Assembly (NCBI RefSeq): GCF_000379765.1
Contig: NZ_KB903443.1
Location: forward strand, 62,001-126,000
DNA length: 64,000 nt
DNA from: Flexithrix dorotheae DSM 6795
Lineage (GTDB): Bacteria > Bacteroidota > Bacteroidia > Cytophagales > Flammeovirgaceae
Reading direction: 5' to 3'
The notes under the pieces were generated by a model. That model saw only the letters and a program-made list of their open reading frames with translations. It did no database searches and was not told where the DNA came from. A program made the translations under genes and the position numbers. Shown piece by piece: positions 1-64,000 of this stretch. The first letter of the stretch is position 1. Each line of letters starts with the position of its first letter.

Positions 1-1
1 A

Positions 2-1651
2 CCAGTCTATTCTACTACTGAAACACTTAAAAACAAATTTTTAGATTCCAGGGGGATAGCCAAATTACAAAGGGTTTTATTACCACAAGCCTTTGATAAA
101 ATCCCGGAGACCTTGCCTAATTACATCCTTGAGCGTTACAAATTTATTCCCAGAAATGTGGCCATCGCCAATGTGCATTTCCCTAAGGATACCAAAATTC
201 TTGCTCAGGCAGTTTCCAGGCTTAAATTTGAAGAGCTATTTTATGTTCAGCTCAAAATGCTGAATCTCAAGCAACATCATCATGCAAAATTCAAAGGTCA
301 GGTATTTGCCCACATCCCTACCGTTACAGAATTTTACAATAATCATTTGCCTTTCGATCTTACCAATGCCCAAAAAAGAGTAATACGGGAAATATACAAG
401 GATATGAAAACCGGCCACCAAATGAACCGTTTGCTTCAGGGAGATGTGGGAAGTGGGAAAACCATTGTAGCTTTTATTTGTATGCTGATGGTACTTGACA
501 ATGAAGCACAGGCATGTATGATGGCCCCAACGGAAATTCTTGCCGATCAACATTACCAGGGGCTAAAAGAATATGCTGATAAACTGGGAATCAGGATTGC
601 CAAACTAACAGGTTCTACCAGAAAAAAAGAGAGAGCGGTAATTCATGAAGGACTATTGAATGGGGAAATTAAAATTATTGTAGGAACACATGCACTCATT
701 GAAGATACAGTAGATTTCCAAAATCTTGGACTTTGCGTGATTGATGAACAACATCGTTTTGGAGTAGCTCAGCGGGCAAAGTTGTGGAATAAAAGAAGTG
801 AAGCTTACCCGCATATTTTGGTGATGACAGCCACTCCCATCCCCAGAACACTAGCCATGACTTTATATGGTGACCTGGATGTTTCTGTAATTGATGAATT
901 ACCTAAAGGCAGAAAACCTATTCAGACTGTTCATTATTTCGATTCTAACCGACTAAGAGTTTGGGGCTTCATAAAGTCTCAGGTGAAATTAGGCAGGCAG
1001 GTTTATATTGTTTATCCATTGATTGAAGAGTCTGAAAAAATGGATTATAAAAACCTGATGGATGGCTATGAAAGTGTTTGCAGGGCATTCCCTGATTATC
1101 AGATCAGCATTGTGCATGGGAAAATGAAAGCGAAGGACAAGGACTTTGAAATGCAGCGCTTCATTAAAAAAGAAACTCAGATTATGGTGGCTACCACTGT
1201 AATTGAAGTAGGGGTAAATGTGCCCAATGCCTCCGTAATGATCATAGAAAATGCCGAAAAATTTGGACTGGCACAACTCCACCAGCTTAGAGGAAGAGTA
1301 GGAAGAGGAGCCGATCAATCCTATTGTTTATTGATGACCAGCTTTAAATTGAGCAAGGAGGGCAAAATCAGAATAGACACTATGGTAAGAACCAACAATG
1401 GTTTTGAATTAGCCGATGTGGATTTAAAACTAAGAGGACCAGGAGATTTAAGTGGTACGCAACAAAGCGGTGTGCTGGATTTGAAATTTGCAGACTTGGG
1501 CAAGGATGGGAAAATTATTCAGGAAGCCAGGAATTTAGCCAAAAGGATTTTAGAAGCCGATGCGACACTGGACAAACCAGAAAATCAGATATTAAAAAAC
1601 AGATTGAGGAAACTAGAAAAAACCCAGACTAACTGGAGTAGGATTAGTTGA
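2..1651 (+). CDS. recG: ATP-dependent DNA helicase RecG (5' truncated by window edge)
   Basis: RecG is a superfamily 2 helicase that remodels stalled replication forks and branch-migrates Holliday junctions. The frame is open from base 2 with no start, so roughly the first 150 residues of a usual ~700-residue RecG lie outside the window. Visible are Walker A (GDVGSGKT), the DEQH box (DEQHRFG), motif III (TATPIPRTLA) and the C-terminal helicase motif QLRGRVGRG, followed by the RecG wedge-distal tail ending in NWSRIS. The last 210 bp, positions 1443-1652, recur almost perfectly at 2868-3077, so the 3' end has been duplicated. The gene itself looks intact. Family assignment is certain from the motif set; only the N-terminus is unseen. 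Confidence 0.97.
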   Translation, partial: PVYSTTETLKNKFLDSRGIAKLQRVLLPQAFDKIPETLPNYILERYKFIPRNVAIANVHFPKDTKILAQAVSRLKFEELFYVQLKMLNLKQHHHAKFKGQVFAHIPTVTEFYNNHLPFDLTNAQKRVIREIYKDMKTGHQMNRLLQGDVGSGKTIVAFICMLMVLDNEAQACMMAPTEILADQHYQGLKEYADKLGIRIAKLTGSTRKKERAVIHEGLLNGEIKIIVGTHALIEDTVDFQNLGLCVIDEQHRFGVAQRAKLWNKRSEAYPHILVMTATPIPRTLAMTLYGDLDVSVIDELPKGRKPIQTVHYFDSNRLRVWGFIKSQVKLGRQVYIVYPLIEESEKMDYKNLMDGYESVCRAFPDYQISIVHGKMKAKDKDFEMQRFIKKETQIMVATTVIEVGVNVPNASVMIIENAEKFGLAQLHQLRGRVGRGADQSYCLLMTSFKLSKEGKIRIDTMVRTNNGFELADVDLKLRGPGDLSGTQQSGVLDLKFADLGKDGKIIQEARNLAKRILEADATLDKPENQILKNRLRKLEKTQTNWSRIS

Positions 1652-1652
1652 A
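1443..1652 (+). repeat. Direct repeat, copy 1: 3' end of recG
   Basis: This 210-bp stretch is the last ~69 codons of recG plus its stop. It aligns base for base with 2868-3077 at a constant offset of 1425; by eye only two positions differ, both in the first 50 bp. It is the copy inside the intact gene. Confidence 0.95.
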
Positions 1653-1706
1653 CCACCGAATGTAAGCTTTTTAGGTTATCACCTTCCTCCAAACTTTTTT
1701 AATTAC

Positions 1707-1740
1707 AAGTCTTGATATCGCTAAGACTTATACCAGTTGG
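1707..1740. repeat. Stem-loop plus ACCAGTTGG element, copy 1
   Basis: A perfect 7-bp stem (AAGTCTT/AAGACTT) with a 9-nt loop is followed by two bases and ACCAGTTGG. A related element with a compensated stem (AAGGTC/GACCTT), the same 9-nt loop length and the same ACCAGTTGG tail lies at 3136-3167. Both sit 54-58 bp after a copy of the recG tail. They may be a REP-like family or a shared terminator-like element; the function is unknown. Confidence 0.55.
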
Positions 1741-1751
1741 AGGTATATAAA

Positions 1752-2135
1752 TTATCTTACAGGTGGAATAAAAGGTACTTCTTTCCATCCTTCTTTTGGA
1801 GCTTTAATATACTCTGGTAATTTCTTTTTTAAATAAATTTTGTTAAAGCTAGGATTTTCCGTTGAAAATTTCACAATATACCTTCCTCCTTTTTCTTGAG
1901 CCTCCCATCCATATATATCACTCCCAATATAGTCTTCATCCAAATATCTAAATTTGAATCTAATATTTTGTCCTCCTCTAGATGTGCTATATTTTTCGAT
2001 AGTTTCACCAATAGTAAACCGTGGAAATTTCCTCAAACTTTTTTCTTTTTTAAAAGCCTTGTATGAAAAAAAGACAAAGAATAATAGAAGAATTGTAAAA
2101 CTAATAATGCCTACAATAGAGTTCTTGCCTTTCAT
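1752..2135 (-). CDS. Small membrane-anchored hypothetical protein (127 aa)
   Basis: I do not recognise the family. The protein has one N-terminal hydrophobic helix (about residues 7-25) followed by a basic patch and a soluble beta-rich domain of about 95 residues, predicted to face one side of the inner membrane. The pattern of a single helix plus a small beta domain recalls DUF3592-type proteins, but I see no diagnostic motif. It lies between the two copies of the recG tail, so it belongs to the inserted or duplicated segment rather than to a conserved neighbourhood. Base composition is very AT-rich, like the 3180-3542 gene just downstream. Confidence 0.6.
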   Translation of the reverse strand: MKGKNSIVGIISFTILLLFFVFFSYKAFKKEKSLRKFPRFTIGETIEKYSTSRGGQNIRFKFRYLDEDYIGSDIYGWEAQEKGGRYIVKFSTENPSFNKIYLKKKLPEYIKAPKEGWKEVPFIPPVR

Positions 2136-2185
2136 TTATTTTTGATCGTAAATTTTTTAAAAAAATTATTTGTTAATCCCCCATC

Positions 2186-2208
2186 GCTGGTGCACGCGTG
2201 TCGCGTGT
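2186..2208. repeat. REP-like GC-rich hairpin, left copy
   Basis: A 23-bp GC-rich sequence contains the dyad CACGCG-3 nt-CGCGTG followed on one side by the tag GCTGG/CCAGC. An inverted copy with one mismatch lies at 2841-2863, so the two bracket the RAYT gene. It stands out strongly from the AT-rich surroundings. RAYT proteins are known to act on such REP hairpins. Confidence 0.8.
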
Positions 2209-2228
2209 ACCAATTCCACAATGCCTTT

Positions 2229-2780
2229 CTAACCATCAATAAAGTCAATTTCCAAAAGGCCCTTTCCACCGCTGTAATCTATGGCACTACTATACTTCCA
2301 ATGCCAAGGTTCAGCCACAAAGCCAGCAACTACCGGATTGGCATGAATGTATGAAACTTTTTGTTCGATCACTTCAGGACTCCACAATTCAATAGGTTTG
2401 TTATGATGCTGCCATACTTGACTTCTCGATACATTACTACTCTTTTTTGCCGCTCGCTCCATCATCCAAAGAAGCCATTCTTTTCTACTTTCCTGAGGAT
2501 TATCTGCTATTGATTTTCTTAAAGCTTTTGAGGTAAATTCTTTAAAACGACCAAGAACCTGAGCTGGATTGTTGTCACTGGCTCGCATAATCAAATGTAT
2601 GTGACTCGGCATGATACAATAGCAAAATATTTGCAAACCCAGATTTTTTCTGCAATAATCAAGGCTATTAATGAGCAGGTTAAAGTAATCCTCACGTACC
2701 ATAATATCCATCCAATATACGGTTGCAAAACTCACAAAATACAAACCTTCCTGATTTAAAAACTTATATTTTCGACTCAT
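2229..2780 (-). CDS. REP-associated tyrosine transposase (RAYT, Y1/IS200-like)
   Basis: This is a single-domain HUH-type nuclease of the Y1 transposase superfamily, which nicks single-stranded DNA at REP hairpins through a covalent tyrosine link. The metal-binding HxH is seen as PSHIHLIM (H60, H62). The helix carrying the likely catalytic tyrosine reads SYIHANPV (Y144), and the typical PWHW motif follows at residues 158-161. The 183-residue length is usual for RAYT. The gene is full length with an ATG start. Inverted GC-rich hairpins lie just outside it (2186-2208 and 2841-2863), as expected for a RAYT and its cognate REPs. RAYTs are generally single-copy domesticated genes and not self-mobile insertion sequences, but this one sits exactly inside a duplicated segment. 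Confidence 0.92.
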   Translation of the reverse strand: MSRKYKFLNQEGLYFVSFATVYWMDIMVREDYFNLLINSLDYCRKNLGLQIFCYCIMPSHIHLIMRASDNNPAQVLGRFKEFTSKALRKSIADNPQESRKEWLLWMMERAAKKSSNVSRSQVWQHHNKPIELWSPEVIEQKVSYIHANPVVAGFVAEPWHWKYSSAIDYSGGKGLLEIDFIDG

Positions 2781-2840
2781 TTAGCTAATATACAGAACAT
2801 TAGAAAATTTATCATGGATGTGATTGGCTTAATAATAGAC

Positions 2841-2863
2841 ACACGCGACACGCGTGCGCCAGC
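2841..2863. repeat. REP-like GC-rich hairpin, right copy (inverted)
   Basis: This is the reverse complement of 2186-2208 with one mismatch (22/23), including the perfect 6-bp CACGCG/CGCGTG stem and the CCAGC tag. It ends five bases before the duplicated recG tail begins at 2868, which places the duplication junction directly at the edge of the element. Confidence 0.8.
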
Positions 2864-2867
2864 TTGT

Positions 2868-3077
2868 GAGATTTAAGTGGTACGCAACAAAGCGGTGTGC
2901 TTGATCTGAAATTTGCAGACTTGGGCAAGGATGGGAAAATTATTCAGGAAGCCAGGAATTTAGCCAAAAGGATTTTAGAAGCCGATGCGACACTGGACAA
3001 ACCAGAAAATCAGATATTAAAAAACAGATTGAGGAAACTAGAAAAAACCCAGACTAACTGGAGTAGGATTAGTTGAA
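2868..3077 (+). pseudogene. recG 3'-end fragment (direct repeat copy 2)
   Basis: A second copy of the last ~69 codons of recG, with the same stop codon, sits 1425 bp downstream of the intact copy. Only two substitutions are visible (tgctggattt against tgcttgatct). It has no start and no upstream reading frame, so it is a dead fragment. The near-identity implies either a recent event or ongoing gene conversion. It marks the far boundary of a ~1.2-kb segment (1653-2867) that carries the 127-aa gene and the RAYT. Confidence 0.93.
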
Positions 3078-3135
3078 ACACCTTTATTCTAGCATTCTCT
3101 ATTTCCAACAGTTTATAGTTCAAGTTTTTCACAGG

Positions 3136-3167
3136 AAGGTCTTCGCCAGTGACCTTGCACCAGTTGG
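3136..3167. repeat. Stem-loop plus ACCAGTTGG element, copy 2
   Basis: A 6-bp stem AAGGTC/GACCTT with a 9-nt loop is followed by two bases and ACCAGTTGG, matching the design of 1707-1740 although the stem bases differ. A further small dyad (GGGGA-attaa-TCCCC type) follows directly up to 3180, next to the stop codon of the minus-strand gene. Confidence 0.5.
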
Positions 3168-3179
3168 GGAATTAATCCC

Positions 3180-3542
3180 CTATAAAGCTAGTGAATAAAG
3201 CAGAAAAATCACATAACTATCTCTAAACCATCCTTTATTTGTAGCATTAACTTCATCTAATTTTTTTTTGAAAAATTTGGGGTCTTTAAACACTAAATAA
3301 TGTCCATAGAATAAAAATCCTGCAAAAATTGACAAACATAAAAAAGACAATATCAAGGGGAATTTTTCCTTAAAGAAAATTTTATTCAATGCCCTTAAAA
3401 TAATCATAATTAAACTAGATAAATAAATTCCTCCCTGTAATGCCGAAAAACCCAATTCAGCATTAAATGAAATTTTTATAATGATATTTATTCTGTAAAA
3501 AAAATTGGTAATCTTAAAAAAGATCCATTGTATCAAATTCAT
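3180..3542 (-). CDS. Small polytopic membrane protein, possibly 5'-altered
   Basis: I do not recognise the family. The 120-residue product has about three hydrophobic segments and a lysine-rich stretch near residues 90-100. The ATG at 3542 is the first in frame, but the frame stays open upstream to a TAA at 3672-3674, encoding a tryptophan- and glycine-rich stretch (containing PWHWEPAGGW) with no good start codon. This suggests that the gene has lost its original 5' end or uses a non-ATG start. It lies beside the duplicated recG tail and is as AT-rich as the 1752-2135 gene, so it probably belongs to the same variable spot. Confidence 0.5.
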   Translation of the reverse strand: MNLIQWIFFKITNFFYRINIIIKISFNAELGFSALQGGIYLSSLIMIILRALNKIFFKEKFPLILSFLCLSIFAGFLFYGHYLVFKDPKFFKKKLDEVNATNKGWFRDSYVIFLLYSLAL

Positions 3543-3642
3543 AGAAATGATTAATTCTACTAAAACTTGTACATATTTTCTTGATGGTCCAATCCATCCT
3601 CCTGCTGGCTCCCAATGCCACGGTTGCCCAAGTGTAAAGACC

Positions 3643-4185
3643 TTAACCTTTCCCCATTTCCACCAACTTATTTACCGTTCTCCAATTTCTGGTAGTGGCA
3701 ATTACTTTCAGTTTTTGTTCGATTAAATTATTGGAAAATTTGGTAGTGCCATAGCCATTGGGGCAATGCAGGTAAATTGCCTTGCCGACCAAAACCACTT
3801 TATCTTCTCCACTTTTTACCGCTTGTAGTTTTTCAAAATTTTCAGCAGCAGGAATTTCATCCAGAAAAGTAACTAGTAGTTTTCTATCATCATTGTCCCA
3901 GGTAGAATCATAAGGATTATGGTTGGCTACTTCTTCAAATTCTGCCACTGTTTTCACAATTACCGGAACATCAAACCCATATTTTTCTTTTATTTTGGCT
4001 GAGATGTTTCCAGCCAGAATTTTTGCATCAGTTTCAGTAAAATCAAAAATCACATTTCCACTCTGAATATAAGTCTGGATATTTCCAAAATCTAATTCGG
4101 ACAAATGAGCCTTCAGCTCGGCCATTTTAATTTTCTTCTGACCACTCACATTTATTCCCCTTAAAATTGCGATATACTTTCCCAT
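3643..4185 (-). CDS. DUF1697 family protein
   Basis: The N-terminus MGKYIAILRGINVSGQKKIK is the hallmark of DUF1697, and the YIQSGNVIFDF segment (about residues 39-49) is also typical. The 180-residue length is normal for the family, whose biochemical role is not established. The start is ATG, 14 bp after the stop of the polysaccharide deacetylase gene, so the two are probably cotranscribed from upstream of 4835. Confidence 0.9.
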   Translation of the reverse strand: MGKYIAILRGINVSGQKKIKMAELKAHLSELDFGNIQTYIQSGNVIFDFTETDAKILAGNISAKIKEKYGFDVPVIVKTVAEFEEVANHNPYDSTWDNDDRKLLVTFLDEIPAAENFEKLQAVKSGEDKVVLVGKAIYLHCPNGYGTTKFSNNLIEQKLKVIATTRNWRTVNKLVEMGKG

Positions 4186-4199
4186 TTGTTAATTCTGAA

Positions 4200-4835
4200 T
4201 TACTCTAATGCCTTAAATAAAAATCCCTTTTTGGAAAAATACTCCAAATATCTTGGAAGTACATAATCCAGATTTTTTTTTGCTTTCAAATTATCATGGA
4301 AAACTATAATTGAACCAGGTTGGGCGAATTTTATAGACTTCTCAAGACATACTTTTTTATCCAGCTTCTGGGAAAAATCTCCACTCAACACATCCCACAT
4401 AATGATTTCGTATTCTTTTTGAATTGGTTTTATTTGAGAGCGGGCAATTCTCCCATAGGGAGGCCGAAAGAATTTTATTTCTGGAGATTTAACCAAAACA
4501 GCAAACTGATCCCTACAACGCTCAATATTTTCAAAATAGGAGTCATTTCCGGTATTCCAGCCATTAAGGTGATTGAAAGTGTGGTTGCCCAAAACATGCC
4601 CTTTCCCCAGGGTTTCAGATGCAATCTCAGGATATTTTCGCACATTATCTCCCACACAAAAAAATGTAGCTTTGGCATTGAACTGGTCAAGAATTTCTAA
4701 AATTTCCGGGGTCATTTCCGGAATGGGTCCATCATCAAAAGTGAGGTAAATTACTTTTTCATCTGAATACCTGCTCCAGGTTAAGGAAGGATATAATACT
4801 TCCTGGAACAACCATCCCATTTTGTGAAGAAACAT
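4200..4835 (-). CDS. Polysaccharide deacetylase (NodB-type, CE4)
   Basis: This is a carbohydrate esterase family 4 deacetylase that removes N- or O-acetyl groups from cell-wall or exopolysaccharide sugars. All CE4 motifs are present: MT1 TFDDGP (D34, D35), MT2 HTFNH (H85, H89, metal ligands), MT3 RPPYGR (124-129) and the C-terminal HDN (180-182) holding the catalytic His. The 211-residue length is the bare NodB domain. There is no clear signal peptide, so the location is uncertain; an amphipathic N-terminus may associate with the membrane. It is first in a likely two-gene unit with the DUF1697 gene, separated from slyD by a terminator. Confidence 0.92.
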   Translation of the reverse strand: MFLHKMGWLFQEVLYPSLTWSRYSDEKVIYLTFDDGPIPEMTPEILEILDQFNAKATFFCVGDNVRKYPEIASETLGKGHVLGNHTFNHLNGWNTGNDSYFENIERCRDQFAVLVKSPEIKFFRPPYGRIARSQIKPIQKEYEIIMWDVLSGDFSQKLDKKVCLEKSIKFAQPGSIIVFHDNLKAKKNLDYVLPRYLEYFSKKGFLFKALE

Positions 4836-4872
4836 AAAAAATGTCTTTTATGAAGCAAAAAAATCAGGACAT

Positions 4873-4916
4873 AAAAAAAGTCCCATAGTTTTACAAAGAA
4901 GAAAACTATGGGACTT
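4873..4916 (-). terminator. Rho-independent terminator of slyD
   Basis: A perfect 15-bp stem (AAGTCCCATAGTTTT and its complement, 4878-4892 and 4902-4916) has a 9-nt loop and is followed on the minus strand by seven T. It lies 14 bp past the slyD stop. Confidence 0.93.
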
Positions 4917-4929
4917 CATCAAATTAATT

Positions 4930-5439
4930 TTAATGGTGATGTCCACCTGGTCCGTGTACGTGTCCGTGTTCAATTTCTTCCTGAGAAGCTTCTCTCACCT
5001 CTAGCACTTTTCCAGAAAAATGGAGGTTTACTCCAGCCAGTGGATGGTTAAAATCCATTCTCACATATTCATCAGTTATTTCCTGAATTAGTCCGTTTAA
5101 TGGGTTTCCTTCCTGGTCCTGCATAGGTAAAGTTCTACCCACCTGTAACATTTCATCTTCCTGTTCTTTTGTAGGGAAGTTCAGGTTATTTCTATCTACA
5201 GCCACTACAGCCTCCTCATTTACAGGCCCGTAAGCCTCATCGCTTGGTACAGAAAAGTCAAATTCATCTCCTACGGTTTTACCCTTCAAATGCGTTTCAA
5301 ATCCGGCAATTACATTTTTATGTCCGAAAAGAAAATAAAAAGGATCAGATTCATCTACTACCTGAATCATTTTACCTTCTTTGTCATTTTCTTTCAATTC
5401 ATAAGTAAGGGATACAACCGAGTTATTATCAATATTCAT
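4930..5439 (-). CDS. slyD: FKBP-type peptidyl-prolyl cis-trans isomerase, SlyD-like
   Basis: A cytoplasmic prolyl isomerase/chaperone. The FKBP half-domain at the N-terminus (YELKENDKEGKMIQ, then FLFGHKNVIAGFE around residues 32-44) is interrupted by the SlyD insert-in-flap chaperone domain (about residues 68-120). The FKBP strand FSGKVLEVREAS then closes the fold. The short His-rich tail HGHVHGPGGHHH matches the metal-binding tail of SlyD proteins, which in other bacteria supplies nickel for hydrogenase; no hydrogenase is in the window. The 169-residue length is typical. The gene is monocistronic: it has its own terminator downstream and a 194-bp gap upstream. Confidence 0.93.
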   Translation of the reverse strand: MNIDNNSVVSLTYELKENDKEGKMIQVVDESDPFYFLFGHKNVIAGFETHLKGKTVGDEFDFSVPSDEAYGPVNEEAVVAVDRNNLNFPTKEQEDEMLQVGRTLPMQDQEGNPLNGLIQEITDEYVRMDFNHPLAGVNLHFSGKVLEVREASQEEIEHGHVHGPGGHHH

Positions 5440-5633
5440 TATTAAAAAGATTTATTAAAAAATTTCATTCAAAATATAATGCTGGCGATAATTCAAAATC
5501 ACCAATTTAAATTTACTGAAACTTAAAATATTTAAAAGAATTAAAAATTTCAGTGAAATTATAGCTAAAAGCAGGTATTAAAATATAAGCCTTATTTTTT
5601 TAAAAGGATAGCTTTTAGAACAAAATCCTCAAA

Positions 5634-6296
5634 TTATTTCAGGTTTAATGTCAGGGTAACTCCGGGAACTACCGCATTTAGTTGTGTATCTATAAGGCTT
5701 GGTTTCACAATGGCGGCAAGGTCATCACTCACATTAAATGCAGCCAGATGAGAATCAACAGTGGCATCGGCAATTGTTAATCCGTACCAAAGGAAAGTCA
5801 GAATTACATTAAAATCCCTGTTTCGTCTGAATAAATCCCTACCCTGTCGAAGCTGGTCTGTGGTACGGGAAGTGGGAATAAAGTCATCAAAATCATTATC
5901 ATTACTACTATCAGAATCCGTTCTATTAGCCAGAGCATCCCTGTAAGCCAGATACCTCACATTATTAAAATCAATCAGGGAAGCAAATATCACAAAACCA
6001 CCATACACAATCGGAACTTTCCAGTATTTTTTATTATAAATCTGTCCTAAACCGGGAATAGTAGCCCCCATTAAAGCTGCTTTCGATGGAGGGTTCAACT
6101 CTTTTTTCTGATCTAAAAATGATAAATCTAAAGAATCGAGCACTGTGGTGGTAGAATCAAAGACTACTGTAGCAGAATCTGTTTCTTCCTGCGCCAAGGC
6201 CATACCCACGCCAAAAAACAGATAAAACCCCAGAAGTATAACTATTTTTAGTTTACAACATCTAAAAAAATATACAGAAATTTTAGTAGCAAACAT
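5634..6296 (-). CDS. DUF5683 domain protein, exported
   Basis: The N-terminus has a hydrophobic segment ending in VGMALAQEE, a probable signal peptide or anchor. The DUF5683 core follows with PSKAALMGATIPGLGQIYNK (about residues 69-88) and further hydrophobic segments. In Bacteroidota this family is commonly encoded directly after parA-parB, exactly as here (minus-strand order parA, parB, DUF5683). That suggests a conserved but uncharacterised envelope role linked to the cell cycle. The 218-bp gap to parB could hold its own promoter; I found no clear TAnnTTTG element there. Confidence 0.85.
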   Translation of the reverse strand: MFATKISVYFFRCCKLKIVILLGFYLFFGVGMALAQEETDSATVVFDSTTTVLDSLDLSFLDQKKELNPPSKAALMGATIPGLGQIYNKKYWKVPIVYGGFVIFASLIDFNNVRYLAYRDALANRTDSDSSNDNDFDDFIPTSRTTDQLRQGRDLFRRNRDFNVILTFLWYGLTIADATVDSHLAAFNVSDDLAAIVKPSLIDTQLNAVVPGVTLTLNLK

Positions 6297-6514
6297 CTTT
6301 ATTAATCAGGTGTTGAATTCGGTTTAATTTCATCCTTCATTCAACGCTTTGGTAAAGAATTTTAATCCTTTTGTGAAAACGAAAAAATTTACAGATTTAA
6401 AACTAGGATAATTATTAAAATAGTTTTGAGGCTAATTTTTTTTAACATCACTTTTAACAGAATTTTGAATCTTTTTTATTCCAAAGGAGAAAATCAGACT
6501 ATTTCACCTGAAGA

Positions 6515-7453
6515 TTAGTCTGAATAATTCAATAATTCCAGAATTCTGTTGAGGTCATCAGTAGAGGTAAATGGAATTTTTATTTCCCCCTTTCCTTTAT
6601 CTGATGACTGGATTTTTACTTTAGTTCCAAACTGAGTGGCCAGTTTGTTTTGTACTCTTTTTATTTGAAAGTTAAATTCTGTATCCTGAGGTTTTGCTGC
6701 AGGCTTTTCCTCCTGTTTTTCCAGCTTAAGGTTTTTCACAATTTCTTCTACCTTCCTCACCGATAAATCCTCCGCAATAATCCTGTCGAAAATGGCCAGT
6801 TGTTTTTTGCTGTCCTCTATATTCACCAAAGGTTTGGCATGACTAAAAGAAATTTGATTTTCTTTTATGGCCACATGAATCTCGAATGGCAATTTTAATA
6901 ACCGGAGATAATTGGTAACTGTAGCCCTTTTCTTCCCTACTCTGTCTCCAAGTTCTTCTTGTTTTAAACCAAATTCCCTGATTAACCTTTGGTAACTATG
7001 GGCAATTTCAATGGCATTGAGGTTCTCCCGCTGGATATTTTCAATCAGGGCCATTTCCTGCATTTGCTGGTCATTGGCCGTCCTGATAAACGCAGGAATC
7101 GTTTTTAATCCAGCTAGTTTGGAAGCCTGTAATCTTCTTTCTCCAGAAATTAACTGATACTTTTTAGCTTCCAGTTTTCTAACAGTAATTGGCTGGATTA
7201 TCCCATGGATTTTTATGGAATCGGCAAGTTCTTCCAGCTTTTCCTGTTCAAATTCCTGCCTGGGCTGATAAGGGTTCGCATCGATCCAGTCCGTTTCGAT
7301 TTCCGAAACTGCACTGGACAAGGCACTGGAATTTTCTTTTTCAGAATCTTTCTTGGAAACATGTACATCAGACAATAATGAGCCAAGGCCTTTTCCAAGA
7401 GATTGTCCCCTGCTTCCTCTTTTTTGTAATTTTACTTTTTTGGGATCAGTCAT
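6515..7453 (-). CDS. parB: Chromosome partitioning protein ParB
   Basis: ParB is a CTP-dependent DNA clamp that loads at parS and acts with ParA in origin segregation. The N-terminal basic segment (RGSRGQSLGKGLGSLLSD) is the usual ParA-interacting region. The CTP-binding domain includes NPYQPRQEF and GERRLQAS (the GERRxxA motif), followed by ENIQRENLNAIE. A helix-turn-helix (about residues 150-185) and a C-terminal dimerisation segment complete the protein. The 312-residue length is typical. I could not find a canonical parS palindrome nearby. The 415-bp gap to parA is unusually long for this pair. Confidence 0.96.
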   Translation of the reverse strand: MTDPKKVKLQKRGSRGQSLGKGLGSLLSDVHVSKKDSEKENSSALSSAVSEIETDWIDANPYQPRQEFEQEKLEELADSIKIHGIIQPITVRKLEAKKYQLISGERRLQASKLAGLKTIPAFIRTANDQQMQEMALIENIQRENLNAIEIAHSYQRLIREFGLKQEELGDRVGKKRATVTNYLRLLKLPFEIHVAIKENQISFSHAKPLVNIEDSKKQLAIFDRIIAEDLSVRKVEEIVKNLKLEKQEEKPAAKPQDTEFNFQIKRVQNKLATQFGTKVKIQSSDKGKGEIKIPFTSTDDLNRILELLNYSD

Positions 7454-7868
7454 TATCCTTATATAAGTAGATTTCTATTTATTCAATTTCAAAATATTCC
7501 CCCCATCATACCAACTGCAAAACTATTGAATTTTACCTTCACATAACCAGAAAAACCTTCAGTATCTTCTCCGAATTCTAAAAAGAAAGTACCTGAATGA
7601 TTAACCTTATGTTGGAAAAGCTTTTTACTGCCTCAACTATTAAGTGCATCAATAAAACTTCAGGAATTTAGGCAGTTGAATTCCCTTTTTCCTTTTTGGA
7701 AAATTTAAGAATTGGACATTTCTTTAATTCTAAAGATCTGATTGTAGAATTGTTAAAGCGAATCTCGAAAAAACTCTATTATTATTCCAAAAGAACAGTT
7801 TTTCAAGATTTCAAGTACGGGTATTGGGCCTTTCGTGTGATTTCAAATTCTTTAATTAGAAAGAATTT
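7454..7868. other. parA-parB intergenic region (415 bp)
   Basis: No convincing gene is visible. A short plus-strand open frame (from 7696) overlaps the end of parA and is rich in Lys, Phe and Tyr as expected for chance AT-rich sequence. A 7-bp dyad ATTCTTT/AAAGAAT at 7847-7866 lies just after the parA stop but lacks a T tract. I saw no parS-like CACGTG palindrome. Confidence 0.5.
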
Positions 7869-8645
7869 CTATTTTTTTACCATATTATTTTTCTCTAAGA
7901 TTTCCTGAGCCAGGTTTAAGTAACTGATAGAACCTTTACTCTCAGCATCATGTGCAATAGCCGGCAACCCGAAACTTGGAGCTTCGCTTAATTTGATATT
8001 TCTTGGGATAATGGTACTAAAAGTCAACTCCTGAAAGTGTTTGTTCACATCTTCCACCACCAGATTAGAAAGCCTTAACCTTACATCAAACATGGTAAGC
8101 AAAATACCTTCAATCACCAATTCAGGATTCAATCTGCTCTGGATAATTTTGATCGTACTCAACAATTTTCCCAATCCTTCCAAAGCGTAATATTCACATT
8201 GAACCGGAACAATTACAGAATCTGCAGCTGTCAGTGAGTTTACCGTAATCAAACCCAGCGATGGAGAACAATCGATTATGATAAAATCATACTTTTCCTT
8301 TACAGGCTCCAAAGCCTCTTTCATCTTTTCCTCCCGGTTTTCCGACTCTATCATTTCCACTTCAGCTCCCACTAAATCTATGTGTGAAGGAATAATATCA
8401 AGATAATCAAATGCAGATGGTTCAATTACATCTTCCACAGCTACTCCATCAACCATGCAATTGTAAATGGTTTGTCTTTCTATCTTAGGATCAAGCCCAA
8501 GGCCTGAAGTTGAATTGGCCTGTGGATCAGCATCTACAACTAAAGCATTAAATTCAAGTGCTGCGAAACTTGCTGCCAGGTTAACAGCTGTGGTGGTTTT
8601 TCCTACTCCTCCTTTTTGGTTGGCAACGGCAATAATTTTCCCCAT
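7869..8645 (-). CDS. parA: Chromosome partitioning ATPase ParA/Soj
   Basis: A deviant Walker-type ATPase that binds the nucleoid non-specifically and drives origin segregation with ParB. The deviant Walker A motif is [14 protein letters not shown] (residues 11-24), Walker A' is DADPQANST and Walker B is [12 protein letters not shown]. The 258-residue length and lack of an N-terminal HTH identify the chromosomal (Soj) type. It is followed by parB and DUF5683 on the same strand. Confidence 0.97.
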
Positions 8646-8895
8646 GTTTGTTTGATGGTATAAATTTATTTCACTTCAACTACACACATTTATTACTGAA
8701 TAGCCTATCGGAAAATGCAGTTGATTATGGTGATTTTTATTTGGTTTTTGAACTGCAAGGTTAACTAAAAAAATAAAAAATTCATTGAATTAACTGGTAA
8801 TTCTCTCCAAGAAAACTACCACTCTTGCGTTAACTTTTATTAAAGATTCTTTCAACGGGCACAAATATAATTTATAAAAGCTAAATACTAAGGAT

Positions 8896-10593
8896 ATGAT
8901 CAGACAATTTCTAGTGCTACTGACTTGTTCATGGGCATTCTGGGGATGTGGAAAAGGAGACCAGGAAATTGTGGAAAACAGGCAGAAAGTATTCAAATAT
9001 AACCAACACGAAGGACTTACCTCCCTGGATCCGGCCCTGGCCAAAAACCAGGCAAATGTGTGGGCAGTCTCTCAATTGTATAATGGTTTGTTTGAGTTTA
9101 ACGAAGATTTATCCGTACATCCCTGTCTGGCAAAAACCTGGAAAGTTTCTGATGATGGACTTACATATACTTTTGAAATAAGAGATGATATATATTTCCA
9201 TGATAGTGAGGTATTCCCAAATGGAAAAGGCAGAAAAGTGACAGCAGAAGATTTTGTTTACAGTTTTAAAAGGATTGTGGATAAAAAAACAGCCAGTTCG
9301 GGTTCATGGGTTTTTAATGATAAAATTCTTAAAGATAAAAATGGGCAAATTTCTGAATCAGGTTTTGAAGCCACTTCTCCAACTCAGTTAATCATTCGGT
9401 TAAGGAAACCATTCCCCCCGTTTTTGCAAATCCTTTCTATGCCATATACCTATGTGGTACCCAGGGAAGCCATAGAATTTTATGGGAAAAATTTTGGAAG
9501 AAATCCCGTTGGCACAGGTCCATTTACCCTGAGCGGAAAGGACTGGGATGAGGGAACCAACCTGATCATGAGGAAAAATAAAAACTATTGGAGACGGGAT
9601 AATAATTACAATCAGCTCCCATATCTGGATATCGTACAAATAAATTTCATTGCGGATAAAACTCAGGAATTTCTGACATTCAAACAGGGAAAACTTGATT
9701 TGGTGGCAGGAATTGATCCCAATACAGTTGATCAGTTATTAAATAAAAAAGGAGAGATTAAGGAGGAGGTTCTTACTAAATATAATGTACAACAAGTTCC
9801 TTATCTTAACACAGAATACATTGGCTTTCAGTTAGATCCATCAAAATACAGGGACCCTAATCATCCTTTCTTGGATAAAAGGGTAAGGCAGGCAATGAGC
9901 TACGCCATTAACAGAGAAGAACTGGTATCATTTCTAAGGAATAATCTCGGAGTTCCCGGCACAGGAGGGTTTGTCCCAACAGCACTTCCCTCCTTTGACA
10001 ATGGAACTATAAAAGGTTATCATCTAAATGAAAAAAAAGCCAAACAACTTCTAAAAGAAGCGGGCTATTCAGAGGGAAAAGGCTTCCCGGAAGTTACTCT
10101 TTACACCAACCCTGTTTATGCCGTAATGATGGAATATTTGCAAAGACAGTGGAAAGCAGTTTTGGGAATTAAAATTAATGTAGAAGTTAATAATTTTACT
10201 AACCATCAGGAATTGGTAGATAATTCTAAAGCTTTACTATTCAGAGGTTCATGGCTTGGAGATTACCCGGATGAGGAAAATTACCTGGCCTGTTTTTATT
10301 CGGGAAACTTAAGTCCATTAGGCCCAAACAAAACTCATTTTAAAAGTGAGAAATTTGATAATCTTTTCGAAATAGTCCATCAGGAAAAAAACAAGTGGAA
10401 AAGGCATGAGCTTTTTCACCAACTGGATCAAATGGTCATGGACGAATGTGCAGTAATCGTTCTTTTTTATGATGAAGTGATGAGAATTACTCAGAAAGAT
10501 GTAGTAGGACTCACCGCAAACCCTATGAATATTATCCATTTGGAATGGGTAGATTTTGCGGAGGAAAATATTCAGCCAGTTGCTGAGAAATAG
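8896..10593 (+). CDS. Peptide ABC transporter substrate-binding lipoprotein (SBP family 5, OppA/DppA-like)
   Basis: A periplasmic, probably lipid-anchored solute-binding protein of the oligopeptide/dipeptide family. The signal sequence ends in AFWGCGKGD, with Cys18 as the likely lipidation site. The SBP_bac_5 signatures follow: SLDPALAKNQANVW, then TYTFEIRDDIYFHD (about residues 92-105) and RVRQAMSYAINREEL in the second half. The 565-residue length fits. No permease or ATPase gene is adjacent, so it is an orphan binding protein whose transporter lies elsewhere, as is common in Bacteroidota. AAGG stands 5 bp before the ATG as a possible ribosome site. Confidence 0.92.
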   Translation: MIRQFLVLLTCSWAFWGCGKGDQEIVENRQKVFKYNQHEGLTSLDPALAKNQANVWAVSQLYNGLFEFNEDLSVHPCLAKTWKVSDDGLTYTFEIRDDIYFHDSEVFPNGKGRKVTAEDFVYSFKRIVDKKTASSGSWVFNDKILKDKNGQISESGFEATSPTQLIIRLRKPFPPFLQILSMPYTYVVPREAIEFYGKNFGRNPVGTGPFTLSGKDWDEGTNLIMRKNKNYWRRDNNYNQLPYLDIVQINFIADKTQEFLTFKQGKLDLVAGIDPNTVDQLLNKKGEIKEEVLTKYNVQQVPYLNTEYIGFQLDPSKYRDPNHPFLDKRVRQAMSYAINREELVSFLRNNLGVPGTGGFVPTALPSFDNGTIKGYHLNEKKAKQLLKEAGYSEGKGFPEVTLYTNPVYAVMMEYLQRQWKAVLGIKINVEVNNFTNHQELVDNSKALLFRGSWLGDYPDEENYLACFYSGNLSPLGPNKTHFKSEKFDNLFEIVHQEKNKWKRHELFHQLDQMVMDECAVIVLFYDEVMRITQKDVVGLTANPMNIIHLEWVDFAEENIQPVAEK

Positions 10594-10610
10594 TTTTTTA
10601 AACGATATTA

Positions 10611-10618
10611 TATTTTTG
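10611..10618 (+). promoter_or_regulatory. TAnnTTTG -7 element upstream of the YhhN-family gene
   Basis: TATTTTTG matches the Bacteroidota -7 consensus and would give a leader of about 40 nt before the ATG at 10666. No matching -33 TTG is found at 19-20 nt, so it is a weak candidate. Confidence 0.3.
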
Positions 10619-10665
10619 GATCGTTTGGAAATTCCTTAGCTTTAAATAGCCTGAATAAACAAACT

Positions 10666-11403
10666 ATGCCAGGAAACAAAACTACATTTTTTCATTTTAT
10701 TTTTGGAGTAATTGTTATAGGAGACCTGATCGGGCAATTTGACGCCTTCTCAAGTCTCAACAATATATTTAAACCCCTGATAATGGTCTGGATTGGAATT
10801 TACTTTTACCTACAATCCAGAAAGATTTCTAATAATTTAAAACCACAGATTTTCTTCGCATTTTTCTTTTCCTGGCTTGGAGATATTTTCCTCATGTTTC
10901 AGGAATTTAATCCCCTCTTTTTTATTACCGGCCTGGCTTGTTTTTTAATTTCTCAAATTACTTATATATTGATTTTTAAAAAGGCTCAAGATAATTCTAA
11001 TCCACAAAAAACCATTTTTCAAACCAAATCGTATTTGGTTTTACCCTTCCTGATTTATGGAGCATTTTTTTACTTTTTGCTCTTTCCGAATCTGGATTTA
11101 ATGCTAAAAATTGCAGTTTTGATTTATGCTGTGGCACTTGTGGGTATGTCTGCCACTGCTTTCAATCGAAAAGACAGGGTAAGTAATCCTTCCTTTTGGT
11201 CAGTTTTTTTCGGAGCTATTCTATTTGTAATTTCTGATAGTCTGATTGGGGTAAACAAATTTCTGTTATCAGAACCTTTGCCTTTAGAAGGAATATTAAT
11301 TATGGGCACATATATCCCTGCTCAATATTTGATTATGAGAGGATTATTGGTCTATTTAAAGGAAAATACCAGAAAAACAGCACCAAATCTCATTCCGGAA
11401 TAA
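10666..11403 (+). CDS. YhhN family (lysoplasmalogenase-like) membrane protein
   Basis: An inner-membrane protein with about eight hydrophobic helices. The YhhN/TMEM86 pattern is visible: KPLIMVWIGIYFYLQ (about residues 38-52), FFFSWLGDIFLMF (66-78) with the conserved GD, and the segment LACFLISQITYI. Animal members hydrolyse the vinyl-ether bond of lysoplasmalogens; the bacterial role is not settled. It is convergent with the NUDIX gene, and the two stop codons overlap by 14 bp. Confidence 0.85.
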   Translation: MPGNKTTFFHFIFGVIVIGDLIGQFDAFSSLNNIFKPLIMVWIGIYFYLQSRKISNNLKPQIFFAFFFSWLGDIFLMFQEFNPLFFITGLACFLISQITYILIFKKAQDNSNPQKTIFQTKSYLVLPFLIYGAFFYFLLFPNLDLMLKIAVLIYAVALVGMSATAFNRKDRVSNPSFWSVFFGAILFVISDSLIGVNKFLLSEPLPLEGILIMGTYIPAQYLIMRGLLVYLKENTRKTAPNLIPE

Positions 11404-11902
11404 AGGAATAATGACCTGATAAGCTCAATAACCCGGAGATGGAATTACACTTTGTGAAAATATGATGCACACAATTTTTTGGTTCCTCAAGTATTTCTTC
11501 AAAGGATAATAATTCTACTTTATCAATAATCTGTTGCTCTCTTTCCAATTCCGGGTCAATCCCCTTCCCTATTGCCCCTCCCTCAGGCTGAACTTCAAAA
11601 AACAGCTCAATTCCATGCAGTGGTTTGGCTAAAAACTCATGAACAAACAAAAATTTTTTGACAACCACCTTCAAACCAGTTTCCTCAAGAAATTCTCTTT
11701 TTAAGGCTTCTTCTGTAGTTTCTCCATAGTCTAAGCCTCCACCTGGTGGCGCCCACAAATATTTCTCGCCTACAGATAAGTGTTTGATCATAAGAACCTT
11801 ACCACCAATTACACAAATTCCACAAACCCTTACCCTTAGTTTATTCCCAAAATTTTCTATAATTTCCTTATCCTGATTTTTCATTCTTTTCCCAATAATC
11901 AA
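11390..11902 (-). CDS. NUDIX hydrolase
   Basis: The NUDIX box is complete: GGGLDYGETTEEALKREFLE continues to ETGL (about residues 54-77), with Gly55, Glu61 and the REFLEE helix giving the metal-binding glutamates. Such enzymes cleave nucleoside diphosphates linked to another group; the substrate cannot be read from sequence. The 170-residue length is normal. The start could be the first ATG (11902) or the ATG seven codons in. The 3' end overlaps the convergent YhhN gene by 14 bp. Confidence 0.93.
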   Translation of the reverse strand: MIIGKRMKNQDKEIIENFGNKLRVRVCGICVIGGKVLMIKHLSVGEKYLWAPPGGGLDYGETTEEALKREFLEETGLKVVVKKFLFVHEFLAKPLHGIELFFEVQPEGGAIGKGIDPELEREQQIIDKVELLSFEEILEEPKNCVHHIFTKCNSISGLLSLSGHYSFIPE

Positions 11903-12020
11903 ATTATTTCATTTCAAAACACCAAAATTCCCTATTCTTCAAAAAATAATCCTTCCAACCGATCAAAAGTGTCTAAATTTAAGGGTTATCAATTAATGTT
12001 AATTTTTTCACTAAAACTTT

Positions 12021-12830
12021 ATGAATACCAAACTAACTAAACTTCTGATACTTCTGGGATTATTTTTAAGTTTTAATTCAGGCTTTTCCCAGAATGGAAA
12101 AATCTTAATTATTCAGGACGAAACTCCCCAGCTCAAGCCATTAATTACCTTTCTTGAAAATGAAGGAAAATTCTCCGTAGAGATGGTGGACCAGGCCAAT
12201 TTGCCGAAAAACTTTAGCGATTACAAAGCCACAATCGGATACATTCACGGCAAACTCGAGGTTGAAGCAGAAAAAGCCATTATAGATTACACAGAAAATG
12301 GTGGGAAGTTTATTTGTTTACATCATTCCATTAGCAGCGGAAAAGCAAATAATGAGTTTTATTTCGATTTCCTTGGCATTCAACTGGACCATCCCGAATT
12401 TTCCAAATACCCTGTAAATCCGGGGGAAGGGTACGGATGGTTTCACGATGGGGAAAAAGGAGTACCCCTAACTTTGGTGAATCTTAACCCTAATCATTAC
12501 ATTATAAATCATAAAATTGAGTGGGGTAAATCCATCTCCTATTCTTCTTCAGATGGTCCGTCAGCTGAAGGGACGTTTCCAAGTATCACTCTAAATGCCA
12601 CCGAAGTTTATATGAATCACAAATTTACAGATGGGAGAGAAAAAACTGTTTTATGTGGCTTTAAATATTACGACTTCAGAAATGGGAAAATCTTTATGCA
12701 GGACCGTGCAGTATGGTATAAGGACTATAAAAAAGGTCAAATCTTTTATTTCATGCCAGGAGATAGAATTACAGATTATCAAAATAAAAACATTTCCCAG
12801 ATGATACTCAATGCTATTAATTTTGACTGA
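12021..12830 (+). CDS. Secreted ThuA-like domain protein
   Basis: A signal peptide (LLILLGLFLSFNSGFSQ, cleaved near residue 24) leads into a ThuA-like class I glutamine amidotransferase-type fold: KILIIQDETPQLKPLI, GGKFICLHHSIS, then the C-terminal RAVWYKDYKKGQIFYFMPGD. ThuA-like proteins in Bacteroidota are periplasmic and associated with glycoside metabolism, but the activity is not established. The 269-residue length is a single domain. The gene has its own terminator at 12836-12889 and looks monocistronic. Confidence 0.85.
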   Translation: MNTKLTKLLILLGLFLSFNSGFSQNGKILIIQDETPQLKPLITFLENEGKFSVEMVDQANLPKNFSDYKATIGYIHGKLEVEAEKAIIDYTENGGKFICLHHSISSGKANNEFYFDFLGIQLDHPEFSKYPVNPGEGYGWFHDGEKGVPLTLVNLNPNHYIINHKIEWGKSISYSSSDGPSAEGTFPSITLNATEVYMNHKFTDGREKTVLCGFKYYDFRNGKIFMQDRAVWYKDYKKGQIFYFMPGDRITDYQNKNISQMILNAINFD

Positions 12831-12835
12831 AAAAT

Positions 12836-12889
12836 AAATTAAGGAAGTATAAGGAGTAGTTGAAATTCTCTTTTACTTCCTTAATTTTT
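12836..12889 (+). terminator. Terminator of the ThuA-like gene
   Basis: A 14-bp stem AAATTAAGGAAGTA (12836-12849) pairs with 12874-12887. The loop is about 24 nt and the stem is followed by T residues. It begins 5 bp after the stop codon. Confidence 0.8.
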
Positions 12890-13046
12890 CTCTATTTACA
12901 ATTATTAATAAATTGTTAACCCTCCTAAAACAGTATTACATCACTTATTGTAACCTTTATCAGATTTTTTTTAATAAAAGCACATCTTTGGTAATTTATT
13001 TGCCTTTCAATTTTCAATTAAATATAAAAACCAAATTAGATGGCTA

Positions 13047-14267
13047 TTGGAAGGTAGAAGCATAATAATACTAGGTAATCACCATTGGGATAAGCACCAC
13101 CACGACATTTGTCAACAATTTGCCATTGCATTTTCCAAAACATGCAATGTGCTTTATGTAAATCCCCCACTCAACAGAATTTCTTCTATAAGGCATTCGG
13201 ATAATCCTGCTATAAAATATCAGAAAAAAGTAAATGTCGGAAAATCGGAAGACCTTGTTCAGGTAAATGACAATTTATGGATACTTTATCCTAAAATGAT
13301 GGAGGAACCCATCCAGTGGCTGGCCAGCTCTTCTATTTATAATATTCTTAACAAACAAAATGCAAGAAAATTAGCCTATCAGATAAAACTTTCTTGTAGA
13401 AAATTAAGAATTGAAGAATTTGAAATATTCTCTACTGAAATACAAGGAAAAAGTATTTTTATAAAAGACATTCTCAAACCTACATCACTTACCTATTTTA
13501 CTGAACACTATCAGATTTCAAAAAGGCGGGAATTAAGGTCACAAACGGATGTGGTAATTCAGTCCGATTTTGTTTTTACTAATTCCATGACATTTATGGC
13601 TCAATTCGAAGAATTAAATGAAAATGTCTTCTATCTGCCAACAGGTTTTAACAAAAACCTTGTCTCATTAAATGAAGAACAAATTTTTCCAGCAGACCTG
13701 AAAAATACAAAATATCCTATAATAGGATATTTTGGTAATCTTGACAGTGAAAATATTGATGTTTCTACCCTGCATCACATGGTGGATGAAAGACCCCATT
13801 GGAATTTTGTGATTGTAGGAAAAGTAAGCGAAAGTTTCCTTAGGGAAAATAGCTGGCACAACAAACCAAATATTTGGTTTTTAGGAGAAAAATCGCATCA
13901 TTTAATTAATTCCTATATGCAGGCTTTTGATGTCTGTATTTTGCCACTTGCTATAAATGATTTTACTGATAGCACTTATCCTGAAATCCTGGATGCATAC
14001 CTTACCCTGGGAAAACCGGTGGTTGTTACCCACTTAAAAGCAACCAAACCATTCCAGGAGCATGTTTATTTAGCCTCTTCTCCACAGGGATTTGTGGTAA
14101 AAACGGAACATGCATTGGCAGAAAATAATGAAAAGCTAATAGCAGAGAGAATTGCTTTTTCAAAAAGTCATACCATAAACCATTGTGCTAAATTAATTTT
14201 GGAAAGCACACTCCAAAAACAAAATATTCAGACAAAAATATCTGACGACTATTCAATTATTAGTTGA
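13047..14267 (+). CDS. Glycosyltransferase (GT1/GT4-like, TuaH-like)
   Basis: A cytoplasmic GT-B type glycosyltransferase. The N-terminal half opens with SIIILGNHHWDKHHHD and the C-terminal donor-binding half contains IIGYFGNLDSENID, FVIVGKV, IWFLGEK and the acidic motif DSTYPEILDAYLTLGKPVV (about residues 308-326). The start is odd: an ATG at 13040 runs into a stop in its own frame, and the coding frame has only a TTG at 13047, so a TTG start is taken here. It is convergent with a flippase gene 9 bp away, which fits a polysaccharide export setting. Confidence 0.82.
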   Translation: MEGRSIIILGNHHWDKHHHDICQQFAIAFSKTCNVLYVNPPLNRISSIRHSDNPAIKYQKKVNVGKSEDLVQVNDNLWILYPKMMEEPIQWLASSSIYNILNKQNARKLAYQIKLSCRKLRIEEFEIFSTEIQGKSIFIKDILKPTSLTYFTEHYQISKRRELRSQTDVVIQSDFVFTNSMTFMAQFEELNENVFYLPTGFNKNLVSLNEEQIFPADLKNTKYPIIGYFGNLDSENIDVSTLHHMVDERPHWNFVIVGKVSESFLRENSWHNKPNIWFLGEKSHHLINSYMQAFDVCILPLAINDFTDSTYPEILDAYLTLGKPVVVTHLKATKPFQEHVYLASSPQGFVVKTEHALAENNEKLIAERIAFSKSHTINHCAKLILESTLQKQNIQTKISDDYSIIS

Positions 14268-14276
14268 TCATCCATT

Positions 14277-15599
14277 TTAGCCGACCTTATTGATCCTCAA
14301 AAAATTGACCACAGGATATTTAATGAGGTCCCTCAAGGAAATATTTAATCCTGCCCTTTTTGTTAAAACCATTCCGGATAACATACCTAGAAAAAATACA
14401 AATACCGTCAACATGGCTACACACCAGACTTCCTGAAAAAATAGTAAAACCAAAAAATCACCCAATACATTAAAACTCAATAAAAATAAAATCCTGTAGA
14501 AGTTATAAGCGGGCTTGTTTATCGCGTCAAGGGCCACTCCTGAAAACCTGTAAAAGGGGATAAACAAACAGCCACATACTAAAATTCTAAATATAAATAC
14601 TGCCTCGAAATATCCAGAACCTGCCACAATTGCAATCAAAACCTCTGCAAAGTAAAAGGTAAAAAACATGATTAAAATGAAAATTAAGGTGACGCCTACA
14701 GTATATTTTTTAAATGTCAAATGAAATGTGTGAGCTTTTTTTTGATTGGCTGCAGCTGACAATTGAGGGAAAAGGTTATTTGCCAGACTTCTAATTAGTA
14801 GATCGAAAACTTCTGTTAATCTTAATGCAATGCTAAAAACCGCCACTGATGAAGCATTCATTATTAATCCAATGATTAGTGTATCTGCAGTTTTTAACAA
14901 ATTTCCTCCAATCATAGTACCCATGCTAAACTTACCGTAATTCAATATTGAATGAAGGTGTTTTTTTGAAAAATACCTGTATTTAATTCGAAATAGATTG
15001 GACGAAAATAAAAGCCAGATAGAATTAATCCCCTGACTGGTAATATAGGCTATGGGGAGAAAGTGAACAGGGTAACTTTTCAGGTAATGAGCTATTACAT
15101 ATCCTGAGAAAAGACCGAAAGTTGCGAATTGTGATTTAAAAATCCCTACAAAATTCCTTTCCCCCTGTGCGTTCCACAAATAAAAATTTCTTGGAAATGA
15201 AACTAAAAATAAAAGAGGGAACCATTTTAAAAACAATCCATAACCCGATCCAGTTTGTGTATTAATTCCAGGAAGTTGACTTATTAATACCAAACCGGAT
15301 ATTAGCATGGTAATACCCAAACCAATGATAAAACCGGTGGAAATGAATTCACATTTAAATCTTTGATTCTGGATTCCGGAGGTAAATTTAATGAGCGGGG
15401 TTTGCACAATTCCGGCCCGGATCATTTCCAGCATGGTACTTCCTGAGATAAAAATGACCCAATGCCCAAACTCTTCCTTGGTTAAGGATCTTGCCAAAAG
15501 GGAAAAATTAAGAAGCCCCAGGCAGGCTACCAAAAGATTGCCATAAACCGATTGGAAATTTTTATTTTGGAATAAAGTTGAAAAAATTCTGCTCATCAT
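14277..15599 (-). CDS. Polysaccharide flippase (Wzx/MOP superfamily)
   Basis: The 440-residue product has about 12-14 hydrophobic segments, beginning with an N-terminal repeat-type helix (NFSLLARSLTKEEFGHWV, about residues 31-48). That segment is characteristic of Wzx/RfbX flippases, which move undecaprenyl-linked oligosaccharides across the inner membrane. The C-terminal half contains the usual FPQLSAAANQKK charged loop. It lies convergent to the glycosyltransferase gene, with no other polysaccharide genes in view, so this is a two-gene fragment of envelope glycan synthesis. Confidence 0.88.
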   Translation of the reverse strand: MMSRIFSTLFQNKNFQSVYGNLLVACLGLLNFSLLARSLTKEEFGHWVIFISGSTMLEMIRAGIVQTPLIKFTSGIQNQRFKCEFISTGFIIGLGITMLISGLVLISQLPGINTQTGSGYGLFLKWFPLLFLVSFPRNFYLWNAQGERNFVGIFKSQFATFGLFSGYVIAHYLKSYPVHFLPIAYITSQGINSIWLLFSSNLFRIKYRYFSKKHLHSILNYGKFSMGTMIGGNLLKTADTLIIGLIMNASSVAVFSIALRLTEVFDLLIRSLANNLFPQLSAAANQKKAHTFHLTFKKYTVGVTLIFILIMFFTFYFAEVLIAIVAGSGYFEAVFIFRILVCGCLFIPFYRFSGVALDAINKPAYNFYRILFLLSFNVLGDFLVLLFFQEVWCVAMLTVFVFFLGMLSGMVLTKRAGLNISLRDLIKYPVVNFLRINKVG

Positions 15600-15660
15600 T
15601 TACCCAACGCATGAGGAGAAATTTATTTCTGAGGCAAAGAGTGAAAATCGTGCAAAATAA

Positions 15661-15694
15661 AAAAGGGGAAAACTTTTCAGTGCATTCCCCTTTT
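15661..15694 (-). terminator. Terminator of the FISUMP gene
   Basis: AAAAGGGGAA (15661-15670) pairs with TTCCCCTTTT (15685-15694). Read on the minus strand it follows the FISUMP stop by about 20 bp and ends in a run of T. Confidence 0.75.
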
Positions 15695-15714
15695 ACAAAT
15701 AACTTCTATTATTT

Positions 15715-16425
15715 TCAGTCTTTAACGCACCTGCAACTTAAGCCTACATCCTCTGTAATGTATTCATATAACGGATCTTGAGCTGGCTTCACGACTACTA
15801 ATTGATCTGAAGCATTAAATTCATATTCCAAACCGGTTTGGGAATCACTGTTTTTCACACCCCAATAACTGCCATAGTTACTAATTGCAGTAAATTTTTT
15901 CTTGAGGTTCCTTCTACCTCCAAATCTGGCATCAAAACCACTGATACCTGTATGTTTCAATCTTCCTGCGGCAAGCCGTTTTCCTCCAAATTTTGTGGCT
16001 AATAGCATCCACTCATCATGTGTGGGTAAATGCCAGCCTTCCGGGCAGGCTTTTTTAGCCGCTTCAATGGTATAAAGTCTTCCATATTGTTCGGCAAAAT
16101 CTGGGTTATTATCATAATAAAAAGACCCGGGAATGTCATAATCAAGGTTTTGAGTCATCCAGGTTTTTTTTATTTCTGCTCCGCTTTCTGCAGCAAGCAC
16201 GATGGTCATGGCTTTATAGGTTTTTCCATCTCTTGAATCTGAGAATTCTCCATACTCTATTCTTTTCTCCATTTTTTCCCTTTCAAGATCTTCTAAATTC
16301 GCTATAGGTATTTCATTTCTGCTCACTACCATTGCATTGCTGGATCCACCCGGAACCTGGGCAAAACTTACATAGCCAAATACAACAAATAACAGAGTGA
16401 GTTTTAGTTTCAGCAACTTTTTCAT
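15715..16425 (-). CDS. Secreted FISUMP domain protein
   Basis: A signal peptide (LLFVVFGYVSFAQ) is followed by a FISUMP domain, the Fibrobacter succinogenes major paralogous domain common in Bacteroidota. Signatures are WMTQNLDYDIPGSFYYDNN, GRLYTIEAAKKACPEGWHLP (near the middle) and the C-terminal SCRCVKD. Function is unknown; such proteins are surface or periplasmic lectin-like folds. The 236-residue length is usual. It has its own terminator and a long upstream gap. Confidence 0.9.
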   Translation of the reverse strand: MKKLLKLKLTLLFVVFGYVSFAQVPGGSSNAMVVSRNEIPIANLEDLEREKMEKRIEYGEFSDSRDGKTYKAMTIVLAAESGAEIKKTWMTQNLDYDIPGSFYYDNNPDFAEQYGRLYTIEAAKKACPEGWHLPTHDEWMLLATKFGGKRLAAGRLKHTGISGFDARFGGRRNLKKKFTAISNYGSYWGVKNSDSQTGLEYEFNASDQLVVVKPAQDPLYEYITEDVGLSCRCVKD

Positions 16426-16962
16426 TTCTAGTTTTAATTAGTTCAAAAATTTAATCAATTACTCAGGTGGTTAGAAAATCTACAATTTTCATTTCCTAAG
16501 AAGTTAAAATTCAGCTGGTTATTCTTATTATTTAAATATAAAGATTGGTATAAAAAAATATACTAATTAATTATATTAATAAAAATTCTAGTTTTAGGTA
16601 TCTGGATTTGGAAGATGAAATGTAGAAAAATTATGCAATATCTTCAAAAATCTTTCATCTTATTAAGTAACACGATTAAATCAAAAACCGGTCCTTTTAA
16701 TAAACTTATCTTTAGGCAAAGTGTTGGAAACTCACTTAAATCGCCTCAGATTGTCGTAGTTTATCGGCTATAAAGCCCTTTATAAAAGGCCTAATGTCAA
16801 TAATTGATTAGGGATACAAGGCTCCCACTTTTTTTTTTGAAAAAATAAGGACAAACCATAAATGCTTTCAATTTCATCAAATGTTAATCCTTCTTTTTAA
16901 TTCCAATTTCCCAATTCTGCAAGTTTGTTTTCAGTACAACGGGTCATAAACCGTCTTAAATA
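16426..16962. other. Long non-coding gap between the FISUMP gene and a small membrane gene
   Basis: About 540 bp without a convincing reading frame, AT-rich throughout. A slightly less AT-rich patch around 16740-16800 contains short dyads (for example GGCTATAAAGCC) but no gene could be made from it. It may be a decayed region. Confidence 0.4.
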
Positions 16963-16992
16963 AAAAAGCCATTCAGTAAAAATGAATGGCTT
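16963..16992 (-). terminator. Terminator of the 80-aa membrane gene
   Basis: AGCCATTCA pairs with TGAATGGCT across a short A-rich loop and is followed on the minus strand by six T. It lies about 20 bp past the stop codon at 17010. Confidence 0.85.
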
Positions 16993-17009
16993 GACCTATA
17001 AAATTTTTG

Positions 17010-17252
17010 CTAGTGATGTTTGTGAAATTTTTTCATTTTTTTCCTCTTCTTCTTCTTTAACCTCAGGAAAGTAAGGTATTCTGCGGCAAAAAATGTTATT
17101 ACCAATAAAGTTAAGGCCATTACTTTGTCTACATTTGAAGAAGAGATATCAAACTTATTCAATAGGATAAATAAAATTACTCCTATCAATAAAATAACAG
17201 CTGATTTTTTCTTCCTTTTGAGGTGTATGCCTTGTGTGTTTATCCATTCCAT
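17010..17252 (-). CDS. Small two-helix membrane protein, hypothetical
   Basis: I do not recognise the family. The 80-residue product has a basic N-terminus, two hydrophobic helices (about residues 18-34 and 45-62) and a strongly basic tail ending in KKKKRKKMKKFHKHH. The two-helix hairpin with a Lys/His-rich cytoplasmic tail resembles small inner-membrane proteins of unknown function. The reading frame is supported by a clean downstream terminator and a good Bacteroidota promoter at 17417-17448. Confidence 0.6.
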   Translation of the reverse strand: MEWINTQGIHLKRKKKSAVILLIGVILFILLNKFDISSSNVDKVMALTLLVITFFAAEYLTFLRLKKKKRKKMKKFHKHH

Positions 17253-17416
17253 AGCTTTATAATTTTTTAATGTTGATAAAAATTCATGTATGCACTCCTA
17301 ATCCTTCTCTGTCATTCATTAAATTTATGATTTCATGACAGCAGACCTGCACGATTTTAGTATTACCATGCTGCTCAACCTTTAATGCAAACGACATAAA
17401 TCATATTTTATTAACA

Positions 17417-17448
17417 CAAAGTTAACATTAAATTAACATAAAATCAAT
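17417..17448 (-). promoter_or_regulatory. Promoter for the 80-aa membrane gene (minus strand)
   Basis: On the minus strand ATTG (17448-17445) is followed after 20 bases by TAACTTTG (17424-17417), matching TTTG-N19/20-TAnnTTTG. Transcription would start near 17411 and leave a leader of about 160 nt. Confidence 0.55.
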
Positions 17449-17629
17449 TTTTAGTTCATCGATAAACCCCTCAATTCATATTAATTATTTTTTAATATCT
17501 CCTGCGCGCCTTAACTTTATGCTCCAGTTTTTTTAGGATAGAGGTAACATCTCTACTTTTTTGAGTATTTAATCTTGCCTGCATTCAGGAAAATTGGATT
17601 TAATAAATTGACTAATTTTTTATTATTCT

Positions 17630-18424
17630 ATGGAAAATGGAACACTGCCCTTCGACCTTACAGGAAAAATAGCATTAGTTACCGGAGGAGGAAGTGGAAT
17701 AGGTGAAAGTATATCCATGACACTTGCCAAACATGGAGCAAATGTTCAGATAATTGAACTAAATAAAGAAAATGCAGAAGTAGTTGTCGGAAAAATTAAA
17801 GAAGCTGGAGGATTAGCCAAAAGCCATTCTTGTAATGTTGCCAATCAGGAGGAAGTTTTAAAAGTTGTAGAGGATATATTTAGTGACACCGGCCAGATAA
17901 ATATCTTAGTAAATAATGCCGGAATTGCCCATATAGGGAATGTAGAAAACACTTCTGAAACAGATTTAGACAGGATTTATGGGGTAAATATCAAGGGTGT
18001 GTATAATTGCCTTCATGCCTGTATACCCAAAATGAAAGCTTCAGGAGGTGGCTCAATTATCAACATGGCTTCTATTGCTTCATATTTGGGAATACCAGAT
18101 CGGTTTGCCTACTCCATGAGCAAGGGGGCCACTATGACCATGACCTATTCGGTAGCCTGCGATTACATAAAGGATAATATCAGGTGCAATGCTATTGCCC
18201 CCGCAAGAGTCCATACTCCATTTGTAGATGGGTTTTTAGCCAAAAATTATCCCGGGAAAGAAAAAGAAATGTTCGAAAACCTTTCTAAAACCCAGCCTAT
18301 TGGCAGAATGGGAAAGCCAGAAGAAATAGCTCATTTAACCCTTTACCTATGCTCTGATGAGGCTTCTTTTATTACCGGAGGCATTTATCCTATTGATGGA
18401 GGGTTTTCTAATATTAAACTATAA
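17630..18424 (+). CDS. SDR oxidoreductase, probable 2-keto-3-deoxy-L-fuconate dehydrogenase
   Basis: A classical short-chain dehydrogenase. The NAD(P)-binding TGGGSGIG spans residues 18-25, NNAG follows strand 4, and the catalytic YSMSK (Tyr and Lys) is preceded by the active-site serine in NMASIASY. The 264-residue length is typical. By context with a fuconolactonase, a mutarotase and an FAH-family hydrolase, the likely reaction is oxidation of 2-keto-3-deoxy-L-fuconate to 2,4-diketo-3-deoxy-L-fuconate. This substrate is inferred from neighbours, not read from sequence. It is the first gene of a two-gene unit, 14 bp before the hydrolase and ended by the terminator at 19322. Confidence 0.88.
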   Translation: MENGTLPFDLTGKIALVTGGGSGIGESISMTLAKHGANVQIIELNKENAEVVVGKIKEAGGLAKSHSCNVANQEEVLKVVEDIFSDTGQINILVNNAGIAHIGNVENTSETDLDRIYGVNIKGVYNCLHACIPKMKASGGGSIINMASIASYLGIPDRFAYSMSKGATMTMTYSVACDYIKDNIRCNAIAPARVHTPFVDGFLAKNYPGKEKEMFENLSKTQPIGRMGKPEEIAHLTLYLCSDEASFITGGIYPIDGGFSNIKL

Positions 18425-18438
18425 AACAAATTTAAACT

Positions 18439-19296
18439 ATGAAACTAATAAGATTTGGAGATGCAGGTCAGGAAAAGCCCGGTTTGATTCTCGAAAATGG
18501 AAAAAAAATTGATGTTAGCGGGTTTGGGGAAGATTTCACAGAAGAATTTTTAACCAATGATGGAATCAGCAGACTTTCGGCCTGGTTAAAGGATAATCAG
18601 GATTCTTGTCCTGAGGTAGGAGATGAAATTAGGTTTGGTGCCCCTATCTATAAGCCTGGTAAAATTGTTTGTATAGGTTTAAATTATGCTCTCCATGCGA
18701 AAGAAAGTGGAATGGAGCCCCCAAAAGAACCAGTTGTTTTCTTTAAGGCAACTTCCTCTTTGGTTGGACCAAATGATGACGTAATCATTCCAAAAAATTC
18801 AAAGAAAACGGATTGGGAAGTGGAATTGGCTGTAGTTATTGGAAAAAAAGCTTCCTATGTGAGTAAAGAAGAAGCGCTGGATTATGTAGCCGGATATTGC
18901 CTTCACAATGATTATAGTGAAAGAGAATTTCAATTAGAAAAAGGCGGCCAATGGGTGAAAGGAAAAAGCTGTGATACATTTGCCCCACTTGGGCCATATA
19001 TAGCCACCAAAGACGAAATTCCTAACCCTCATAACCTAAGGCTTTGGCTCAAATTGAATGGGGAAACCATGCAGGATGGAAATACTTCAGATTTTATTTT
19101 TGATGTTCCCACTGTTATAAGTTACCTAAGCCAGTATATGTCATTACTTCCAGGTGATATCATTTCCACTGGAACTCCCTCAGGAGTGGGACTGGGATTT
19201 AATCCTCCAAAATATTTAAAACCTGGTGATGTAGTTGAACTTGGAATTGATGGCCTTGGTTCATCAAAACAAAACCTGAAAGCCTACGAAGGTTAG
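18439..19296 (+). CDS. FAH-family hydrolase, probable 2,4-diketo-3-deoxy-L-fuconate hydrolase
   Basis: A fumarylacetoacetate hydrolase superfamily enzyme that cleaves C-C bonds of 2,4-diketo acids with a divalent metal. The core motifs are IVCIGLNYALHAKESG, DWEVELAVVIG (the E-x-E metal ligands), HNDYSERE, KGKSCDTFAPLGP and STGTPSGVGLG near the end. The N-terminal ~60 residues are the usual small cap domain. In the fucose pathway this enzyme yields pyruvate and L-lactate. The 285-residue length is typical. It ends its transcription unit, with a strong terminator 25 bp after the stop. Confidence 0.9.
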   Translation: MKLIRFGDAGQEKPGLILENGKKIDVSGFGEDFTEEFLTNDGISRLSAWLKDNQDSCPEVGDEIRFGAPIYKPGKIVCIGLNYALHAKESGMEPPKEPVVFFKATSSLVGPNDDVIIPKNSKKTDWEVELAVVIGKKASYVSKEEALDYVAGYCLHNDYSEREFQLEKGGQWVKGKSCDTFAPLGPYIATKDEIPNPHNLRLWLKLNGETMQDGNTSDFIFDVPTVISYLSQYMSLLPGDIISTGTPSGVGLGFNPPKYLKPGDVVELGIDGLGSSKQNLKAYEG

Positions 19297-19321
19297 AAAC
19301 TAAATATAAGGGATTGCGAAA

Positions 19322-19371
19322 GAAGACTGAAAATTCATTAAAGCTATGAAGTTTTCAGTCTTCTTTTTTTT
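19322..19371 (+). terminator. Internal terminator of the fucose cluster
   Basis: A perfect 12-bp stem GAAGACTGAAAA (19322-19333) pairs with 19352-19363 across an 18-nt loop and runs into a T tract. It separates the SDR/FAH unit from the mutarotase/lactonase/dehydrogenase unit. Confidence 0.92.
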
Positions 19372-19384
19372 AGGTTTATTTTCT

Positions 19385-19396
19385 GAAAACGTTTTC
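19385..19396. promoter_or_regulatory. LacI-type operator palindrome
   Basis: The perfect palindrome GAAAACGTTTTC has the central CG and A/T-rich arms typical of LacI/GalR-family operators. It lies about 55 bp upstream of a TAGGTTTG element and 125 bp upstream of the mutarotase start, so it probably controls the second fucose unit. No LacI-family gene is in the window. Confidence 0.5.
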
Positions 19397-19450
19397 CTTG
19401 AAGAGTTCCAAATTTTTCCCCATCTTTCCATTCTGATAGGAACTTTTAAC

Positions 19451-19458
19451 TAGGTTTG
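19451..19458 (+). promoter_or_regulatory. TAnnTTTG promoter element of the second fucose unit
   Basis: TAGGTTTG matches the Bacteroidota -7 consensus exactly. The upstream -33 position is weak (TTTC at about 22 nt). The predicted leader to the ATG at 19519 is roughly 55 nt. Confidence 0.45.
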
Positions 19459-19518
19459 ATATAATTGTAAATAAGGAAATCTAACCCGAAAAATAGGGAA
19501 AGAACATAAATTTTAAAC

Positions 19519-19872
19519 ATGAAAATATTTGCACAAACACTCAATCTGAAGGATGATCCGGAAATCATTAAACAATACGTGGCCTACCATAAAAGTACAT
19601 GGCCCGAAGTGTTAAAATCGCTTCATTCGGTTGGTGTAATTGATATGAAAATTTTTCTTTTGGGAAGAAGGTTGTTCATGTATATGACGGCAACTGATTC
19701 CTTCAATCCTAATGTAGATTTCCCAAAATACCTTACCCTGCACCCAAAATGCCAGGAATGGGAAGACCTGATGGGTACATTTCAGGAGCCGGTAGAAGAA
19801 GCAAAGGAAGGGGAAAAATGGGCCATGATGGATCAGGTATTTGATATGGAAGCACAAATGAAAGCATTGTAA
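19519..19872 (+). CDS. L-rhamnose/L-fucose mutarotase family protein
   Basis: A small RhaM-family mutarotase (DUF718), which interconverts alpha and beta anomers of 6-deoxy sugars. It supplies the anomer used by the dehydrogenase. Characteristic are the active-site segment YHKSTWPEV (about residues 23-31), GRRLFMYM and the C-terminal WEDLM. The 117-residue length is typical for the family. Because it stands with fuconolactonase and fucose dehydrogenase candidates, L-fucose is the probable substrate, although the family is named for rhamnose. It is the first gene of the second unit. Confidence 0.85.
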   Translation: MKIFAQTLNLKDDPEIIKQYVAYHKSTWPEVLKSLHSVGVIDMKIFLLGRRLFMYMTATDSFNPNVDFPKYLTLHPKCQEWEDLMGTFQEPVEEAKEGEKWAMMDQVFDMEAQMKAL

Positions 19873-19891
19873 AATTTCAAGATATAGGGAT

Positions 19892-20731
19892 ATGAAAAAT
19901 ATGAAAATAGATGCTCACCAACATTTCTGGAAATACACTCCAGAAACTCATCCTTGGATTACGGATGATTTGGCGGTAATTAAAAAAGACTTTTTTCCTG
20001 AGGATTTGGAGAAAGAATTGAAAAAAACCGGATTTGATGGATGTATTTCAGTTCAGGCAAGTCAGACTTTAGAGGAAAACGATTTTCTGCTTGGGCTGGC
20101 CAAATCCAATAAATTCATTAAAGGAGTAGTGGGATGGGTGGATTTGCAGTCACCAGAAGTTGAAGATCAGCTTTATAAGTATGCCAACGAAAAGAAATTT
20201 GTTGGGGTAAGACACGTAGTTCAAGATGAGCCAGATGATAACTTTTTACTGAGAGAGAATTTCCTGAAAGGAGTTAATCAATTGCACAGGTTTGATTTAA
20301 CTTATGATATACTCACTTTCCCTAAACACTTAAAGGTGGCTTCAAAGTTTGTAAGTAAATTTCCTGATCAAAAATTTGTACTCGATCACATCTCCAAACC
20401 ATTCATTAAAGATGGAAAAATCTCTCCATGGGATGAGGACATTAAGGAACTTTCAAAATTTGAAAATGTCAGTTGTAAATTATCGGGGATGGTGACTGAG
20501 GCCAACTGGAATAATTGGACAAAGTCTGATTTTAAACCCTATTTGGATACCATTCTGGAGGCATTCGGTACGGAAAGGTTAATGATTGGTTCAGACTGGC
20601 CGGTTTGTAAATTATCCGGAGATTATGAGGAGGTGATGGAAATTGTAACAGATTATATCGGTTCCCTTTCCAAATTAGAACAAAAGCAAATTCTCGGTGA
20701 AAATGCGATAGAATTTTATGGTCTGTCTTAA
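19892..20731 (+). CDS. Amidohydrolase family 2 lactonase, probable L-fuconolactonase
   Basis: A metal-dependent TIM-barrel hydrolase of the amidohydrolase-2 / COG3618 group. The HxH metal motif is DAHQHFW (H9, H11), followed by HPWITDDLAVIKKDF. The barrel contains VLDHISKP, KLSGM and the C-terminal GSDWPV with the conserved Asp. COG3618 includes experimentally known L-fuconolactonases and L-rhamnono-lactonases, which open the lactone to the acid. The start at 19892 gives MKNMKIDAHQ; the second Met three codons later is an alternative. The upstream mutarotase is 19 bp away and the dehydrogenase follows after 39 bp. Confidence 0.88.
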   Translation: MKNMKIDAHQHFWKYTPETHPWITDDLAVIKKDFFPEDLEKELKKTGFDGCISVQASQTLEENDFLLGLAKSNKFIKGVVGWVDLQSPEVEDQLYKYANEKKFVGVRHVVQDEPDDNFLLRENFLKGVNQLHRFDLTYDILTFPKHLKVASKFVSKFPDQKFVLDHISKPFIKDGKISPWDEDIKELSKFENVSCKLSGMVTEANWNNWTKSDFKPYLDTILEAFGTERLMIGSDWPVCKLSGDYEEVMEIVTDYIGSLSKLEQKQILGENAIEFYGLS

Positions 20732-20770
20732 GGAATCCAGGCCTGGTTACCCATTAAAACATCAATATAA

Positions 20771-21556
20771 ATGGATTTAAAATTAAAAGATAAGGTAGTT
20801 ATAATAACAGGAGGAACCAGTGGTATAGGGAAAGGAATTGCTATTTCCTTTGCCAGAGAAGGTGCCATCCCGGTAGTAATCGGAAGAAGGGAAAATATTG
20901 GAGTTAAACTGGTTGAGGAACTGAAAAGTGAATTTGGGATTGAGGCATTGTTTATTCAGGCCGATTTATCGGAAATTCCTGCCAGCAAAATGGTAATTGA
21001 AAAAACTTTAGAAAAATTTGACCGAATTGATGTACTGGTTAATAATGCCGGAGGAAATGATGGAATTGGTACTGATTCCAGTCCTGAAGAATTTTTGGCT
21101 TCCCTAAACCGTAATCTTACTCACTATTTTTCTTTGGTTCATTACGCAAAACCGGCTTTAATCAAAACGAAAGGTAATATTATAAATATCGGATCTAAGG
21201 TAGCCAATACCGGCCAGGGAGGCACCTCGGGTTACGCAGCATCCAAAGGTGGAATTCAAGCTTTAACAAGGGAATGGGCCGTAGATTTATTGGAATATAA
21301 TATTCGGGTAAATGAGGTAATTCCTGCAGAAGCCTGGACTGAAATGTATGAAAACTGGATTAACAGTTTTCCAAATCCCAAGGAAAAATTACAAACAATC
21401 ACCCAGCGGATTCCTCTTGGAAATAGAATGACAACTGTAGAAGAACTGGCAGATACAGTTGTATTTTTGGCATCGGAAAAAGCCAGCCACATTACCGCTC
21501 AGCATATTTATGTGGATGGAGGTTATACTCATCTGGATCGCTCTATTGGTAGTTAA
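20771..21556 (+). CDS. SDR oxidoreductase, probable L-fucose dehydrogenase
   Basis: A second classical SDR with TGGTSGIGKGI (cofactor binding, about residues 14-24), NNAGG, and the catalytic YAASKGG with the serine in NIGSKV. It ends in VDGGYTHLDRSIGS. The 261-residue length is usual. Within the cluster the expected first step, oxidation of L-fucose to L-fucono-lactone, has no other candidate, so that role is proposed. Which of the two SDRs does which step is inference. It is the last gene of its unit, with a strong terminator 27 bp downstream. Confidence 0.85.
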   Translation: MDLKLKDKVVIITGGTSGIGKGIAISFAREGAIPVVIGRRENIGVKLVEELKSEFGIEALFIQADLSEIPASKMVIEKTLEKFDRIDVLVNNAGGNDGIGTDSSPEEFLASLNRNLTHYFSLVHYAKPALIKTKGNIINIGSKVANTGQGGTSGYAASKGGIQALTREWAVDLLEYNIRVNEVIPAEAWTEMYENWINSFPNPKEKLQTITQRIPLGNRMTTVEELADTVVFLASEKASHITAQHIYVDGGYTHLDRSIGS

Positions 21557-21582
21557 CAATTCAGTATTTCCAGACAAAAGCA

Positions 21583-21620
21583 AAAATGCCAATACACTTT
21601 AGGGTTATTGGCATTTTTTT
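21583..21620 (+). terminator. Terminator of the second fucose unit
   Basis: AATGCCAATA (21585-21594) pairs perfectly with 21606-21615 across an 11-nt loop and is followed by seven T. Confidence 0.93.
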
Positions 21621-21654
21621 CTCAATAATTATTGAGCTCCGTAAACGGTATATT

Positions 21655-22038
21655 TTAGATTTTCACTAAAGTAGCATTGATGTTGTGCTGCGTAATTAGT
21701 TCCTGGGTAAATCTCATAGTACCTGAAGGAACAAATATTTTAAAAATTCCCTCTTTCATTTTAGCCAGTGTGTCAATTAATTTCCACTTACTTACAAGTG
21801 GCTCTGTGTCAGTAACTTTACAGGAAATTTCGAAGTACGCTTTTAAGCCATTTCTGTTTTTGGCTGTAGCATCTGGGATAAAAACCTGATCTGTAGTTCG
21901 GTTTACTAGCTTGGCAGGAGGTTCCATACCTTCAAAATCAGCTTTAATTTCGTCAAATCCAGTTTTCTTAATATTCGAGATAGCCTTTTCTAATAATTTC
22001 TGATAACTGTTTTGTTTACGATATTCTTCTAACATCAA
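21655..22038 (-). CDS. Hypothetical protein (127 aa), possible degenerate nuclease-like fold
   Basis: I do not recognise the family. The protein is soluble with an N-terminal helix (EEYRKQNSYQKLLEKAI) and then alternating strands and helices. The stretch IPDATAKNRNGLKAYFEIS followed by CK has the spacing of a PD-(D/E)xK nuclease core, but the expected E-x-K is not clean, so this is only a suggestion. The C-terminal IFKIFVPSGTMRFTQELI resembles the last strand and helix of such folds. The gene stands alone between the fucose cluster terminator and a 205-bp gap. Confidence 0.55.
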   Translation of the reverse strand: MMLEEYRKQNSYQKLLEKAISNIKKTGFDEIKADFEGMEPPAKLVNRTTDQVFIPDATAKNRNGLKAYFEISCKVTDTEPLVSKWKLIDTLAKMKEGIFKIFVPSGTMRFTQELITQHNINATLVKI

Positions 22039-22243
22039 TTAATGGTTTTAATTAAAATAAAAAAACAAGTAATAATAGCTCGCTTTGTGATTAGGATAGT
22101 TTTTGAAAGGGTTTTTGCAGGTAAAAATCAAAAAATTAAACAACCCTTTCTTTATATACGAAAAAAAAGGAGAAATAACAAATAAAACTTGAACTTTTAA
22201 GTTTTAAGTAGATTTTCCAGTTCCAAAATCTGGCTTTTAAAAC

Positions 22244-23851
22244 CTATTTTTTCAGGCCCGTCTGTTCTCCAATCCAATTATTTATGGTAGAAAATAAATT
22301 TTCCGGATAACCTTCAATTTCAGAAAACTGAACATCACCCCTTTTTTCTCCCAACAATAGTAAATGGTTTGCTGCTTTAAATTCCAAAATGGAATGATGG
22401 GTACCCTCCAAATACTTTTCCATCAGGGGAATATTTTCTTTGGGAGGCACTAATAAATCTTTCTCTCCATAAATAACTAATTGTGGTATTTTTAAGTTCG
22501 GAAGATAGTCCTTAGGATTGCAGGTATAATTTACCCGCCACCAGTTTATCCATTCTTTTTTATCAAATGAAGTAACATAACCCGACCAGGATTTCCCAGC
22601 CATTTTATCAGATGCCAGCTGAAAAGCTACAGAATCTACCTTGCCTCTTAGAAAATCAAACATTTTTTTCTGGTATTCCACTGCTTCATTTATTTCATCT
22701 TCAGAAAAACCATCGGCTTTCATCCTTAAAGCGCAAGCCTGATATTCCTGATCTTCAATTCCTTTTGCCGACCCGGAAATATTCACCATGAACTTAACCT
22801 TATCCGATTTTGAAGCAGCCATTGGCATAATAAATCCGGCCTGATCAATTCCCAACAATCCAATTTTCTCCTGATTAATACTTTTCTCTTTGGAGATCCT
22901 TTCCAATACGGCTTTTAAATCATTGGCCAGCTCTTCAAAACTTGCTCCCTGCAATTCTCCGGTAGATTCCCCGCAGCCTCTTTTATCATAAACCAGGGTA
23001 GCAATTCCATAATAGGGTAAGAGCAAACTAAAATCTGCAAAAGAATTATTTTCCCTGGTCTGATTCCCCCCTCCATGCACAAAAACCACAAGCGGATGCG
23101 GACCTTCGGATTGAGGAAGTGTCAGGCTGCCTTTTAATTCCACCCCCTTGTTTTCAGCAACAATGTCCTTTGGATTGGGTAAACCAGCCAACCGTTCCCC
23201 ATTCAACGTTTTTCCATTATCCTCAAGGGAAAGTTTAATATTATCTTCTGTTTTGGAAAAAGTCAGGTTAAAATCTTTGGGATATGGAGCCAGCATTTTT
23301 TCCCCGGCTTCGAAAGTATTTTTGGAAGTGGGGAAGGCGACTCTTTTTTTACCAGTTTTAAAATCAAGTACTGATAATGGAGTGAGGGAAAAGTCCAGCA
23401 TAAAGGGATTGACCTGAATGATATGATCTTCTTCAAGCTGATAAAAACCTACATATTCCGAGATTTGCCCCAACCCAATGGGTTCTATTTTAAAGAAATT
23501 ACAAGCAAAGTCTTTTCCTCCAATATTAAAATTCCCTTTAATCTCATCTCCTTCAAGTTTTCCGGTAAATTTCCCATTTAATTCTGGTTGATCAACCTCA
23601 AATGTAATTTCAGGAGTGTTGAGGTTATATGATTTTGCCACATGCAAATCGATTCCGGTATAGTACATTTTCACCAGGAGGGCAGAATCTATGTAAAGAC
23701 TTACCAGTTCGGGAAATGGTTCTTTTTCCAGGGTTCCAATCCAGGATCCTTCCAGTTTTTCATAATTATGATCGATTTTCCCGGTGCAGGAAAAACAGAA
23801 AAGTAACAAGCATGAATAAAGACTAATAGCTAAAAAAATTGGATTCCTCAT
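22244..23851 (-). CDS. Lipoprotein-like alpha/beta hydrolase with Asp at the nucleophile position
   Basis: A signal sequence ending near FCFSCTG (Cys22, an imperfect lipobox) is followed by an uncharacterised beta-rich region (about 30-230) and an alpha/beta hydrolase domain (about 235-535). The domain opens with VVFVHGGGNQTREN and YDKRGCGESTG. The nucleophile elbow reads GLLGIDQAGFIMPMAAS, where relatives have G-x-S-x-G-G: Asp336 replaces Ser. The acid (YGEKD, D465) and base (AANH, H496) are retained. It could be a non-catalytic homologue, or use Asp as haloalkane dehalogenases and epoxide hydrolases do. TAACTTTG just upstream may be its promoter. Confidence 0.85.
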   Translation of the reverse strand: MRNPIFLAISLYSCLLLFCFSCTGKIDHNYEKLEGSWIGTLEKEPFPELVSLYIDSALLVKMYYTGIDLHVAKSYNLNTPEITFEVDQPELNGKFTGKLEGDEIKGNFNIGGKDFACNFFKIEPIGLGQISEYVGFYQLEEDHIIQVNPFMLDFSLTPLSVLDFKTGKKRVAFPTSKNTFEAGEKMLAPYPKDFNLTFSKTEDNIKLSLEDNGKTLNGERLAGLPNPKDIVAENKGVELKGSLTLPQSEGPHPLVVFVHGGGNQTRENNSFADFSLLLPYYGIATLVYDKRGCGESTGELQGASFEELANDLKAVLERISKEKSINQEKIGLLGIDQAGFIMPMAASKSDKVKFMVNISGSAKGIEDQEYQACALRMKADGFSEDEINEAVEYQKKMFDFLRGKVDSVAFQLASDKMAGKSWSGYVTSFDKKEWINWWRVNYTCNPKDYLPNLKIPQLVIYGEKDLLVPPKENIPLMEKYLEGTHHSILEFKAANHLLLLGEKRGDVQFSEIEGYPENLFSTINNWIGEQTGLKK

Positions 23852-23874
23852 ATTTTTCGATTGGAAATAGTCTT

Positions 23875-23882
23875 CAAAGTTA
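23875..23882 (-). promoter_or_regulatory. TAnnTTTG element upstream of the alpha/beta hydrolase gene
   Basis: On the minus strand this reads TAACTTTG, an exact -7 match, about 25 bp before the ATG at 23851. The -33 position is not a good match, so confidence is moderate. Confidence 0.4.
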
Positions 23883-24178
23883 AAGGGACTTGATGAATAT
23901 CATAAAATTTTCGCAAAAATTCTAATACATTTCGGCAAGGAGAAGGAATTCGGAAAATTACCATAATCCTCATAAATCCTTCATTTTCAAATAATCAGAA
24001 TAATCATGAAACACATAAAATTAAACCCCGGGGCAAAAGTCATTCAGTTTCTCCCTACCTACAGGTTTTTTAATGATAAAATACCTGATTTGTCGGTTAT
24101 TCCATTCCATCATTTATGGAACAAAAATCAACTCAAAAGGCCAAAAACCGGGAAATCTGTCCTCCTAAAATTGGAGGT
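23883..24178. other. Intergenic gap, no clear gene
   Basis: A 58-codon plus-strand open frame starts with ATG at 24006 and ends at 24181, overlapping the stop of the convergent membrane-protein gene by 3 bp. It lacks a ribosome site and any recognisable motif. A CCTCC/GGAGG hairpin at about 24160-24178 has no T tract. Confidence 0.35.
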
Positions 24179-25291
24179 TTAGGAATTAAGAAAAACTTTT
24201 TTGAGGTAGGGGTTTTTAGGATTTCCTTTCCATATGTAACCGTCAATAATGTAATGAGCAACCTGAGGCACTGAAAGAAAAGCCAGGCAAAAAGCCTGTA
24301 CCCATAAAATATTAAATGCCTGAACAGGATAAGGAAATAAACTTTCAAAAAATACGCCTTTTTCCCTGTAAAGTAGCATATCCCAAAAATACTCTTCCCC
24401 CATTGCAAAAAATAATACTACTGCTAACATGAAAAAAACATGAAGGAGCACACCTAACCTACCATTTGCGGACTGAGGCCGAACAAGCGTTTTCTTTTTT
24501 TCCACATAAAAGAAAATGAGGGTAAAGTATGGAATCCCATGAGCAATTACATTGGTAAGTGTAAATGCAAGATCGGAATTGAAATATACAATGCCTAAAT
24601 ACCAGTTTAAGGCTGTAGTCAACATCCAGAGTATTTTTCCAGTAAAAAACCCTTCCTTTTTTTGATGCCTGTTTAGAAGTTCCTCCCCCAGCCATCCCAG
24701 GAGGATTAACCAATATAAAACATTAGTTAGGCTGGTCACCTTTTTGAAAAAATCCCCACTGTTTAATAGCAAAAAATCGCCATCTATAAACCAGTTGAAG
24801 GCTCTGTCTCCACTAAAGTGCCAATACAAAACCGGATAAATCATAGAAAAATAAATCACCCATTTATCCCTAAATATTTTTTTTGGCATAAAATCTCCAG
24901 ACCTGGCTTTGTAGAGGGCAAGAAAACCATACTGCTGTTTGATGAAATGATATAGGGCAAGGTAGGCCATAATCCGCCAGAACCAGGCCTGGGAAAATAG
25001 GGCAATCACAAATAACACAGAGAAAGCAAGAATGGGGGAAAAAATTAACAGAGGCTTGTGATTTTGGAATTCTTCCTTATCAAAATAAGTCCTGAAAATA
25101 GTGCTCCACACATGCCCTACATCTATTCCAAGGATAAAAATCACCCACACCCAAAGGGGCACCTTTGCATCCAGTACTTCCTGAGAAAGGGAAAAACAGA
25201 CGATCCAGGTAAGCCAAACAGGAAGGAATAACAGACCCAAGTCAATTTTTCCGGAAAACAACCAATTTTTCTGTTTTAAAGTCCTGTTCAT
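24179..25291 (-). CDS. Polytopic membrane protein with conserved-looking histidines
   Basis: I do not recognise a named family. The 370-residue product has about eight or nine hydrophobic helices. Histidines lie at membrane edges in patterned contexts: DVGHVWSTIFRTYFD (about residues 57-71), LYHFIKQQYGFLALY, IAHGIPYFTLIFFY and PQVAHYIIDGYIW near the C-terminus. This spacing recalls di-metal or haem-binding integral membrane enzymes such as hydroxylases or desaturases, but no canonical HxxHH box is present, so a function cannot be claimed. It starts 32 bp after the lipoprotein gene upstream, which suggests cotranscription. Confidence 0.65.
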   Translation of the reverse strand: MNRTLKQKNWLFSGKIDLGLLFLPVWLTWIVCFSLSQEVLDAKVPLWVWVIFILGIDVGHVWSTIFRTYFDKEEFQNHKPLLIFSPILAFSVLFVIALFSQAWFWRIMAYLALYHFIKQQYGFLALYKARSGDFMPKKIFRDKWVIYFSMIYPVLYWHFSGDRAFNWFIDGDFLLLNSGDFFKKVTSLTNVLYWLILLGWLGEELLNRHQKKEGFFTGKILWMLTTALNWYLGIVYFNSDLAFTLTNVIAHGIPYFTLIFFYVEKKKTLVRPQSANGRLGVLLHVFFMLAVVLFFAMGEEYFWDMLLYREKGVFFESLFPYPVQAFNILWVQAFCLAFLSVPQVAHYIIDGYIWKGNPKNPYLKKVFLNS

Positions 25292-25323
25292 TGATTCTTA
25301 CCCAAGAGAATTGCTTGTTCAAT

Positions 25324-25857
25324 TTATAAATTTCTGATCAGTTCCTTTTTGTTGATCCAGATATTTAATAGCCCCAATTGATGAATTATACTGTCATTTT
25401 CTGATTTTTCAAAACTAAACGGAAAGGAATAAACCAATTCCCCATCCTCAAGTTTTTGAATATTGTCTTTCAGTGGTAAGCCATTTTGGATATTATAATG
25501 ATAAGCCTCCCAAACCTGCTTTCCTTTCGAATCCCTGAACGGATTCTCCTCACAGGAGACTTCTATTTTTTCAATAAATATTTTTTCTTTGGCAGAAAGT
25601 GCGCTAAAATCTGTTTTTCCACACAATAGGGTATCCAATTTCAGATCTTTCAGGGCACTTTTTCGCAATTCTACGGCCTTGTCATAAGCTCCCTGAACTA
25701 TTTGGGCATCCGTAAGCCGTTTAAATTTTCTATCTGCCATTTCCTGCTTCACTTTTTCCACATCTATATTTTTATCAGTTTCTATTTTACATGATGTTTC
25801 TGAAATAAGGAAAATAAAAACAATTAATAGGAATCTATAATCTTTCATCTTATGCAT
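25324..25857 (-). CDS. Hypothetical lipoprotein (177 aa)
   Basis: The signal peptide ends in FLISETSCKIETD, giving a probable lipidated Cys23. The mature part is charged and mostly helical, ending in IWINKKELIRNL. The segment CEENPFRDSKGKQVWEAY, with a nearby Cys, vaguely recalls the DUF3365 haem-binding family, but no CxxCH motif is present, so this remains a guess. It precedes the polytopic membrane protein gene by 32 bp; the two may work together in the envelope. Confidence 0.6.
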   Translation of the reverse strand: MHKMKDYRFLLIVFIFLISETSCKIETDKNIDVEKVKQEMADRKFKRLTDAQIVQGAYDKAVELRKSALKDLKLDTLLCGKTDFSALSAKEKIFIEKIEVSCEENPFRDSKGKQVWEAYHYNIQNGLPLKDNIQKLEDGELVYSFPFSFEKSENDSIIHQLGLLNIWINKKELIRNL

Positions 25858-26086
25858 ACTATTTTATGAACTTGTAAGCCAAATGGCTTTTAGTGCATGT
25901 TTAAAATTTAACTATTTCCCTACAAAATCTAAAATTTAAACACCCTCTTATAGGAACAAACCCGGAATTCATTTTTTCCTAAAAAGAATTTATTTTTCTT
26001 TATCCTAGCCTTCCCGTTTCAAAAATACAATCAAAAGGCTATTATTGTTATTACTTTTTAATCTAACATTACTTTTAAACTCTAAT

Positions 26087-26845
26087 ATGCAACTTTTTCA
26101 CAGAGAAGTCGGACAAGGTTCACCACTCATTATTTTGCACGGATTATTTGGTTCTTCTGATAACTGGCTGACCATAGGCAAAGCCCTTGGAGAACATTTT
26201 AAAGTATATATGATTGACCAAAGAAACCATGGACAAACGGAAAATACGGAAGAATTTAATTATTCCCTCATGGCAGATGATCTGAAGGATTTCATAGAGG
26301 AGCATCATATTTCCAACCCTGTAATTATGGGCCATTCCATGGGGGGAAAAGTGGTGATGAAATTTATTTTAAAATACCCGGAAATTGCTATAAAAAGTAT
26401 TGTAGTAGATATTGCGCCCAGGTTTTACCCTCCCCATCATCAGAAAATTTTAGAAGGGTTAAACGAAATCCCTGTCCATCAACTAAAAAGCCGAAAGGAT
26501 GCGGAAATAATTTTGGCGAAACACGAACCTCAAATTGGTGTAAGGCAATTCTTATTAAAAAACCTTTACAGAAGCAGTTCCGGAGGTTTTGACTGGCGGA
26601 TCAACCTTTCGGTTCTCACAGAAAAGATTGAGAATGTAGGAGAAGCCATTACCTCAGAAAGCCAATATTTGAGTCCTGTTTTGTTTATAAAAGGAGAGAA
26701 GTCCAATTATATCCTTGAAAAAGATGAAAAAGATATAGGAACACTTTTCCCCAAATATCAGCTCAAAACCATTGCCAATGCCGGCCATTGGGTGCATGCA
26801 GAGCAGCCTTCCGTTTTTATTCAGTCCGTTTTAAATTTTATTTAG
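26087..26845 (+). CDS. Alpha/beta hydrolase, YbfF-like esterase
   Basis: A cytoplasmic esterase of the alpha/beta hydrolase fold. The oxyanion segment LIILHGLFGSSDNW, then DQRNHGQTEN, the nucleophile elbow GHSMGGKV (Ser about residue 86) and the C-terminal NAGHWVHAEQP with the catalytic His match the YbfF group. The frame is open further upstream to a TTG at 26045, but ATG at 26087 (MQLFHREVGQG) fits the family N-terminus and is used here. It is convergent with the HMG-CoA reductase gene, 18 bp away. Confidence 0.88.
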   Translation: MQLFHREVGQGSPLIILHGLFGSSDNWLTIGKALGEHFKVYMIDQRNHGQTENTEEFNYSLMADDLKDFIEEHHISNPVIMGHSMGGKVVMKFILKYPEIAIKSIVVDIAPRFYPPHHQKILEGLNEIPVHQLKSRKDAEIILAKHEPQIGVRQFLLKNLYRSSSGGFDWRINLSVLTEKIENVGEAITSESQYLSPVLFIKGEKSNYILEKDEKDIGTLFPKYQLKTIANAGHWVHAEQPSVFIQSVLNFI

Positions 26846-26863
26846 AAAAAAATATAGTTTAGG

Positions 26864-28411
26864 TTAGCGGTTCCGGCCATATCGTTCATGGCTGGAAACC
26901 CAATCTGAGGAGGAAATAGCCGAACCAAGGGAAATTTCCCCTGCAAGTGCTACACCTGCAATAATTTCGGCCAGTTTATTTACCTTGTTTCTACCCACAC
27001 AGCCCAAAACTTCCAAACATTCTTTCTGGGTGGGCAGACCGGTTCCACCACCAAAAGTTGCTACAATTAAGGACGGAATAGTTAAAGACATATACAAATC
27101 TCCCTCACTGGTAATTTCACTATAAAAAATCCCAGCTGAAGATTCTGCTACATTGGCCACATCCTGGCCGGTAGCGATAAACATTGCAGTAATGGCATTG
27201 GGTGAATGTGCCCCATTATTATTGGCGCCACATAGAAATGCCCCTATGGTAGAAATTCCGGAATGGTAATTCAGTTGTTCAGGCTCCACCCTCATATTTT
27301 GAATGAGTACATCTCGTTTCAGGGTACATTCTGCAATCACCCGCTTCCCCCTTGTACGCATAATATTTATCTGAGAAGCCTTTTTATCAGTGGCAAAATT
27401 AGATTCCAGATAGAAGTTGGTAATTCCCCCTTCAAAGTGATCTAAAATCCAGCTACAAGCCGCAAAAGTTGCCCTGCCTACCATATTTTGTCCGGCAGCA
27501 TCTCCTGTGGAATAATTAAATCTGAGGTATACAAATTTATTGGTAAGATAAGGATCGATATAAAGCAGTTTAGCGATGCTGGAAGTTGCTTCAGCATGAT
27601 CCCTGATTTCGTCCATATTTTCATTTACCCAACCCACAAATTCCCTGGATTGACGGGCATTCTCAAATACAAAAACAGGAGCCCTTTGCATGGCATCCCC
27701 CACTACAGTCACATAAGCACCTCCACACAGATTCAATACTTTTATTCCTCTATTATAAGAGGCCACTAAAGTGCCCTCCGAAGTGGCCAGTGGCACCAGG
27801 AATTCTCCCTTTGCATATTCGCCATTTATTTTTATAGGCCCGGCAAAGCCTAAAGGGACCTGGGAAATTCCTGTAAAATTCTCGCAATTTCCTTCGGTTT
27901 CATGCGGATCAATAGAATATTGAGAAGAATGGACCAGTTTTGCTCCGGAATAATCCTCCACAAACTTTTGTCTTTCTTTTATTATCCTTTCAGAATAATC
28001 ATCATCATTATCTCTTGGGATTTTCACAATATGGTCATCACTCGCAGAAATGGAATCCTCCACTTTTAAATGCAGCTTCCCATACGATTTGGTATTAAAA
28101 TCTACTTCAATTTTATACTTCCCTTCCTTCAATTCTCTTCCTTCTATTACAATCTGCAATTTTGATTTTAAAGGGAACTCCACTGGTCCGTCTTTCCCAA
28201 AATCTTCCATTTTCATCACATTTCCCTTCCCCAAATCCAGGGAAATAAGCGACTTATCAATTTCTTCTCCCGCTACTTTTATGGTGTTAATACTGATTAT
28301 CTTTACATCAGTTAATCTGTTCTTTAAAGAAAATTCAAGCCCGTTAGCTGTATTTTCGAGACTTCCACGGGTATATAATTGTTTGAGAACTAAACTTGGG
28401 ATTATAGTCAT
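26864..28411 (-). CDS. Hydroxymethylglutaryl-CoA reductase
   Basis: It catalyses the committed step of the mevalonate route to isoprenoids. Catalytic residues are visible: Glu in ATSEGTLVAS (E212), Lys in ATDKKAS (about K343), Asp in ATGQDVANVAES (D417) and the C-terminal His in SSHERYGRN (H508). The motif STGDAAGQNMVG (about 301-312) is also diagnostic. The pattern resembles class I (biosynthetic) enzymes. The first ~140 residues form an extra N-terminal region with no membrane helices, replacing the membrane domain of eukaryotic enzymes. No other mevalonate genes are adjacent. The gene is convergent with the esterase. Confidence 0.95.
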   Translation of the reverse strand: MTIIPSLVLKQLYTRGSLENTANGLEFSLKNRLTDVKIISINTIKVAGEEIDKSLISLDLGKGNVMKMEDFGKDGPVEFPLKSKLQIVIEGRELKEGKYKIEVDFNTKSYGKLHLKVEDSISASDDHIVKIPRDNDDDYSERIIKERQKFVEDYSGAKLVHSSQYSIDPHETEGNCENFTGISQVPLGFAGPIKINGEYAKGEFLVPLATSEGTLVASYNRGIKVLNLCGGAYVTVVGDAMQRAPVFVFENARQSREFVGWVNENMDEIRDHAEATSSIAKLLYIDPYLTNKFVYLRFNYSTGDAAGQNMVGRATFAACSWILDHFEGGITNFYLESNFATDKKASQINIMRTRGKRVIAECTLKRDVLIQNMRVEPEQLNYHSGISTIGAFLCGANNNGAHSPNAITAMFIATGQDVANVAESSAGIFYSEITSEGDLYMSLTIPSLIVATFGGGTGLPTQKECLEVLGCVGRNKVNKLAEIIAGVALAGEISLGSAISSSDWVSSHERYGRNR

Positions 28412-28834
28412 GATCTGTTAAGGTTTTGGTCAGAGGAAAATAATGCCATTATAAAGTTTTTCCAGGAATTTCTGCTTTGGTTTTGGCCAGGGGATTGAAT
28501 TAACCCATTCAACTACCATTTCCCAGAATTTCATATGGAATAAATGGACTTCAACTAATTAAAAAATGTGTAAAAAAATAATTCTTACACTTGTTACTTT
28601 CAGTGAGTTAAGATAAGAAATTTTCCTCTCCTGCCAAATTAGCCTGGCTTTCTTTTTAAGAAAGGATTCAAAAAAAAATTCGTGGGATAACGCTGTTAAG
28701 CTTTTTAAAACGTATCGTCTAAGGCAAAAATAAAGGCATACAAAAGCTGGTTTTATTCTTTCAACTTTAAGTACCTGAGTTCCACTCCGGGAGGCAAATT
28801 ATAAGATATTTATTTCTGTACAAATCCTAACTTA
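28412..28834. other. Gap between the HMG-CoA reductase and histidine kinase genes
   Basis: No gene is seen in 423 bp. A candidate terminator for the kinase gene lies at 28561-28590. A minus-strand TATTTTTG (28732-28725) could be a -7 element for the reductase, but without a matching -33. Confidence 0.4.
28561..28590 (-). terminator. Candidate terminator downstream of the histidine kinase gene
   Basis: A GTGTAA/TTACAC stem (28568-28573 and 28585-28590) is followed on the minus strand by ATTTTTT. The stem is short and the site is about 245 bp past the kinase stop, so confidence is modest. Confidence 0.4.
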
Positions 28835-30325
28835 CTAAGTGATTTTCTTGTGGGTAAATTTGAAAAGCGTAAACTCTCCGGGCTCACTTTCTACTTTAAT
28901 TTCGCCTCCCATTGATTCCACCTGCAAATTGATCAGGTATAGGCCTAGGCCTTTTCCTTCCACATGAGAATGAAACCTCTGGAAAATCTGGAATAACCTT
29001 TCTCCGACCTCCTGCATATCCATCCCAAGCCCATTATCCCTGACTGTCCACCTAAAAAAGCCATCACTTTCTTTCACTGTTATATCAATCTCAGGTGTCC
29101 TTTCAGGTGACCTGTATTTTATACTATTGGAAATCAGGTTAAGTAAAATACTCCTCAGCTTATGTTTGTTCACTACTATTTCAGTCTCACAATGCCGGGT
29201 AAAGTTTATTTTTACCTTTTGAGAAATGATATCCTTTCTTAGCAAGTCAGTAATATAGTCTACCTCCTTATCCAGGTTTTCCAGTGAGGTTTTTTGGTAC
29301 AATTCATTTCTAAGATCAATAATTTCATTCAGATCACTAAAAAGATCGATCATAGAATCTACTGTTTTGTACATGTAATCATATACTTCTTTATTGGCGG
29401 GGGATAATTCATTGTCTTCAAATAAATTGAGCAAACCTTTCAGACTGGTAACCGGTGATTTCAGGTTATGGGAAATGGCAAATGAAAATTGAGTCAGTTC
29501 ATTTTTTTGAATCACTAATTGTTCATTGGCATTTAATAAGTTTTTTGTCCTTTCAGCCACAACCATTTCCAGTTTTTGGTTCTGATCTTCTATTATCTTT
29601 TTGGCATTTATGAGGTGGTCGTGATTGGCCCGTAATTTTTCTGATTGTGCAGTGATTTCAAAGTTTTGTTTTTCCAGTTCCAGCTTCTGGTTGTCTATTT
29701 TTTTGTAATACCTTTCATTTAGGTTCTTAAGATTAAAAATAAATCCGAAAAGGGCTAAAAAAGCCAGTCCCACCATGATATCAAAGGCAAGTTTACTGGG
29801 ATCCTGATAACCAAAACTCCCCAATCCCACCCCAAGCCATTCATGAATCTGATCGCCAAATACCAACACAAAAAATCCTGGGATGGAACATAATATCATT
29901 TTTAGGAGATCTTTAGTTCTGAAAACCAGTAAAGGAAAAATAGTGGTACAAAGGGCCATAAAGCGATAAAAGAAAAAATCTTTTATCGTAACAAATTCAG
30001 GGTGAACCTGCTTATCAAATATGGATATAAACAGAATAAATAAAGGGGTTCCACAGCAAATGATGAGTTTGGAAAATTGAAATTTTCCAAGACTATTAAA
30101 AATGATATTTCCAAAATAGAAAACACCTGCTCCCAATAAAAACAACCTGGTGTTTGTCCATCCTCTGCCAGGTAAACTCACAAATAAAATTAAGATCAGG
30201 AGAAAACAGAAGGTAGCTGTTAAGAATGATATCGAATTAACCAGGATAATATTCTGTTCCTCAAGAGCATCAGAATTATGCCTCAGGCCTGTTTTCTCAA
30301 TATTATTCCATATTTTTTTTATCAT
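28835..30325 (-). CDS. Sensor histidine kinase, membrane-bound, orphan
   Basis: The N-terminal half has about six hydrophobic helices (residues ~28-200) of a 7TM/MASE-like sensor, followed by a coiled coil (about 210-265). The kinase core follows: the phospho-acceptor H-box FAISHNLKSPVTSLKGLL (about 281-298), N-box NLISNSIKYRS, G1 DNGLGMDMQ, and G2 GKGLGLYLI near the C-terminus. The 496-residue length is usual. No response regulator gene is adjacent, so its partner is elsewhere. The sensed signal is unknown. Confidence 0.92.
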   Translation of the reverse strand: MIKKIWNNIEKTGLRHNSDALEEQNIILVNSISFLTATFCFLLILILFVSLPGRGWTNTRLFLLGAGVFYFGNIIFNSLGKFQFSKLIICCGTPLFILFISIFDKQVHPEFVTIKDFFFYRFMALCTTIFPLLVFRTKDLLKMILCSIPGFFVLVFGDQIHEWLGVGLGSFGYQDPSKLAFDIMVGLAFLALFGFIFNLKNLNERYYKKIDNQKLELEKQNFEITAQSEKLRANHDHLINAKKIIEDQNQKLEMVVAERTKNLLNANEQLVIQKNELTQFSFAISHNLKSPVTSLKGLLNLFEDNELSPANKEVYDYMYKTVDSMIDLFSDLNEIIDLRNELYQKTSLENLDKEVDYITDLLRKDIISQKVKINFTRHCETEIVVNKHKLRSILLNLISNSIKYRSPERTPEIDITVKESDGFFRWTVRDNGLGMDMQEVGERLFQIFQRFHSHVEGKGLGLYLINLQVESMGGEIKVESEPGEFTLFKFTHKKIT

Positions 30326-30437
30326 TTTGGGAGATCTGCAATCTAACTTCCAACTTACAACGAGAACATCCTAAGAATCTGATAAGTAACATTTTTGATT
30401 TTAGGTAATTGGCATAATCTCAGAAAATTAAAATATC

Positions 30438-31793
30438 TTAAAGAGAATTAGTCAAATATTCTTCTTTAGTCTCCTTAATCAAATTAAAAAGTGCTTTCCG
30501 CTGGGCTACCAAATTGAAAATGATATCTTTTCGCTTTCTAAACAGGGTGAGCAGCCTTAAATTTTTACCGGAATGCATCATAAAATTCCAATAATGCATT
30601 ACAAAAAATCCTGATAAGGGAAGACTAACCCCATACAAAACCGTAAGCCAGAGCACTGAGAAAAGCTGGTAAAAAAAATAAATCTGTAAAGAATAAAACA
30701 GGGAAAATGTAAATATCCCGGTAACCATCATGATGGGAGCCAGATATTCTACATCTCTAGTAATTTTGCCGGCTACTTGAGATGGGATAATATAAGGCAA
30801 ATAATTATTGATTAACCCATATACATAAACTGGGAAGCCAAGTATTAAATAAAATAAAGCACTTAACCCCTTTAAAAAAATACTTCCGCTTAAGTTCTTT
30901 TTTGTAAATACTTCATCATTCAGTTTGAGCCTTTCTATATCATTGAAATATTTTTCAATATTCAGTTTTATAGTTTCCAGCCTGCCAGGATTTTTTTCTT
31001 CAAAATAGTTAATTGCTTTAATTACCTCTTTATTCACCACAAAATCCCGCTCCTTTTTTGAAACCTCTGCTCCTTCCAAAAGTGTAGATTTGAAAATTTT
31101 TTCGATGGCCAAAACCAATTTATCTTCTTCCTCATTTCTGGTCAGGATCAAATGTTTTTCAAGTCGTGCTCTGATTTCCTCTGTTAATTTTTTTACTGCG
31201 GAATATTCATCTCCCTGGTACTCATTTTTATATTTAGAAAGTTCAATGGGTTCATCAATATTCAGGGTAACCTTACTTCTAAATCTTCTTCCATCCGAAT
31301 AGTTCAGGCCTATTCCTAGAATCTTTAAATCCAGCTTAAAATCATTCTCCTTTTCAGCACCAAGAGCAATCCTGGCGGTTCCAGTTTTTATTTCCCTCAA
31401 TTTTCGTTCTAAATAACTGGTCCCTTCCGGAAAGATCAGAAGTGTTCCTTCGCTTGCCAAAAACTCAAAACATTTGGCAAATACAGCTTTATTATCGGGT
31501 TTTATCCCCGGTTTTACGTCCTGTTTTCTATAAACGGGAATCATATGAAGGACTTTATTAAAAATCCAGTGCTGCAGTTTAGATCTCCCAAAAACAGTGG
31601 CGTTGGCCAAGAAATGGACTTGCTTTGGAAGAATGGAGGCAATTAACATAGGATCCATGAATGTATTGGGATGATTGGCCACAACAATTACAGGTCCTTT
31701 CCGGGGCATAAAATGTTTGTTATTAACGGAAATCTCCTTAAAGAAAATCCTTAATGCAATTTTTACAATAAGTTTGAGAAGGGCATAAATCAT
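30438..31793 (-). CDS. 1-acyl-glycerol-3-phosphate acyltransferase (PlsC-like), with C-terminal membrane extension
   Basis: A membrane-associated acyltransferase of phospholipid synthesis. The catalytic NHPNTFMD (the NHx4D box, about residues 36-43) and the substrate-binding FPEGTS (about 121-126) are present. Beyond the ~200-residue PlsC domain the protein continues with a helical charged segment and then three to four hydrophobic helices (about 310-410), giving 451 residues in total. This longer architecture is common in Bacteroidota and may anchor the enzyme. It is a single gene; the kinase gene lies 112 bp downstream. Confidence 0.9.
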   Translation of the reverse strand: MIYALLKLIVKIALRIFFKEISVNNKHFMPRKGPVIVVANHPNTFMDPMLIASILPKQVHFLANATVFGRSKLQHWIFNKVLHMIPVYRKQDVKPGIKPDNKAVFAKCFEFLASEGTLLIFPEGTSYLERKLREIKTGTARIALGAEKENDFKLDLKILGIGLNYSDGRRFRSKVTLNIDEPIELSKYKNEYQGDEYSAVKKLTEEIRARLEKHLILTRNEEEDKLVLAIEKIFKSTLLEGAEVSKKERDFVVNKEVIKAINYFEEKNPGRLETIKLNIEKYFNDIERLKLNDEVFTKKNLSGSIFLKGLSALFYLILGFPVYVYGLINNYLPYIIPSQVAGKITRDVEYLAPIMMVTGIFTFSLFYSLQIYFFYQLFSVLWLTVLYGVSLPLSGFFVMHYWNFMMHSGKNLRLLTLFRKRKDIIFNLVAQRKALFNLIKETKEEYLTNSL

Positions 31794-32009
31794 CTTTAGG
31801 GTTTTAGTGAAAGACCATAAGTTGAATCGACTAATTCATCCAAATTTTAGCAAATTTGATGTGATGCATTAACCGTTCACTCAAAGTGATATTTGATTTA
31901 GGTGTATATTAGTTTTACTCAATATTTTAGCAAACTGATTAAAGTAGCCTAACGATTGAACTTTCGGCCCATTTCCAGTCGATTAAAATGGGTAAAAAAT
32001 TTTGCTTTC

Positions 32010-32261
32010 TTACAAACCCACTTTTTTTACCTTTTGCAGGTCATTTGAAGCATCTATCATTTTTACCCAAATTACCTGTTTTCCCGATTCCAATGATTCG
32101 TAATAAAACTTCCCCTCAATTTTTATGATTTTGCACTTCCCTAGTTCGTACCGAAGAGATTCCACAATATCACCTTCTTCCAATACATTATTATTTAAAT
32201 CTATTAACTGAGGTTCACTTTTCGGCTTTTCCTTCTTATTCCGCTTAAAAAATCCAAACAT
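32010..32261 (-). CDS. Small hypothetical protein downstream of the E2 gene
   Basis: I do not recognise the family. The 83-residue product starts with a basic segment (MFGFFKRNKKEKPKSEPQ), followed by a small beta-rich domain containing DIVESLRYELGKCKIIKIEG and IWVKMIDASNDLQKVKKV. It reads like a small barrel of the SH3/KOW type. Only 3 bp separate it from the stop codon of the E2 gene, so translational coupling and cotranscription are likely. A role tied to the dehydrogenase complex is possible but not shown. Confidence 0.6.
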   Translation of the reverse strand: MFGFFKRNKKEKPKSEPQLIDLNNNVLEEGDIVESLRYELGKCKIIKIEGKFYYESLESGKQVIWVKMIDASNDLQKVKKVGL

Positions 32262-32264
32262 TGG

Positions 32265-33599
32265 CTATATTTTTTGGGTATCATCAAATTGTTCCAGGTA
32301 ATCAGCTACTTTTCTTACAAACATTCCCCCCAAAGAGCCATCCACAACCCTATGGTCGTAAGAATGGGAAAGGAACATCATTTTCCTGATTCCAATAAAA
32401 TCACCCTGTGGAGTTTCAATTACAGCAGGTTTTTTCTTTATCGTTCCAAAAGCCATTATACCCACCTGCGGCTGAACCAAAATAGGTGTTCCCATTACAT
32501 TACCAAAAGTACCCACATTGGAAATGGTATAGGTACCTCCAGTAAGCTCATCTGGCTTAAGTTGATTCAACCTGGCCCTTTCCGCAAGGTCATTCACTTT
32601 TAAAGCAAGACCCGATAAATTATAATGATCCGCATTTTTGATTACCGGCACGATAAGATTCCCATTCGGTAATGCCACAGCCATTCCAATATTGATGTCT
32701 TTCTTCACTATGATTTTATCCTCCTTCACAGAAATATTAATCATCGGGAAATCCTTAATGGCTTTTACAATTGCCTGAATGAAAATAGGGGTAAATGTCA
32801 GATTTGACCCTTCTCTTTCACTGAAAGCCCTTTTTTCTCTTGATCTCCAGTCAAAAACAGTAGTGAGATCAGCTTCTACAAAGGAAGTGACATGAGGAGC
32901 AATTCTTTTAGACTCTACCATTCGGTCTGCTATCATTTTCCGCATCCTGTCCATCTCAATGATTTCATCATGACCATTGAGGGATTTGGTTCGAGCTTCA
33001 GTTGGGGCCTGAGCCACAACAGGTTGAATGTTTTTATTTTCATTTGGAGTCTGTGTGGAAATACTTTGTAATTCTCTCTCAGTACCTACAGTTCCACCTT
33101 GTCTGGAAGACACATAATTAAGGATGTCATTCTTGGTAACCCTACCACCATTTCCAGTGCCGGGCACAAGTTCCAGTTCTTTTATGGTAATATTCTCCTT
33201 TTTGGCAATATTCATTACCAATGGAGAATAAAACCTTGAAGCCTCTGATTTATCGAAATTTCCCACTCCATTTGCCATTTCCATTTCTGGTTGTGGAGCT
33301 TCTGCCATTACCAATTTTTCTTCCTCCTCTACTGGTCCATCTTCAATACTCGTTTTCGACTCGGTTAAAATTCTTGCGATAGGCTTATCCACTTCTACCA
33401 CATCCCCTTCATTGGCCAGAATTTCCTGTAAAACTCCGGAAAAAGGAGCCGGGACTTCTGTATCCACCTTATCGGTAGCCACTTCAAGAACTGCCTCATC
33501 TTCTTCTATCTTATCACCTGGTTGTTTAAGCCACTTCAGGATGGTACCTTCCATCACACTTTCACCCATTTTGGGCATAATCATTTCCACTAATGCCAT
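32265..33599 (-). CDS. 2-oxo acid dehydrogenase E2, dihydrolipoamide acyltransferase
   Basis: E2 is the core of a 2-oxo-acid dehydrogenase complex and transfers an acyl group to CoA via lipoyl-lysine. The lipoyl domain is at residues 1-80 with K44 in EVATDKVDTEVPAP. An E3/E1-binding domain is near 125-165 (SPLVMNIAKKENI, GRVTKNDIL). The catalytic domain carries the active-site His and Asp in SHSYDHRVVDG near the C-terminus. The lipoyl region and the single lipoyl domain favour the branched-chain (BkdB/BCKDH) type over pyruvate E2, but this is not decisive. E1 and E3 genes are not adjacent. Confidence 0.93.
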   Translation of the reverse strand: MALVEMIMPKMGESVMEGTILKWLKQPGDKIEEDEAVLEVATDKVDTEVPAPFSGVLQEILANEGDVVEVDKPIARILTESKTSIEDGPVEEEEKLVMAEAPQPEMEMANGVGNFDKSEASRFYSPLVMNIAKKENITIKELELVPGTGNGGRVTKNDILNYVSSRQGGTVGTERELQSISTQTPNENKNIQPVVAQAPTEARTKSLNGHDEIIEMDRMRKMIADRMVESKRIAPHVTSFVEADLTTVFDWRSREKRAFSEREGSNLTFTPIFIQAIVKAIKDFPMINISVKEDKIIVKKDINIGMAVALPNGNLIVPVIKNADHYNLSGLALKVNDLAERARLNQLKPDELTGGTYTISNVGTFGNVMGTPILVQPQVGIMAFGTIKKKPAVIETPQGDFIGIRKMMFLSHSYDHRVVDGSLGGMFVRKVADYLEQFDDTQKI

Positions 33600-34066
33600 T
33601 GTCTATCTAAATATGTGTTTATAAAAAGGGTTCAGTTTCGATCAAATAATATAATAACCTGTCAATTTTTGCATATACCTTTTGCCAAATACTTTTTTGG
33701 TTTAGGTAGTTATGCTAATTCTCTCAAATATACCTTCACCTGAGCAATAATTTTGGCATATCAATCCCCACTTTATTATTTGATGGTTACAAATAAAGAA
33801 TAAATTGAAAATAATCTTCCAGAAACCGGGCATAAAAAAGTACTGGAGATAATAATAATTTAAAAATTTTGTATCGGATTTAGGCCAGAAAAAACAAAAA
33901 ACCATAGCCAACCCACAAATTCTCTATCGATACAAAGGTAATAATTTTTCTTTCAAAATTGATCAAAATGTGCATCCGGGCAACTCATGCAGCGTTTTTA
34001 GAAGAGAAAGCGTACGGGTTATAAAAATAAAACCATAATCAACTAAAATTTTAGGGAAAACAATTA
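33600..34066. other. Divergent gap between the E2 and ECF sigma genes
   Basis: About 480 bp separate the divergent starts of E2 and the sigma factor. A minus-strand TATATTTG (33732-33725) is a possible -7 element for E2 with a leader of about 120 nt, but the -33 is poor. A 69-codon minus-strand frame at 33702-33911 is aromatic- and Cys-rich and looks like chance. Confidence 0.4.
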
Positions 34067-34074
34067 TAAATTTG
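34067..34074 (+). promoter_or_regulatory. TAnnTTTG element upstream of the ECF sigma gene
   Basis: TAAATTTG is an exact -7 match only 8 bp before the TTG taken as start at 34083. If it is used, the message would have almost no leader, or translation starts later at the in-frame TTG at 34140. Confidence 0.4.
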
Positions 34075-34082
34075 GTATAGTA

Positions 34083-34709
34083 TTGAATGCACTGGCACTT
34101 GATCATTTAGATTCATTTGACTATCAGACCTGGATAACCTTGGATAACAGACTCTCAACAAAAGAGATTGATCTAATTAAAGGCTGCCTAAAAGGGAATG
34201 CTGTAGCACAGGAGAAATTGTATAAACATTTCTATGGCTATGTCATGTCTATTGCATTACGCTATTCATCTAATCAGGAGGAAGCCAAAGAAATTCTGAA
34301 TGAAGGTTTCCTTAAAATTTTTACCAAACTCCAGCTATACGATAAATCCAAATCTTTTAAAGGTTGGGTAAGAAAAATAGTAATCAACACCTCAATTGAC
34401 TATTTCAGAAGCAAACAGAAACATCTCAATCAGTGTGAACTAACGGCTGCAGCCGACTTCGAACTAGATTTCAACATTATTGACAGACTTTCTGTTAATG
34501 AATTGTTGGATTTACTTCATCAACTTCCTGAATCTTACAGACTGGTATTCAACCTGTTTGAGATTGAAGGGTATTCACATAAAGAGATAAGTGATATTTT
34601 GAAAATTCCAATTGGAACCAGCCGGTCAAATCTGACGCGGGCGAAGCAAAAATTAAGGGAAATGGTAATAAAACTTTACAATAATGAACTCGAAAGATCA
34701 ATTCGATAA
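34083..34709 (+). CDS. ECF-type RNA polymerase sigma factor
   Basis: An extracytoplasmic-function sigma factor. Region 2 runs from about residue 29 (LIKGCLKGNAVAQEKLYKHF) through NEGFLKIFTKL and WVRKIVINTSIDYFRS. Region 4 is LPESYRLVFNLFEIEGYSHKEISD with the helix-turn-helix ending IPIGTSRSNLTRAKQKLREM. There is no suitable ATG; the frame has TTG at 34083 and TTG at 34140, and the latter would begin MDNRLSTKEID just before region 2. The gene overlaps the next by 26 bp, coupling it to a probable anti-sigma factor. The target genes are unknown. Confidence 0.92.
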   Translation: MNALALDHLDSFDYQTWITLDNRLSTKEIDLIKGCLKGNAVAQEKLYKHFYGYVMSIALRYSSNQEEAKEILNEGFLKIFTKLQLYDKSKSFKGWVRKIVINTSIDYFRSKQKHLNQCELTAAADFELDFNIIDRLSVNELLDLLHQLPESYRLVFNLFEIEGYSHKEISDILKIPIGTSRSNLTRAKQKLREMVIKLYNNELERSIR

Positions 34710-36036
34710 ACACCTGGCCGATAAATTCAGGCAGGAGTTAGAAGCTTTCGAGCCTGATTATGAACCGGGAGGCTGGGAAGCTTTTCAGTCAAATTTAAAA
34801 CAGGTGAAAACCAATAGTGGAACTGGCATAGCCCAAAGGGCATTTATGGCATGTGCTACTTTTCTACTGCTGTTTGTTAGCTTACCTATCGAAAATTTTT
34901 TAAACTTTTCAAATGAATTTGAATCAGACTCATCAACGGCTTCAATTATCCAAAACATTGAAAATCCAAACCTAAACGAAGAAATTATTAATTCAGAAAA
35001 CTCTAATTCTGAAACCATTAGTAATCAGTCTGTTCAACAACCAAACAAGGAAGAAGAACTTGAGCAACCCATTGCTTTGTTTCACACAAATACTATAAAA
35101 ACATGGAATAACCCGAAGGATTTTCAACCATCCTCCCCGGGTTTTCCTTCAAAACAACAGACTTCATTTGTTCAGCAGAATCCTGCATTATCAGTAACCA
35201 ATATGTCAACTGATTTACAGGAAGAGGAGGCGCTTTACCTTTCTACCATTTCCTTCCAGAAAAGAGATCTAAATCTTTCAATTGAAAATGATGGAAAATC
35301 CTTAAGAGGTAAAAAGGTAGATTTACAAACCGGAGAAGCTAATTTTGCTTCTTTTTTCCATCGAAAATGGTCATTGAGTCTGGTAGGAATGGGATTCATG
35401 AATTATAATTCCCGAACCGATAATTACAAAGCGCTAAATGGCGGGTTAGGGATTTTGGTTAATTTACCCACTCAAAATAGATTTCAATTTGCTACCGGCC
35501 TGGTTTTACAATCATTAAACTCAAAAGCCTTTCCTGATCAATCCCAATTTGCAGCCAATCAGCCTGCTTTTGAACAAGGCAGCAGAAATGAATTCGCCTT
35601 TGATAATCTTAACGGTACGGAGGTAGTGGAACTGGTAACCAATACTGCCTCTCTGACAAGTGTAGAGATTCCGATAAATTTAAAATTTAATCTTAGCCCA
35701 AATTCAAGAACACAGTTTTATTTTTTGGGTGGTTTTTCAAGCTATTTCTATCTTAAAGAAAAAAATCATTTTAAAAGTGAAAAGTTTGAAGTTATAAGTC
35801 CAAATTCTCTGTTAGCCATCAGAAAGGTGGAAGAAACGAGAGAATATGGCGCATTTAACCATTTCGATCCGTTTGCCACCGCAACTTTAGCCTTTGGAAT
35901 AGAAAAACCCGCTGGTAAAAACACTGTTTCATTCGAACCATTTTTGCGGTTGCCTATTTTTAAAATGGGAACGGAGAAAAGTCCGGTAAATACTGCAGGG
36001 TTAATCTTCAAGTACAACTTCGGGATAGGGAAATAA
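34684..36036 (+). CDS. Probable anti-sigma factor with C-terminal outer-membrane-barrel-like domain
   Basis: The N-terminus has the short motif seen in Bacteroidota anti-sigma-like proteins (FDKHLADKFRQELEAFEPDY, about residues 7-26, then GGWEAFQ). A single membrane helix follows (about 56-72), then a long Asn/Ser/Gln-rich low-complexity linker. From about residue 230 on, beta-strand-rich sequence resembles a porin-like outer-membrane beta-barrel and ends in NFGIGK. The sigma-gene overlap of 26 bp supports a regulatory partnership. This design would link envelope state to the sigma factor. Function is inferred from context; no enzymatic motif is seen. Confidence 0.78.
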   Translation: MNSKDQFDKHLADKFRQELEAFEPDYEPGGWEAFQSNLKQVKTNSGTGIAQRAFMACATFLLLFVSLPIENFLNFSNEFESDSSTASIIQNIENPNLNEEIINSENSNSETISNQSVQQPNKEEELEQPIALFHTNTIKTWNNPKDFQPSSPGFPSKQQTSFVQQNPALSVTNMSTDLQEEEALYLSTISFQKRDLNLSIENDGKSLRGKKVDLQTGEANFASFFHRKWSLSLVGMGFMNYNSRTDNYKALNGGLGILVNLPTQNRFQFATGLVLQSLNSKAFPDQSQFAANQPAFEQGSRNEFAFDNLNGTEVVELVTNTASLTSVEIPINLKFNLSPNSRTQFYFLGGFSSYFYLKEKNHFKSEKFEVISPNSLLAIRKVEETREYGAFNHFDPFATATLAFGIEKPAGKNTVSFEPFLRLPIFKMGTEKSPVNTAGLIFKYNFGIGK

Positions 36037-36057
36037 TAAAAATAGTTTGGTTTAAAA

Positions 36058-36098
36058 AAAAATGGACAATTGATCAGCTCAATTGTCCATTTTTTTTA
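36058..36098 (+). terminator. Terminator of the sigma/anti-sigma unit
   Basis: A perfect 14-bp stem AAATGGACAATTGA (36060-36073) pairs with 36079-36092 across a 5-nt loop and is followed by eight T. The preceding A tract makes it potentially bidirectional for the convergent glucosaminidase gene. Confidence 0.95.
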
Positions 36099-36168
36099 GG
36101 TCCAGCCTACAAAAGGTTAAACTTCTTCACTTATAATTTTTCTTGAGAAGATTTAATAGTGTATGGAC

Positions 36169-37230
36169 TTAAAAATCCAGTAAATCCAGGTTATAACGCT
36201 TGATAATTCCTTTCAATATTTTCCCATAAATTGGAGAAGTAGCATAGCCAACACCTCCATATTTTGTTGAACCAATATTATCTGCCCAGTCCTGATATTT
36301 TCTTCCTCCTCTAAAAAGTGGAGCATATCGTTTGTTCTGAAAAAGGTAAATAGAGTGTGCCCTAAAGGACTGCCAGGGAGTAGAATAAGCCTGAAAATGA
36401 TCTTTCACAGTGCATTTCCAAAACTTTTTCCCGTTTTTATCAATCAGGGTTTTAGAAACTACTTTATGTTTGTTTTTCTTTAATTCAGCATCGTTATAAT
36501 ACTCTGTGGTAGTAATCAGATTAGTAGATCTCGATTTATCCTTTATCCCAAAATAATTATTGTTAATTACCCTTCTGCCATAAGAAGTTTCCAAAGCTGA
36601 CTGGGCTAGTTTTATGGAGGCAGGGACATTAAATTTCACCTGTTCCATCAATGCGGTTTCTACTTTATGCAAATCTGTAGAATCTGTAAAAAATTTATAA
36701 ACATGTGGCTCTGGATTGACATTATTTAATACTTCATCAATAAATAGGTTGGCTATTTTTTTATTAATTTCCAAAAGTTCTGTTTCATCCATCTGGTCGA
36801 GCCTCCAGATATTATTGTGATATTTGAATTCGTAAATAAGTTTTTCTCTCTTCTTAATAAACTTTGTTCGATAGGAATCCATGGAAGCATTCTGAAAAAT
36901 CTGTAAGTTTTCATCTTCCAGTTCAAAATCAAGCGGAAACTCTAGTTTGTCAGAATCCTTACTCTCCTGTTTCTGTTCAAGTAATTTTTTGTCTATAGGT
37001 TCACTTTGCTGTACCAGGGTATACACATTTTTAATGTTTTGCGTCCTGTTGGAGAAATAAACAATCATAAATGGGATCAGCCCCAGGAATATGGCAATAT
37101 ATATACTATCTATCAGGATAATATCTTTCCCACCATTGTATTCAAAATAGGCAGCCCGGCCCCTGATACCCACATGAGCAGGTTGCTTAATCAATTTGAA
37201 AGGTAGTTTTAACCTTAATTCTGTTTTCAT
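36169..37230 (-). CDS. Membrane-anchored glucosaminidase (GH73-like), active-site intact
   Basis: A peptidoglycan N-acetylglucosaminidase candidate. A single hydrophobic helix (about residues 37-59) anchors it, followed by a charged linker. The glucosaminidase domain occupies the last ~160 residues: ASIKLAQSALETSYGRRVIN with the catalytic Glu (E214), NNNYFGIK, WQSFRAHSIYL, and the C-terminal YGGVGYATSPIYGKIL. The layout resembles FlgJ-type and other GH73 enzymes. It is a tandem paralogue of the next gene upstream (37375-38409), in the same orientation with a 144-bp gap. Confidence 0.9.
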   Translation of the reverse strand: MKTELRLKLPFKLIKQPAHVGIRGRAAYFEYNGGKDIILIDSIYIAIFLGLIPFMIVYFSNRTQNIKNVYTLVQQSEPIDKKLLEQKQESKDSDKLEFPLDFELEDENLQIFQNASMDSYRTKFIKKREKLIYEFKYHNNIWRLDQMDETELLEINKKIANLFIDEVLNNVNPEPHVYKFFTDSTDLHKVETALMEQVKFNVPASIKLAQSALETSYGRRVINNNYFGIKDKSRSTNLITTTEYYNDAELKKNKHKVVSKTLIDKNGKKFWKCTVKDHFQAYSTPWQSFRAHSIYLFQNKRYAPLFRGGRKYQDWADNIGSTKYGGVGYATSPIYGKILKGIIKRYNLDLLDF

Positions 37231-37374
37231 TGTTTTTGAGGTGTTAAAAAATTGCTGAACTACATCTTGTTGGTAATGCCCACTGAGCCTAAAAATTTGG
37301 ATTGTAGGACACGAGTATCCCTTTCTAATCAGGAAAGGGCGGATATTTGGAATAAGAATTAAAGAAATTGTGAG

Positions 37375-38409
37375 TTAGTGATCGAGTAAATAGAGATGAT
37401 ATTTTTGGATAACTTCTTTAAGCATTTTCGGATATTCGGGAGAAGCATGATAACCCAGGCCACCAAATTTTTTTGGTCCTAATTTTTCCACCCATCGCCT
37501 GTAATCTTTCGTCTCATCAAATAAGGTTTTAAATTGTCTGTTTTCACTTAAATATGTTGAATGTGCTCTAAAGGATTGCCATGGTGTCTGATAACTTTCA
37601 AGATAAACTTTCACTTTGCATTCATACAAATCCATTCCATTCAGGGGTTTTACCTTTTTGGAAATAATTTTGTCTTTTTCCCGCTCAATTTCACTGGTAC
37701 TTAAAAAAACTGTTTTGTAATCAGTGAAGCCATTTTTATTTGCACCTTCCAGTTTGAAGTAATTATTACCAGGGATTGATTCCCCAAAACTGGTAGCTAT
37801 CGCAGCCTGGGCAAGTGTAATTGAAGCGGGGATACCATACTTTTTTTGTTCCATCAGGGCCGTTTCAATTTTAAATAAATCCTCTGTATTGGAAAAAAAC
37901 TCAAACCCCTCCTCATCCTCTCCAAAAAGCAACAAAATATCCTGAATAAAAGCATCGCTCAACTCCTTATTCATTTCCAGAGTAGTCTGATTATTCAGAC
38001 CGGAAATAGTCAGTCCGGTTTTCCTGACATACTTCTGAAAAATACTTTTCTTCCTTTCCAGAAATAATCTACCAGGGTTAGTTGGCTGGCCTGTCTGTTT
38101 TATATTTTCAATTTTCTTAAAAGTTTCAAAAGGAAACTCTATTTCATGGGCATTGCCATACTGATCCAGATATTTATTTCCCTCATATTCAACAATTTGA
38201 TAAACTCTGGTAACTTCCTCCTGTTGCTTATTAAATTGATAAAAAATCAGGCAAATGATCATCAGCACGAATACCATCACCCACGAATTGATTCTAAAAA
38301 TTTTAATCTGCTCAAAATATTGGCGATTAAAAGAATGGAGTCCAAGATTAAATTTTATTTGTAAGCCACCTTGTTTTAAGGCGGGCAGAGTAATTTTCAC
38401 AGGTTTCAT
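37375..38409 (-). CDS. Membrane-anchored glucosaminidase paralogue lacking the catalytic Glu
   Basis: The same architecture as the neighbouring 36169-37230 product: an anchor helix (about residues 42-58), linker and C-terminal GH73-like domain with SITLAQAAIATSFG, NNYFKLEG, WQSFRAHSTYL and FGGLGYHASPEYPKML. At the position of the catalytic Glu (ALETSYG in the paralogue) it has Ala205, encoded GCT. A Glu five residues later (E210) is not at the equivalent place. It is therefore probably inactive, or uses another residue. It might bind glycan or regulate the active paralogue. The duplicate pair is old, since identity is moderate. Confidence 0.88.
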   Translation of the reverse strand: MKPVKITLPALKQGGLQIKFNLGLHSFNRQYFEQIKIFRINSWVMVFVLMIICLIFYQFNKQQEEVTRVYQIVEYEGNKYLDQYGNAHEIEFPFETFKKIENIKQTGQPTNPGRLFLERKKSIFQKYVRKTGLTISGLNNQTTLEMNKELSDAFIQDILLLFGEDEEGFEFFSNTEDLFKIETALMEQKKYGIPASITLAQAAIATSFGESIPGNNYFKLEGANKNGFTDYKTVFLSTSEIEREKDKIISKKVKPLNGMDLYECKVKVYLESYQTPWQSFRAHSTYLSENRQFKTLFDETKDYRRWVEKLGPKKFGGLGYHASPEYPKMLKEVIQKYHLYLLDH

Positions 38410-38677
38410 AATCAGCGATAATTAAGTTCGTCATTAAAAAATAGTAGTTGACCTATACGGACTCTGAAATAATCGAAAGTTTGATTGTAGTTAATTGTTC
38501 AAAAGAATATTGGATCATCCTGAGCCAAACTAAAAGATATTAAAAGCAAATCCCTCCAAATAAATTAGTCTGGAATTAAAGGATAATTGGTAATAGTAAA
38601 TAGAAGCCTGTTCTGAAGTGAAATACTGGTTGAATTTTCCTAATTCCTTTAATAAAGAGGAATTATTACAATTTTAA
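38410..38677. other. Divergent gap upstream of the XRE-S24 regulator
   Basis: This stretch separates the minus-strand glucosaminidase paralogue from the plus-strand regulator. Apart from the promoter and palindrome listed separately I see no gene and no minus-strand promoter match. Confidence 0.4.
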
Positions 38678-38709
38678 ATTGTTTAATATATAAACATTTA
38701 TTAGTTTTG
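38678..38709 (+). promoter_or_regulatory. Promoter of the XRE-S24 regulator gene
   Basis: ATTG (38678-38681) is followed after 20 bp by TAGTTTTG (38702-38709), matching the Bacteroidota TTTG-N19/20-TAnnTTTG consensus. The predicted leader is about 50 nt. Confidence 0.6.
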
Positions 38710-38740
38710 TTTTGTAGCAAATGTAAGATAGGAAAAATTA

Positions 38741-38761
38741 AATGTCAATAAAATTAACATT
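38741..38761. promoter_or_regulatory. Palindrome before the XRE-S24 start, possible auto-operator
   Basis: AATGTCAAT and ATTAACATT form a dyad matching at eight of nine pairs around a 3-bp centre. It lies 6 bp before the ATG and downstream of the promoter, a position that would suit autorepression. AT-rich sequence makes chance dyads common. Confidence 0.35.
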
Positions 38762-38767
38762 AAAATT

Positions 38768-39463
38768 ATGAATTTGTCAAAAAACCTGAAATTCCTGAGA
38801 AAGAAAAGAAAAGTAACCCAGGATGATCTCGCTACTTTTTGTGGAGTAAAAAGGCCCACCTTAAGTTCTTATGAGAATAATCTCAACGAACCTTCAGCCA
38901 CAGTTTTAAAGAAAATGAGTGAGTTTTTTTCAATTTCTTTAGATGACCTTTTAAGTGCTGACCTGGAAAATGCAGGCTGGACAGGGAAAAAAGGGCCGGA
39001 GGTTTTAGCCATTACAATTGATAAAGAAGGAAATGAAAACATTGAATTTGTTCCAGAAAAAGCCGTTGCCGGATATGTTACCCAATATGGAGATCCTGAA
39101 TATTTAAAAGAGCTTTCTACTTTTCATTTGCCATTTATTTCCACTTCGGGGAAAACAATGAGAGCCTTTGAAATTGAAGGGGATTCCATGCTGCCCAATT
39201 TCCAGCCACAGAGTGTGGTTATAGGAGAAAGGATTTTCAAACAGGATTTAAACAATTTAAAACCCGGGGAAACCTGTGTATTAGTTACAGAAAATGGAAT
39301 AGTGCTAAAAAAAGTGTATCACAAACCTGATCAGGGTAAATTCTTTTTAGTTTCCAACAACCCTGGTTATGAATCTTATACTTTACCTGAAAGCGAAGTA
39401 AATGAAATCTGGAAATTTATGGCTTACCTGGCTAAGGAAATTCCCGATCCCAGAGCATTTTAA
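38768..39463 (+). CDS. XRE-family regulator with S24/LexA-like peptidase domain
   Basis: An N-terminal Cro/CI-type helix-turn-helix (residues ~7-62, VTQDDLATFCGVKRPTLSSY) is joined to a C-terminal S24 peptidase-like domain. The LexA-type elements are complete: a cleavable Ala-Gly in EKAVAGYV (A101-G102), the nucleophile in EGDSM (S140) and the general-base Lys in VLKKV (K181 or K182). The expected behaviour is RecA-stimulated or spontaneous self-cleavage relieving repression. The 231-residue length is that of a phage-like CI repressor, but no prophage genes are near. The targets are unknown. Confidence 0.88.
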   Translation: MNLSKNLKFLRKKRKVTQDDLATFCGVKRPTLSSYENNLNEPSATVLKKMSEFFSISLDDLLSADLENAGWTGKKGPEVLAITIDKEGNENIEFVPEKAVAGYVTQYGDPEYLKELSTFHLPFISTSGKTMRAFEIEGDSMLPNFQPQSVVIGERIFKQDLNNLKPGETCVLVTENGIVLKKVYHKPDQGKFFLVSNNPGYESYTLPESEVNEIWKFMAYLAKEIPDPRAF

Positions 39464-39474
39464 GACATCAATTT

Positions 39475-41172
39475 CTATTTTAAAATCTTGTTCAAAAAAT
39501 TAATGGTAATCAGGTAAGTTGGTTTTACGCCAACCATTCCCAGGCTGCCCGATGCTAAGGTACTCCCTGAAATTAAGGGATTATCCGAAGCGTAATAGGC
39601 ATAATTTACTTCCAAATGAGTGTGGTCAATACTATTTCGGATGAGCGCAGCCGACTGGATGGCTTTCTGGTAGTGAGCGCCCTCCATTTCTAATCCTATT
39701 GCCCCCCAGGAAGAATTTTTAAAGTATTTTAAAACTTCCTTATTCTGTAATGATGTCCCCAATACTGTGATCATGGGTCCTGTAAATACTTCAAGCCCCT
39801 TTCCTTTATAATCCTCTCCAGACTGCCCATTGTTGAAAGGATAATTGTCAGCCGTACCTTCAAAAATATGAGCATTGGGAATCATGATATCTCCCTTTAC
39901 TCCTTTAAGGATACCAGCCTTACCCATGATAGAAATCGAACAAACCTTTAAGGGAATTTCCTTGCCATCTACTTCATAAGTTTTCAGCAGTTCATCCATT
40001 GTTTCAAAAGCCTGTTCCCCAAAAGCATAGTCCATCACAATGATGACCGGCTTTTTTGATTGAATATACTCCTTATCAATGGTAAGTTCTTTGGAAAGCA
40101 GGTTGGTGTCAAGTTGACCAGTATCGATTATTTGTACATTTAAATTTGTCCCGGAACTATCCTCAATGAAGTGGAGCCCGTTTTTATTGGCATAATTCAC
40201 CACATTTTCCTGTAGGCCCTGATGCTCGGCTTTGCTCAGTTCAAGTGCCATTTCTTCAATTGACTTCTTCTTATATACATCCTTTAGCACAGCTGGTGCA
40301 TATAAACAATTCATCACACTATGCATATTGGCACTAATAATATGAATTGGCCGCTCAATTAAATTTTCCTGAAGTAACCTTTCTTTTATATTGGAAGCCC
40401 AAATTTCTCCATAAATATGATGACCCACCTGTTCGCGAAGAGTAGGTGTAAAACTTATTTGCCTGAACTTTCCTTTGCCGTGTTCATTATGGGCTATTTT
40501 ACCCAGATAATAAATTACTTTAAAAAGCCCATTATTACTCTTTTTATTCGCTTCCAATCGCTTGTAGGCACTTTTAGATTCTTCAAAAGTTCTTCCTAAA
40601 ATGGTACTGAGGTAAGTGAAAGCCATATCCTTATTGCTTTCATCAATCTCCACATCTCCTTTTACTATTTCCTCCAGTTTCTCCCATTCACGGGTAATTT
40701 TATTCTTTTCATCCAGGGAATGGCGCATTATTTTATTGGCCTCGATAAATAGAAAAGTAAGGTGAGTTAGAATATCATATATTTCACTTCTTCCTCTCGT
40801 AACCTCAATCAACATTTGTTCCTTATCAATCCGGTAACAGTTTCGCCTTCTTTTTGCAGGAATAATCCTCTCAAAGCCTGAATTCACATATCCTTCTTCA
40901 GCAATTAGTCTTACAAACCTGCATTGCTCAATCCCTTTTGGTAAGCGATCAATTACATACACCAATCCTTCCAACTCCACCTTATGCTGGTCCGCCATTG
41001 AACCATAAATCTCCGGACTTAAGGTAAGTAGAGCTTCAATTATTTCCTGCCCTGAAATTCCGGAGGGCTTGTAATGTCCCCGGTTAAACAGGTGACGCAT
41101 CACAATATAAAGTCTTTCAATGGCAGCTCTGGATTCCTGTGCTTTTGTTCTATTGGCAATGTTTTTTTGCAT
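39475..41172 (-). CDS. Large protein with nucleoside-phosphorylase-like C-terminal domain (DUF6909-like, tentative)
   Basis: I recognise no named function. The 565-residue soluble protein has a helical N-terminal half and a C-terminal half whose strands resemble the nucleoside phosphorylase/MTAN superfamily. ICSISIMGKAGILKGVKGDIMIP matches the GSAGxL-type turn before a strand, GLEMEG (493-498) matches the E-x-E substrate loop (E495, E497), and YYASDNP (D530) matches the catalytic Asp. The middle has SANMHSVMNCLYAPAVL and VIIVMDYAFGEQAFE. A nucleoside- or NAD-cleaving role is possible, but unproven. The gene stands alone and converges on the XRE-S24 gene, 11 bp away. Confidence 0.7.
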   Translation of the reverse strand: MQKNIANRTKAQESRAAIERLYIVMRHLFNRGHYKPSGISGQEIIEALLTLSPEIYGSMADQHKVELEGLVYVIDRLPKGIEQCRFVRLIAEEGYVNSGFERIIPAKRRRNCYRIDKEQMLIEVTRGRSEIYDILTHLTFLFIEANKIMRHSLDEKNKITREWEKLEEIVKGDVEIDESNKDMAFTYLSTILGRTFEESKSAYKRLEANKKSNNGLFKVIYYLGKIAHNEHGKGKFRQISFTPTLREQVGHHIYGEIWASNIKERLLQENLIERPIHIISANMHSVMNCLYAPAVLKDVYKKKSIEEMALELSKAEHQGLQENVVNYANKNGLHFIEDSSGTNLNVQIIDTGQLDTNLLSKELTIDKEYIQSKKPVIIVMDYAFGEQAFETMDELLKTYEVDGKEIPLKVCSISIMGKAGILKGVKGDIMIPNAHIFEGTADNYPFNNGQSGEDYKGKGLEVFTGPMITVLGTSLQNKEVLKYFKNSSWGAIGLEMEGAHYQKAIQSAALIRNSIDHTHLEVNYAYYASDNPLISGSTLASGSLGMVGVKPTYLITINFLNKILK

Positions 41173-41497
41173 ATATTCTGTTTTTATTCCCTTGAGATAC
41201 CTGTTAACATTATTCAGGGACTTTTAATCGCTTTTTTCTAAATTTTATTTTAAATTCAAATGATTGAAACTTTAGACACCTGGTTTATTTCAGAAAGTTT
41301 GAATTTATTAAATATTATGGGTATTTGAATGATTAGTAATAACACTTTTTAGATCAGGAACAATTCCTTGCTAATTATGGAGCAGTTTCAATAAAAGATA
41401 ATCTTTTCTTTTTTTTAATAACTGCCCCTCCTTTTGAAGTCGATTAATTCTATTTTTTCAAATTAAATCCCAACTTTGACCATCATACTCTAAGATA
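41173..41497. other. Divergent gap, no gene seen
   Basis: An AT-rich stretch of 325 bp separates divergent genes. No TAnnTTTG or convincing dyad was found on either strand. Confidence 0.4.
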
Positions 41498-42115
41498 ATG
41501 TTAGAAAAAATATTTGGCCCATCGAAAGAAGAAATCTGGAAACAACTGGCATCTGAATTAAGTGGCAATTTTGATAACTCCGAGTTTTCAGAAGGAAGTA
41601 ACCCTAAAGTCCAGGTCCAATTTAAAGAATGGACGATTACTCTTGATAGTTTTTACCGATCCACAGGAAAGTGCAACATCCCTATTACCCGAATAAGAGC
41701 TCCTTTTCTCAATAAGGACGGCTTCAGGTTCAAAATTTCCAAGGAAGATATTTTTACCAATATCAATAAATTATTTGGTACTCAGGATATCATAATTGGA
41801 GAGAGCGAATTTGACAAGAAGTATTTGATTCAGGGAAACGATGAAGCAAAGGTTAAAAAATTACTTTCCAACAAAATGATTAGGAATTTAATTGATCTGC
41901 AACCTGATATTCACTTTGAAATTAAGGAAGACGAAGGTTTTTTTAATAAAGAACTGTATATCCAAAAAGGAGCACACCTTTTATATTTTGAAAGTACCCA
42001 TACCATAAAGGACATAGAGCAATTAAAATCCTTATATAGTTTATTCGCGGAAATGCTTAACCAGCTTTGTCTCTTGGACTCTGCCTACGAAAGTGATCCC
42101 AAGATAGCCTTATAA
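41498..42115 (+). CDS. Hypothetical soluble protein (205 aa), DUF3137-like at best
   Basis: I do not firmly recognise this gene. The product has no signal peptide or membrane helix. A central FDKKYLIQGNDEAKVKKLLS (about residues 107-126), followed by MIRNLIDLQPDIHFEIKED and a C-terminal helical part, resembles the soluble domain of DUF3137-type proteins, without a clear match to their membrane part. It stands alone, followed closely by the terminator of the convergent metB-like gene. Confidence 0.6.
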   Translation: MLEKIFGPSKEEIWKQLASELSGNFDNSEFSEGSNPKVQVQFKEWTITLDSFYRSTGKCNIPITRIRAPFLNKDGFRFKISKEDIFTNINKLFGTQDIIIGESEFDKKYLIQGNDEAKVKKLLSNKMIRNLIDLQPDIHFEIKEDEGFFNKELYIQKGAHLLYFESTHTIKDIEQLKSLYSLFAEMLNQLCLLDSAYESDPKIAL

Positions 42116-42149
42116 AAAAATGGGGAAGTAATTTCCATCTTCCCCATTT
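42114..42149 (-). terminator. Terminator of the cystathionine gamma-synthase/lyase gene
   Basis: AAATGGGGAA pairs with TTCCCCATTT (42118-42127 and 42140-42149). On the minus strand seven T follow. It lies about 20 bp past the stop and may also stop the convergent plus-strand gene. Confidence 0.88.
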
Positions 42150-42170
42150 CAACATAACTAATTAAATCCA

Positions 42171-43313
42171 TTAACCGGCTATTGCTTGTTTAATATCCTC
42201 AATTAAATCTTCGCTATCTTCAATACCCACACTTAACCGGATGAGTGAATCACTCAACCCGGCTTTCATTCGCTCCTCCCTTGGAATACTGGCATGAGTC
42301 ATTGAAGCAGGATGCCCACACAAAGACTCTACTCCTCCAAGAGACTCTGCAAGGGAAAATACTTTAAATTTTTCCAGGGTTTTCAGAGCTGTTTCCACAT
42401 TATCATCTTTTAAAGTAAAAGAAACCATCCCTCCAAAACCACGCATTTGGGCTTTTGCGATTGCAAACCCCGGATGACTTTCCAGCCCAGGATAATAAAC
42501 CTTACTCACATTTGGATGTTCATGTAAAAATCTGGCTATTGCGAATCCATTTTCACAATGCTGTTTCATCCTTAAATGCAGGGTTTTAATCCCTCTTAAA
42601 ACCAGAAAACAATCTTGTGGACCGGGAGTTGCTCCAGCAGAATTTTGTAAATACTTATAGCTTTCATATAAATCCTCATTGTTGGTAAGGATGGCTCCCA
42701 TAACGGTATCGGAATGCCCCCCGAGGTATTTGGTTACAGAATGCATCACCAAATCAGCTCCCATATCAATAGGATTTTGTAAATACGGTGTAGCAAATGT
42801 ATTGTCAACGGCAAGCAAAACATTTTTCGATTTGGCAATCCCCGCCACCCCTTTTATATCTATAATATTCATTAAAGGATTTGAGGGTGTTTCAATCCAA
42901 ATAAGTTTTGTATTACTATTGATATATGCAGGAATCGATTCCAAATTATCCATAGGAATAAAATGGAATTTTATGCCATATTTTGCATAAACTGTGGTAA
43001 AAAGTCTGTAGGTCCCACCGTATAAATCGTTTGAAGCAACCACCTCATCCCCCGGAGAAAGGGTTTTCATAATCGTATCGGTAGCCGCCATCCCTGTAGC
43101 GAAACACAAACCATACTTTGCATTTTCCAATGCAGCAAGGCTGTTTTGCAAGGCATCCCGGGTTGGATTCTGGGTACGGGCATATTCATAACCTTTATGT
43201 TTTCCCGGTGCTTCCTGCACATAAGTGCTTGTCTGATATATTGGAGTCATTATCGCTCCGGTAGTAGGATCTGGCTCTACACCAGCGTGTACTGCTTTGG
43301 TTCCAAATTTCAT
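42171..43313 (-). CDS. Cystathionine gamma-synthase / gamma-lyase (PLP enzyme)
   Basis: A fold-type I PLP enzyme of sulphur amino acid metabolism. Visible are YEYARTQNPTRDALQ, FATGMAATDTIMK, SNDLYGGTYRLF, the PLP Lys in HSVTKYLGGHSD (about residue 198), and the C-terminal SLAESLGGVESL. The frame extends 25 codons upstream, but the family N-terminus MKFGTKAVHAGVEP begins at the ATG at 43313, so that start is used. Synthase (MetB) and lyase (CTH) cannot be separated reliably from sequence alone. It is a single gene with its own terminator. Confidence 0.92.
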   Translation of the reverse strand: MKFGTKAVHAGVEPDPTTGAIMTPIYQTSTYVQEAPGKHKGYEYARTQNPTRDALQNSLAALENAKYGLCFATGMAATDTIMKTLSPGDEVVASNDLYGGTYRLFTTVYAKYGIKFHFIPMDNLESIPAYINSNTKLIWIETPSNPLMNIIDIKGVAGIAKSKNVLLAVDNTFATPYLQNPIDMGADLVMHSVTKYLGGHSDTVMGAILTNNEDLYESYKYLQNSAGATPGPQDCFLVLRGIKTLHLRMKQHCENGFAIARFLHEHPNVSKVYYPGLESHPGFAIAKAQMRGFGGMVSFTLKDDNVETALKTLEKFKVFSLAESLGGVESLCGHPASMTHASIPREERMKAGLSDSLIRLSVGIEDSEDLIEDIKQAIAG

Positions 43314-43483
43314 AATCCTGTTGACCTGATGTATTAAATTATTAAATAACAATTCCCTTGAATATGAAAAGGGAAAACAATGCCCCATTTAGTGATGCTA
43401 AATTAAAAACAAGGGGATATTAATTTTTGGTAAAAGTAATTATAAAAAGAAAAGGTTCATTAATTCCTTCTAAAAAGGAAAAT

Positions 43484-43517
43484 AAAAAAGCCTCAATTTC
43501 CTGTTTGAAACCAAGGC
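43484..43517 (-). terminator. Terminator of the 123-aa membrane gene
   Basis: On the minus strand an imperfect stem (GCCT...AGGC with an inner GTTTC/GAAAT arm) is followed by TTTTTTATTTT, about 28 bp beyond the stop. Confidence 0.65.
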
Positions 43518-43544
43518 GTGAAAAATAAGTTACTGATTTTAATT

Positions 43545-43916
43545 TCATCCATAAAATGAGAACCAACCAGTTGCATTCATCCTGTCAAGGATTTTATTCC
43601 CGGCAAATAATAGGGAAAGGTATACTATAGCTGATACACTTAAAAAAACCAGTCTGTTTTCAACTAAGCCGAAAGAATACGAAAAATAACAGATTGGGAA
43701 AGTAATTCCTGCCAAAATTAGTCCCAGGAAAAAACCATCAGCATAATTTTCATAATCTTTGATGTGCATGATAAACAGAAAACACAAATAGTAAAATCCA
43801 ATGGAACTTGCTAAATAAACCAAACTCATGGTAAGATCGATACTGGTCACCAGGGTATTGATAGTAGTGAGGCAAACACCCAGAAAAAAAGTTGCAATTA
43901 GTATTAATAGTTTCAT
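43545..43916 (-). CDS. Small four-helix membrane protein, hypothetical
   Basis: I do not recognise the family. The 123-residue product is almost all hydrophobic, with four probable helices (about residues 3-23, 30-51, 62-80 and 87-107) and a C-terminal tail with KILDRMNATGWFSFYG. There is no motif to suggest transport or catalysis. It is monocistronic with a good terminator, between the cystathionine gene and the HNH-AP2 gene. Confidence 0.6.
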   Translation of the reverse strand: MKLLILIATFFLGVCLTTINTLVTSIDLTMSLVYLASSIGFYYLCFLFIMHIKDYENYADGFFLGLILAGITFPICYFSYSFGLVENRLVFLSVSAIVYLSLLFAGNKILDRMNATGWFSFYG

Positions 43917-44137
43917 GACCTAAAGTGGGTTAATAAAAATGCGAATAAGTAATGACGATATTAAATTGGATATTTAATACCTTTTATGTTAATCATTACT
44001 TAAGGTAACCTGAATACACTAAAATTTAAATTTTCAAATGTTAACTTATTTAAATAAGTGCAATAAAGGCCTTTCTATATAACTATTCCAAGATTTAGTT
44101 GTATCATTAAAGTCATTTAAACACAAACTTTTGGGCA

Positions 44138-44171
44138 TAAAAAAACTCCTCAAAAATTAATTAAAGGAGTT
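44138..44171 (-). terminator. Terminator of the HNH-AP2 gene
   Basis: A perfect 7-bp AACTCCT/AGGAGTT stem (44144-44150, 44165-44171) is followed on the minus strand by seven T. It lies about 80 bp past the stop codon. Confidence 0.8.
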
Positions 44172-44252
44172 ATAATTTCCATTTAAAAAGTTGTTCCTCT
44201 AGCCGGACCGGGAAGAATTCGCCTCTTCCACAACCTGGAAAATAATGGGATT

Positions 44253-44837
44253 TTATTTATGAACAACTTCCTTAATTTCAACATTGGAATCAAGAATATC
44301 TTCCTGATTGAGTTTATTCAAACTTTTAGTCTTACCAAATAACTCTTCAGATTTTTTATTATAGGCAGCCGCAGCTTCTTCGGCACTTTTAAATAATCCT
44401 AAATCAAATCTTTCATTACTGGTATACAATACTGCTCTGTAAGTATTTTTACTCACTTTTACCACACCCCGGTATCCGGTTTTGTTATTGTGTTTTTTCT
44501 GATTCCTTCTCAATTCGGACATGGTAGCCCAGTCAAGATTTTCAATTCGGCAGTCTAGAGGTTTTCCATTTTTGATTCTCACGAAAAGTCTTTTTGTGGC
44601 ATCAGGCTTGGGAACAAACTTTTCAGCGATCAACTTGTGCAGGTAAATAGTTACATTTTTGTAACCATCTTTAAAAGGATAATTCCTTTGATAAAATACA
44701 TAACCACTGGAATGAAGTCTTAAGTTTTTTAAAAATTCGATGGTTTTGTAGTATTCATTCTGTTCGATAAATTCATAAGCCTCTCCAGAGATCACTACGT
44801 ATTTATCTGCGTTTTTTAATTTTACTTTGTAAAGCAT
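44253..44837 (-). CDS. HNH-like plus AP2 domain DNA-binding protein with degenerate HNH site
   Basis: The architecture is that of HNH homing endonucleases fused to an AP2 domain. Residues ~62-103 form an HNH_3-type module: YLHKLIAEKFVPKPDA, then RIKNGKPLDCRIENLDWAT. The usual VNHIDGN-type catalytic segment is changed to VRIKNG, so the His is missing. Residues 120-173 form an AP2 domain: GYRGVVKVSKNTYRAVLYTS, FDLGLFKSAEEAAAAYN. The protein therefore probably binds DNA but does not cut. It is not in an intron or intein and has its own promoter and terminator, so it may be a domesticated regulator. Its leader is about 300 nt. Confidence 0.82.
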   Translation of the reverse strand: MLYKVKLKNADKYVVISGEAYEFIEQNEYYKTIEFLKNLRLHSSGYVFYQRNYPFKDGYKNVTIYLHKLIAEKFVPKPDATKRLFVRIKNGKPLDCRIENLDWATMSELRRNQKKHNNKTGYRGVVKVSKNTYRAVLYTSNERFDLGLFKSAEEAAAAYNKKSEELFGKTKSLNKLNQEDILDSNVEIKEVVHK

Positions 44838-45145
44838 ACTTTTTTGACCTGGATTGATTAATTAATAAAACTGTACGTTTTGCTAGTATTCTGACAGAAA
44901 AGAAACCTTACTTTTCTCTCAATTTGGTTAGTGCATTAATAAATATAAATAGGTGTTTTTGTGTTCCTTAGTATCTTCATCAAAAATCTTTAAAAGCGTT
45001 AGAAACGCTAGACAAGATGCAAAAAAGGTCTCAGTGATTTGATTTTAAATATAAACTATGCTAACCTTAATATAGTTATTTCGGGAATCTGTTAATTTCA
45101 AATCATCAAATATAAACCGAAGTTATGATTATGATAAGATTAAGG
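44838..45145. other. Leader and gap upstream of the HNH-AP2 gene
   Basis: This AT-rich stretch of about 300 bp between the promoter and the ATG would be a long 5' leader. It contains a small AGCGTT/AACGCT hairpin at 44995-45009 and a second minus-strand TATATTTG (45114-45107), a possible alternative -7. No gene is seen. Confidence 0.4.
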
Positions 45146-45176
45146 CAAAAATAAAATTATTATACTAATTTACAAT
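45146..45176 (-). promoter_or_regulatory. Promoter for the HNH-AP2 gene (minus strand)
   Basis: On the minus strand ATTG (45176-45173) is followed after 19 bp by TATTTTTG (45153-45146), a good Bacteroidota consensus match. Transcription would begin about 300 nt before the ATG at 44837. Confidence 0.5.
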
Positions 45177-45358
45177 ACCTTTAACAGAATAATTCTCAAA
45201 TAGTACTTTGTTATTCCTAACAATAAAAAATCATGAATTGTTTTTTTATTTAAATAAAATTAGAATATTATAATTTTTTCTTATAATAATTCTATTGTCT
45301 ACAATATTAAGCGAACATTAATTGGTCATTGTTATGTGATTAATTAGGATTCTTTTTT

Positions 45359-45451
45359 GTGTGAGAGTAACAGTTATTTTCTCCATGGATTAACTGTTTT
45401 AAAACGGCTTTCCTATCGTTTTTAAGCCTCCTTATTATTGAACTCTCACAC
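45359..45451. ncRNA. Candidate structured element (three-way-junction shape)
   Basis: A perfect 10-bp outer stem GTGTGAGAGT/ACTCTCACAC (45359-45368 with 45442-45451) encloses two hairpins. One is AACAGTTA/TAACTGTT (45369-45376 with 45391-45398). The other is AAAACG/CGTTTT (45401-45406 with 45417-45422), or alternatively GGCTT/AAGCC. It is less AT-rich than its flanks. No T tract follows on either strand, so it is not a simple terminator. Its direction and function are unknown. Confidence 0.45.
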
Positions 45452-45496
45452 TCATCTACTGCCTTAAAGTAGCCTGTGTATCTCAGGAACCTCTTG

Positions 45497-47539
45497 CTAA
45501 TTTTCCGATGGTATTAGGCCTGTTCTTTTAAGCAATGGTTTTATAGAAGGTTCCTTACCCCTAAAGCGTTTGTACAATACCATTGGGTGTTCACTTCCTC
45601 CGGCCGAAAGTACATGCTTCTGAAATAATAATGCAGTTTCTCCATCAAAAATTCCTTTTTCCTTAAAAAAATCAAATGCATCCGCATCCAGCACCTCTGC
45701 CCACTTATAACTATAATAACCAGATGAATACCCGCCTTGGAAAATATGGGCAAATGCGCAACTTGAAAGACTTCCTTCTACCTCTGGGAATAATTCAGTT
45801 TCTTTTATGGTTTCTGTTTCAAACTGATACACATCGGTAATTCCAGTGGGGTCACCTGAATGCCAACCCATGTCCAATAAACCAAAGCTAATTTGTCTTA
45901 CTGTTTGATATCCACCTAAAAAATTGGAACTCTCTTTTATTTTCCGGATCAGTTCTTCAGGAATTTTTTCTCCGGTTTCGTAATGGCTGGCAAACATATC
46001 CAGACATTCCTTTTCGTAAGCCCAGTTTTCCAACACCTGTGATGGCAACTCTACAAAATCCCAGTAAACACTGGTTCCACTCAGGCTTTCATAAGTCCCA
46101 TTGGCAAGCATACCATGCAAGGCATGCCCAAATTCATGAAATAAGGTGGTGACTTCATTAAAAGTTAATAGGGAGGGCTTGGTTTCAGTTGGTTTAGTAA
46201 AATTACAAACTATGGAAACATGGGGTCTTTGCTCCTTCCCTTCCTGTTTCTTTTGTCCCCTGAAGGAAGTCATCCAGGCTCCTGCCCTTTTCCCTTTTCT
46301 GGGGAAAAAATCGGCATAAAAAACAGCTACATGCTCTCCCGCTTTATTTTCCACCTCATAAGCAGTCACTTCCTTGTGGTAAACCGGAATCTCCTTGTTT
46401 TCCTTAAAACTCAATCCAAATAGCTTATTAGCCACTTTAAAAACCCCATCAATTACATTTTCCAGTTTGAAATAAGGTTTAAGAATTTCATCATTGATTG
46501 CAAACCGTTCTTTTTTTAACTTTTCAGAATAATAAGAAAAATCCCACCTTTGCAAATCGGATAATCCTTCCGTTTTAGTGGCATACTCAGTTACTTCTGC
46601 TACTTCCTTAAAAGCAACCGGCTTGGCATAATTCAGCATATCGGTTAAGAAAGAAGTAACTTTCTCTGGTGATTCTGCCATTCTTTCTTCCAGCACAAAA
46701 TCCGCATGAGTTTTATAGCCTAACAAGTTGGCTCGCTTAAATCTTAAATTGGCAATTTCCTTTACAATTTCCCGATTATCGTTTTCATCATTTTTAAATC
46801 CTCTTGTAGAAAACACCCTGAAAAGTTCTTCCCTTCTTGCCCTGTTTTTTGCATAAGTCATAAAGGGCACATAGCTAGGATAATCAAGGGTAAAAACCCA
46901 CTTGCCTTCCTCTCCTTTTTCTTTGGCTGTCATTGCTGCGGCTTCCTTGATGTAATCTGGTAACCCTTCCAGTTCGTTTTCATCGGAAATTACCATTTTG
47001 TAAGCATTCGTTTCCTTGAGTAAATGCTCCCCAAATTCCAATGACAACTCCGCCTTTCGCTTGTCAATTTCCCTCAGTTTTTCTTTATCTTCAGCACTTA
47101 GGTTTGCACCATTCCTTACAAAACTTTTGTAGGTTTTGTCTAAAAGGGTGGCCGCTTCAGGGGTAAGATCGTATGTGTTTTTACTTTGGTAAACAATCTT
47201 TATTTTTTCGAAAAGTTCCTGATCCAGCAAAATATCATTGCCATATTCGGTAAGTAATGGGCTGATTTCTCTGGCCAGTTTCTGAATTTCGTCATTAGTC
47301 TCTGCAGAATTCAGGTTAAAAAAGATGGTTGAGATTTTATTGGCCAGAGCTCCACTTCGTTCCAAAGCTTCTATTGTATTGCCAAAGTCCGGAGCCTCCG
47401 GATTATTTTTAATGGCTTCTATCTCCGATTTTCCCTGGGCAATAGCCTCTTTAATGGCAGGCAGGAAATGCTCTTCTTTAATAAGGTGGAAAGGTGCTGT
47501 TTCAAATGGTGTTTCGAATTTATTTAATAAAGGATTCAT
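45497..47539 (-). CDS. M3 family oligopeptidase (PrlC/Dcp-like)
   Basis: A zinc metallopeptidase of family M3, which degrades short peptides in the cytoplasm or periplasm. The zinc-binding HEFGH motif is in TLFHEFGHALHGML, about two-thirds along, and the third ligand region follows in SGTSVYWDFVELPSQ. The N-terminal helical domain (FETAPFHLIKEEHFLPAIKE) and a C-terminal SGYYSYKWAEVLDADAF complete the family pattern. The 680-residue length fits oligopeptidase A/Dcp. No signal peptide is present, so a cytoplasmic location is likely. It is monocistronic. Confidence 0.95.
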   Translation of the reverse strand: MNPLLNKFETPFETAPFHLIKEEHFLPAIKEAIAQGKSEIEAIKNNPEAPDFGNTIEALERSGALANKISTIFFNLNSAETNDEIQKLAREISPLLTEYGNDILLDQELFEKIKIVYQSKNTYDLTPEAATLLDKTYKSFVRNGANLSAEDKEKLREIDKRKAELSLEFGEHLLKETNAYKMVISDENELEGLPDYIKEAAAMTAKEKGEEGKWVFTLDYPSYVPFMTYAKNRARREELFRVFSTRGFKNDENDNREIVKEIANLRFKRANLLGYKTHADFVLEERMAESPEKVTSFLTDMLNYAKPVAFKEVAEVTEYATKTEGLSDLQRWDFSYYSEKLKKERFAINDEILKPYFKLENVIDGVFKVANKLFGLSFKENKEIPVYHKEVTAYEVENKAGEHVAVFYADFFPRKGKRAGAWMTSFRGQKKQEGKEQRPHVSIVCNFTKPTETKPSLLTFNEVTTLFHEFGHALHGMLANGTYESLSGTSVYWDFVELPSQVLENWAYEKECLDMFASHYETGEKIPEELIRKIKESSNFLGGYQTVRQISFGLLDMGWHSGDPTGITDVYQFETETIKETELFPEVEGSLSSCAFAHIFQGGYSSGYYSYKWAEVLDADAFDFFKEKGIFDGETALLFQKHVLSAGGSEHPMVLYKRFRGKEPSIKPLLKRTGLIPSEN

Positions 47540-47907
47540 TGTTTAATTTTATTTTTTAGGATCCAATGAAGGTTTTAATCGAGAAAATTCCACACTTGCC
47601 ACATGCATGCAAAGCACTTCCTTTTCATTTTATAGATTTTAACCTTTTGACAACTTCATTGCAATTGTAATCATTCCGCTAAACAATTTTAGCAAAAAAA
47701 TTCTATTTAAAGTGAACCTCTTTTTTTAAATGGAAAATCTTTAAAGGTAATATGATGCATTACAGGTAAATCCGGGCTTCTCAGATTCAATTTTTGAGGT
47801 TTTTAGTCACATAATTAATTTCATTCCGGAAAAGTTTGATTGAAAGCCAAAAAACTAAACTTTGAAAGCTTTACTTTTGTTGAAACAAGCACACTGAATT
47901 ATACACC
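47540..47907. other. Divergent gap between the M3 peptidase and DUF2480 genes
   Basis: No gene is visible. A plus-strand TACTTTTG (47872-47879) is a possible -7 element for the DUF2480 gene, with a leader of about 22 nt; no -33 sits at the right distance. Confidence 0.4.
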
Positions 47908-48417
47908 ATGGAAGAACAAATCATTAACAGAGTAGCCAACAGCCCATTAATTTCTATCGACCTGGAGGAATATTACCATCCCGGTGAACGGGTAGTTTAT
48001 GATCTCAAGCAAAATCTGTTTCAGGAATTAATTTTAAGGGAAAAGGATTTCCGTGCATTTGTAAAGGAAAATGACTGGTCTCAATACAAAGATAAAAATG
48101 TAGCTATTGTTTGCACTGCCGATGCGATTGTACCTACCTGGGCATTTATGTTAATTGCCTCCAAACTTCAGCCCCATGCCAATATGGTTACTTTTGGAAG
48201 CCTGGAGGAGCTCGAATCTGCTTTGTTTAGAGAAGCCATTTCAAAAATAAATACCGAAGAATTAAAAGACAGAATGGTGGTGGTAAAAGGCTGCAGTGAT
48301 TTGCCAGTACCCGTTTCTGCCTATGTAGAATTGACCCGAAAGCTCAGGCCGATAGTAAAATCAATTATGTTTGGGGAACCATGTAGCACCGTACCTATTT
48401 ATAAAAAACCTAAGTAA
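47908..48417 (+). CDS. DUF2480 family protein
   Basis: The 169-residue product matches the Bacteroidota-specific DUF2480 family: IINRVANSPLISIDLEEYYH at the N-terminus, FQELILREKDFRAFVKENDW in the middle and IMFGEPCSTVPIYK at the C-terminus. The function is unknown; the family is cytoplasmic and widely conserved in the phylum. The start is ATG with a weak TAnnTTTG element upstream. Confidence 0.92.
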   Translation: MEEQIINRVANSPLISIDLEEYYHPGERVVYDLKQNLFQELILREKDFRAFVKENDWSQYKDKNVAIVCTADAIVPTWAFMLIASKLQPHANMVTFGSLEELESALFREAISKINTEELKDRMVVVKGCSDLPVPVSAYVELTRKLRPIVKSIMFGEPCSTVPIYKKPK

Positions 48418-48432
48418 TGTTGAAAAAATTAA

Positions 48433-48550
48433 ATCCGATTTTATGCGCAGTTATTTTTGGTCAAGACGATGCGTTTTTGAGGCGCATAGCAGCGTTACGC
48501 AACGAAAAAACAAAGACGTATTGAGCAAAAAGAACAAGTAGAAAACGGAT
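48433..48550. repeat. 118-bp imperfect inverted repeat, REP/MITE-like
   Basis: The outer arms begin ATCCG (48433) and end CGGAT (48550). Inner arms TTTTTGGTCAAGACG (48454-48468) and CGTATTGAGCAAAAA (48517-48531) match as reverse complements with two differences. The middle holds a small ATGCG/CGCAT hairpin and a GCG-rich patch, unlike the AT-rich surroundings. It sits between the DUF2480 stop and the terminator of the next gene. The copy number in the genome is unknown. Confidence 0.55.
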
Positions 48551-48583
48551 GTTATTATTTTATCATTACTAAACCAAAGGCAT

Positions 48584-48616
48584 AAAAAAAACCTTGGCAA
48601 AGTATCCGCCAAAGTT
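48584..48616 (-). terminator. Terminator of the GntR/ABC operon
   Basis: AACTTTGGC and GCCAAGGTT (minus strand) form a 9-bp stem with one wobble and are followed by six or more T, about 40 bp past the GIN-domain gene. Confidence 0.75.
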
Positions 48617-48656
48617 TTTGGTTTATAAAAACAAATTCAAGTTTGATACCTTCACA

Positions 48657-49325
48657 TTAGTGTTTGTACATTTTTGCACTTTCCCCAAATTTAACTCCCA
48701 AACTATCCACAGCTCCAAACAATCCTAATGAGGAATTCCCATTCACTTCACCAATAATTTTTTTGGCAGAAAAATGACTTTGCCCTCCCTCCTCAAAATA
48801 GACTTCAGCTACTTCAATTTTTGTATCATTACAATTGATTCTGCCATTTTTATTTTTCATGACAATAGTAGAAAAATTACAATTTGAAAAATGGGAATTT
48901 GCATCATCTACATCTAGCATCAGGCTATCAATAGATAATCCTTTCATATTCACAAAAGCATTTTTAACTTTTATGCTTTTTAGATTTTTGACAGTTACCT
49001 TTCCCGGAAATCTGTATCTGCTATCTTTATCCTCACTAGTTTTAAAAATTAAAACTCCATTTTCCACAACTACGCTTCCATTTCCTTTTTCATCTTCAAT
49101 AAATTCTCCTAAGCTTACGTCTATTGATTCACCATTTACGATTTCCACATTCCAATCCCTTTCTATTTGGATAGAATGAAAAGCTGGAACACTTATCTTA
49201 TTGAATTTTGCAGGTTCAGCTGCAGTAGCCGATTGCATATTCATTCTTAAAGAAATAAGGAAAGTAAATACACAAACTGCAATTAAGCTGGCTAAACCGA
49301 TGATGATTTTATTTGTGATCTTCAT
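48657..49325 (-). CDS. Exported GIN-domain (DUF2807-like) protein, last gene of the operon
   Basis: An N-terminal hydrophobic segment (about residues 6-25) acts as signal or anchor. The rest is a repetitive beta-helix-like domain of the DUF2807 (GIN) type: FNKISVPAFHSIQIERDWNV, VEIVNGESIDVSLGE, VNMKGLSIDSLMLDVDDAN. Members are common envelope proteins of Bacteroidota without known function. It follows the GntR gene by 62 bp and shares the operon with the ABC transporter, so a role in the same envelope response is likely. Confidence 0.75.
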   Translation of the reverse strand: MKITNKIIIGLASLIAVCVFTFLISLRMNMQSATAAEPAKFNKISVPAFHSIQIERDWNVEIVNGESIDVSLGEFIEDEKGNGSVVVENGVLIFKTSEDKDSRYRFPGKVTVKNLKSIKVKNAFVNMKGLSIDSLMLDVDDANSHFSNCNFSTIVMKNKNGRINCNDTKIEVAEVYFEEGGQSHFSAKKIIGEVNGNSSLGLFGAVDSLGVKFGESAKMYKH

Positions 49326-49387
49326 TTTTTTATAATTTGTTCAGTGGAAATTCTTTATAAAATCTCCGCTGAAGGTTATCAGAATTA

Positions 49388-49771
49388 TTAATTCATTGAT
49401 GGTGAATGCCCGTTTTTCCAGAAATTATTATACATTTCTTTAATATCTTCCATTCCCAAATCCAGCATTTTCATTGATTTAAAAAAGGTAGGGACCTGCT
49501 GATCGATAAAAACCTTTTTCTTAAGTTCTTGGGTTTTTTCAAGACCATCTTCGGCCACAAAATATCCGATTCCTCTTTTATTGAATATAATCCCCTGCTC
49601 CTGCAGATAATTGTAGGCCCTCATTACGGTATTGGGATTTACCTCTATTTCTACGGCAGTTTCCCTCACCGAAGGAATTCTCTCCTCCTTACCCCACTTA
49701 TTCATCAATATTTTTTCGCAAAACACATCTGCGATCTGAAGATAAATGGCTTGTTTATCTTTAAATTCCAT
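49388..49771 (-). CDS. GntR-family (YtrA-like) transcriptional regulator
   Basis: A short GntR protein of the YtrA subfamily. The winged HTH is at residues ~10-70: QAIYLQIADVFCEKILMNKW, then RIPSVRETAVEIEVNPNTVM and GIGYFVAEDG. The short C-terminal dimerisation helix replaces a ligand domain, as in YtrA. Such regulators typically repress the ABC operon in which they lie. The start codon is 2 bp from the permease stop, implying translational coupling. A 24-bp palindrome at 51476-51499 is the probable operator. Confidence 0.93.
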   Translation of the reverse strand: MEFKDKQAIYLQIADVFCEKILMNKWGKEERIPSVRETAVEIEVNPNTVMRAYNYLQEQGIIFNKRGIGYFVAEDGLEKTQELKKKVFIDQQVPTFFKSMKMLDLGMEDIKEMYNNFWKNGHSPSMN

Positions 49772-49773
49772 AA

Positions 49774-50535
49774 TTAAACCTCCTTTTCTTTAAGTGAGAA
49801 AAATGCGATTACCCAGAAAACAGGAGCCATGGCCCAATCGAAAAAATTTTCCACTATTGGGACAAGTGTATATTCTGTAAAATCTTTAAATTCCTTACTA
49901 GGGCCAGATGGCTGATTTTCACCATGAATCAGGTCTGCAAAAATTAAATAACCTCCTAACGCCAGTAAAGCTCCAAAAACAACTAGGGTGAATAGGGTCC
50001 TGAAAAAAGCGTAATTTTTAAAATAGGCAGCCCCAGCCAAAAACAAGGCCTGTACAGAAATGTAAGCCTTAATTCCATCCCAAGCCATTTCGCTAAAAGG
50101 ATTAAAAGACTCAAATTCTAATCTGTTTCCGGTATAGTAGGCTCCGATGCCATTGGCAATTTCCGAAACAATCGCATAAACAATAGTGAATCCAAGCACC
50201 CACCCCACCGTAGTAATCAATAGCATACTGAAGAACTTCTCAAAAGAAGAAGATGGAAGCAAAAGATAATTAAGGCGCTTAAGGTTGTTATGCAAATCAC
50301 TAAAGGAAATGCTGGTGAGCAAAATTCCTCCCGGAATTAAAATTGCCAGATAAATATTCGTATGAATATTGAACACCGACATGCCATCTCCATAAACATT
50401 TGCAATGGCCACAAAAAGTATAAAACATAGCAGCCCCACAATGGCCCCTGTTACGATACCAATAAATTTGGCATTTATTCTGAATTCCCGATTGAGCAAT
50501 AAGCCAAACCGTTGTATATTAAATATATAATCCAT
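49774..50535 (-). CDS. ABC transporter membrane protein (YtrA-linked operon)
   Basis: The 253-residue product has about six hydrophobic helices, with a charged loop near residues 80-95 (LHNLKRLNYLLLPSSSFEKF) and a long polar loop before the last helix. The LLPSSSFEKF segment is typical of ABC-2-like permeases in Bacteroidota GntR operons. It is the likely partner of the ATPase encoded upstream (gap 89 bp). The substrate is unknown; YtrA-type operons elsewhere respond to cell-wall antibiotics. Confidence 0.8.
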   Translation of the reverse strand: MDYIFNIQRFGLLLNREFRINAKFIGIVTGAIVGLLCFILFVAIANVYGDGMSVFNIHTNIYLAILIPGGILLTSISFSDLHNNLKRLNYLLLPSSSFEKFFSMLLITTVGWVLGFTIVYAIVSEIANGIGAYYTGNRLEFESFNPFSEMAWDGIKAYISVQALFLAGAAYFKNYAFFRTLFTLVVFGALLALGGYLIFADLIHGENQPSGPSKEFKDFTEYTLVPIVENFFDWAMAPVFWVIAFFSLKEKEV

Positions 50536-50624
50536 TTTCCAATTTATTTAAGTACTTGTGCCGAGAATTTTTTCCTTCAGGATTTCTGGCACAGTTAACG
50601 AATGTGCAAAAATTTAAAAAAGAC

Positions 50625-51461
50625 TTACTTATTAAAGATTTCAGAAACTTTATCCTTATTGCTAATTACTGCATTGAACAGGGTTTCCAAATCAGTTTCC
50701 GTTTCTTCATTAGCCTGGTTTTCAGTCACCACTGCATAACCACCCAGTGCCGATTCCGAATAAAGTGTGTAATCTGGATTGCTTAATTCAATTTCTGTTT
50801 TAAAGGCCAGCTTTCGGGTTACTTCTTCATATGAATAATTGAAAATAATCTTTCCATTGTCCACAATTATGATGGGATCTATCAGGTTTTCCATATCTCT
50901 TACCTGATGAGTAGAAATGATAAAACTTCTTTCATCTGACATACTGGAAGCCACAATTTTCCTGAATTTACTCTTCGATGGAATGTCCAGTCCATTAGTA
51001 GGTTCGTCCAGAATCAATAATTTGCAATTGGTGGCCAGCCCAAAGCAAATCAAAAATTTCTTTTTCTGCCCGTAAGACATATTCGAAAGTTTCTGATCAG
51101 TGGGAAGACTAAACTCCGCAATATTTCTGTTAAAAGCTTCATGATCGAAATTGGGGTAGAATGGCGCATAAACATTTACAAAAGTTTTAATCTTCACCGG
51201 AGGGACATGAAATTCCTCAGAAATAAAATAGATGTCCTTTAAAAAGGAGGGATTTCTGTCTAAAGGGGCAAAACCAAAAACTTCGCAACTTCCCGAATTA
51301 GGGGTAAGCAACCCGGCTATTATTTTTAATAAAGTGGATTTTCCAGCCCCATTCTTTCCCAGCAAACCATATATATTCCCGGAAGGTAGTTCTAAAGAAA
51401 GTTGATCAAACAACTTTTTCTTTTTGGTATAGCTATACGATAAGTCCTGTATGTTTATCAT
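50625..51461 (-). CDS. ABC transporter ATP-binding protein
   Basis: A typical ABC ATPase: Walker A GKNGAGKSTLL (about residues 36-46), the signature MSYGQKKK in place of LSGGQ, Walker B LLILDEPTNGLD, and the switch His in STHQVRD. The 278 residues include a C-terminal extension of about 70 residues after the ATPase core. It is first in the operon, directly behind the predicted promoter and operator, and is followed by the permease, GntR and GIN-domain genes. Confidence 0.94.
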   Translation of the reverse strand: MINIQDLSYSYTKKKKLFDQLSLELPSGNIYGLLGKNGAGKSTLLKIIAGLLTPNSGSCEVFGFAPLDRNPSFLKDIYFISEEFHVPPVKIKTFVNVYAPFYPNFDHEAFNRNIAEFSLPTDQKLSNMSYGQKKKFLICFGLATNCKLLILDEPTNGLDIPSKSKFRKIVASSMSDERSFIISTHQVRDMENLIDPIIIVDNGKIIFNYSYEEVTRKLAFKTEIELSNPDYTLYSESALGGYAVVTENQANEETETDLETLFNAVISNKDKVSEIFNK

Positions 51462-51475
51462 TTTGTTAGAAAATT

Positions 51476-51499
51476 AGTGTACTACTAAACTAATACACT
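51476..51499. promoter_or_regulatory. Probable GntR (YtrA-type) operator
   Basis: AGTGTACTA and TAATACACT form a dyad (8 of 9 pairs) with a 6-bp spacer, starting 15 bp upstream of the ATPase start codon. It lies directly downstream of the TACATTTG element, over the expected transcription start, which suits repression by the operon's own GntR. Confidence 0.65.
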
Positions 51500-51500
51500 A

Positions 51501-51530
51501 CAAATGTATATCAGGTTGTGTCAACAGTCA
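51501..51530 (-). promoter_or_regulatory. Promoter of the GntR/ABC operon (minus strand)
   Basis: On the minus strand TACATTTG (51508-51501) matches TAnnTTTG. ATTG lies about 20 bp upstream, within the sequence reading ATTGACTGTTGACA. The predicted start falls within the adjacent palindrome. Confidence 0.6.
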
Positions 51531-51584
51531 ATTATTTTAAGAAAATTATTTTAAACGGCAGGGATTTATGTTGAGTGGAAAATA

Positions 51585-51619
51585 GAAAGGGCAAACCAGT
51601 TTTGCTGATTTGCCCTTTT
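51585..51619 (-). terminator. Terminator of the arginine decarboxylase gene
   Basis: AAAGGGCAAA (51586-51595) pairs perfectly with TTTGCCCTTT (51609-51618). The stem lies about 26 bp past the speA stop and is followed on the minus strand by a broken T tract. Confidence 0.7.
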
Positions 51620-51644
51620 ATCAATGATAATTAATGAGTTTTAT

Positions 51645-53537
51645 TTACTCCAAATAAGTATACCCATACAATCCTGATCGGTAATTGGACAAAAATTCCT
51701 TGCCCTCCTGAGTAGAGATTTTGCCAGCTTTCATGGAACTGGTTACCCAGGTTTCCACATTTCTCACAAGCTTTTTAGAATTATACTGCACATAATCCAA
51801 TACCTCAGCCACAGTTTCCCCATCAATAATCTGATCAATTTTATATTTCTTATCATCTGCAGTTACATGGACTACATTGGTATCCCCAAATAAATTATGC
51901 AGATCCCCCAAAATTTCCTGATAAGCCCCAACCAGAAACACACCGATATAATAAGACTCTTTTGCTTTAAGCTGATGGACTGGCAAATGATAAGACCGGT
52001 TTCTGGTGGAAATGAAATTGTCTATTTTCCCATCAGAATCGCATGTAATGTCCTGTAAAGTAGCGGAAGAATTTGGCCGTTCATCATGTCGCTGAATAGG
52101 AATTATTGGAAAAATCTGTCCTATCGCCCAGGAATCTGGAAGAGACTGGAACAGGGAAAAATTACAGAAATATTTATCCGATAGCAATTTCGGCAAACTG
52201 TATAATTCATCCGGAACATTTTTCATAGTTCCTGTCATTTTATGAATTTCCCTCGCTATAGACCAGAATAATTTTTCAATCTGGGCTCTGGTTTTGAGTT
52301 CGAGTAATCCCAGACTAAATCTATCCAATGCTTCCTCTCTGATTTGCTGGGCATCATGCCAGGTTTCCAGCATTCTAGTCTGGTTGAGCGTATCCCAAAG
52401 GGCATATAATTCCCGCACCAGTTCATGGTCGTTTTCACTCACTTCATCATCATCATCCCACTTGGGCAAACTGGCCGATTCCAGCACTTCAAATATTAAA
52501 ACGGAGTGGTGAGCAGTGAGAGACCGTCCAGATTCTGTAATAATATTAGGATGGGGAATGTTATTTTTATTACTCACATCCACAAAAGTGGAAATGGCGT
52601 CATTCACATATTCCTGAATGCTGTAATTTACACTGCTTTCGCTATTGGCCGACCGGGTTCCGTCATAATCTACCCCAAGACCGCCTCCGATATCTACAAA
52701 ATCCACCTTAAAATCCATTTTGTGTAATTGCACGAAAAACTGGGATGCTTCTCGTAAAGCAATTTTGATCATCCGGATTTTATTCACCTGACTGCCTATA
52801 TGAAAATGTACCAGTTTCAGACAATCCTTCATTTCGTACCTTTCCAGATAATCAAGTGCATCGAGCAATTCACTGGAAGTAAGCCCGAATTTACTGCCAT
52901 CTCCACCGGAATCTTCCCACTTTCCACTGCCCGAACTGGCCAGTTTTATCCTGATTCCAATATTAGGTCTTACTTTATGTTGCCTGGCTACCTTGGCAAT
53001 TAATTTTAACTCATTTAATTTCTCCACTACAAGGTAAATCCTCCTTCCCATTTTCTGAGCTAAAAGCGCCAACTCTATATAATCTTCATCCTTATAGCCA
53101 TTGCAAACGATCAGGCTGTCATTATTTGTATTTATGCCAATTACAGCATGTAATTCAGGTTTTGATCCGGCTTCCAACCCAATGTTAAACTTTGTTCCAT
53201 GACTCACAATTTCCTCCACCACCGGGCGCATTTGGTTTACTTTTATGGGATAAACCACAAAACTTTCCGCTTTGTAATCATAACTCTCGGCTGCAATTTT
53301 AAAACATCTCGACATTTTCTCGATCCTGCTGTCCAGGATATCGGGAAAACGCAACAAAACCGGAGCCGCCACATCTCTTAATGATAATTCATCAACTAAT
53401 TCCTTCAGGTCTACTTCTACTCCATTTCTTTTTGGGCAAACACTTACATTTCCCTTGTCATTTATTGAGAAATAATTTATTCCCCAACCATTAATATTAT
53501 AAAGTTCAGCGGAATCTTCAATACGCCATTTTCGCAT
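51645..53537 (-). CDS. speA: Biosynthetic arginine decarboxylase
   Basis: A fold-type III PLP enzyme converting arginine to agmatine, the first step of polyamine synthesis in this route. The PLP-binding Lys is in YPIKVNQMRP (K99). Other family segments are GLEAGSKPELHAVIG, LVHFHIGSQ, FVDIGGGLGVDYDG and TESGRSLTAHHS in the middle of the protein. The 630-residue length is that of SpeA-type enzymes. It is a single gene with its own terminator; agmatine-processing genes are not adjacent. Confidence 0.96.
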   Translation of the reverse strand: MRKWRIEDSAELYNINGWGINYFSINDKGNVSVCPKRNGVEVDLKELVDELSLRDVAAPVLLRFPDILDSRIEKMSRCFKIAAESYDYKAESFVVYPIKVNQMRPVVEEIVSHGTKFNIGLEAGSKPELHAVIGINTNNDSLIVCNGYKDEDYIELALLAQKMGRRIYLVVEKLNELKLIAKVARQHKVRPNIGIRIKLASSGSGKWEDSGGDGSKFGLTSSELLDALDYLERYEMKDCLKLVHFHIGSQVNKIRMIKIALREASQFFVQLHKMDFKVDFVDIGGGLGVDYDGTRSANSESSVNYSIQEYVNDAISTFVDVSNKNNIPHPNIITESGRSLTAHHSVLIFEVLESASLPKWDDDDEVSENDHELVRELYALWDTLNQTRMLETWHDAQQIREEALDRFSLGLLELKTRAQIEKLFWSIAREIHKMTGTMKNVPDELYSLPKLLSDKYFCNFSLFQSLPDSWAIGQIFPIIPIQRHDERPNSSATLQDITCDSDGKIDNFISTRNRSYHLPVHQLKAKESYYIGVFLVGAYQEILGDLHNLFGDTNVVHVTADDKKYKIDQIIDGETVAEVLDYVQYNSKKLVRNVETWVTSSMKAGKISTQEGKEFLSNYRSGLYGYTYLE

Positions 53538-53980
53538 ATCTTCTTAATTTTTTAAAATGATTGTCTTTTCGATAATCCTTTAAAGACAGTCAGCAAAGTT
53601 TAATTAAATTATTCTTTGGTGTTCACCCTAACAGGATTTTTTTAAAAATCTATTGAAACACCTCAATTTCTAGGAGATCAAATCTCACAAGCCACTCAAA
53701 TCCAATGAATTAACTACACCATTAAATTTCTCTCCAAAATCTAAGGAGGCGCAAAATAAAGGTAAACCTCAATTATTTACTAATTTTTTATGCAATACTT
53801 CCAACCACCAGTCTGACTTTCCCTGCCCTTTATTTTCATGCGTCTAAAAATAGTTTAATTCTTTCTAAAAAATCCTATTGAAAAAAATAAATGTAGCCCT
53901 TTCCGGCCAATTCAAAGCAAAGTTTTTTTCAAAAAATTTTATTAAATTGTAGAAATACGTCATCAAATTCAAAACTTAAA
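53538..53980. other. Divergent gap between the speA and MIOX genes
   Basis: No gene is visible in 443 bp and I saw no clear promoter element. A weak hairpin GATTTTT/AAAAATC near 53632-53652 is probably chance. Confidence 0.35.
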
Positions 53981-54847
53981 ATGACTATTCCTGAAAATGA
54001 AAAGCAGCCTTTAAAAGATTTGGAAGAATGGGAAGAAGATCTATTAGTGAGATATCCAGATCCGGAAACCAGTAAAACCAAAGCCGAATACCGCGATTAC
54101 GATAACCCGCAAAGAGATACCGTAAGAGAATTTTACCGGCTCAATCACAAATACCAGACTTATGATTTTGTAGAAGAAAAAGAGAGAAATTTTCTGAAGT
54201 TTGATAAAAAAGAAATGCCGGTATGGGAGGCACTTGAATATTTAAATACTTTGGTGGATGATTCCGATCCTGATATTGAGTTGGATCAGTTACAACATTT
54301 GCTACAAACTGCCGAGGCCATAAGAGCAGATGGTCACCCCGACTGGTTTGTACTCACTGGTTTTTTGCACGATTTGGGTAAAGTACTTTGTTTGTTTGAT
54401 GAACCTCAATGGGCAGTGGTAGGCGATACCTTTCCGGTAGGTTGTGCCTTTTCCGAAAAAATTGTTTATCCAGAATTTTTTAATGATAACCCTGATCTGG
54501 ATAATGTTAATTTCAATTCGCGATATGGCATTTATTCCCCTCATTGTGGACTAAAAAAGGTGAAAATGTCCTGGGGGCATGATGAATATTTATATCAAAT
54601 GTTTAAAGATTATCTGCCTGAACCTGCACTATACATGATCCGTTATCATTCATTTTATGCACAGCATCGTGAAAATGCCTACGATCATTTAATGGATGAT
54701 CATGACCGAGAAATGTTTGAATGGGTGAAGCTTTTTAATCCTTATGATTTATATTCTAAAAACCCTGTTCCACCCGATTCCGAAGCACTCAAACCATTTT
54801 ACCAGGATTTGATCGCCAGGTATCTTCCTCCGGTATTAAGTTTTTAG
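53981..54847 (+). CDS. Myo-inositol oxygenase, eukaryote-like
   Basis: MIOX cleaves myo-inositol with O2 to D-glucuronate using a di-iron centre. All six metal ligands of the animal enzyme can be placed: H106 (in LQHLLQTAE), H130 and D131 (FLHDLGK), H200 (MSWGHDEY), H223 (RYHSFYA) and D256 (FNPYDLY). Long stretches such as EPQWAVVGDTFPVGC and MSWGHDEYLYQM are nearly as in animals. The 288-residue length matches. No other inositol or glucuronate gene is adjacent. It is convergent with the DUF2867-type gene, overlapping by 12 bp. Confidence 0.96.
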   Translation: MTIPENEKQPLKDLEEWEEDLLVRYPDPETSKTKAEYRDYDNPQRDTVREFYRLNHKYQTYDFVEEKERNFLKFDKKEMPVWEALEYLNTLVDDSDPDIELDQLQHLLQTAEAIRADGHPDWFVLTGFLHDLGKVLCLFDEPQWAVVGDTFPVGCAFSEKIVYPEFFNDNPDLDNVNFNSRYGIYSPHCGLKKVKMSWGHDEYLYQMFKDYLPEPALYMIRYHSFYAQHRENAYDHLMDDHDREMFEWVKLFNPYDLYSKNPVPPDSEALKPFYQDLIARYLPPVLSF

Positions 54848-56299
54848 CAAAATTTTATCCTCAAGGTTGAAATTGACGATATTGTATATCATTTTGTCAA
54901 AAATAAAGAAATGAAATGGCATGGTCAGGTACCAATATAACCTTCCCCAAATCCCCAATGGACGGAAAATAGCCCTTTGGTGAAGGTAATTTGTTCCATC
55001 CTTTTTTGAAATGGAAAATTCCAGCCAGGCTTCTCCGGGAAGTTTCATTTCAGCATAAAGCAATAATTTTCCTTTTTGCTTATCGGCTAATAAAACCCGC
55101 CAAAAATCAACTACATCTCCATTGGAAATATCGGTGGGACTTGTCCGGCCCCTCCGCAAGCCTACTCCTCCAAACAATTTATCGATAAAGCCCCTGATTT
55201 TCCAAAGCCATGTAGCATAATACCAGCCTCTTTCCCCTCCTATGGCCCACACATTTTCAATCACCTTTTCAACTTTACCAGTAATCAACAAGCTTTTTTG
55301 ATCAATAAAACAGCCGTTTGTGGGAGGATTAATATATTCCAGATGTTCTACATCAAAGTTACTGCTACTCAGGGCATCTTTCCAGCTGGATACTACCATA
55401 TTCTGATCAATTCTTCGAAAAGCCCGAACGACAGCCTCTTTGTAACTCAGTGGATGAATATTGAGGATATTGGCCAGTTTATTATCCCTGGCAATTACAT
55501 TAATTTTCATGCTATCCACCAAATTGATGGCCAACTTGTAGGAAGTAGCGGTTACAAAATATAGCCAGTAGGAAGAGAGTCTTGGAGTCATGACCGGTAC
55601 ACTAAAAATCCATCGCTTTAGTTTACGAACCTGAGCATATCTCAAAAGCATTTCCTTATAAGTAAGCACCTCAGGACCGGCAATATCAAACGTTTTATTG
55701 AGTGTAGCTTCATGCAAAATCACTCCGGTCAGAAATTGAATTACATCGTATATGGCAATTGGCTGGCATTTGGTTTTTACCCACTTCGGAGTGATCATTA
55801 AAGGCAGCTTTTCAGCCAAATCTCTGATAATCTCAAAAGAAGCACTTCCCGATCCTACCACAATTCCCGCTCTTAAAATAGTAACCGGGCAATATCCCTG
55901 CTTTAGGATTTCTTCCACATTTTTTCTGGAATCCAGATGTTTGGAAAGGTGTTCTTCATTTACAATTCCGCTCAGGTAGATAATCTGCCTGGCCTGGGTT
56001 TGATTGATGTACTTTACAAAATTTTCTGCAGTAGCTGTTTCCAGTTTTTGAAAATCTGTAGTAGATGCCGCCATGGAATGGATCAGGTAATAAGCCGCAT
56101 CTATGTCTTTAGGTAATTTTTCCAAAGACTCGGGCTGTAAAAAATCAGCTTCCACTACGGTTACCCGTTCAGGATAGTCGGAAAATGGGAACCTGGATTT
56201 TTCTCTTACCCCACAAATAACTTCATGTCCCTGATCAAGCAATACGGGAAGAAGTCTTTTGCCGATGTAACCTGTTACGCCTGTTAATAAGATTTTCAT
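54836..56299 (-). CDS. NAD(P)-binding SDR-like protein with C-terminal DUF2867
   Basis: The N-terminal ~220 residues form an atypical SDR (NAD-dependent epimerase-like) with LLTGVTGYIGKRLLP (residues ~4-18), DAAYYLIHSM and YLSGIV. The C-terminal part (about 310-487) is DUF2867: WAIGGERGWYYATWLWKIRG, FWRVLLADKQKGKLLL, PLGIWGRLYWYL. Such fusions are common and are thought to bind a lipid or quinone-like ligand, but the reaction is not known. The 3' end overlaps the convergent MIOX gene by 12 bp. Confidence 0.9.
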   Translation of the reverse strand: MKILLTGVTGYIGKRLLPVLLDQGHEVICGVREKSRFPFSDYPERVTVVEADFLQPESLEKLPKDIDAAYYLIHSMAASTTDFQKLETATAENFVKYINQTQARQIIYLSGIVNEEHLSKHLDSRKNVEEILKQGYCPVTILRAGIVVGSGSASFEIIRDLAEKLPLMITPKWVKTKCQPIAIYDVIQFLTGVILHEATLNKTFDIAGPEVLTYKEMLLRYAQVRKLKRWIFSVPVMTPRLSSYWLYFVTATSYKLAINLVDSMKINVIARDNKLANILNIHPLSYKEAVVRAFRRIDQNMVVSSWKDALSSSNFDVEHLEYINPPTNGCFIDQKSLLITGKVEKVIENVWAIGGERGWYYATWLWKIRGFIDKLFGGVGLRRGRTSPTDISNGDVVDFWRVLLADKQKGKLLLYAEMKLPGEAWLEFSISKKDGTNYLHQRAIFRPLGIWGRLYWYLTMPFHFFIFDKMIYNIVNFNLEDKILLKT

Positions 56300-56830
56300 T
56301 TTTAGGAATCTCCTTGGTTTAATATTAACAACAAGCTTCCAACTAAATAGTTTTTACCCCAAAAATTTTCCTGTTTTCCACCAAAGTAAAATTCCCTTAA
56401 CATTAGCCTGAAGTATGTTAAAATTTTGTGTTGAAATTATCATAAATATGAATTGCTCATGAATTTCCGGTCATTATTATTTAACAAATTGATAAAGGGC
56501 TGAAACAAGGAATTCCAGGGCTTACCCAGTTAAATTTGCAAAAAAATCAATCAGACTGAAAACACTAATTTAAATGAAAATCACATCATCAAATTTGTTT
56601 GGGAATCCGGTTTAACTACCGGAATAGAACCTGGAGAGGATAATTATCAAAAAAGCTTTTACCAGCGATAATTAACATATGGAATCAATTAAAAAAGGGA
56701 AGACGGAGATAAAGTAACAATATACAAACATCTTTTATACTGTCTAATATTCCCGCTTAAATTCCTTGTAATAAAGGAAATAGATTCCTCGATAATTTTT
56801 AAACAAGCATAAAAAGTAAAAAGCTGGCAA
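56300..56830. other. Upstream part of the long non-coding region before susC
   Basis: No gene is visible. TAAATTTG at 56531-56538 matches the -7 consensus on the plus strand, but no -33 sits at the right distance; if used it would give a leader of more than 400 nt for susC. An AATTATC/GATAATT dyad lies near 56640-56675. Confidence 0.4.
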
Positions 56831-56843
56831 TGTTGTTACAACA
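56831..56843. promoter_or_regulatory. Dyad TGTTGTTACAACA upstream of susC
   Basis: A perfect 6-bp palindrome around one central base, about 110 bp before the susC start. It has the shape of a protein-binding site and not of an RNA hairpin. No regulator gene is adjacent. Confidence 0.4.
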
Positions 56844-56865
56844 CTGCCCCTGGAGCAGCATATCC

Positions 56866-56897
56866 TGTACTATTGGACAAAAAAATCCAATAGTACA
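56866..56897 (+). promoter_or_regulatory. Perfect 12-bp hairpin in the susC leader
   Basis: TGTACTATTGGA (56866-56877) pairs perfectly with 56886-56897 around an A-rich 8-nt loop. CCTG/CAGG extends it with a small bulge. No T tract follows, so it is not a terminator; it may act in the 5' leader of the susCD message. Confidence 0.5.
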
Positions 56898-56953
56898 ACC
56901 AGGACTCTATTGCATAAACTGAAACCTATATTTTAATTAAAACCACTTAATTT

Positions 56954-59900
56954 ATGAATGATTCATTACTCTTAAAAAGGCTTCCGGTAAATTTTTTCAG
57001 GAAGTTCTACCTATTAATTATCCTGCAAATGGTGGCATTTGCCTCTATCGCTCAGGAAAAAACCTTAACCGGAAAGGTAGCTGATGAAGCGGGAGAAGCC
57101 TTACCTGGTGTAAGTGTTTTGGTAAAGGGAACCACTATTGGAACGGTAACAGATATTGAAGGTGCTTTCAAATTGAACGTTCCGGAAAATTCCGAAACGA
57201 TTTTATTTTCCTATGTTGGATTCCAGTCTATAGAAAGAATGATTGGGGGCCAAAGTAATTTTGAGATTACCTTAATTGAAGACTCCAAACAACTGGACGA
57301 AATTGTAGTAACAGCGCTTGGGGTAGAAAGAGAGACAAAAGCCTTAGGCTATTCGGTGCAGGAAGTTCAGGGTAGTGAACTTACCCAGGCAAGGGAAGCC
57401 AATGTGGTGAATTCACTTGCTGGTAGAGTGGCTGGTGTTCAGGTGACTGGCGGTAACTCCGGAGTAGGATCGACCGCAATGATTACCATCAGGGGAGAAT
57501 CCTCATTAATTCCCGGAAATAATTCTCCACTTTTTGTAGTGGATGGTATTCCAATTTCCAACAATACTTCAAGCAATAGTGCTGAAGGAAATATGGAAAC
57601 TGATTATGGTAATGGTGCTGCAGACATCAACCCTGATGACATCGAATCTATTTCAGTTTTGAAAGGTGCTAATGCAACTGCGCTTTATGGTTCAAGAGGC
57701 GCGAATGGTGTAATCATCATTCAGACCAAAACCGGAAAAGGACAAAAGGGAATTGGTGTAAGTGTAAACTCCAATGTAACTTTTGAAAACCCATTAAGAA
57801 TCCCAAAATATCAGAACTCTTACGGACAGGGTGCCGGTGGAGAATTTGAATTTGGCGATGGTTTTGGTGGTGGTGTAAACGACAATATTGACGAAAGCTG
57901 GGGCCCAAAACTGGATGTAAGAGACCCAAGTACTCCAAGTGGATGGAAGGAAATCAAACAACACGATTCTCCAACTGCCAATGGATATAGAGGCGGAGAC
58001 AGTCACCCAAGTATTGACAGAGGTGCCATTACCCCAACTCCATGGATTTCCCATCCTGATAATATCGAAGACTTTTTTGAAACTGGTGTGACCACTACTA
58101 ATAATGTGGCCCTTTCTTCTTCTAATGATGAAGCAAGTTTCAGGTTATCTTATACTGATTTAAGAAATACGGGAATTTTGCCCAATACTGACCTGATGAG
58201 AAATACCCTTGCTTTCAGTACAGAATACAAATTAACAGACTGGTTTAAGGCCTCTGCTTCTGTGAATTATGTAGATAGCCGCAGTAATAACAGACCAAAT
58301 AACTCCTATGGTACTGAGAACATCATGTATTTGTGGGTATGGTTTGGCCGTCAGATTGACATGAATAGTTTAAGAGATTACTGGCAGCCGGGTTTGGAAG
58401 GGGTGCAGCAGTTTAACTATAACTACAACTGGCATGACAACCCCTATTTAACCATGCATGAAAATACCAATGCTTTCGACAGAGACAGGTTATTCGGAAA
58501 CTTCAGACTTGATTTTGACCTAACCAAAGACCTGAAATTAATGATGAGAGCAGGAACGGATTTTTATAATGAATTAAGGGTTGGGAAAAGAGCTTTTTCT
58601 ACTCAAAGATTTGCCAGAGGTCAGTACAGAGAAGACAAACTTTTCTATGAAGAAAGAAATTATGACTTCCTTTTTACGTACAACAAAGCACTTAGCAGTA
58701 ATTGGAATTTAACGGCCTCATTTGGTGGAAATAGAAGAGAAAATGTAAACAGATATAACAGAATAAGCGCAAATGAGCTAAATGTACCAAATGTTTACAA
58801 TTTCGAAAACAGTAGAATTCCATTGGCAAAAACGCAATTCGATTCGGAGAAAAGAGTAAACAGTCTTTATGGATTTGCCAATCTGGCCTATAAAAACATG
58901 GTGTTCCTTGACATCACCGGAAGAAATGACTGGTCAAGTACCTTACCACAAGGACAATGGTCATATTTCTACCCATCTGTCTCCCTTAGTGGAATTGTTT
59001 CTGATATGGTTACTTTCCCAGACTTCATCTCCTTCTTTAAGTTAAGAGCAGGATGGGCACAAGTAGGAAATGACACTGATCCTTACCAATTAGTGGGTGG
59101 ATATAACTTCCTTGAGCCATTTGGAGGTACCCCAAGAGTAAGTGAATCAAGTACTTTGAAAAATGACAAGTTAAAGCCGGAAGAGGCCTCTTCAATTGAA
59201 TTAGGAACTGATATCAGATTCTTTAATGGAAGGTTAGGGGTTGATTTCACTTATTACAAAACCAACACGAAGAATCAGATTCTTCAGGTGCCTTTGGATA
59301 TTACTTCAGGATATAGTGCAGGGGTGATTAACGCTGGTGAAATAGAAAACCAGGGGATTGAGGCGATGATCAATGTAGCGGCTATTCAATCCAACTCTGG
59401 ATTCAACTGGAATATTGGGGTGAATTATACCAGAAACAGAGGAAAAGTATTGAGTCTTACGGATGAGTTGAAAACTTACCAGATTTCTTCTAACTATGTT
59501 CAGGTGTTGGCTAAGGTAGGAGAAAGAATGGGTGATGTTTACGGTACTGGCTTCCAGACTGTACAGGAAGGCGAATACAAAGGTCAGGTGATTCATGATG
59601 AAAATGGTTTTGCTAAAAGGGATAACACCCTGAAAAATCTTGGAAATTACAATCCTGATTTTATGGTTGGTTTAAACAATTCCTTCCGATACAAAGGATT
59701 TAATTTCGATTTCCTTTTCGATTACAGACATGGCGGGGTGGTGAATTCAAGAACTGTTCTGATTGGTGGTACTTCCGGTATGATGGATTTCACTGCAGTA
59801 GGTAGAGAAGAGGGAATTATTTCGGAGGGTGTAATTCAAAATGAAGATGGATCTTTCCGACCAAATGATGTGAGAATTAGTGGCAGAGATTATTACTGGT

Positions 59901-60184
59901 GGAGATACAACAGAGGAAATGAAGAAGTGGGTATGTACGATGCTACCTTCCTGAAGCTTAGAGAGGTAAAATTTGGGTACACTTTCAAAAAATCATTGTT
60001 TGGTGGAGTGGTAAACAATCTGTCTCTTGCGGTAGTGGGAAGAAACCTTGCTTTATGGACAGAAAATCCTCACTTCGATCCTGAAACGCTGTCTTTTAAT
60101 GGAGGAACAATTGTGCCGGGTGTTGAAGATATGGCTACTCCAAGCTCAAGAAGTGTTGGATTTAACTTAAGCTTTAAATTATAA
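56954..60184 (+). CDS. SusC/RagA-family TonB-dependent outer-membrane transporter
   Basis: The outer-membrane channel of a SusCD nutrient importer. A signal peptide ends in ASIAQEK. It is followed by a carboxypeptidase-regulatory-like domain (about residues 37-110: GKVADEAGEALPGVSVLVKG), a TonB-box-like DEIVVTALGVE, a plug domain (GVQVTGGNSGVGSTAMITIR, LKGANATALYGSRGANGVI) and a ~22-strand barrel ending in a terminal Phe-containing strand (VGFNLSFKL). The 1076-residue length is typical. It is cotranscribed with the SusD gene 58 bp downstream. The substrate is unknown: no glycoside hydrolase, lyase or peptidase is adjacent. Confidence 0.97.
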   Translation: MNDSLLLKRLPVNFFRKFYLLIILQMVAFASIAQEKTLTGKVADEAGEALPGVSVLVKGTTIGTVTDIEGAFKLNVPENSETILFSYVGFQSIERMIGGQSNFEITLIEDSKQLDEIVVTALGVERETKALGYSVQEVQGSELTQAREANVVNSLAGRVAGVQVTGGNSGVGSTAMITIRGESSLIPGNNSPLFVVDGIPISNNTSSNSAEGNMETDYGNGAADINPDDIESISVLKGANATALYGSRGANGVIIIQTKTGKGQKGIGVSVNSNVTFENPLRIPKYQNSYGQGAGGEFEFGDGFGGGVNDNIDESWGPKLDVRDPSTPSGWKEIKQHDSPTANGYRGGDSHPSIDRGAITPTPWISHPDNIEDFFETGVTTTNNVALSSSNDEASFRLSYTDLRNTGILPNTDLMRNTLAFSTEYKLTDWFKASASVNYVDSRSNNRPNNSYGTENIMYLWVWFGRQIDMNSLRDYWQPGLEGVQQFNYNYNWHDNPYLTMHENTNAFDRDRLFGNFRLDFDLTKDLKLMMRAGTDFYNELRVGKRAFSTQRFARGQYREDKLFYEERNYDFLFTYNKALSSNWNLTASFGGNRRENVNRYNRISANELNVPNVYNFENSRIPLAKTQFDSEKRVNSLYGFANLAYKNMVFLDITGRNDWSSTLPQGQWSYFYPSVSLSGIVSDMVTFPDFISFFKLRAGWAQVGNDTDPYQLVGGYNFLEPFGGTPRVSESSTLKNDKLKPEEASSIELGTDIRFFNGRLGVDFTYYKTNTKNQILQVPLDITSGYSAGVINAGEIENQGIEAMINVAAIQSNSGFNWNIGVNYTRNRGKVLSLTDELKTYQISSNYVQVLAKVGERMGDVYGTGFQTVQEGEYKGQVIHDENGFAKRDNTLKNLGNYNPDFMVGLNNSFRYKGFNFDFLFDYRHGGVVNSRTVLIGGTSGMMDFTAVGREEGIISEGVIQNEDGSFRPNDVRISGRDYYWWRYNRGNEEVGMYDATFLKLREVKFGYTFKKSLFGGVVNNLSLAVVGRNLALWTENPHFDPETLSFNGGTIVPGVEDMATPSSRSVGFNLSFKL

Positions 60185-60242
60185 TTTGTTTTTGAGGAAT
60201 GGCTTTTTAGCAATCCTTTAAATCTCATTAAAAAAATAAATA

Positions 60243-61670
60243 ATGAAAAAGATATTATTAATCAGCTGGATCATGATATGCCTTGGAGCATGTACCAGCC
60301 AATTTGAAGAAATTAATACAAACCCAAATATTCCAATCAATGTCACTCCGGATTTATTACTTTCTCAGGTAATTTATGTTGGAGCAAATGAAACTGCATT
60401 GGCTTCCTGGAATAAAGGTAATATTATAGCCCAACATACTGCAAAAATTAACTTCACCGATTTCGATAGATATTTATGGGGAAGTGAATCAGGTCTTTGG
60501 AATACTTACTATGGCAACTTAAGGGATATTAAAAACCTGGAGGAGATAAGTATTGAACTGGGAAACCAAAGCTATCAGGCAATGGCTCTGGTCATGAAAG
60601 CCTGGACTTTTTCTTTACTAACTGACAATTGGGGGGATATTCCTTATTCTGAGGCAATCAGTGGTAAATCTGATGGAATTTTCCAGACTAAATATGATGC
60701 TCAGGAAGATATTTACAATGGCATTCTTGCGGACCTGGCTACTGCTAACGAACTTTTCAAAAGTGGACAAGGCATCCAGGGAGGAGACCTGCTTTTTGAT
60801 GGCGATATTGAAAACTGGAGAAAGTTTACCAATGCTTTAAGGATCAGATTTCTGGTAAGAATCTCCAACAAAAAAGATGTGAGTGCAGAATTACAGTCTA
60901 TTGTTGCCAATGAGCCAATTTTTGAAGGAAACGAAGATAATGCGGTAATGGAGTATTATGGATCGCAGCCCAGTACCTGGCCTGTACACGTATACAGAGT
61001 AGGTTCTTTCGATGAATACAGACTAAGCCACACCATAGAAGACCGGTTGAACCAATTTAATGACGAAAGATTATCAAGATGGTTTCGGCCAACTGATGCA
61101 AGCATTGGTTCAGCTGATCCGGTATTCTCCGGCATGCCTAATGGTTTGAGTGAAAATAATGCGTCCACTTACAATGGCGGGGCATTAAACGTTTCCCGAT
61201 GCGGGCAAATTCTTTATGAAGAGCCAAATGCCGTAGATGCCATTGTAATGACCTATGGGGAATTACAATTCTTATTAGCGGAAGCTGCACAAAAAGAATG
61301 GATTTCCGGTGATGCCAAAACATTTTATGAAAATGGTGTAAAAGCCTCTTTCGAATACTGGGAAGTAGCTCAGGACACAGATGCTTACTTAGCACAGGAC
61401 GGTGTAGCATACGATGGAAAATTGGAAACCATTATAACTCAAAAATGGATCAATTCCTTCCTTACCGGCTTTGAAGGATGGTATGATTTTAGACGAACCG
61501 GACTTCCTTCATTTATCCAGCCTGGTCCTGACAATGTAAATGGAGATGAAGTTCCTGTTAGATTTTTATACCCTGATGACCAACAAACGCTGAATGGTGA
61601 CAATTACCAGGAAGCCATTTCAAGGCAGGGTGCCGATGACATCAATACCAAAATGTGGTCAATAAAATAA
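60243..61670 (+). CDS. SusD/RagB-family surface lipoprotein (SusD-like_2 type)
   Basis: The substrate-capturing lid of the SusC channel. The lipobox is LGACTSQFEEINTNPN with Cys17, and FEEINTNPN is typical of the SusD-like_2 subfamily. Later segments with TPR-like helices include AWTFSLLTDNWGDIPYSEA, ENWRKFTNALRIRFLVRISN, ELQFLLAEAAQKEW and WYDFRRTGLP. The 475-residue length is normal. It follows susC by 58 bp and is ended by a strong terminator, so the SusCD pair is a two-gene unit. Confidence 0.96.
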   Translation: MKKILLISWIMICLGACTSQFEEINTNPNIPINVTPDLLLSQVIYVGANETALASWNKGNIIAQHTAKINFTDFDRYLWGSESGLWNTYYGNLRDIKNLEEISIELGNQSYQAMALVMKAWTFSLLTDNWGDIPYSEAISGKSDGIFQTKYDAQEDIYNGILADLATANELFKSGQGIQGGDLLFDGDIENWRKFTNALRIRFLVRISNKKDVSAELQSIVANEPIFEGNEDNAVMEYYGSQPSTWPVHVYRVGSFDEYRLSHTIEDRLNQFNDERLSRWFRPTDASIGSADPVFSGMPNGLSENNASTYNGGALNVSRCGQILYEEPNAVDAIVMTYGELQFLLAEAAQKEWISGDAKTFYENGVKASFEYWEVAQDTDAYLAQDGVAYDGKLETIITQKWINSFLTGFEGWYDFRRTGLPSFIQPGPDNVNGDEVPVRFLYPDDQQTLNGDNYQEAISRQGADDINTKMWSIK

Positions 61671-61736
61671 TTACTTTTTAATCCAAAAAGTAAATGGATT
61701 TATAAGTTGCTTTTTGTCTTTAGTTTAAAACTTACT

Positions 61737-61771
61737 CAAGGGAATTCCATCGGGATTCCCTTGTTTTTTTA
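61737..61771 (+). terminator. Terminator of the susCD unit
   Basis: CAAGGGAAT (61737-61745) pairs with ATTCCCTTG (61755-61763) and is followed by seven T. It is about 70 bp past the SusD stop. Confidence 0.92.
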
Positions 61772-61841
61772 TGTTCTTAGTTGTCTAATTTTACAATTTT
61801 TACCTCAATAGATTTAATAAGAATGAAGGAACTAAAAAACT

Positions 61842-62348
61842 TTACTCCACAACAGACTTATAAACAAACAAATTCGCAAAATAACCGGAAACCTCCTCAC
61901 CTGTTTCACTTTTTATTCTAAGGGCAAGGTCAATTTTTTTAGAAGGGAAATAACGCAGAATATTTCTGGTAAACACCGGATCGAAACTGCCTGAGCGGCT
62001 GGTCAATCGGGAATTAATAATCGGAACATTATCGGTTAGGTTAAACAACTCCACATACACCTGGCCTTCACTGTCGTTTGCACTGATCATGGGGGAAAAG
62101 ACAATAGAATCCAGTGCTGAATAATGTCTGATATCAAAGTTTTTAAGATAATGTTCCTCAGCACCAGCCAAATCCCAAACGGTAGAGCGGGTATGAAACA
62201 AACCTCCAAATCTAAGGCTTTCTGTTTGATTCGATTTTTGAGGCTGAAGTAAAGGAGCCGGTAAAACCCTGGGACTAAAAACATCAGATTCACAGGAAGA
62301 AATGAAAGCTAAAATAATAAGGAGAAGAGGGTAAACATTCTTTTGCAT
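61842..62348 (-). CDS. Hypothetical lipoprotein (168 aa)
   Basis: The frame is open 21 codons further upstream, but the ATG at 62348 gives a proper signal peptide (MQKNVYPLLLIILAFISSCE) with Cys19 as lipidation site, so it is used. The mature protein is beta-rich with FGGLFHTRSTVWDLAGAEEH, QVYVELFNLTDN and YFANLFVYKSVVE at the end. I do not recognise the family. It is convergent with susD, so it is not part of that unit. An envelope location is likely. Confidence 0.6.
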   Translation of the reverse strand: MQKNVYPLLLIILAFISSCESDVFSPRVLPAPLLQPQKSNQTESLRFGGLFHTRSTVWDLAGAEEHYLKNFDIRHYSALDSIVFSPMISANDSEGQVYVELFNLTDNVPIINSRLTSRSGSFDPVFTRNILRYFPSKKIDLALRIKSETGEEVSGYFANLFVYKSVVE

Positions 62349-62555
62349 TAGATGTGAATGGAATATGAATAAAAAATATTTCAGTTCACATAAAATTAAC
62401 AATAAAGACATGTTAAATTAAAACGAAAAGAGGGATTTTTTCCCTTTTCACTAAAAACTTAACATTGGAAAATCCTGAACTGTCTCGATAGAGGAATTTG
62501 CCTTTGTATCCTCAAAACGCTTTATTGGCGATTTTCACAAATCTGAAGACTTTAC

Positions 62556-63641
62556 TCATATCCCCTCCACTCTGAAAATATAATTCAAAATATACCGCCC
62601 ACTAAAAAACAATACACCAGAAGTAAATAACAATGATGACTTAATGAGGAGGGTTGTGTTGAGATTGTAATAAAAGGCACTCATAAAATAAATAAGGCAA
62701 AGGAGTCCCAGGCCAAGCGTGATTTTATGACCTTTATAAAACCCTATTAGTAATATCAACAGAGAAGCCGCCAGGCCGGGAGCTATAAAGCTGGGTAATA
62801 AAAGCGCTATAGAAAGCCCTAGAATGAGATAATAATGTCTGTTCAGTTGAAAATGCTTTAAAATATGATGGACGGTATACAAACAACAGGCAATTAAGAA
62901 AATGGAAGAAATCCACCACAAATTCACTTCAGCGATTTCAGAATACCAATCCTTATTAACTGTAAATGCTAAAATTACAATCAGGGAAGTCATGATGGCA
63001 TATAAAACAGGGAAATAATTCTGAAAAGCCAGCTTATGTTTTTTTAGTATATCAATTTCATAAAGCCATAAAAAAGTAAAGCTCATTGCCAGGATTCCCA
63101 CAATGAAATGTACCACTTCATAAAGCTTTTCTATCCCGAAAAAACTGAGTAAAAAAATGTTGATCAACAACAGGGAAAGGAATTTTTGCAGGGGATTTAA
63201 GGTAAAGTAGAATATGATGGCTTCCACTAAAACGCCTGCCCAAAAAAGGTAATGCCATTGGCTTCCACTAAAAAGCTCACTGGTCCCAACTCCTGCAATA
63301 ATCAAAATCTGGCCAATTATACCCATAGCAAGGGTAAAAGGCTCTAAAAATATAGATTTCCGAAACTTATGAGAGCCAATCACCGCACTAATGGTAAGAG
63401 ACAATCCCACCAGAAATAAACCTGAAGTGGATTCAAACAACTGTACTAAAAACAGAAAACCCATAAACAAACAGGCCCCAATCCATGCACCTATTATGGA
63501 AAATATTTTTACAGACCAGCCTCCCACATCCTTTTCTTCTCCCAGGGTATCCAAAAAATCTTCTTTTTCCGTAAATCCGGTTTCAATCCCCTCTTCCTGA
63601 AGGGAGTCTGTCATTTTTTTGATGGTTAAATTATTTTCCAT
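62556..63641 (-). CDS. DUF4401-type polytopic membrane protein
   Basis: A soluble N-terminus of about 40 residues is followed by ten or more hydrophobic helices, which fits DUF4401. The segment GIIGQILIIAGVGTSELFSG and the repeated helix pairs are typical. DUF4401 genes usually stand with a DUF2157 and a GDYXXLXY gene. The upstream partial gene (63686-64000) is also a membrane protein and is separated by only 44 bp, so the two probably form an operon continuing beyond the window. The function is unknown. Confidence 0.8.
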   Translation of the reverse strand: MENNLTIKKMTDSLQEEGIETGFTEKEDFLDTLGEEKDVGGWSVKIFSIIGAWIGACLFMGFLFLVQLFESTSGLFLVGLSLTISAVIGSHKFRKSIFLEPFTLAMGIIGQILIIAGVGTSELFSGSQWHYLFWAGVLVEAIIFYFTLNPLQKFLSLLLINIFLLSFFGIEKLYEVVHFIVGILAMSFTFLWLYEIDILKKHKLAFQNYFPVLYAIMTSLIVILAFTVNKDWYSEIAEVNLWWISSIFLIACCLYTVHHILKHFQLNRHYYLILGLSIALLLPSFIAPGLAASLLILLIGFYKGHKITLGLGLLCLIYFMSAFYYNLNTTLLIKSSLLFTSGVLFFSGRYILNYIFRVEGI

Positions 63642-63685
63642 TTCTTCTTATTTGATTCAGAATTTTGATCCAGCGTTTCCACTTT

Positions 63686-64000
63686 TTATTCTACCTCTTC
63701 TTTCCATTGTTTTCCCAACCTTACGAATTGCCAAACCAACAATACCGTCATAGCAATACTAAAAAATCCAGAAAGGAAAAATGCCTCAAGATCATCCGGA
63801 GCTTTTTCAAAAATCAGAAAATTGATAACAGAAATGAGGGAAATGGCCAGTAAAACCAAGATAAAAAGATCCCGGATAATTTTGGTATAAATGAAATAGC
63901 ATACGGGTATCATTAGTACATACATCACCCCGCCCAAAACTTCCGGCCATTTGTGAAAACTATTGTCAATTCCCGAATTGGTTAAAACAGTGAGGATTAA
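63686..64000 (-). CDS. C-terminal part of a membrane protein (truncated by window edge)
   Basis: The frame is open to the window edge, so only the last ~104 codons are seen. It contains two or three hydrophobic helices (VMYVLMIPVCYFIYTKI, FILVLLAISLISVINFLI, FFSIAMTVLLVWQFVRLG) and ends in KQWKEEVE. A TTG at 63937 could be mistaken for a start, but the upstream sequence reads well (SGIDNSFHKWPEVLGG). The place before a DUF4401 gene suggests a partner such as DUF2157, which cannot be confirmed from this fragment. Confidence 0.6.
   Translation of the reverse strand, partial: LILTVLTNSGIDNSFHKWPEVLGGVMYVLMIPVCYFIYTKIIRDLFILVLLAISLISVINFLIFEKAPDDLEAFFLSGFFSIAMTVLLVWQFVRLGKQWKEEVE

Follow-up and report, generated by a model that had tools for sequence, protein, structure and literature searches.

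A RAYT-bearing segment inserted recently behind recG in Flexithrix dorotheae, most likely by recombination anchored in recG

In a 64,000-nucleotide stretch of the Flexithrix dorotheae DSM 6795 genome (here the window; contig NZ_KB903443.1, positions 62,001 to 126,000) the 3' end of recG is present twice, on either side of a 1.2-kb segment that carries a RAYT (REP-associated tyrosine transposase) gene, which raises the question whether the RAYT moved a piece of a host gene or whether the segment arrived by another route. The sequence-only reading had described 210-bp direct repeats with two differences, the second copy starting five bases past the right hairpin, and between them a small membrane-protein gene and a RAYT. 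This description holds: the 210-nt core lies at 1443-1652 and 2868-3077 with two substitutions between the copies, copy 2 begins at the fifth base, after TTGT, and the intervening DNA has a 127-aa ORF, with an N-terminus that is hydrophobic as judged by eye, and a RAYT matching NF047646. The same direct repeat, D1, can be extended to 215 nt (1443-1657 and 2868-3082; 98.6% identity), and the two substitutions, at 1477 (G/T) and 1481 (T/C), are both synonymous. The sequences that border the two copies diverge immediately on both sides, and the homology ends one nucleotide after the recG stop codon.

Copy 1 (1443-1652, plus strand) is the working end of recG. The gene covers positions 1 to 1651 of the plus strand, its 5' part preceding the window (709 aa open frame in the whole genome), and carries DEAD, Helicase_C and RecG_dom3_C domains; its 3' end is in frame and intact with the stop codon at 1649-1651, and both the RecG_dom3_C match (8.4e-32) and the ORF extending to 1651 mark copy 1 as the genuine end. 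Copy 2 (2868-3077, plus strand) is an orphan recG tail of 68 codons and a stop, without recG upstream and with an in-frame TGA immediately 5' of it, as read from the sequence. In 1,214,031 bases of the genome (60 stretches, four of them picked for a RAYT and one for a hairpin) repeats of at least 120 nt and at least 93% identity within 6 kb comprise the window pair and one non-coding pair around another RAYT, and no others; because such repeats are this rare in the sampled bases, the recG-tail repeat exceeds chance. Two other loci of this genome were put aside: at L240 two long ORFs have a similar end, and at L239 a lipoprotein-type gene is duplicated in tandem. The L239 duplication takes in, upstream, the final 41 nt of the adjacent response-regulator gene and is, strictly, a small gene-end duplication.

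Between the convergent recG and 127-aa ORF lies a hairpin (1686-1743) that probably terminates transcription in both directions; a related hairpin follows recG in G001, a genome of the same genus and the closest relative compared, and the inner stem is matched once elsewhere in the genome (contig C21). An integron attC-like site was considered for this hairpin and set aside, since the genes around it are convergent and a mismatch-tolerant pattern has only two matches in the genome. The 127-aa ORF (1752-2135, minus strand) matched no Pfam or NCBIfam family; it has matches of 27-32% identity in 6 of 57 other genomes, one of which, within a 584-aa ORF, is probably spurious. As a distant relative (29% identity) directly adjoins an Rhs-core protein in G002 (TIGR03696, 34.1 bits vs 32.5), our guess is that the ORF might be an orphan immunity-type gene. 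The RAYT (2229-2780, minus strand) has SHIH and YIHANP motifs, exceeds the curated cut-offs (NCBIfam NF047646, 86.7 bits vs 80; Y1_Tnp, 26.1 vs 23) and is flanked by a left (2186-2215) and a right (2834-2863) REP-like arm, the right inverted relative to the left, which make up an inverted 30-nt pair with 87% complementarity. Allowing up to five mismatches, the arm was detected in the 1.21 Mb sampled of the 9.54-Mb genome as the two window arms and one five-mismatch match. The four bases TTGT (2864-2867) lead from the right arm to the displaced recG tail, a junction of the illegitimate type. Two more ORFs of 63 and 70 aa, on the opposite strand, overlap the 127-aa ORF and the RAYT and have no Pfam match. 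No integrase match was obtained among the four insert ORFs of at least 60 aa, and apart from the RAYT no recombinase or transposase family matched the insert ORFs.

Copy 2 adjoins older downstream DNA, in which a 120-aa ORF (3180-3542, minus strand; 36%-identical relative at G000:C21:80257-80613) is followed by a DUF1697 gene (3643-4185, minus strand), a conserved neighbour that also follows recG in G001. A comparison of the region behind recG in relatives, with a search for an empty site, had been proposed, and G001, the recG of which is 97% identical at the amino acid level, provides such a site: a single recG end, then intergenic DNA of its own that differs from that of the window, then the same DUF1697 gene. 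Because G001 has one recG end, and because the tail copies are ~1% diverged while recG differs by ~15% between the species, the duplication is recent. Among the matches listed in a recG search of 58 genomes a second recG tail occurs only in G000, and a profile search added an independent one in G004.

Most likely, the 1.2-kb piece with the RAYT and the small ORF was inserted recently behind recG by recombination anchored in recG, and not by a transposase moving a host gene. We consider it reasonably probable that homology-facilitated illegitimate recombination, or integration of a circle by one crossover, explains the duplicated recG end. A fragment from a close relative would have carried that relative's recG 3' end followed by the hairpin, the 127-aa ORF and the RAYT with its REP arms. 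Two modes of entry are conceivable: homology-facilitated illegitimate recombination, in which one side pairs with recG by homology and the other is joined non-homologously, or a single crossover in the recG tail by which a closed circle is integrated. By either route the newcomer's end would rebuild recG (copy 1), the recipient's own end (copy 2) would be shifted downstream together with its old neighbourhood (the 120-aa ORF and DUF1697), and the RAYT and small ORF would be passengers. It is the donor, the route of entry and the choice between these two recombination routes that we infer here; no donor genome for the insert was found among 58 genomes searched. One end is homologous (210 nt with two differences) and the other unrelated, with DNA that differs in front of copy 2 and behind both. 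Against entry anchored in recG speak the missing donor and the join exactly 4 nt past a REP arm, the latter seldom to be expected of a random break.

The end of recG has also been duplicated independently at four other recG loci, all without a RAYT match (tblastn, E 0.1) and with unrelated cargo: an AbiEii toxin gene, a PIN/XisI array, an acyltransferase and a 5-kb TonB/DUF4249 block. The repeat is 118 nt (97%) in G004, where copy 2 lacks one base and a terminator-like hairpin comes after it, 228 nt (98%) in G516, with the copies 5.4 kb apart, and 248 nt (93%) at L156, the locus of the AbiEii toxin gene, the AbiEi-like neighbour of which is under the Pfam cut-off. At L191 the tails are 87, 84 and 74% identical, and the least diverged is the nearest, which agrees with stacking. 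No terminal inverted repeats were detected in the four inserts tested; together with the varying repeat lengths (roughly 50-250 nt) this fits random illegitimate joins. An integrase-made island at the gene end was rejected, given that no integrase matched on the insert and that the repeat starts vary among cases. A displaced gene end serves as a sequence-level marker of integrase-free insertions.

The origin had been framed as either an integration that restored the end of recG or a RAYT-assisted tandem duplication; insertion beside a single end is supported by G001, while the tandem duplication and the agency of the RAYT fared poorly. For the latter, cuts by the RAYT next to the right REP and within recG would have freed a single-stranded circle with the recG tail, the small ORF and the RAYT gene, which would then have been reinserted at the original recG position. 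The junction lies 4 nt outside a REP arm, a spot at which cutting by a Y1 enzyme is possible, the RAYT ORF has the HuH and Y motifs, and the three best-matching RAYTs of the genome (window, L108 and L109) have close direct repeats on both sides; direct repeats of at least 60 nt within 1 kb on both sides accompany 12 of 45 RAYT matches, and inverted repeats 19 of 45, the window included in both counts. However, among 40 further RAYT loci (39 of which have a RAYT at threshold, 36 of these with at least 1 kb on both sides) none shows the end of an unrelated gene duplicated around the RAYT, and the repeats there are non-coding or within RAYTs or small ORFs; when these loci were scanned separately for duplicated ends of any gene, one came up, a RAYT's own end (L118). 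With no visible REP arm at the left insert edge, and recG ends duplicated elsewhere without a RAYT, the idea that the RAYT moved a host gene piece is not upheld and keeps a very slim chance. We also regard as very unlikely a tandem duplication of the recG tail and first cargo in which the second cargo copy was later replaced. Behind each tail come a hairpin-like stretch, with ACCAGTTGG at almost equal offset, and a small minus-strand ORF, but the likeness of the stretches is not significant (alignment score 13, as high or higher in 100 of 1000 shuffles; likeness of the ORFs equalled in 26 of 500) although the tails are 99% identical, and an additional exact replacement is demanded. That the source assembly, in 101 contigs, contains an error or a strain mixture here is very unlikely, as two SNPs distinguish the copies and the join is to unique sequence within a 624-kb contig. 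A long target-site duplication by an IS1634-type transposon has a parallel at L149 in the related genome of Belliella filtrata, where a 223-nt, 99.6% direct repeat spanning a gene end encloses an IS1634-family element with perfect terminal repeats of 12 bp; the window insert has neither a terminal inverted repeat nor a DDE transposase match in its ORFs, and this origin is extremely unlikely.

Alternatively, small defence or immunity cargoes might favour the recG 3' end for landing and stack there, each with a recG tail, by means of an unknown recombinase. Several cargoes are toxin-antitoxin or immunity-like, L191 resembles a stack with older tails farther out, and 3 of 102 recG loci (100 distinct) not selected for duplication had one (BLAST). 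In a matched control (80 named loci) the counts were 2/78 for recG ORFs vs 1/481 for others, the latter an IS1634 case; Fisher's test gave 0.054 (2/79 vs 1/480), 0.019 (3/104 vs 1/480) and, with the IS case left out, 0.0055 (3/104 vs 0/480). In contrast, when 836 genomes were searched with a profile, 809 matched a recG tail, but a second tail nearby was present only in G000 (the window's genome), G004 and G516 (2 of the 808 other genomes; 2/830 vs 0/480, p 0.54), and the repeat starts vary from case to case with no common core seen. Further second matches from this search were put aside because they do not lie close to recG: in G565 the match, with a stop, is on another contig, in G143, G276 and G669 the matches are at contig ends or on other contigs, in G504 the match belongs to a further gene of recG length on a different contig, and in G513, G649, G672 and G021 the matches are inside other ORFs. 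Phage or plasmid carriers of the recG tail were rejected, as none of 16 pattern matches on IMG/VR contigs was confirmed as a recG tail and four of six plasmid matches are within annotated recG genes; of the other two, one record is unannotated and one has no feature under the match, and a phage collection held one unannotated record with a recG-tail pattern match. Taken together, a preferred site is unlikely; if real, it would imply a route of accretion as yet unknown. It is distinctly unlikely that small toxin-antitoxin, immunity and RAYT cargoes generally accrete at the 3' end of recG in Bacteroidota, entering repeatedly, each with a fresh recG end, while the old end is pushed outward, and just as doubtful that this would give integron-like stacks without a known integrase, best seen in L191. 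A search of the open-access literature found no account of a recG end duplicated around cargo or serving as an integration site.

With respect to known systems, the RAYT resembles RAYT/REPtron subclass 2.6, which contains RAYT group 5 of Bertels et al., as tabulated in Quentin et al. 2018 (PMC6006769): it is 183 aa long (179 in the table), has WQ and a YIH-NP motif, belongs to the Bacteroidetes and is flanked by secondary structures on both sides. It departs from that subclass in its motifs, with SHIH for NH[LIV]H and YIHANP for YIH[QN]NP, and within the sampled 1.2 Mb its REP arm was not seen to be multiplied. Long target duplications of 8 to 514 bp are described for two IS1634 elements in PMC2266710; the window insert is similar in having direct repeats of ~200 nt at its edges, but unlike these elements it has no terminal repeats and no DDE transposase match. 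Homology-facilitated illegitimate recombination is rare in tests, which speaks against it here, with a figure of 3e-10 per recipient cell for E. coli conjugation in the data cited from PMC3240628, and it has been proposed for the immunity-gene arrays of V. cholerae T6SS clusters (Sci Rep 2017, PMC5361080). Entry anchored in recG would suggest a way for orphan immunity-type and RAYT genes to reach a core locus without transposition of their own. The T6SS arrays and the window's case share one-sided homology, new cargo beside a conserved gene, an old end moved downstream and the accumulation of orphan immunity-type genes, whereas here an immunity role of the small ORF is unproven, a RAYT accompanies this ORF, and the anchor is a housekeeping helicase gene rather than an effector gene.

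The recG 3' end is present in the window as a 210-nt direct repeat, at 1443-1652 (copy 1) and 2868-3077 (copy 2), with two differences, at 1477 and 1481 (both synonymous), in agreement with the sequence-only reading. The in-frame end of recG is copy 1; copy 2, preceded by a TGA in the recG frame, is an orphan tail. The insert between them carries a 127-aa ORF without known family and, as was also noticed earlier, a RAYT (REP-associated tyrosine transposase), which scores above the NCBIfam cut-off, inside two inverted REP-like arms (2186-2215 and 2834-2863). Copy 2 indeed begins beside the right arm, with four bases in between. Searching the source genome (9.54 Mb, 101 contigs; E 0.001) identified the recG tail at these two places only, and in 1.21 Mb of it (60 stretches) just one further pair reaches 120 nt and 93% identity within 6 kb; it is non-coding and surrounds another RAYT.

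In the same-genus relative G001 (recG 85% identical at the nt level and 97% at the aa level over the searched part) a single recG end leads, through a different small ORF and a REP-like remnant with 5 mismatches, to the same DUF1697 gene that lies beyond copy 2. The window duplication is real and, since the tails differ by approximately 1%, recent. At the two variable sites G001 carries T, and each window copy deviates from it at one; therefore the substitutions cannot tell which copy is older. Because copy 2 adjoins the region leading to DUF1697, we take it to be the old recG end and copy 1 the new.

An insertion or a RAYT-assisted event had been suggested, as had RAYT movement of a host gene end. 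The single recG end in G001 supports an insertion-type event; the RAYT as its cause is not supported, either by a screen of 40 other loci in the source genome and its relatives (39 with a RAYT at the screening threshold, 36 of these with at least 1 kb on both sides) or by recG-tail duplications elsewhere that lack a RAYT match. None of the RAYT-flanking repeats at these 40 loci extends over an unrelated gene's end; those found are non-coding, or lie within the RAYT or small ORFs. When these loci were scanned separately for duplicated ends of any gene, the only one was that of a RAYT (L118; G036:C9, 6001-7029), doubled just downstream of the gene (157 nt, 94%). Of 45 RAYT matches, the window's included, 12 have direct repeats of at least 60 nt on both sides within 1 kb and 19 have inverted ones, which is what REP units beside RAYTs would give. 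The best remaining pointer to a RAYT role, a hint, is that all three best-matching RAYTs in the source genome (window, L108 and L109) have close direct repeats. L108 and L109 (G000:C1, about 608.9 kb and 126.2 kb) have hairpin-rich direct repeats on both sides, and at L108 a 151-aa ORF next to the RAYT lies between two of these. The window RAYT is probably a passenger.

Of 106 recG loci with 500 nt or more of downstream DNA, the window and four others have clear tail duplications; no RAYT match was obtained at these four. Specifically, G004 (twice in the set, as L009 and L249) has a 118-nt tail (97%) beyond an acyltransferase gene; given a one-base deletion and the terminator-like hairpin after it, it is this distal tail that has gone out of use. 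At L156 (JAESTK010000236.1, 6752-8407) an AbiEii toxin gene and an AbiEi-like partner separate recG from a degenerate second tail (248 nt, 93%), inside which the contig ends. At L191 (SCUG01000152.1, a Saprospiraceae MAG, 827-3690) recG precedes several small cargoes in a row, namely PIN toxin, XisI and DUF6932 genes, and after each comes a recG tail (106 nt, 87%; 50 nt, 84%; 104 nt, 74%), with the outermost long tail the most divergent. G516, which came from a profile search and was added to the survey afterwards, has a 228-nt tail (98%) at a distance of 5.4 kb, across TonB receptor and DUF4249 genes. Without the window and three loci added after the profile search, the count is 3/102 (100 distinct loci). 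When control queries were run against the downstream DNA of other loci, 315 tests yielded 19 weak matches, and the sole strong one hit the window's own second tail. On a contig other than that of recG, G565 has a second stretch resembling the recG tail, stop included (C6:602915-603121).

As a matched control we used 559 ORFs in 80 named recG loci (78 recG and 481 others), where duplicated ends were found for 2/78 recG genes vs 1/481 other ORFs. The latter (L149, Belliella filtrata, 2410-4509) is an IS1634-family element whose 12-bp terminal repeats are perfect and which sits within a 223-nt direct repeat (99.6%) doubling the end of a 258-aa gene; two elements of this family are known to make such duplications, of 8 to 514 bp (PMC2266710). 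Fisher tests gave 0.054 (2/79 vs 1/480), 0.019 (3/104 vs 1/480) and, with the IS case set aside, 0.0055 (3/104 vs 0/480), where 79, 104 and 480 are estimates near the recounted 78, 102 and 481. Pointing against a preference for recG, profile searches of 836 genomes (809 with a match) revealed a second tail near recG only in G000 (the source genome), G004 and G516, i.e. 2/808 without the window, and the profile-based comparison (2/830 vs 0/480) was not significant; this rate is not equivalent to that of the BLAST survey because the profile requires a fairly long tail. The recurrence of tail duplications at recG is the part that deserves a larger, matched count. Among 803 ORFs of the source genome there were two duplicated-end matches besides recG: L240, where two long ORFs resemble each other at their ends, and L239, where a gene was duplicated in tandem and 41 nt of a neighbour's end went along.

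With respect to the cargo, the window RAYT has the motifs SHIH and YIHANP and agrees in length and most motif letters with subclass 2.6 as given by Quentin et al. (PMC6006769). Weak matches to the 127-aa ORF were obtained in 6 of 57 other genomes, one of them probably spurious; a relative in G002 (29% identity) directly adjoins an Rhs-core protein (TIGR03696), and another in G052 (L052) a RAYT-like ORF (Y1_Tnp 22.6 bits, cut-off 23). That it acts as an orphan immunity gene is accordingly a guess. Beyond copy 2, the 120-aa ORF has a single relative in 58 genomes, within the source genome itself; about 180 nt upstream of this relative lies the sole other match in that genome to the 1705-1728 hairpin stem pattern (L049; G000:C21:80055-80613).

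A known kind of event explains the window duplication well. Incoming DNA might have used homology in recG as its anchor and been joined illegitimately at its other end, or a circle might have entered Campbell-type; both routes fit sequences that diverge directly behind the recG stop, cargo that is unrelated, repeats of variable length, the stacking in L191 and the lack of terminal repeats in the four inserts tested. For incoming linear DNA, both outcomes are reported in a study on E. coli (PMC3240628). Among published cases, the origin proposed for the V. cholerae T6SS immunity-gene arrays comes closest, in an article that cites the same suggestion for Rhs loci (PMC5361080).
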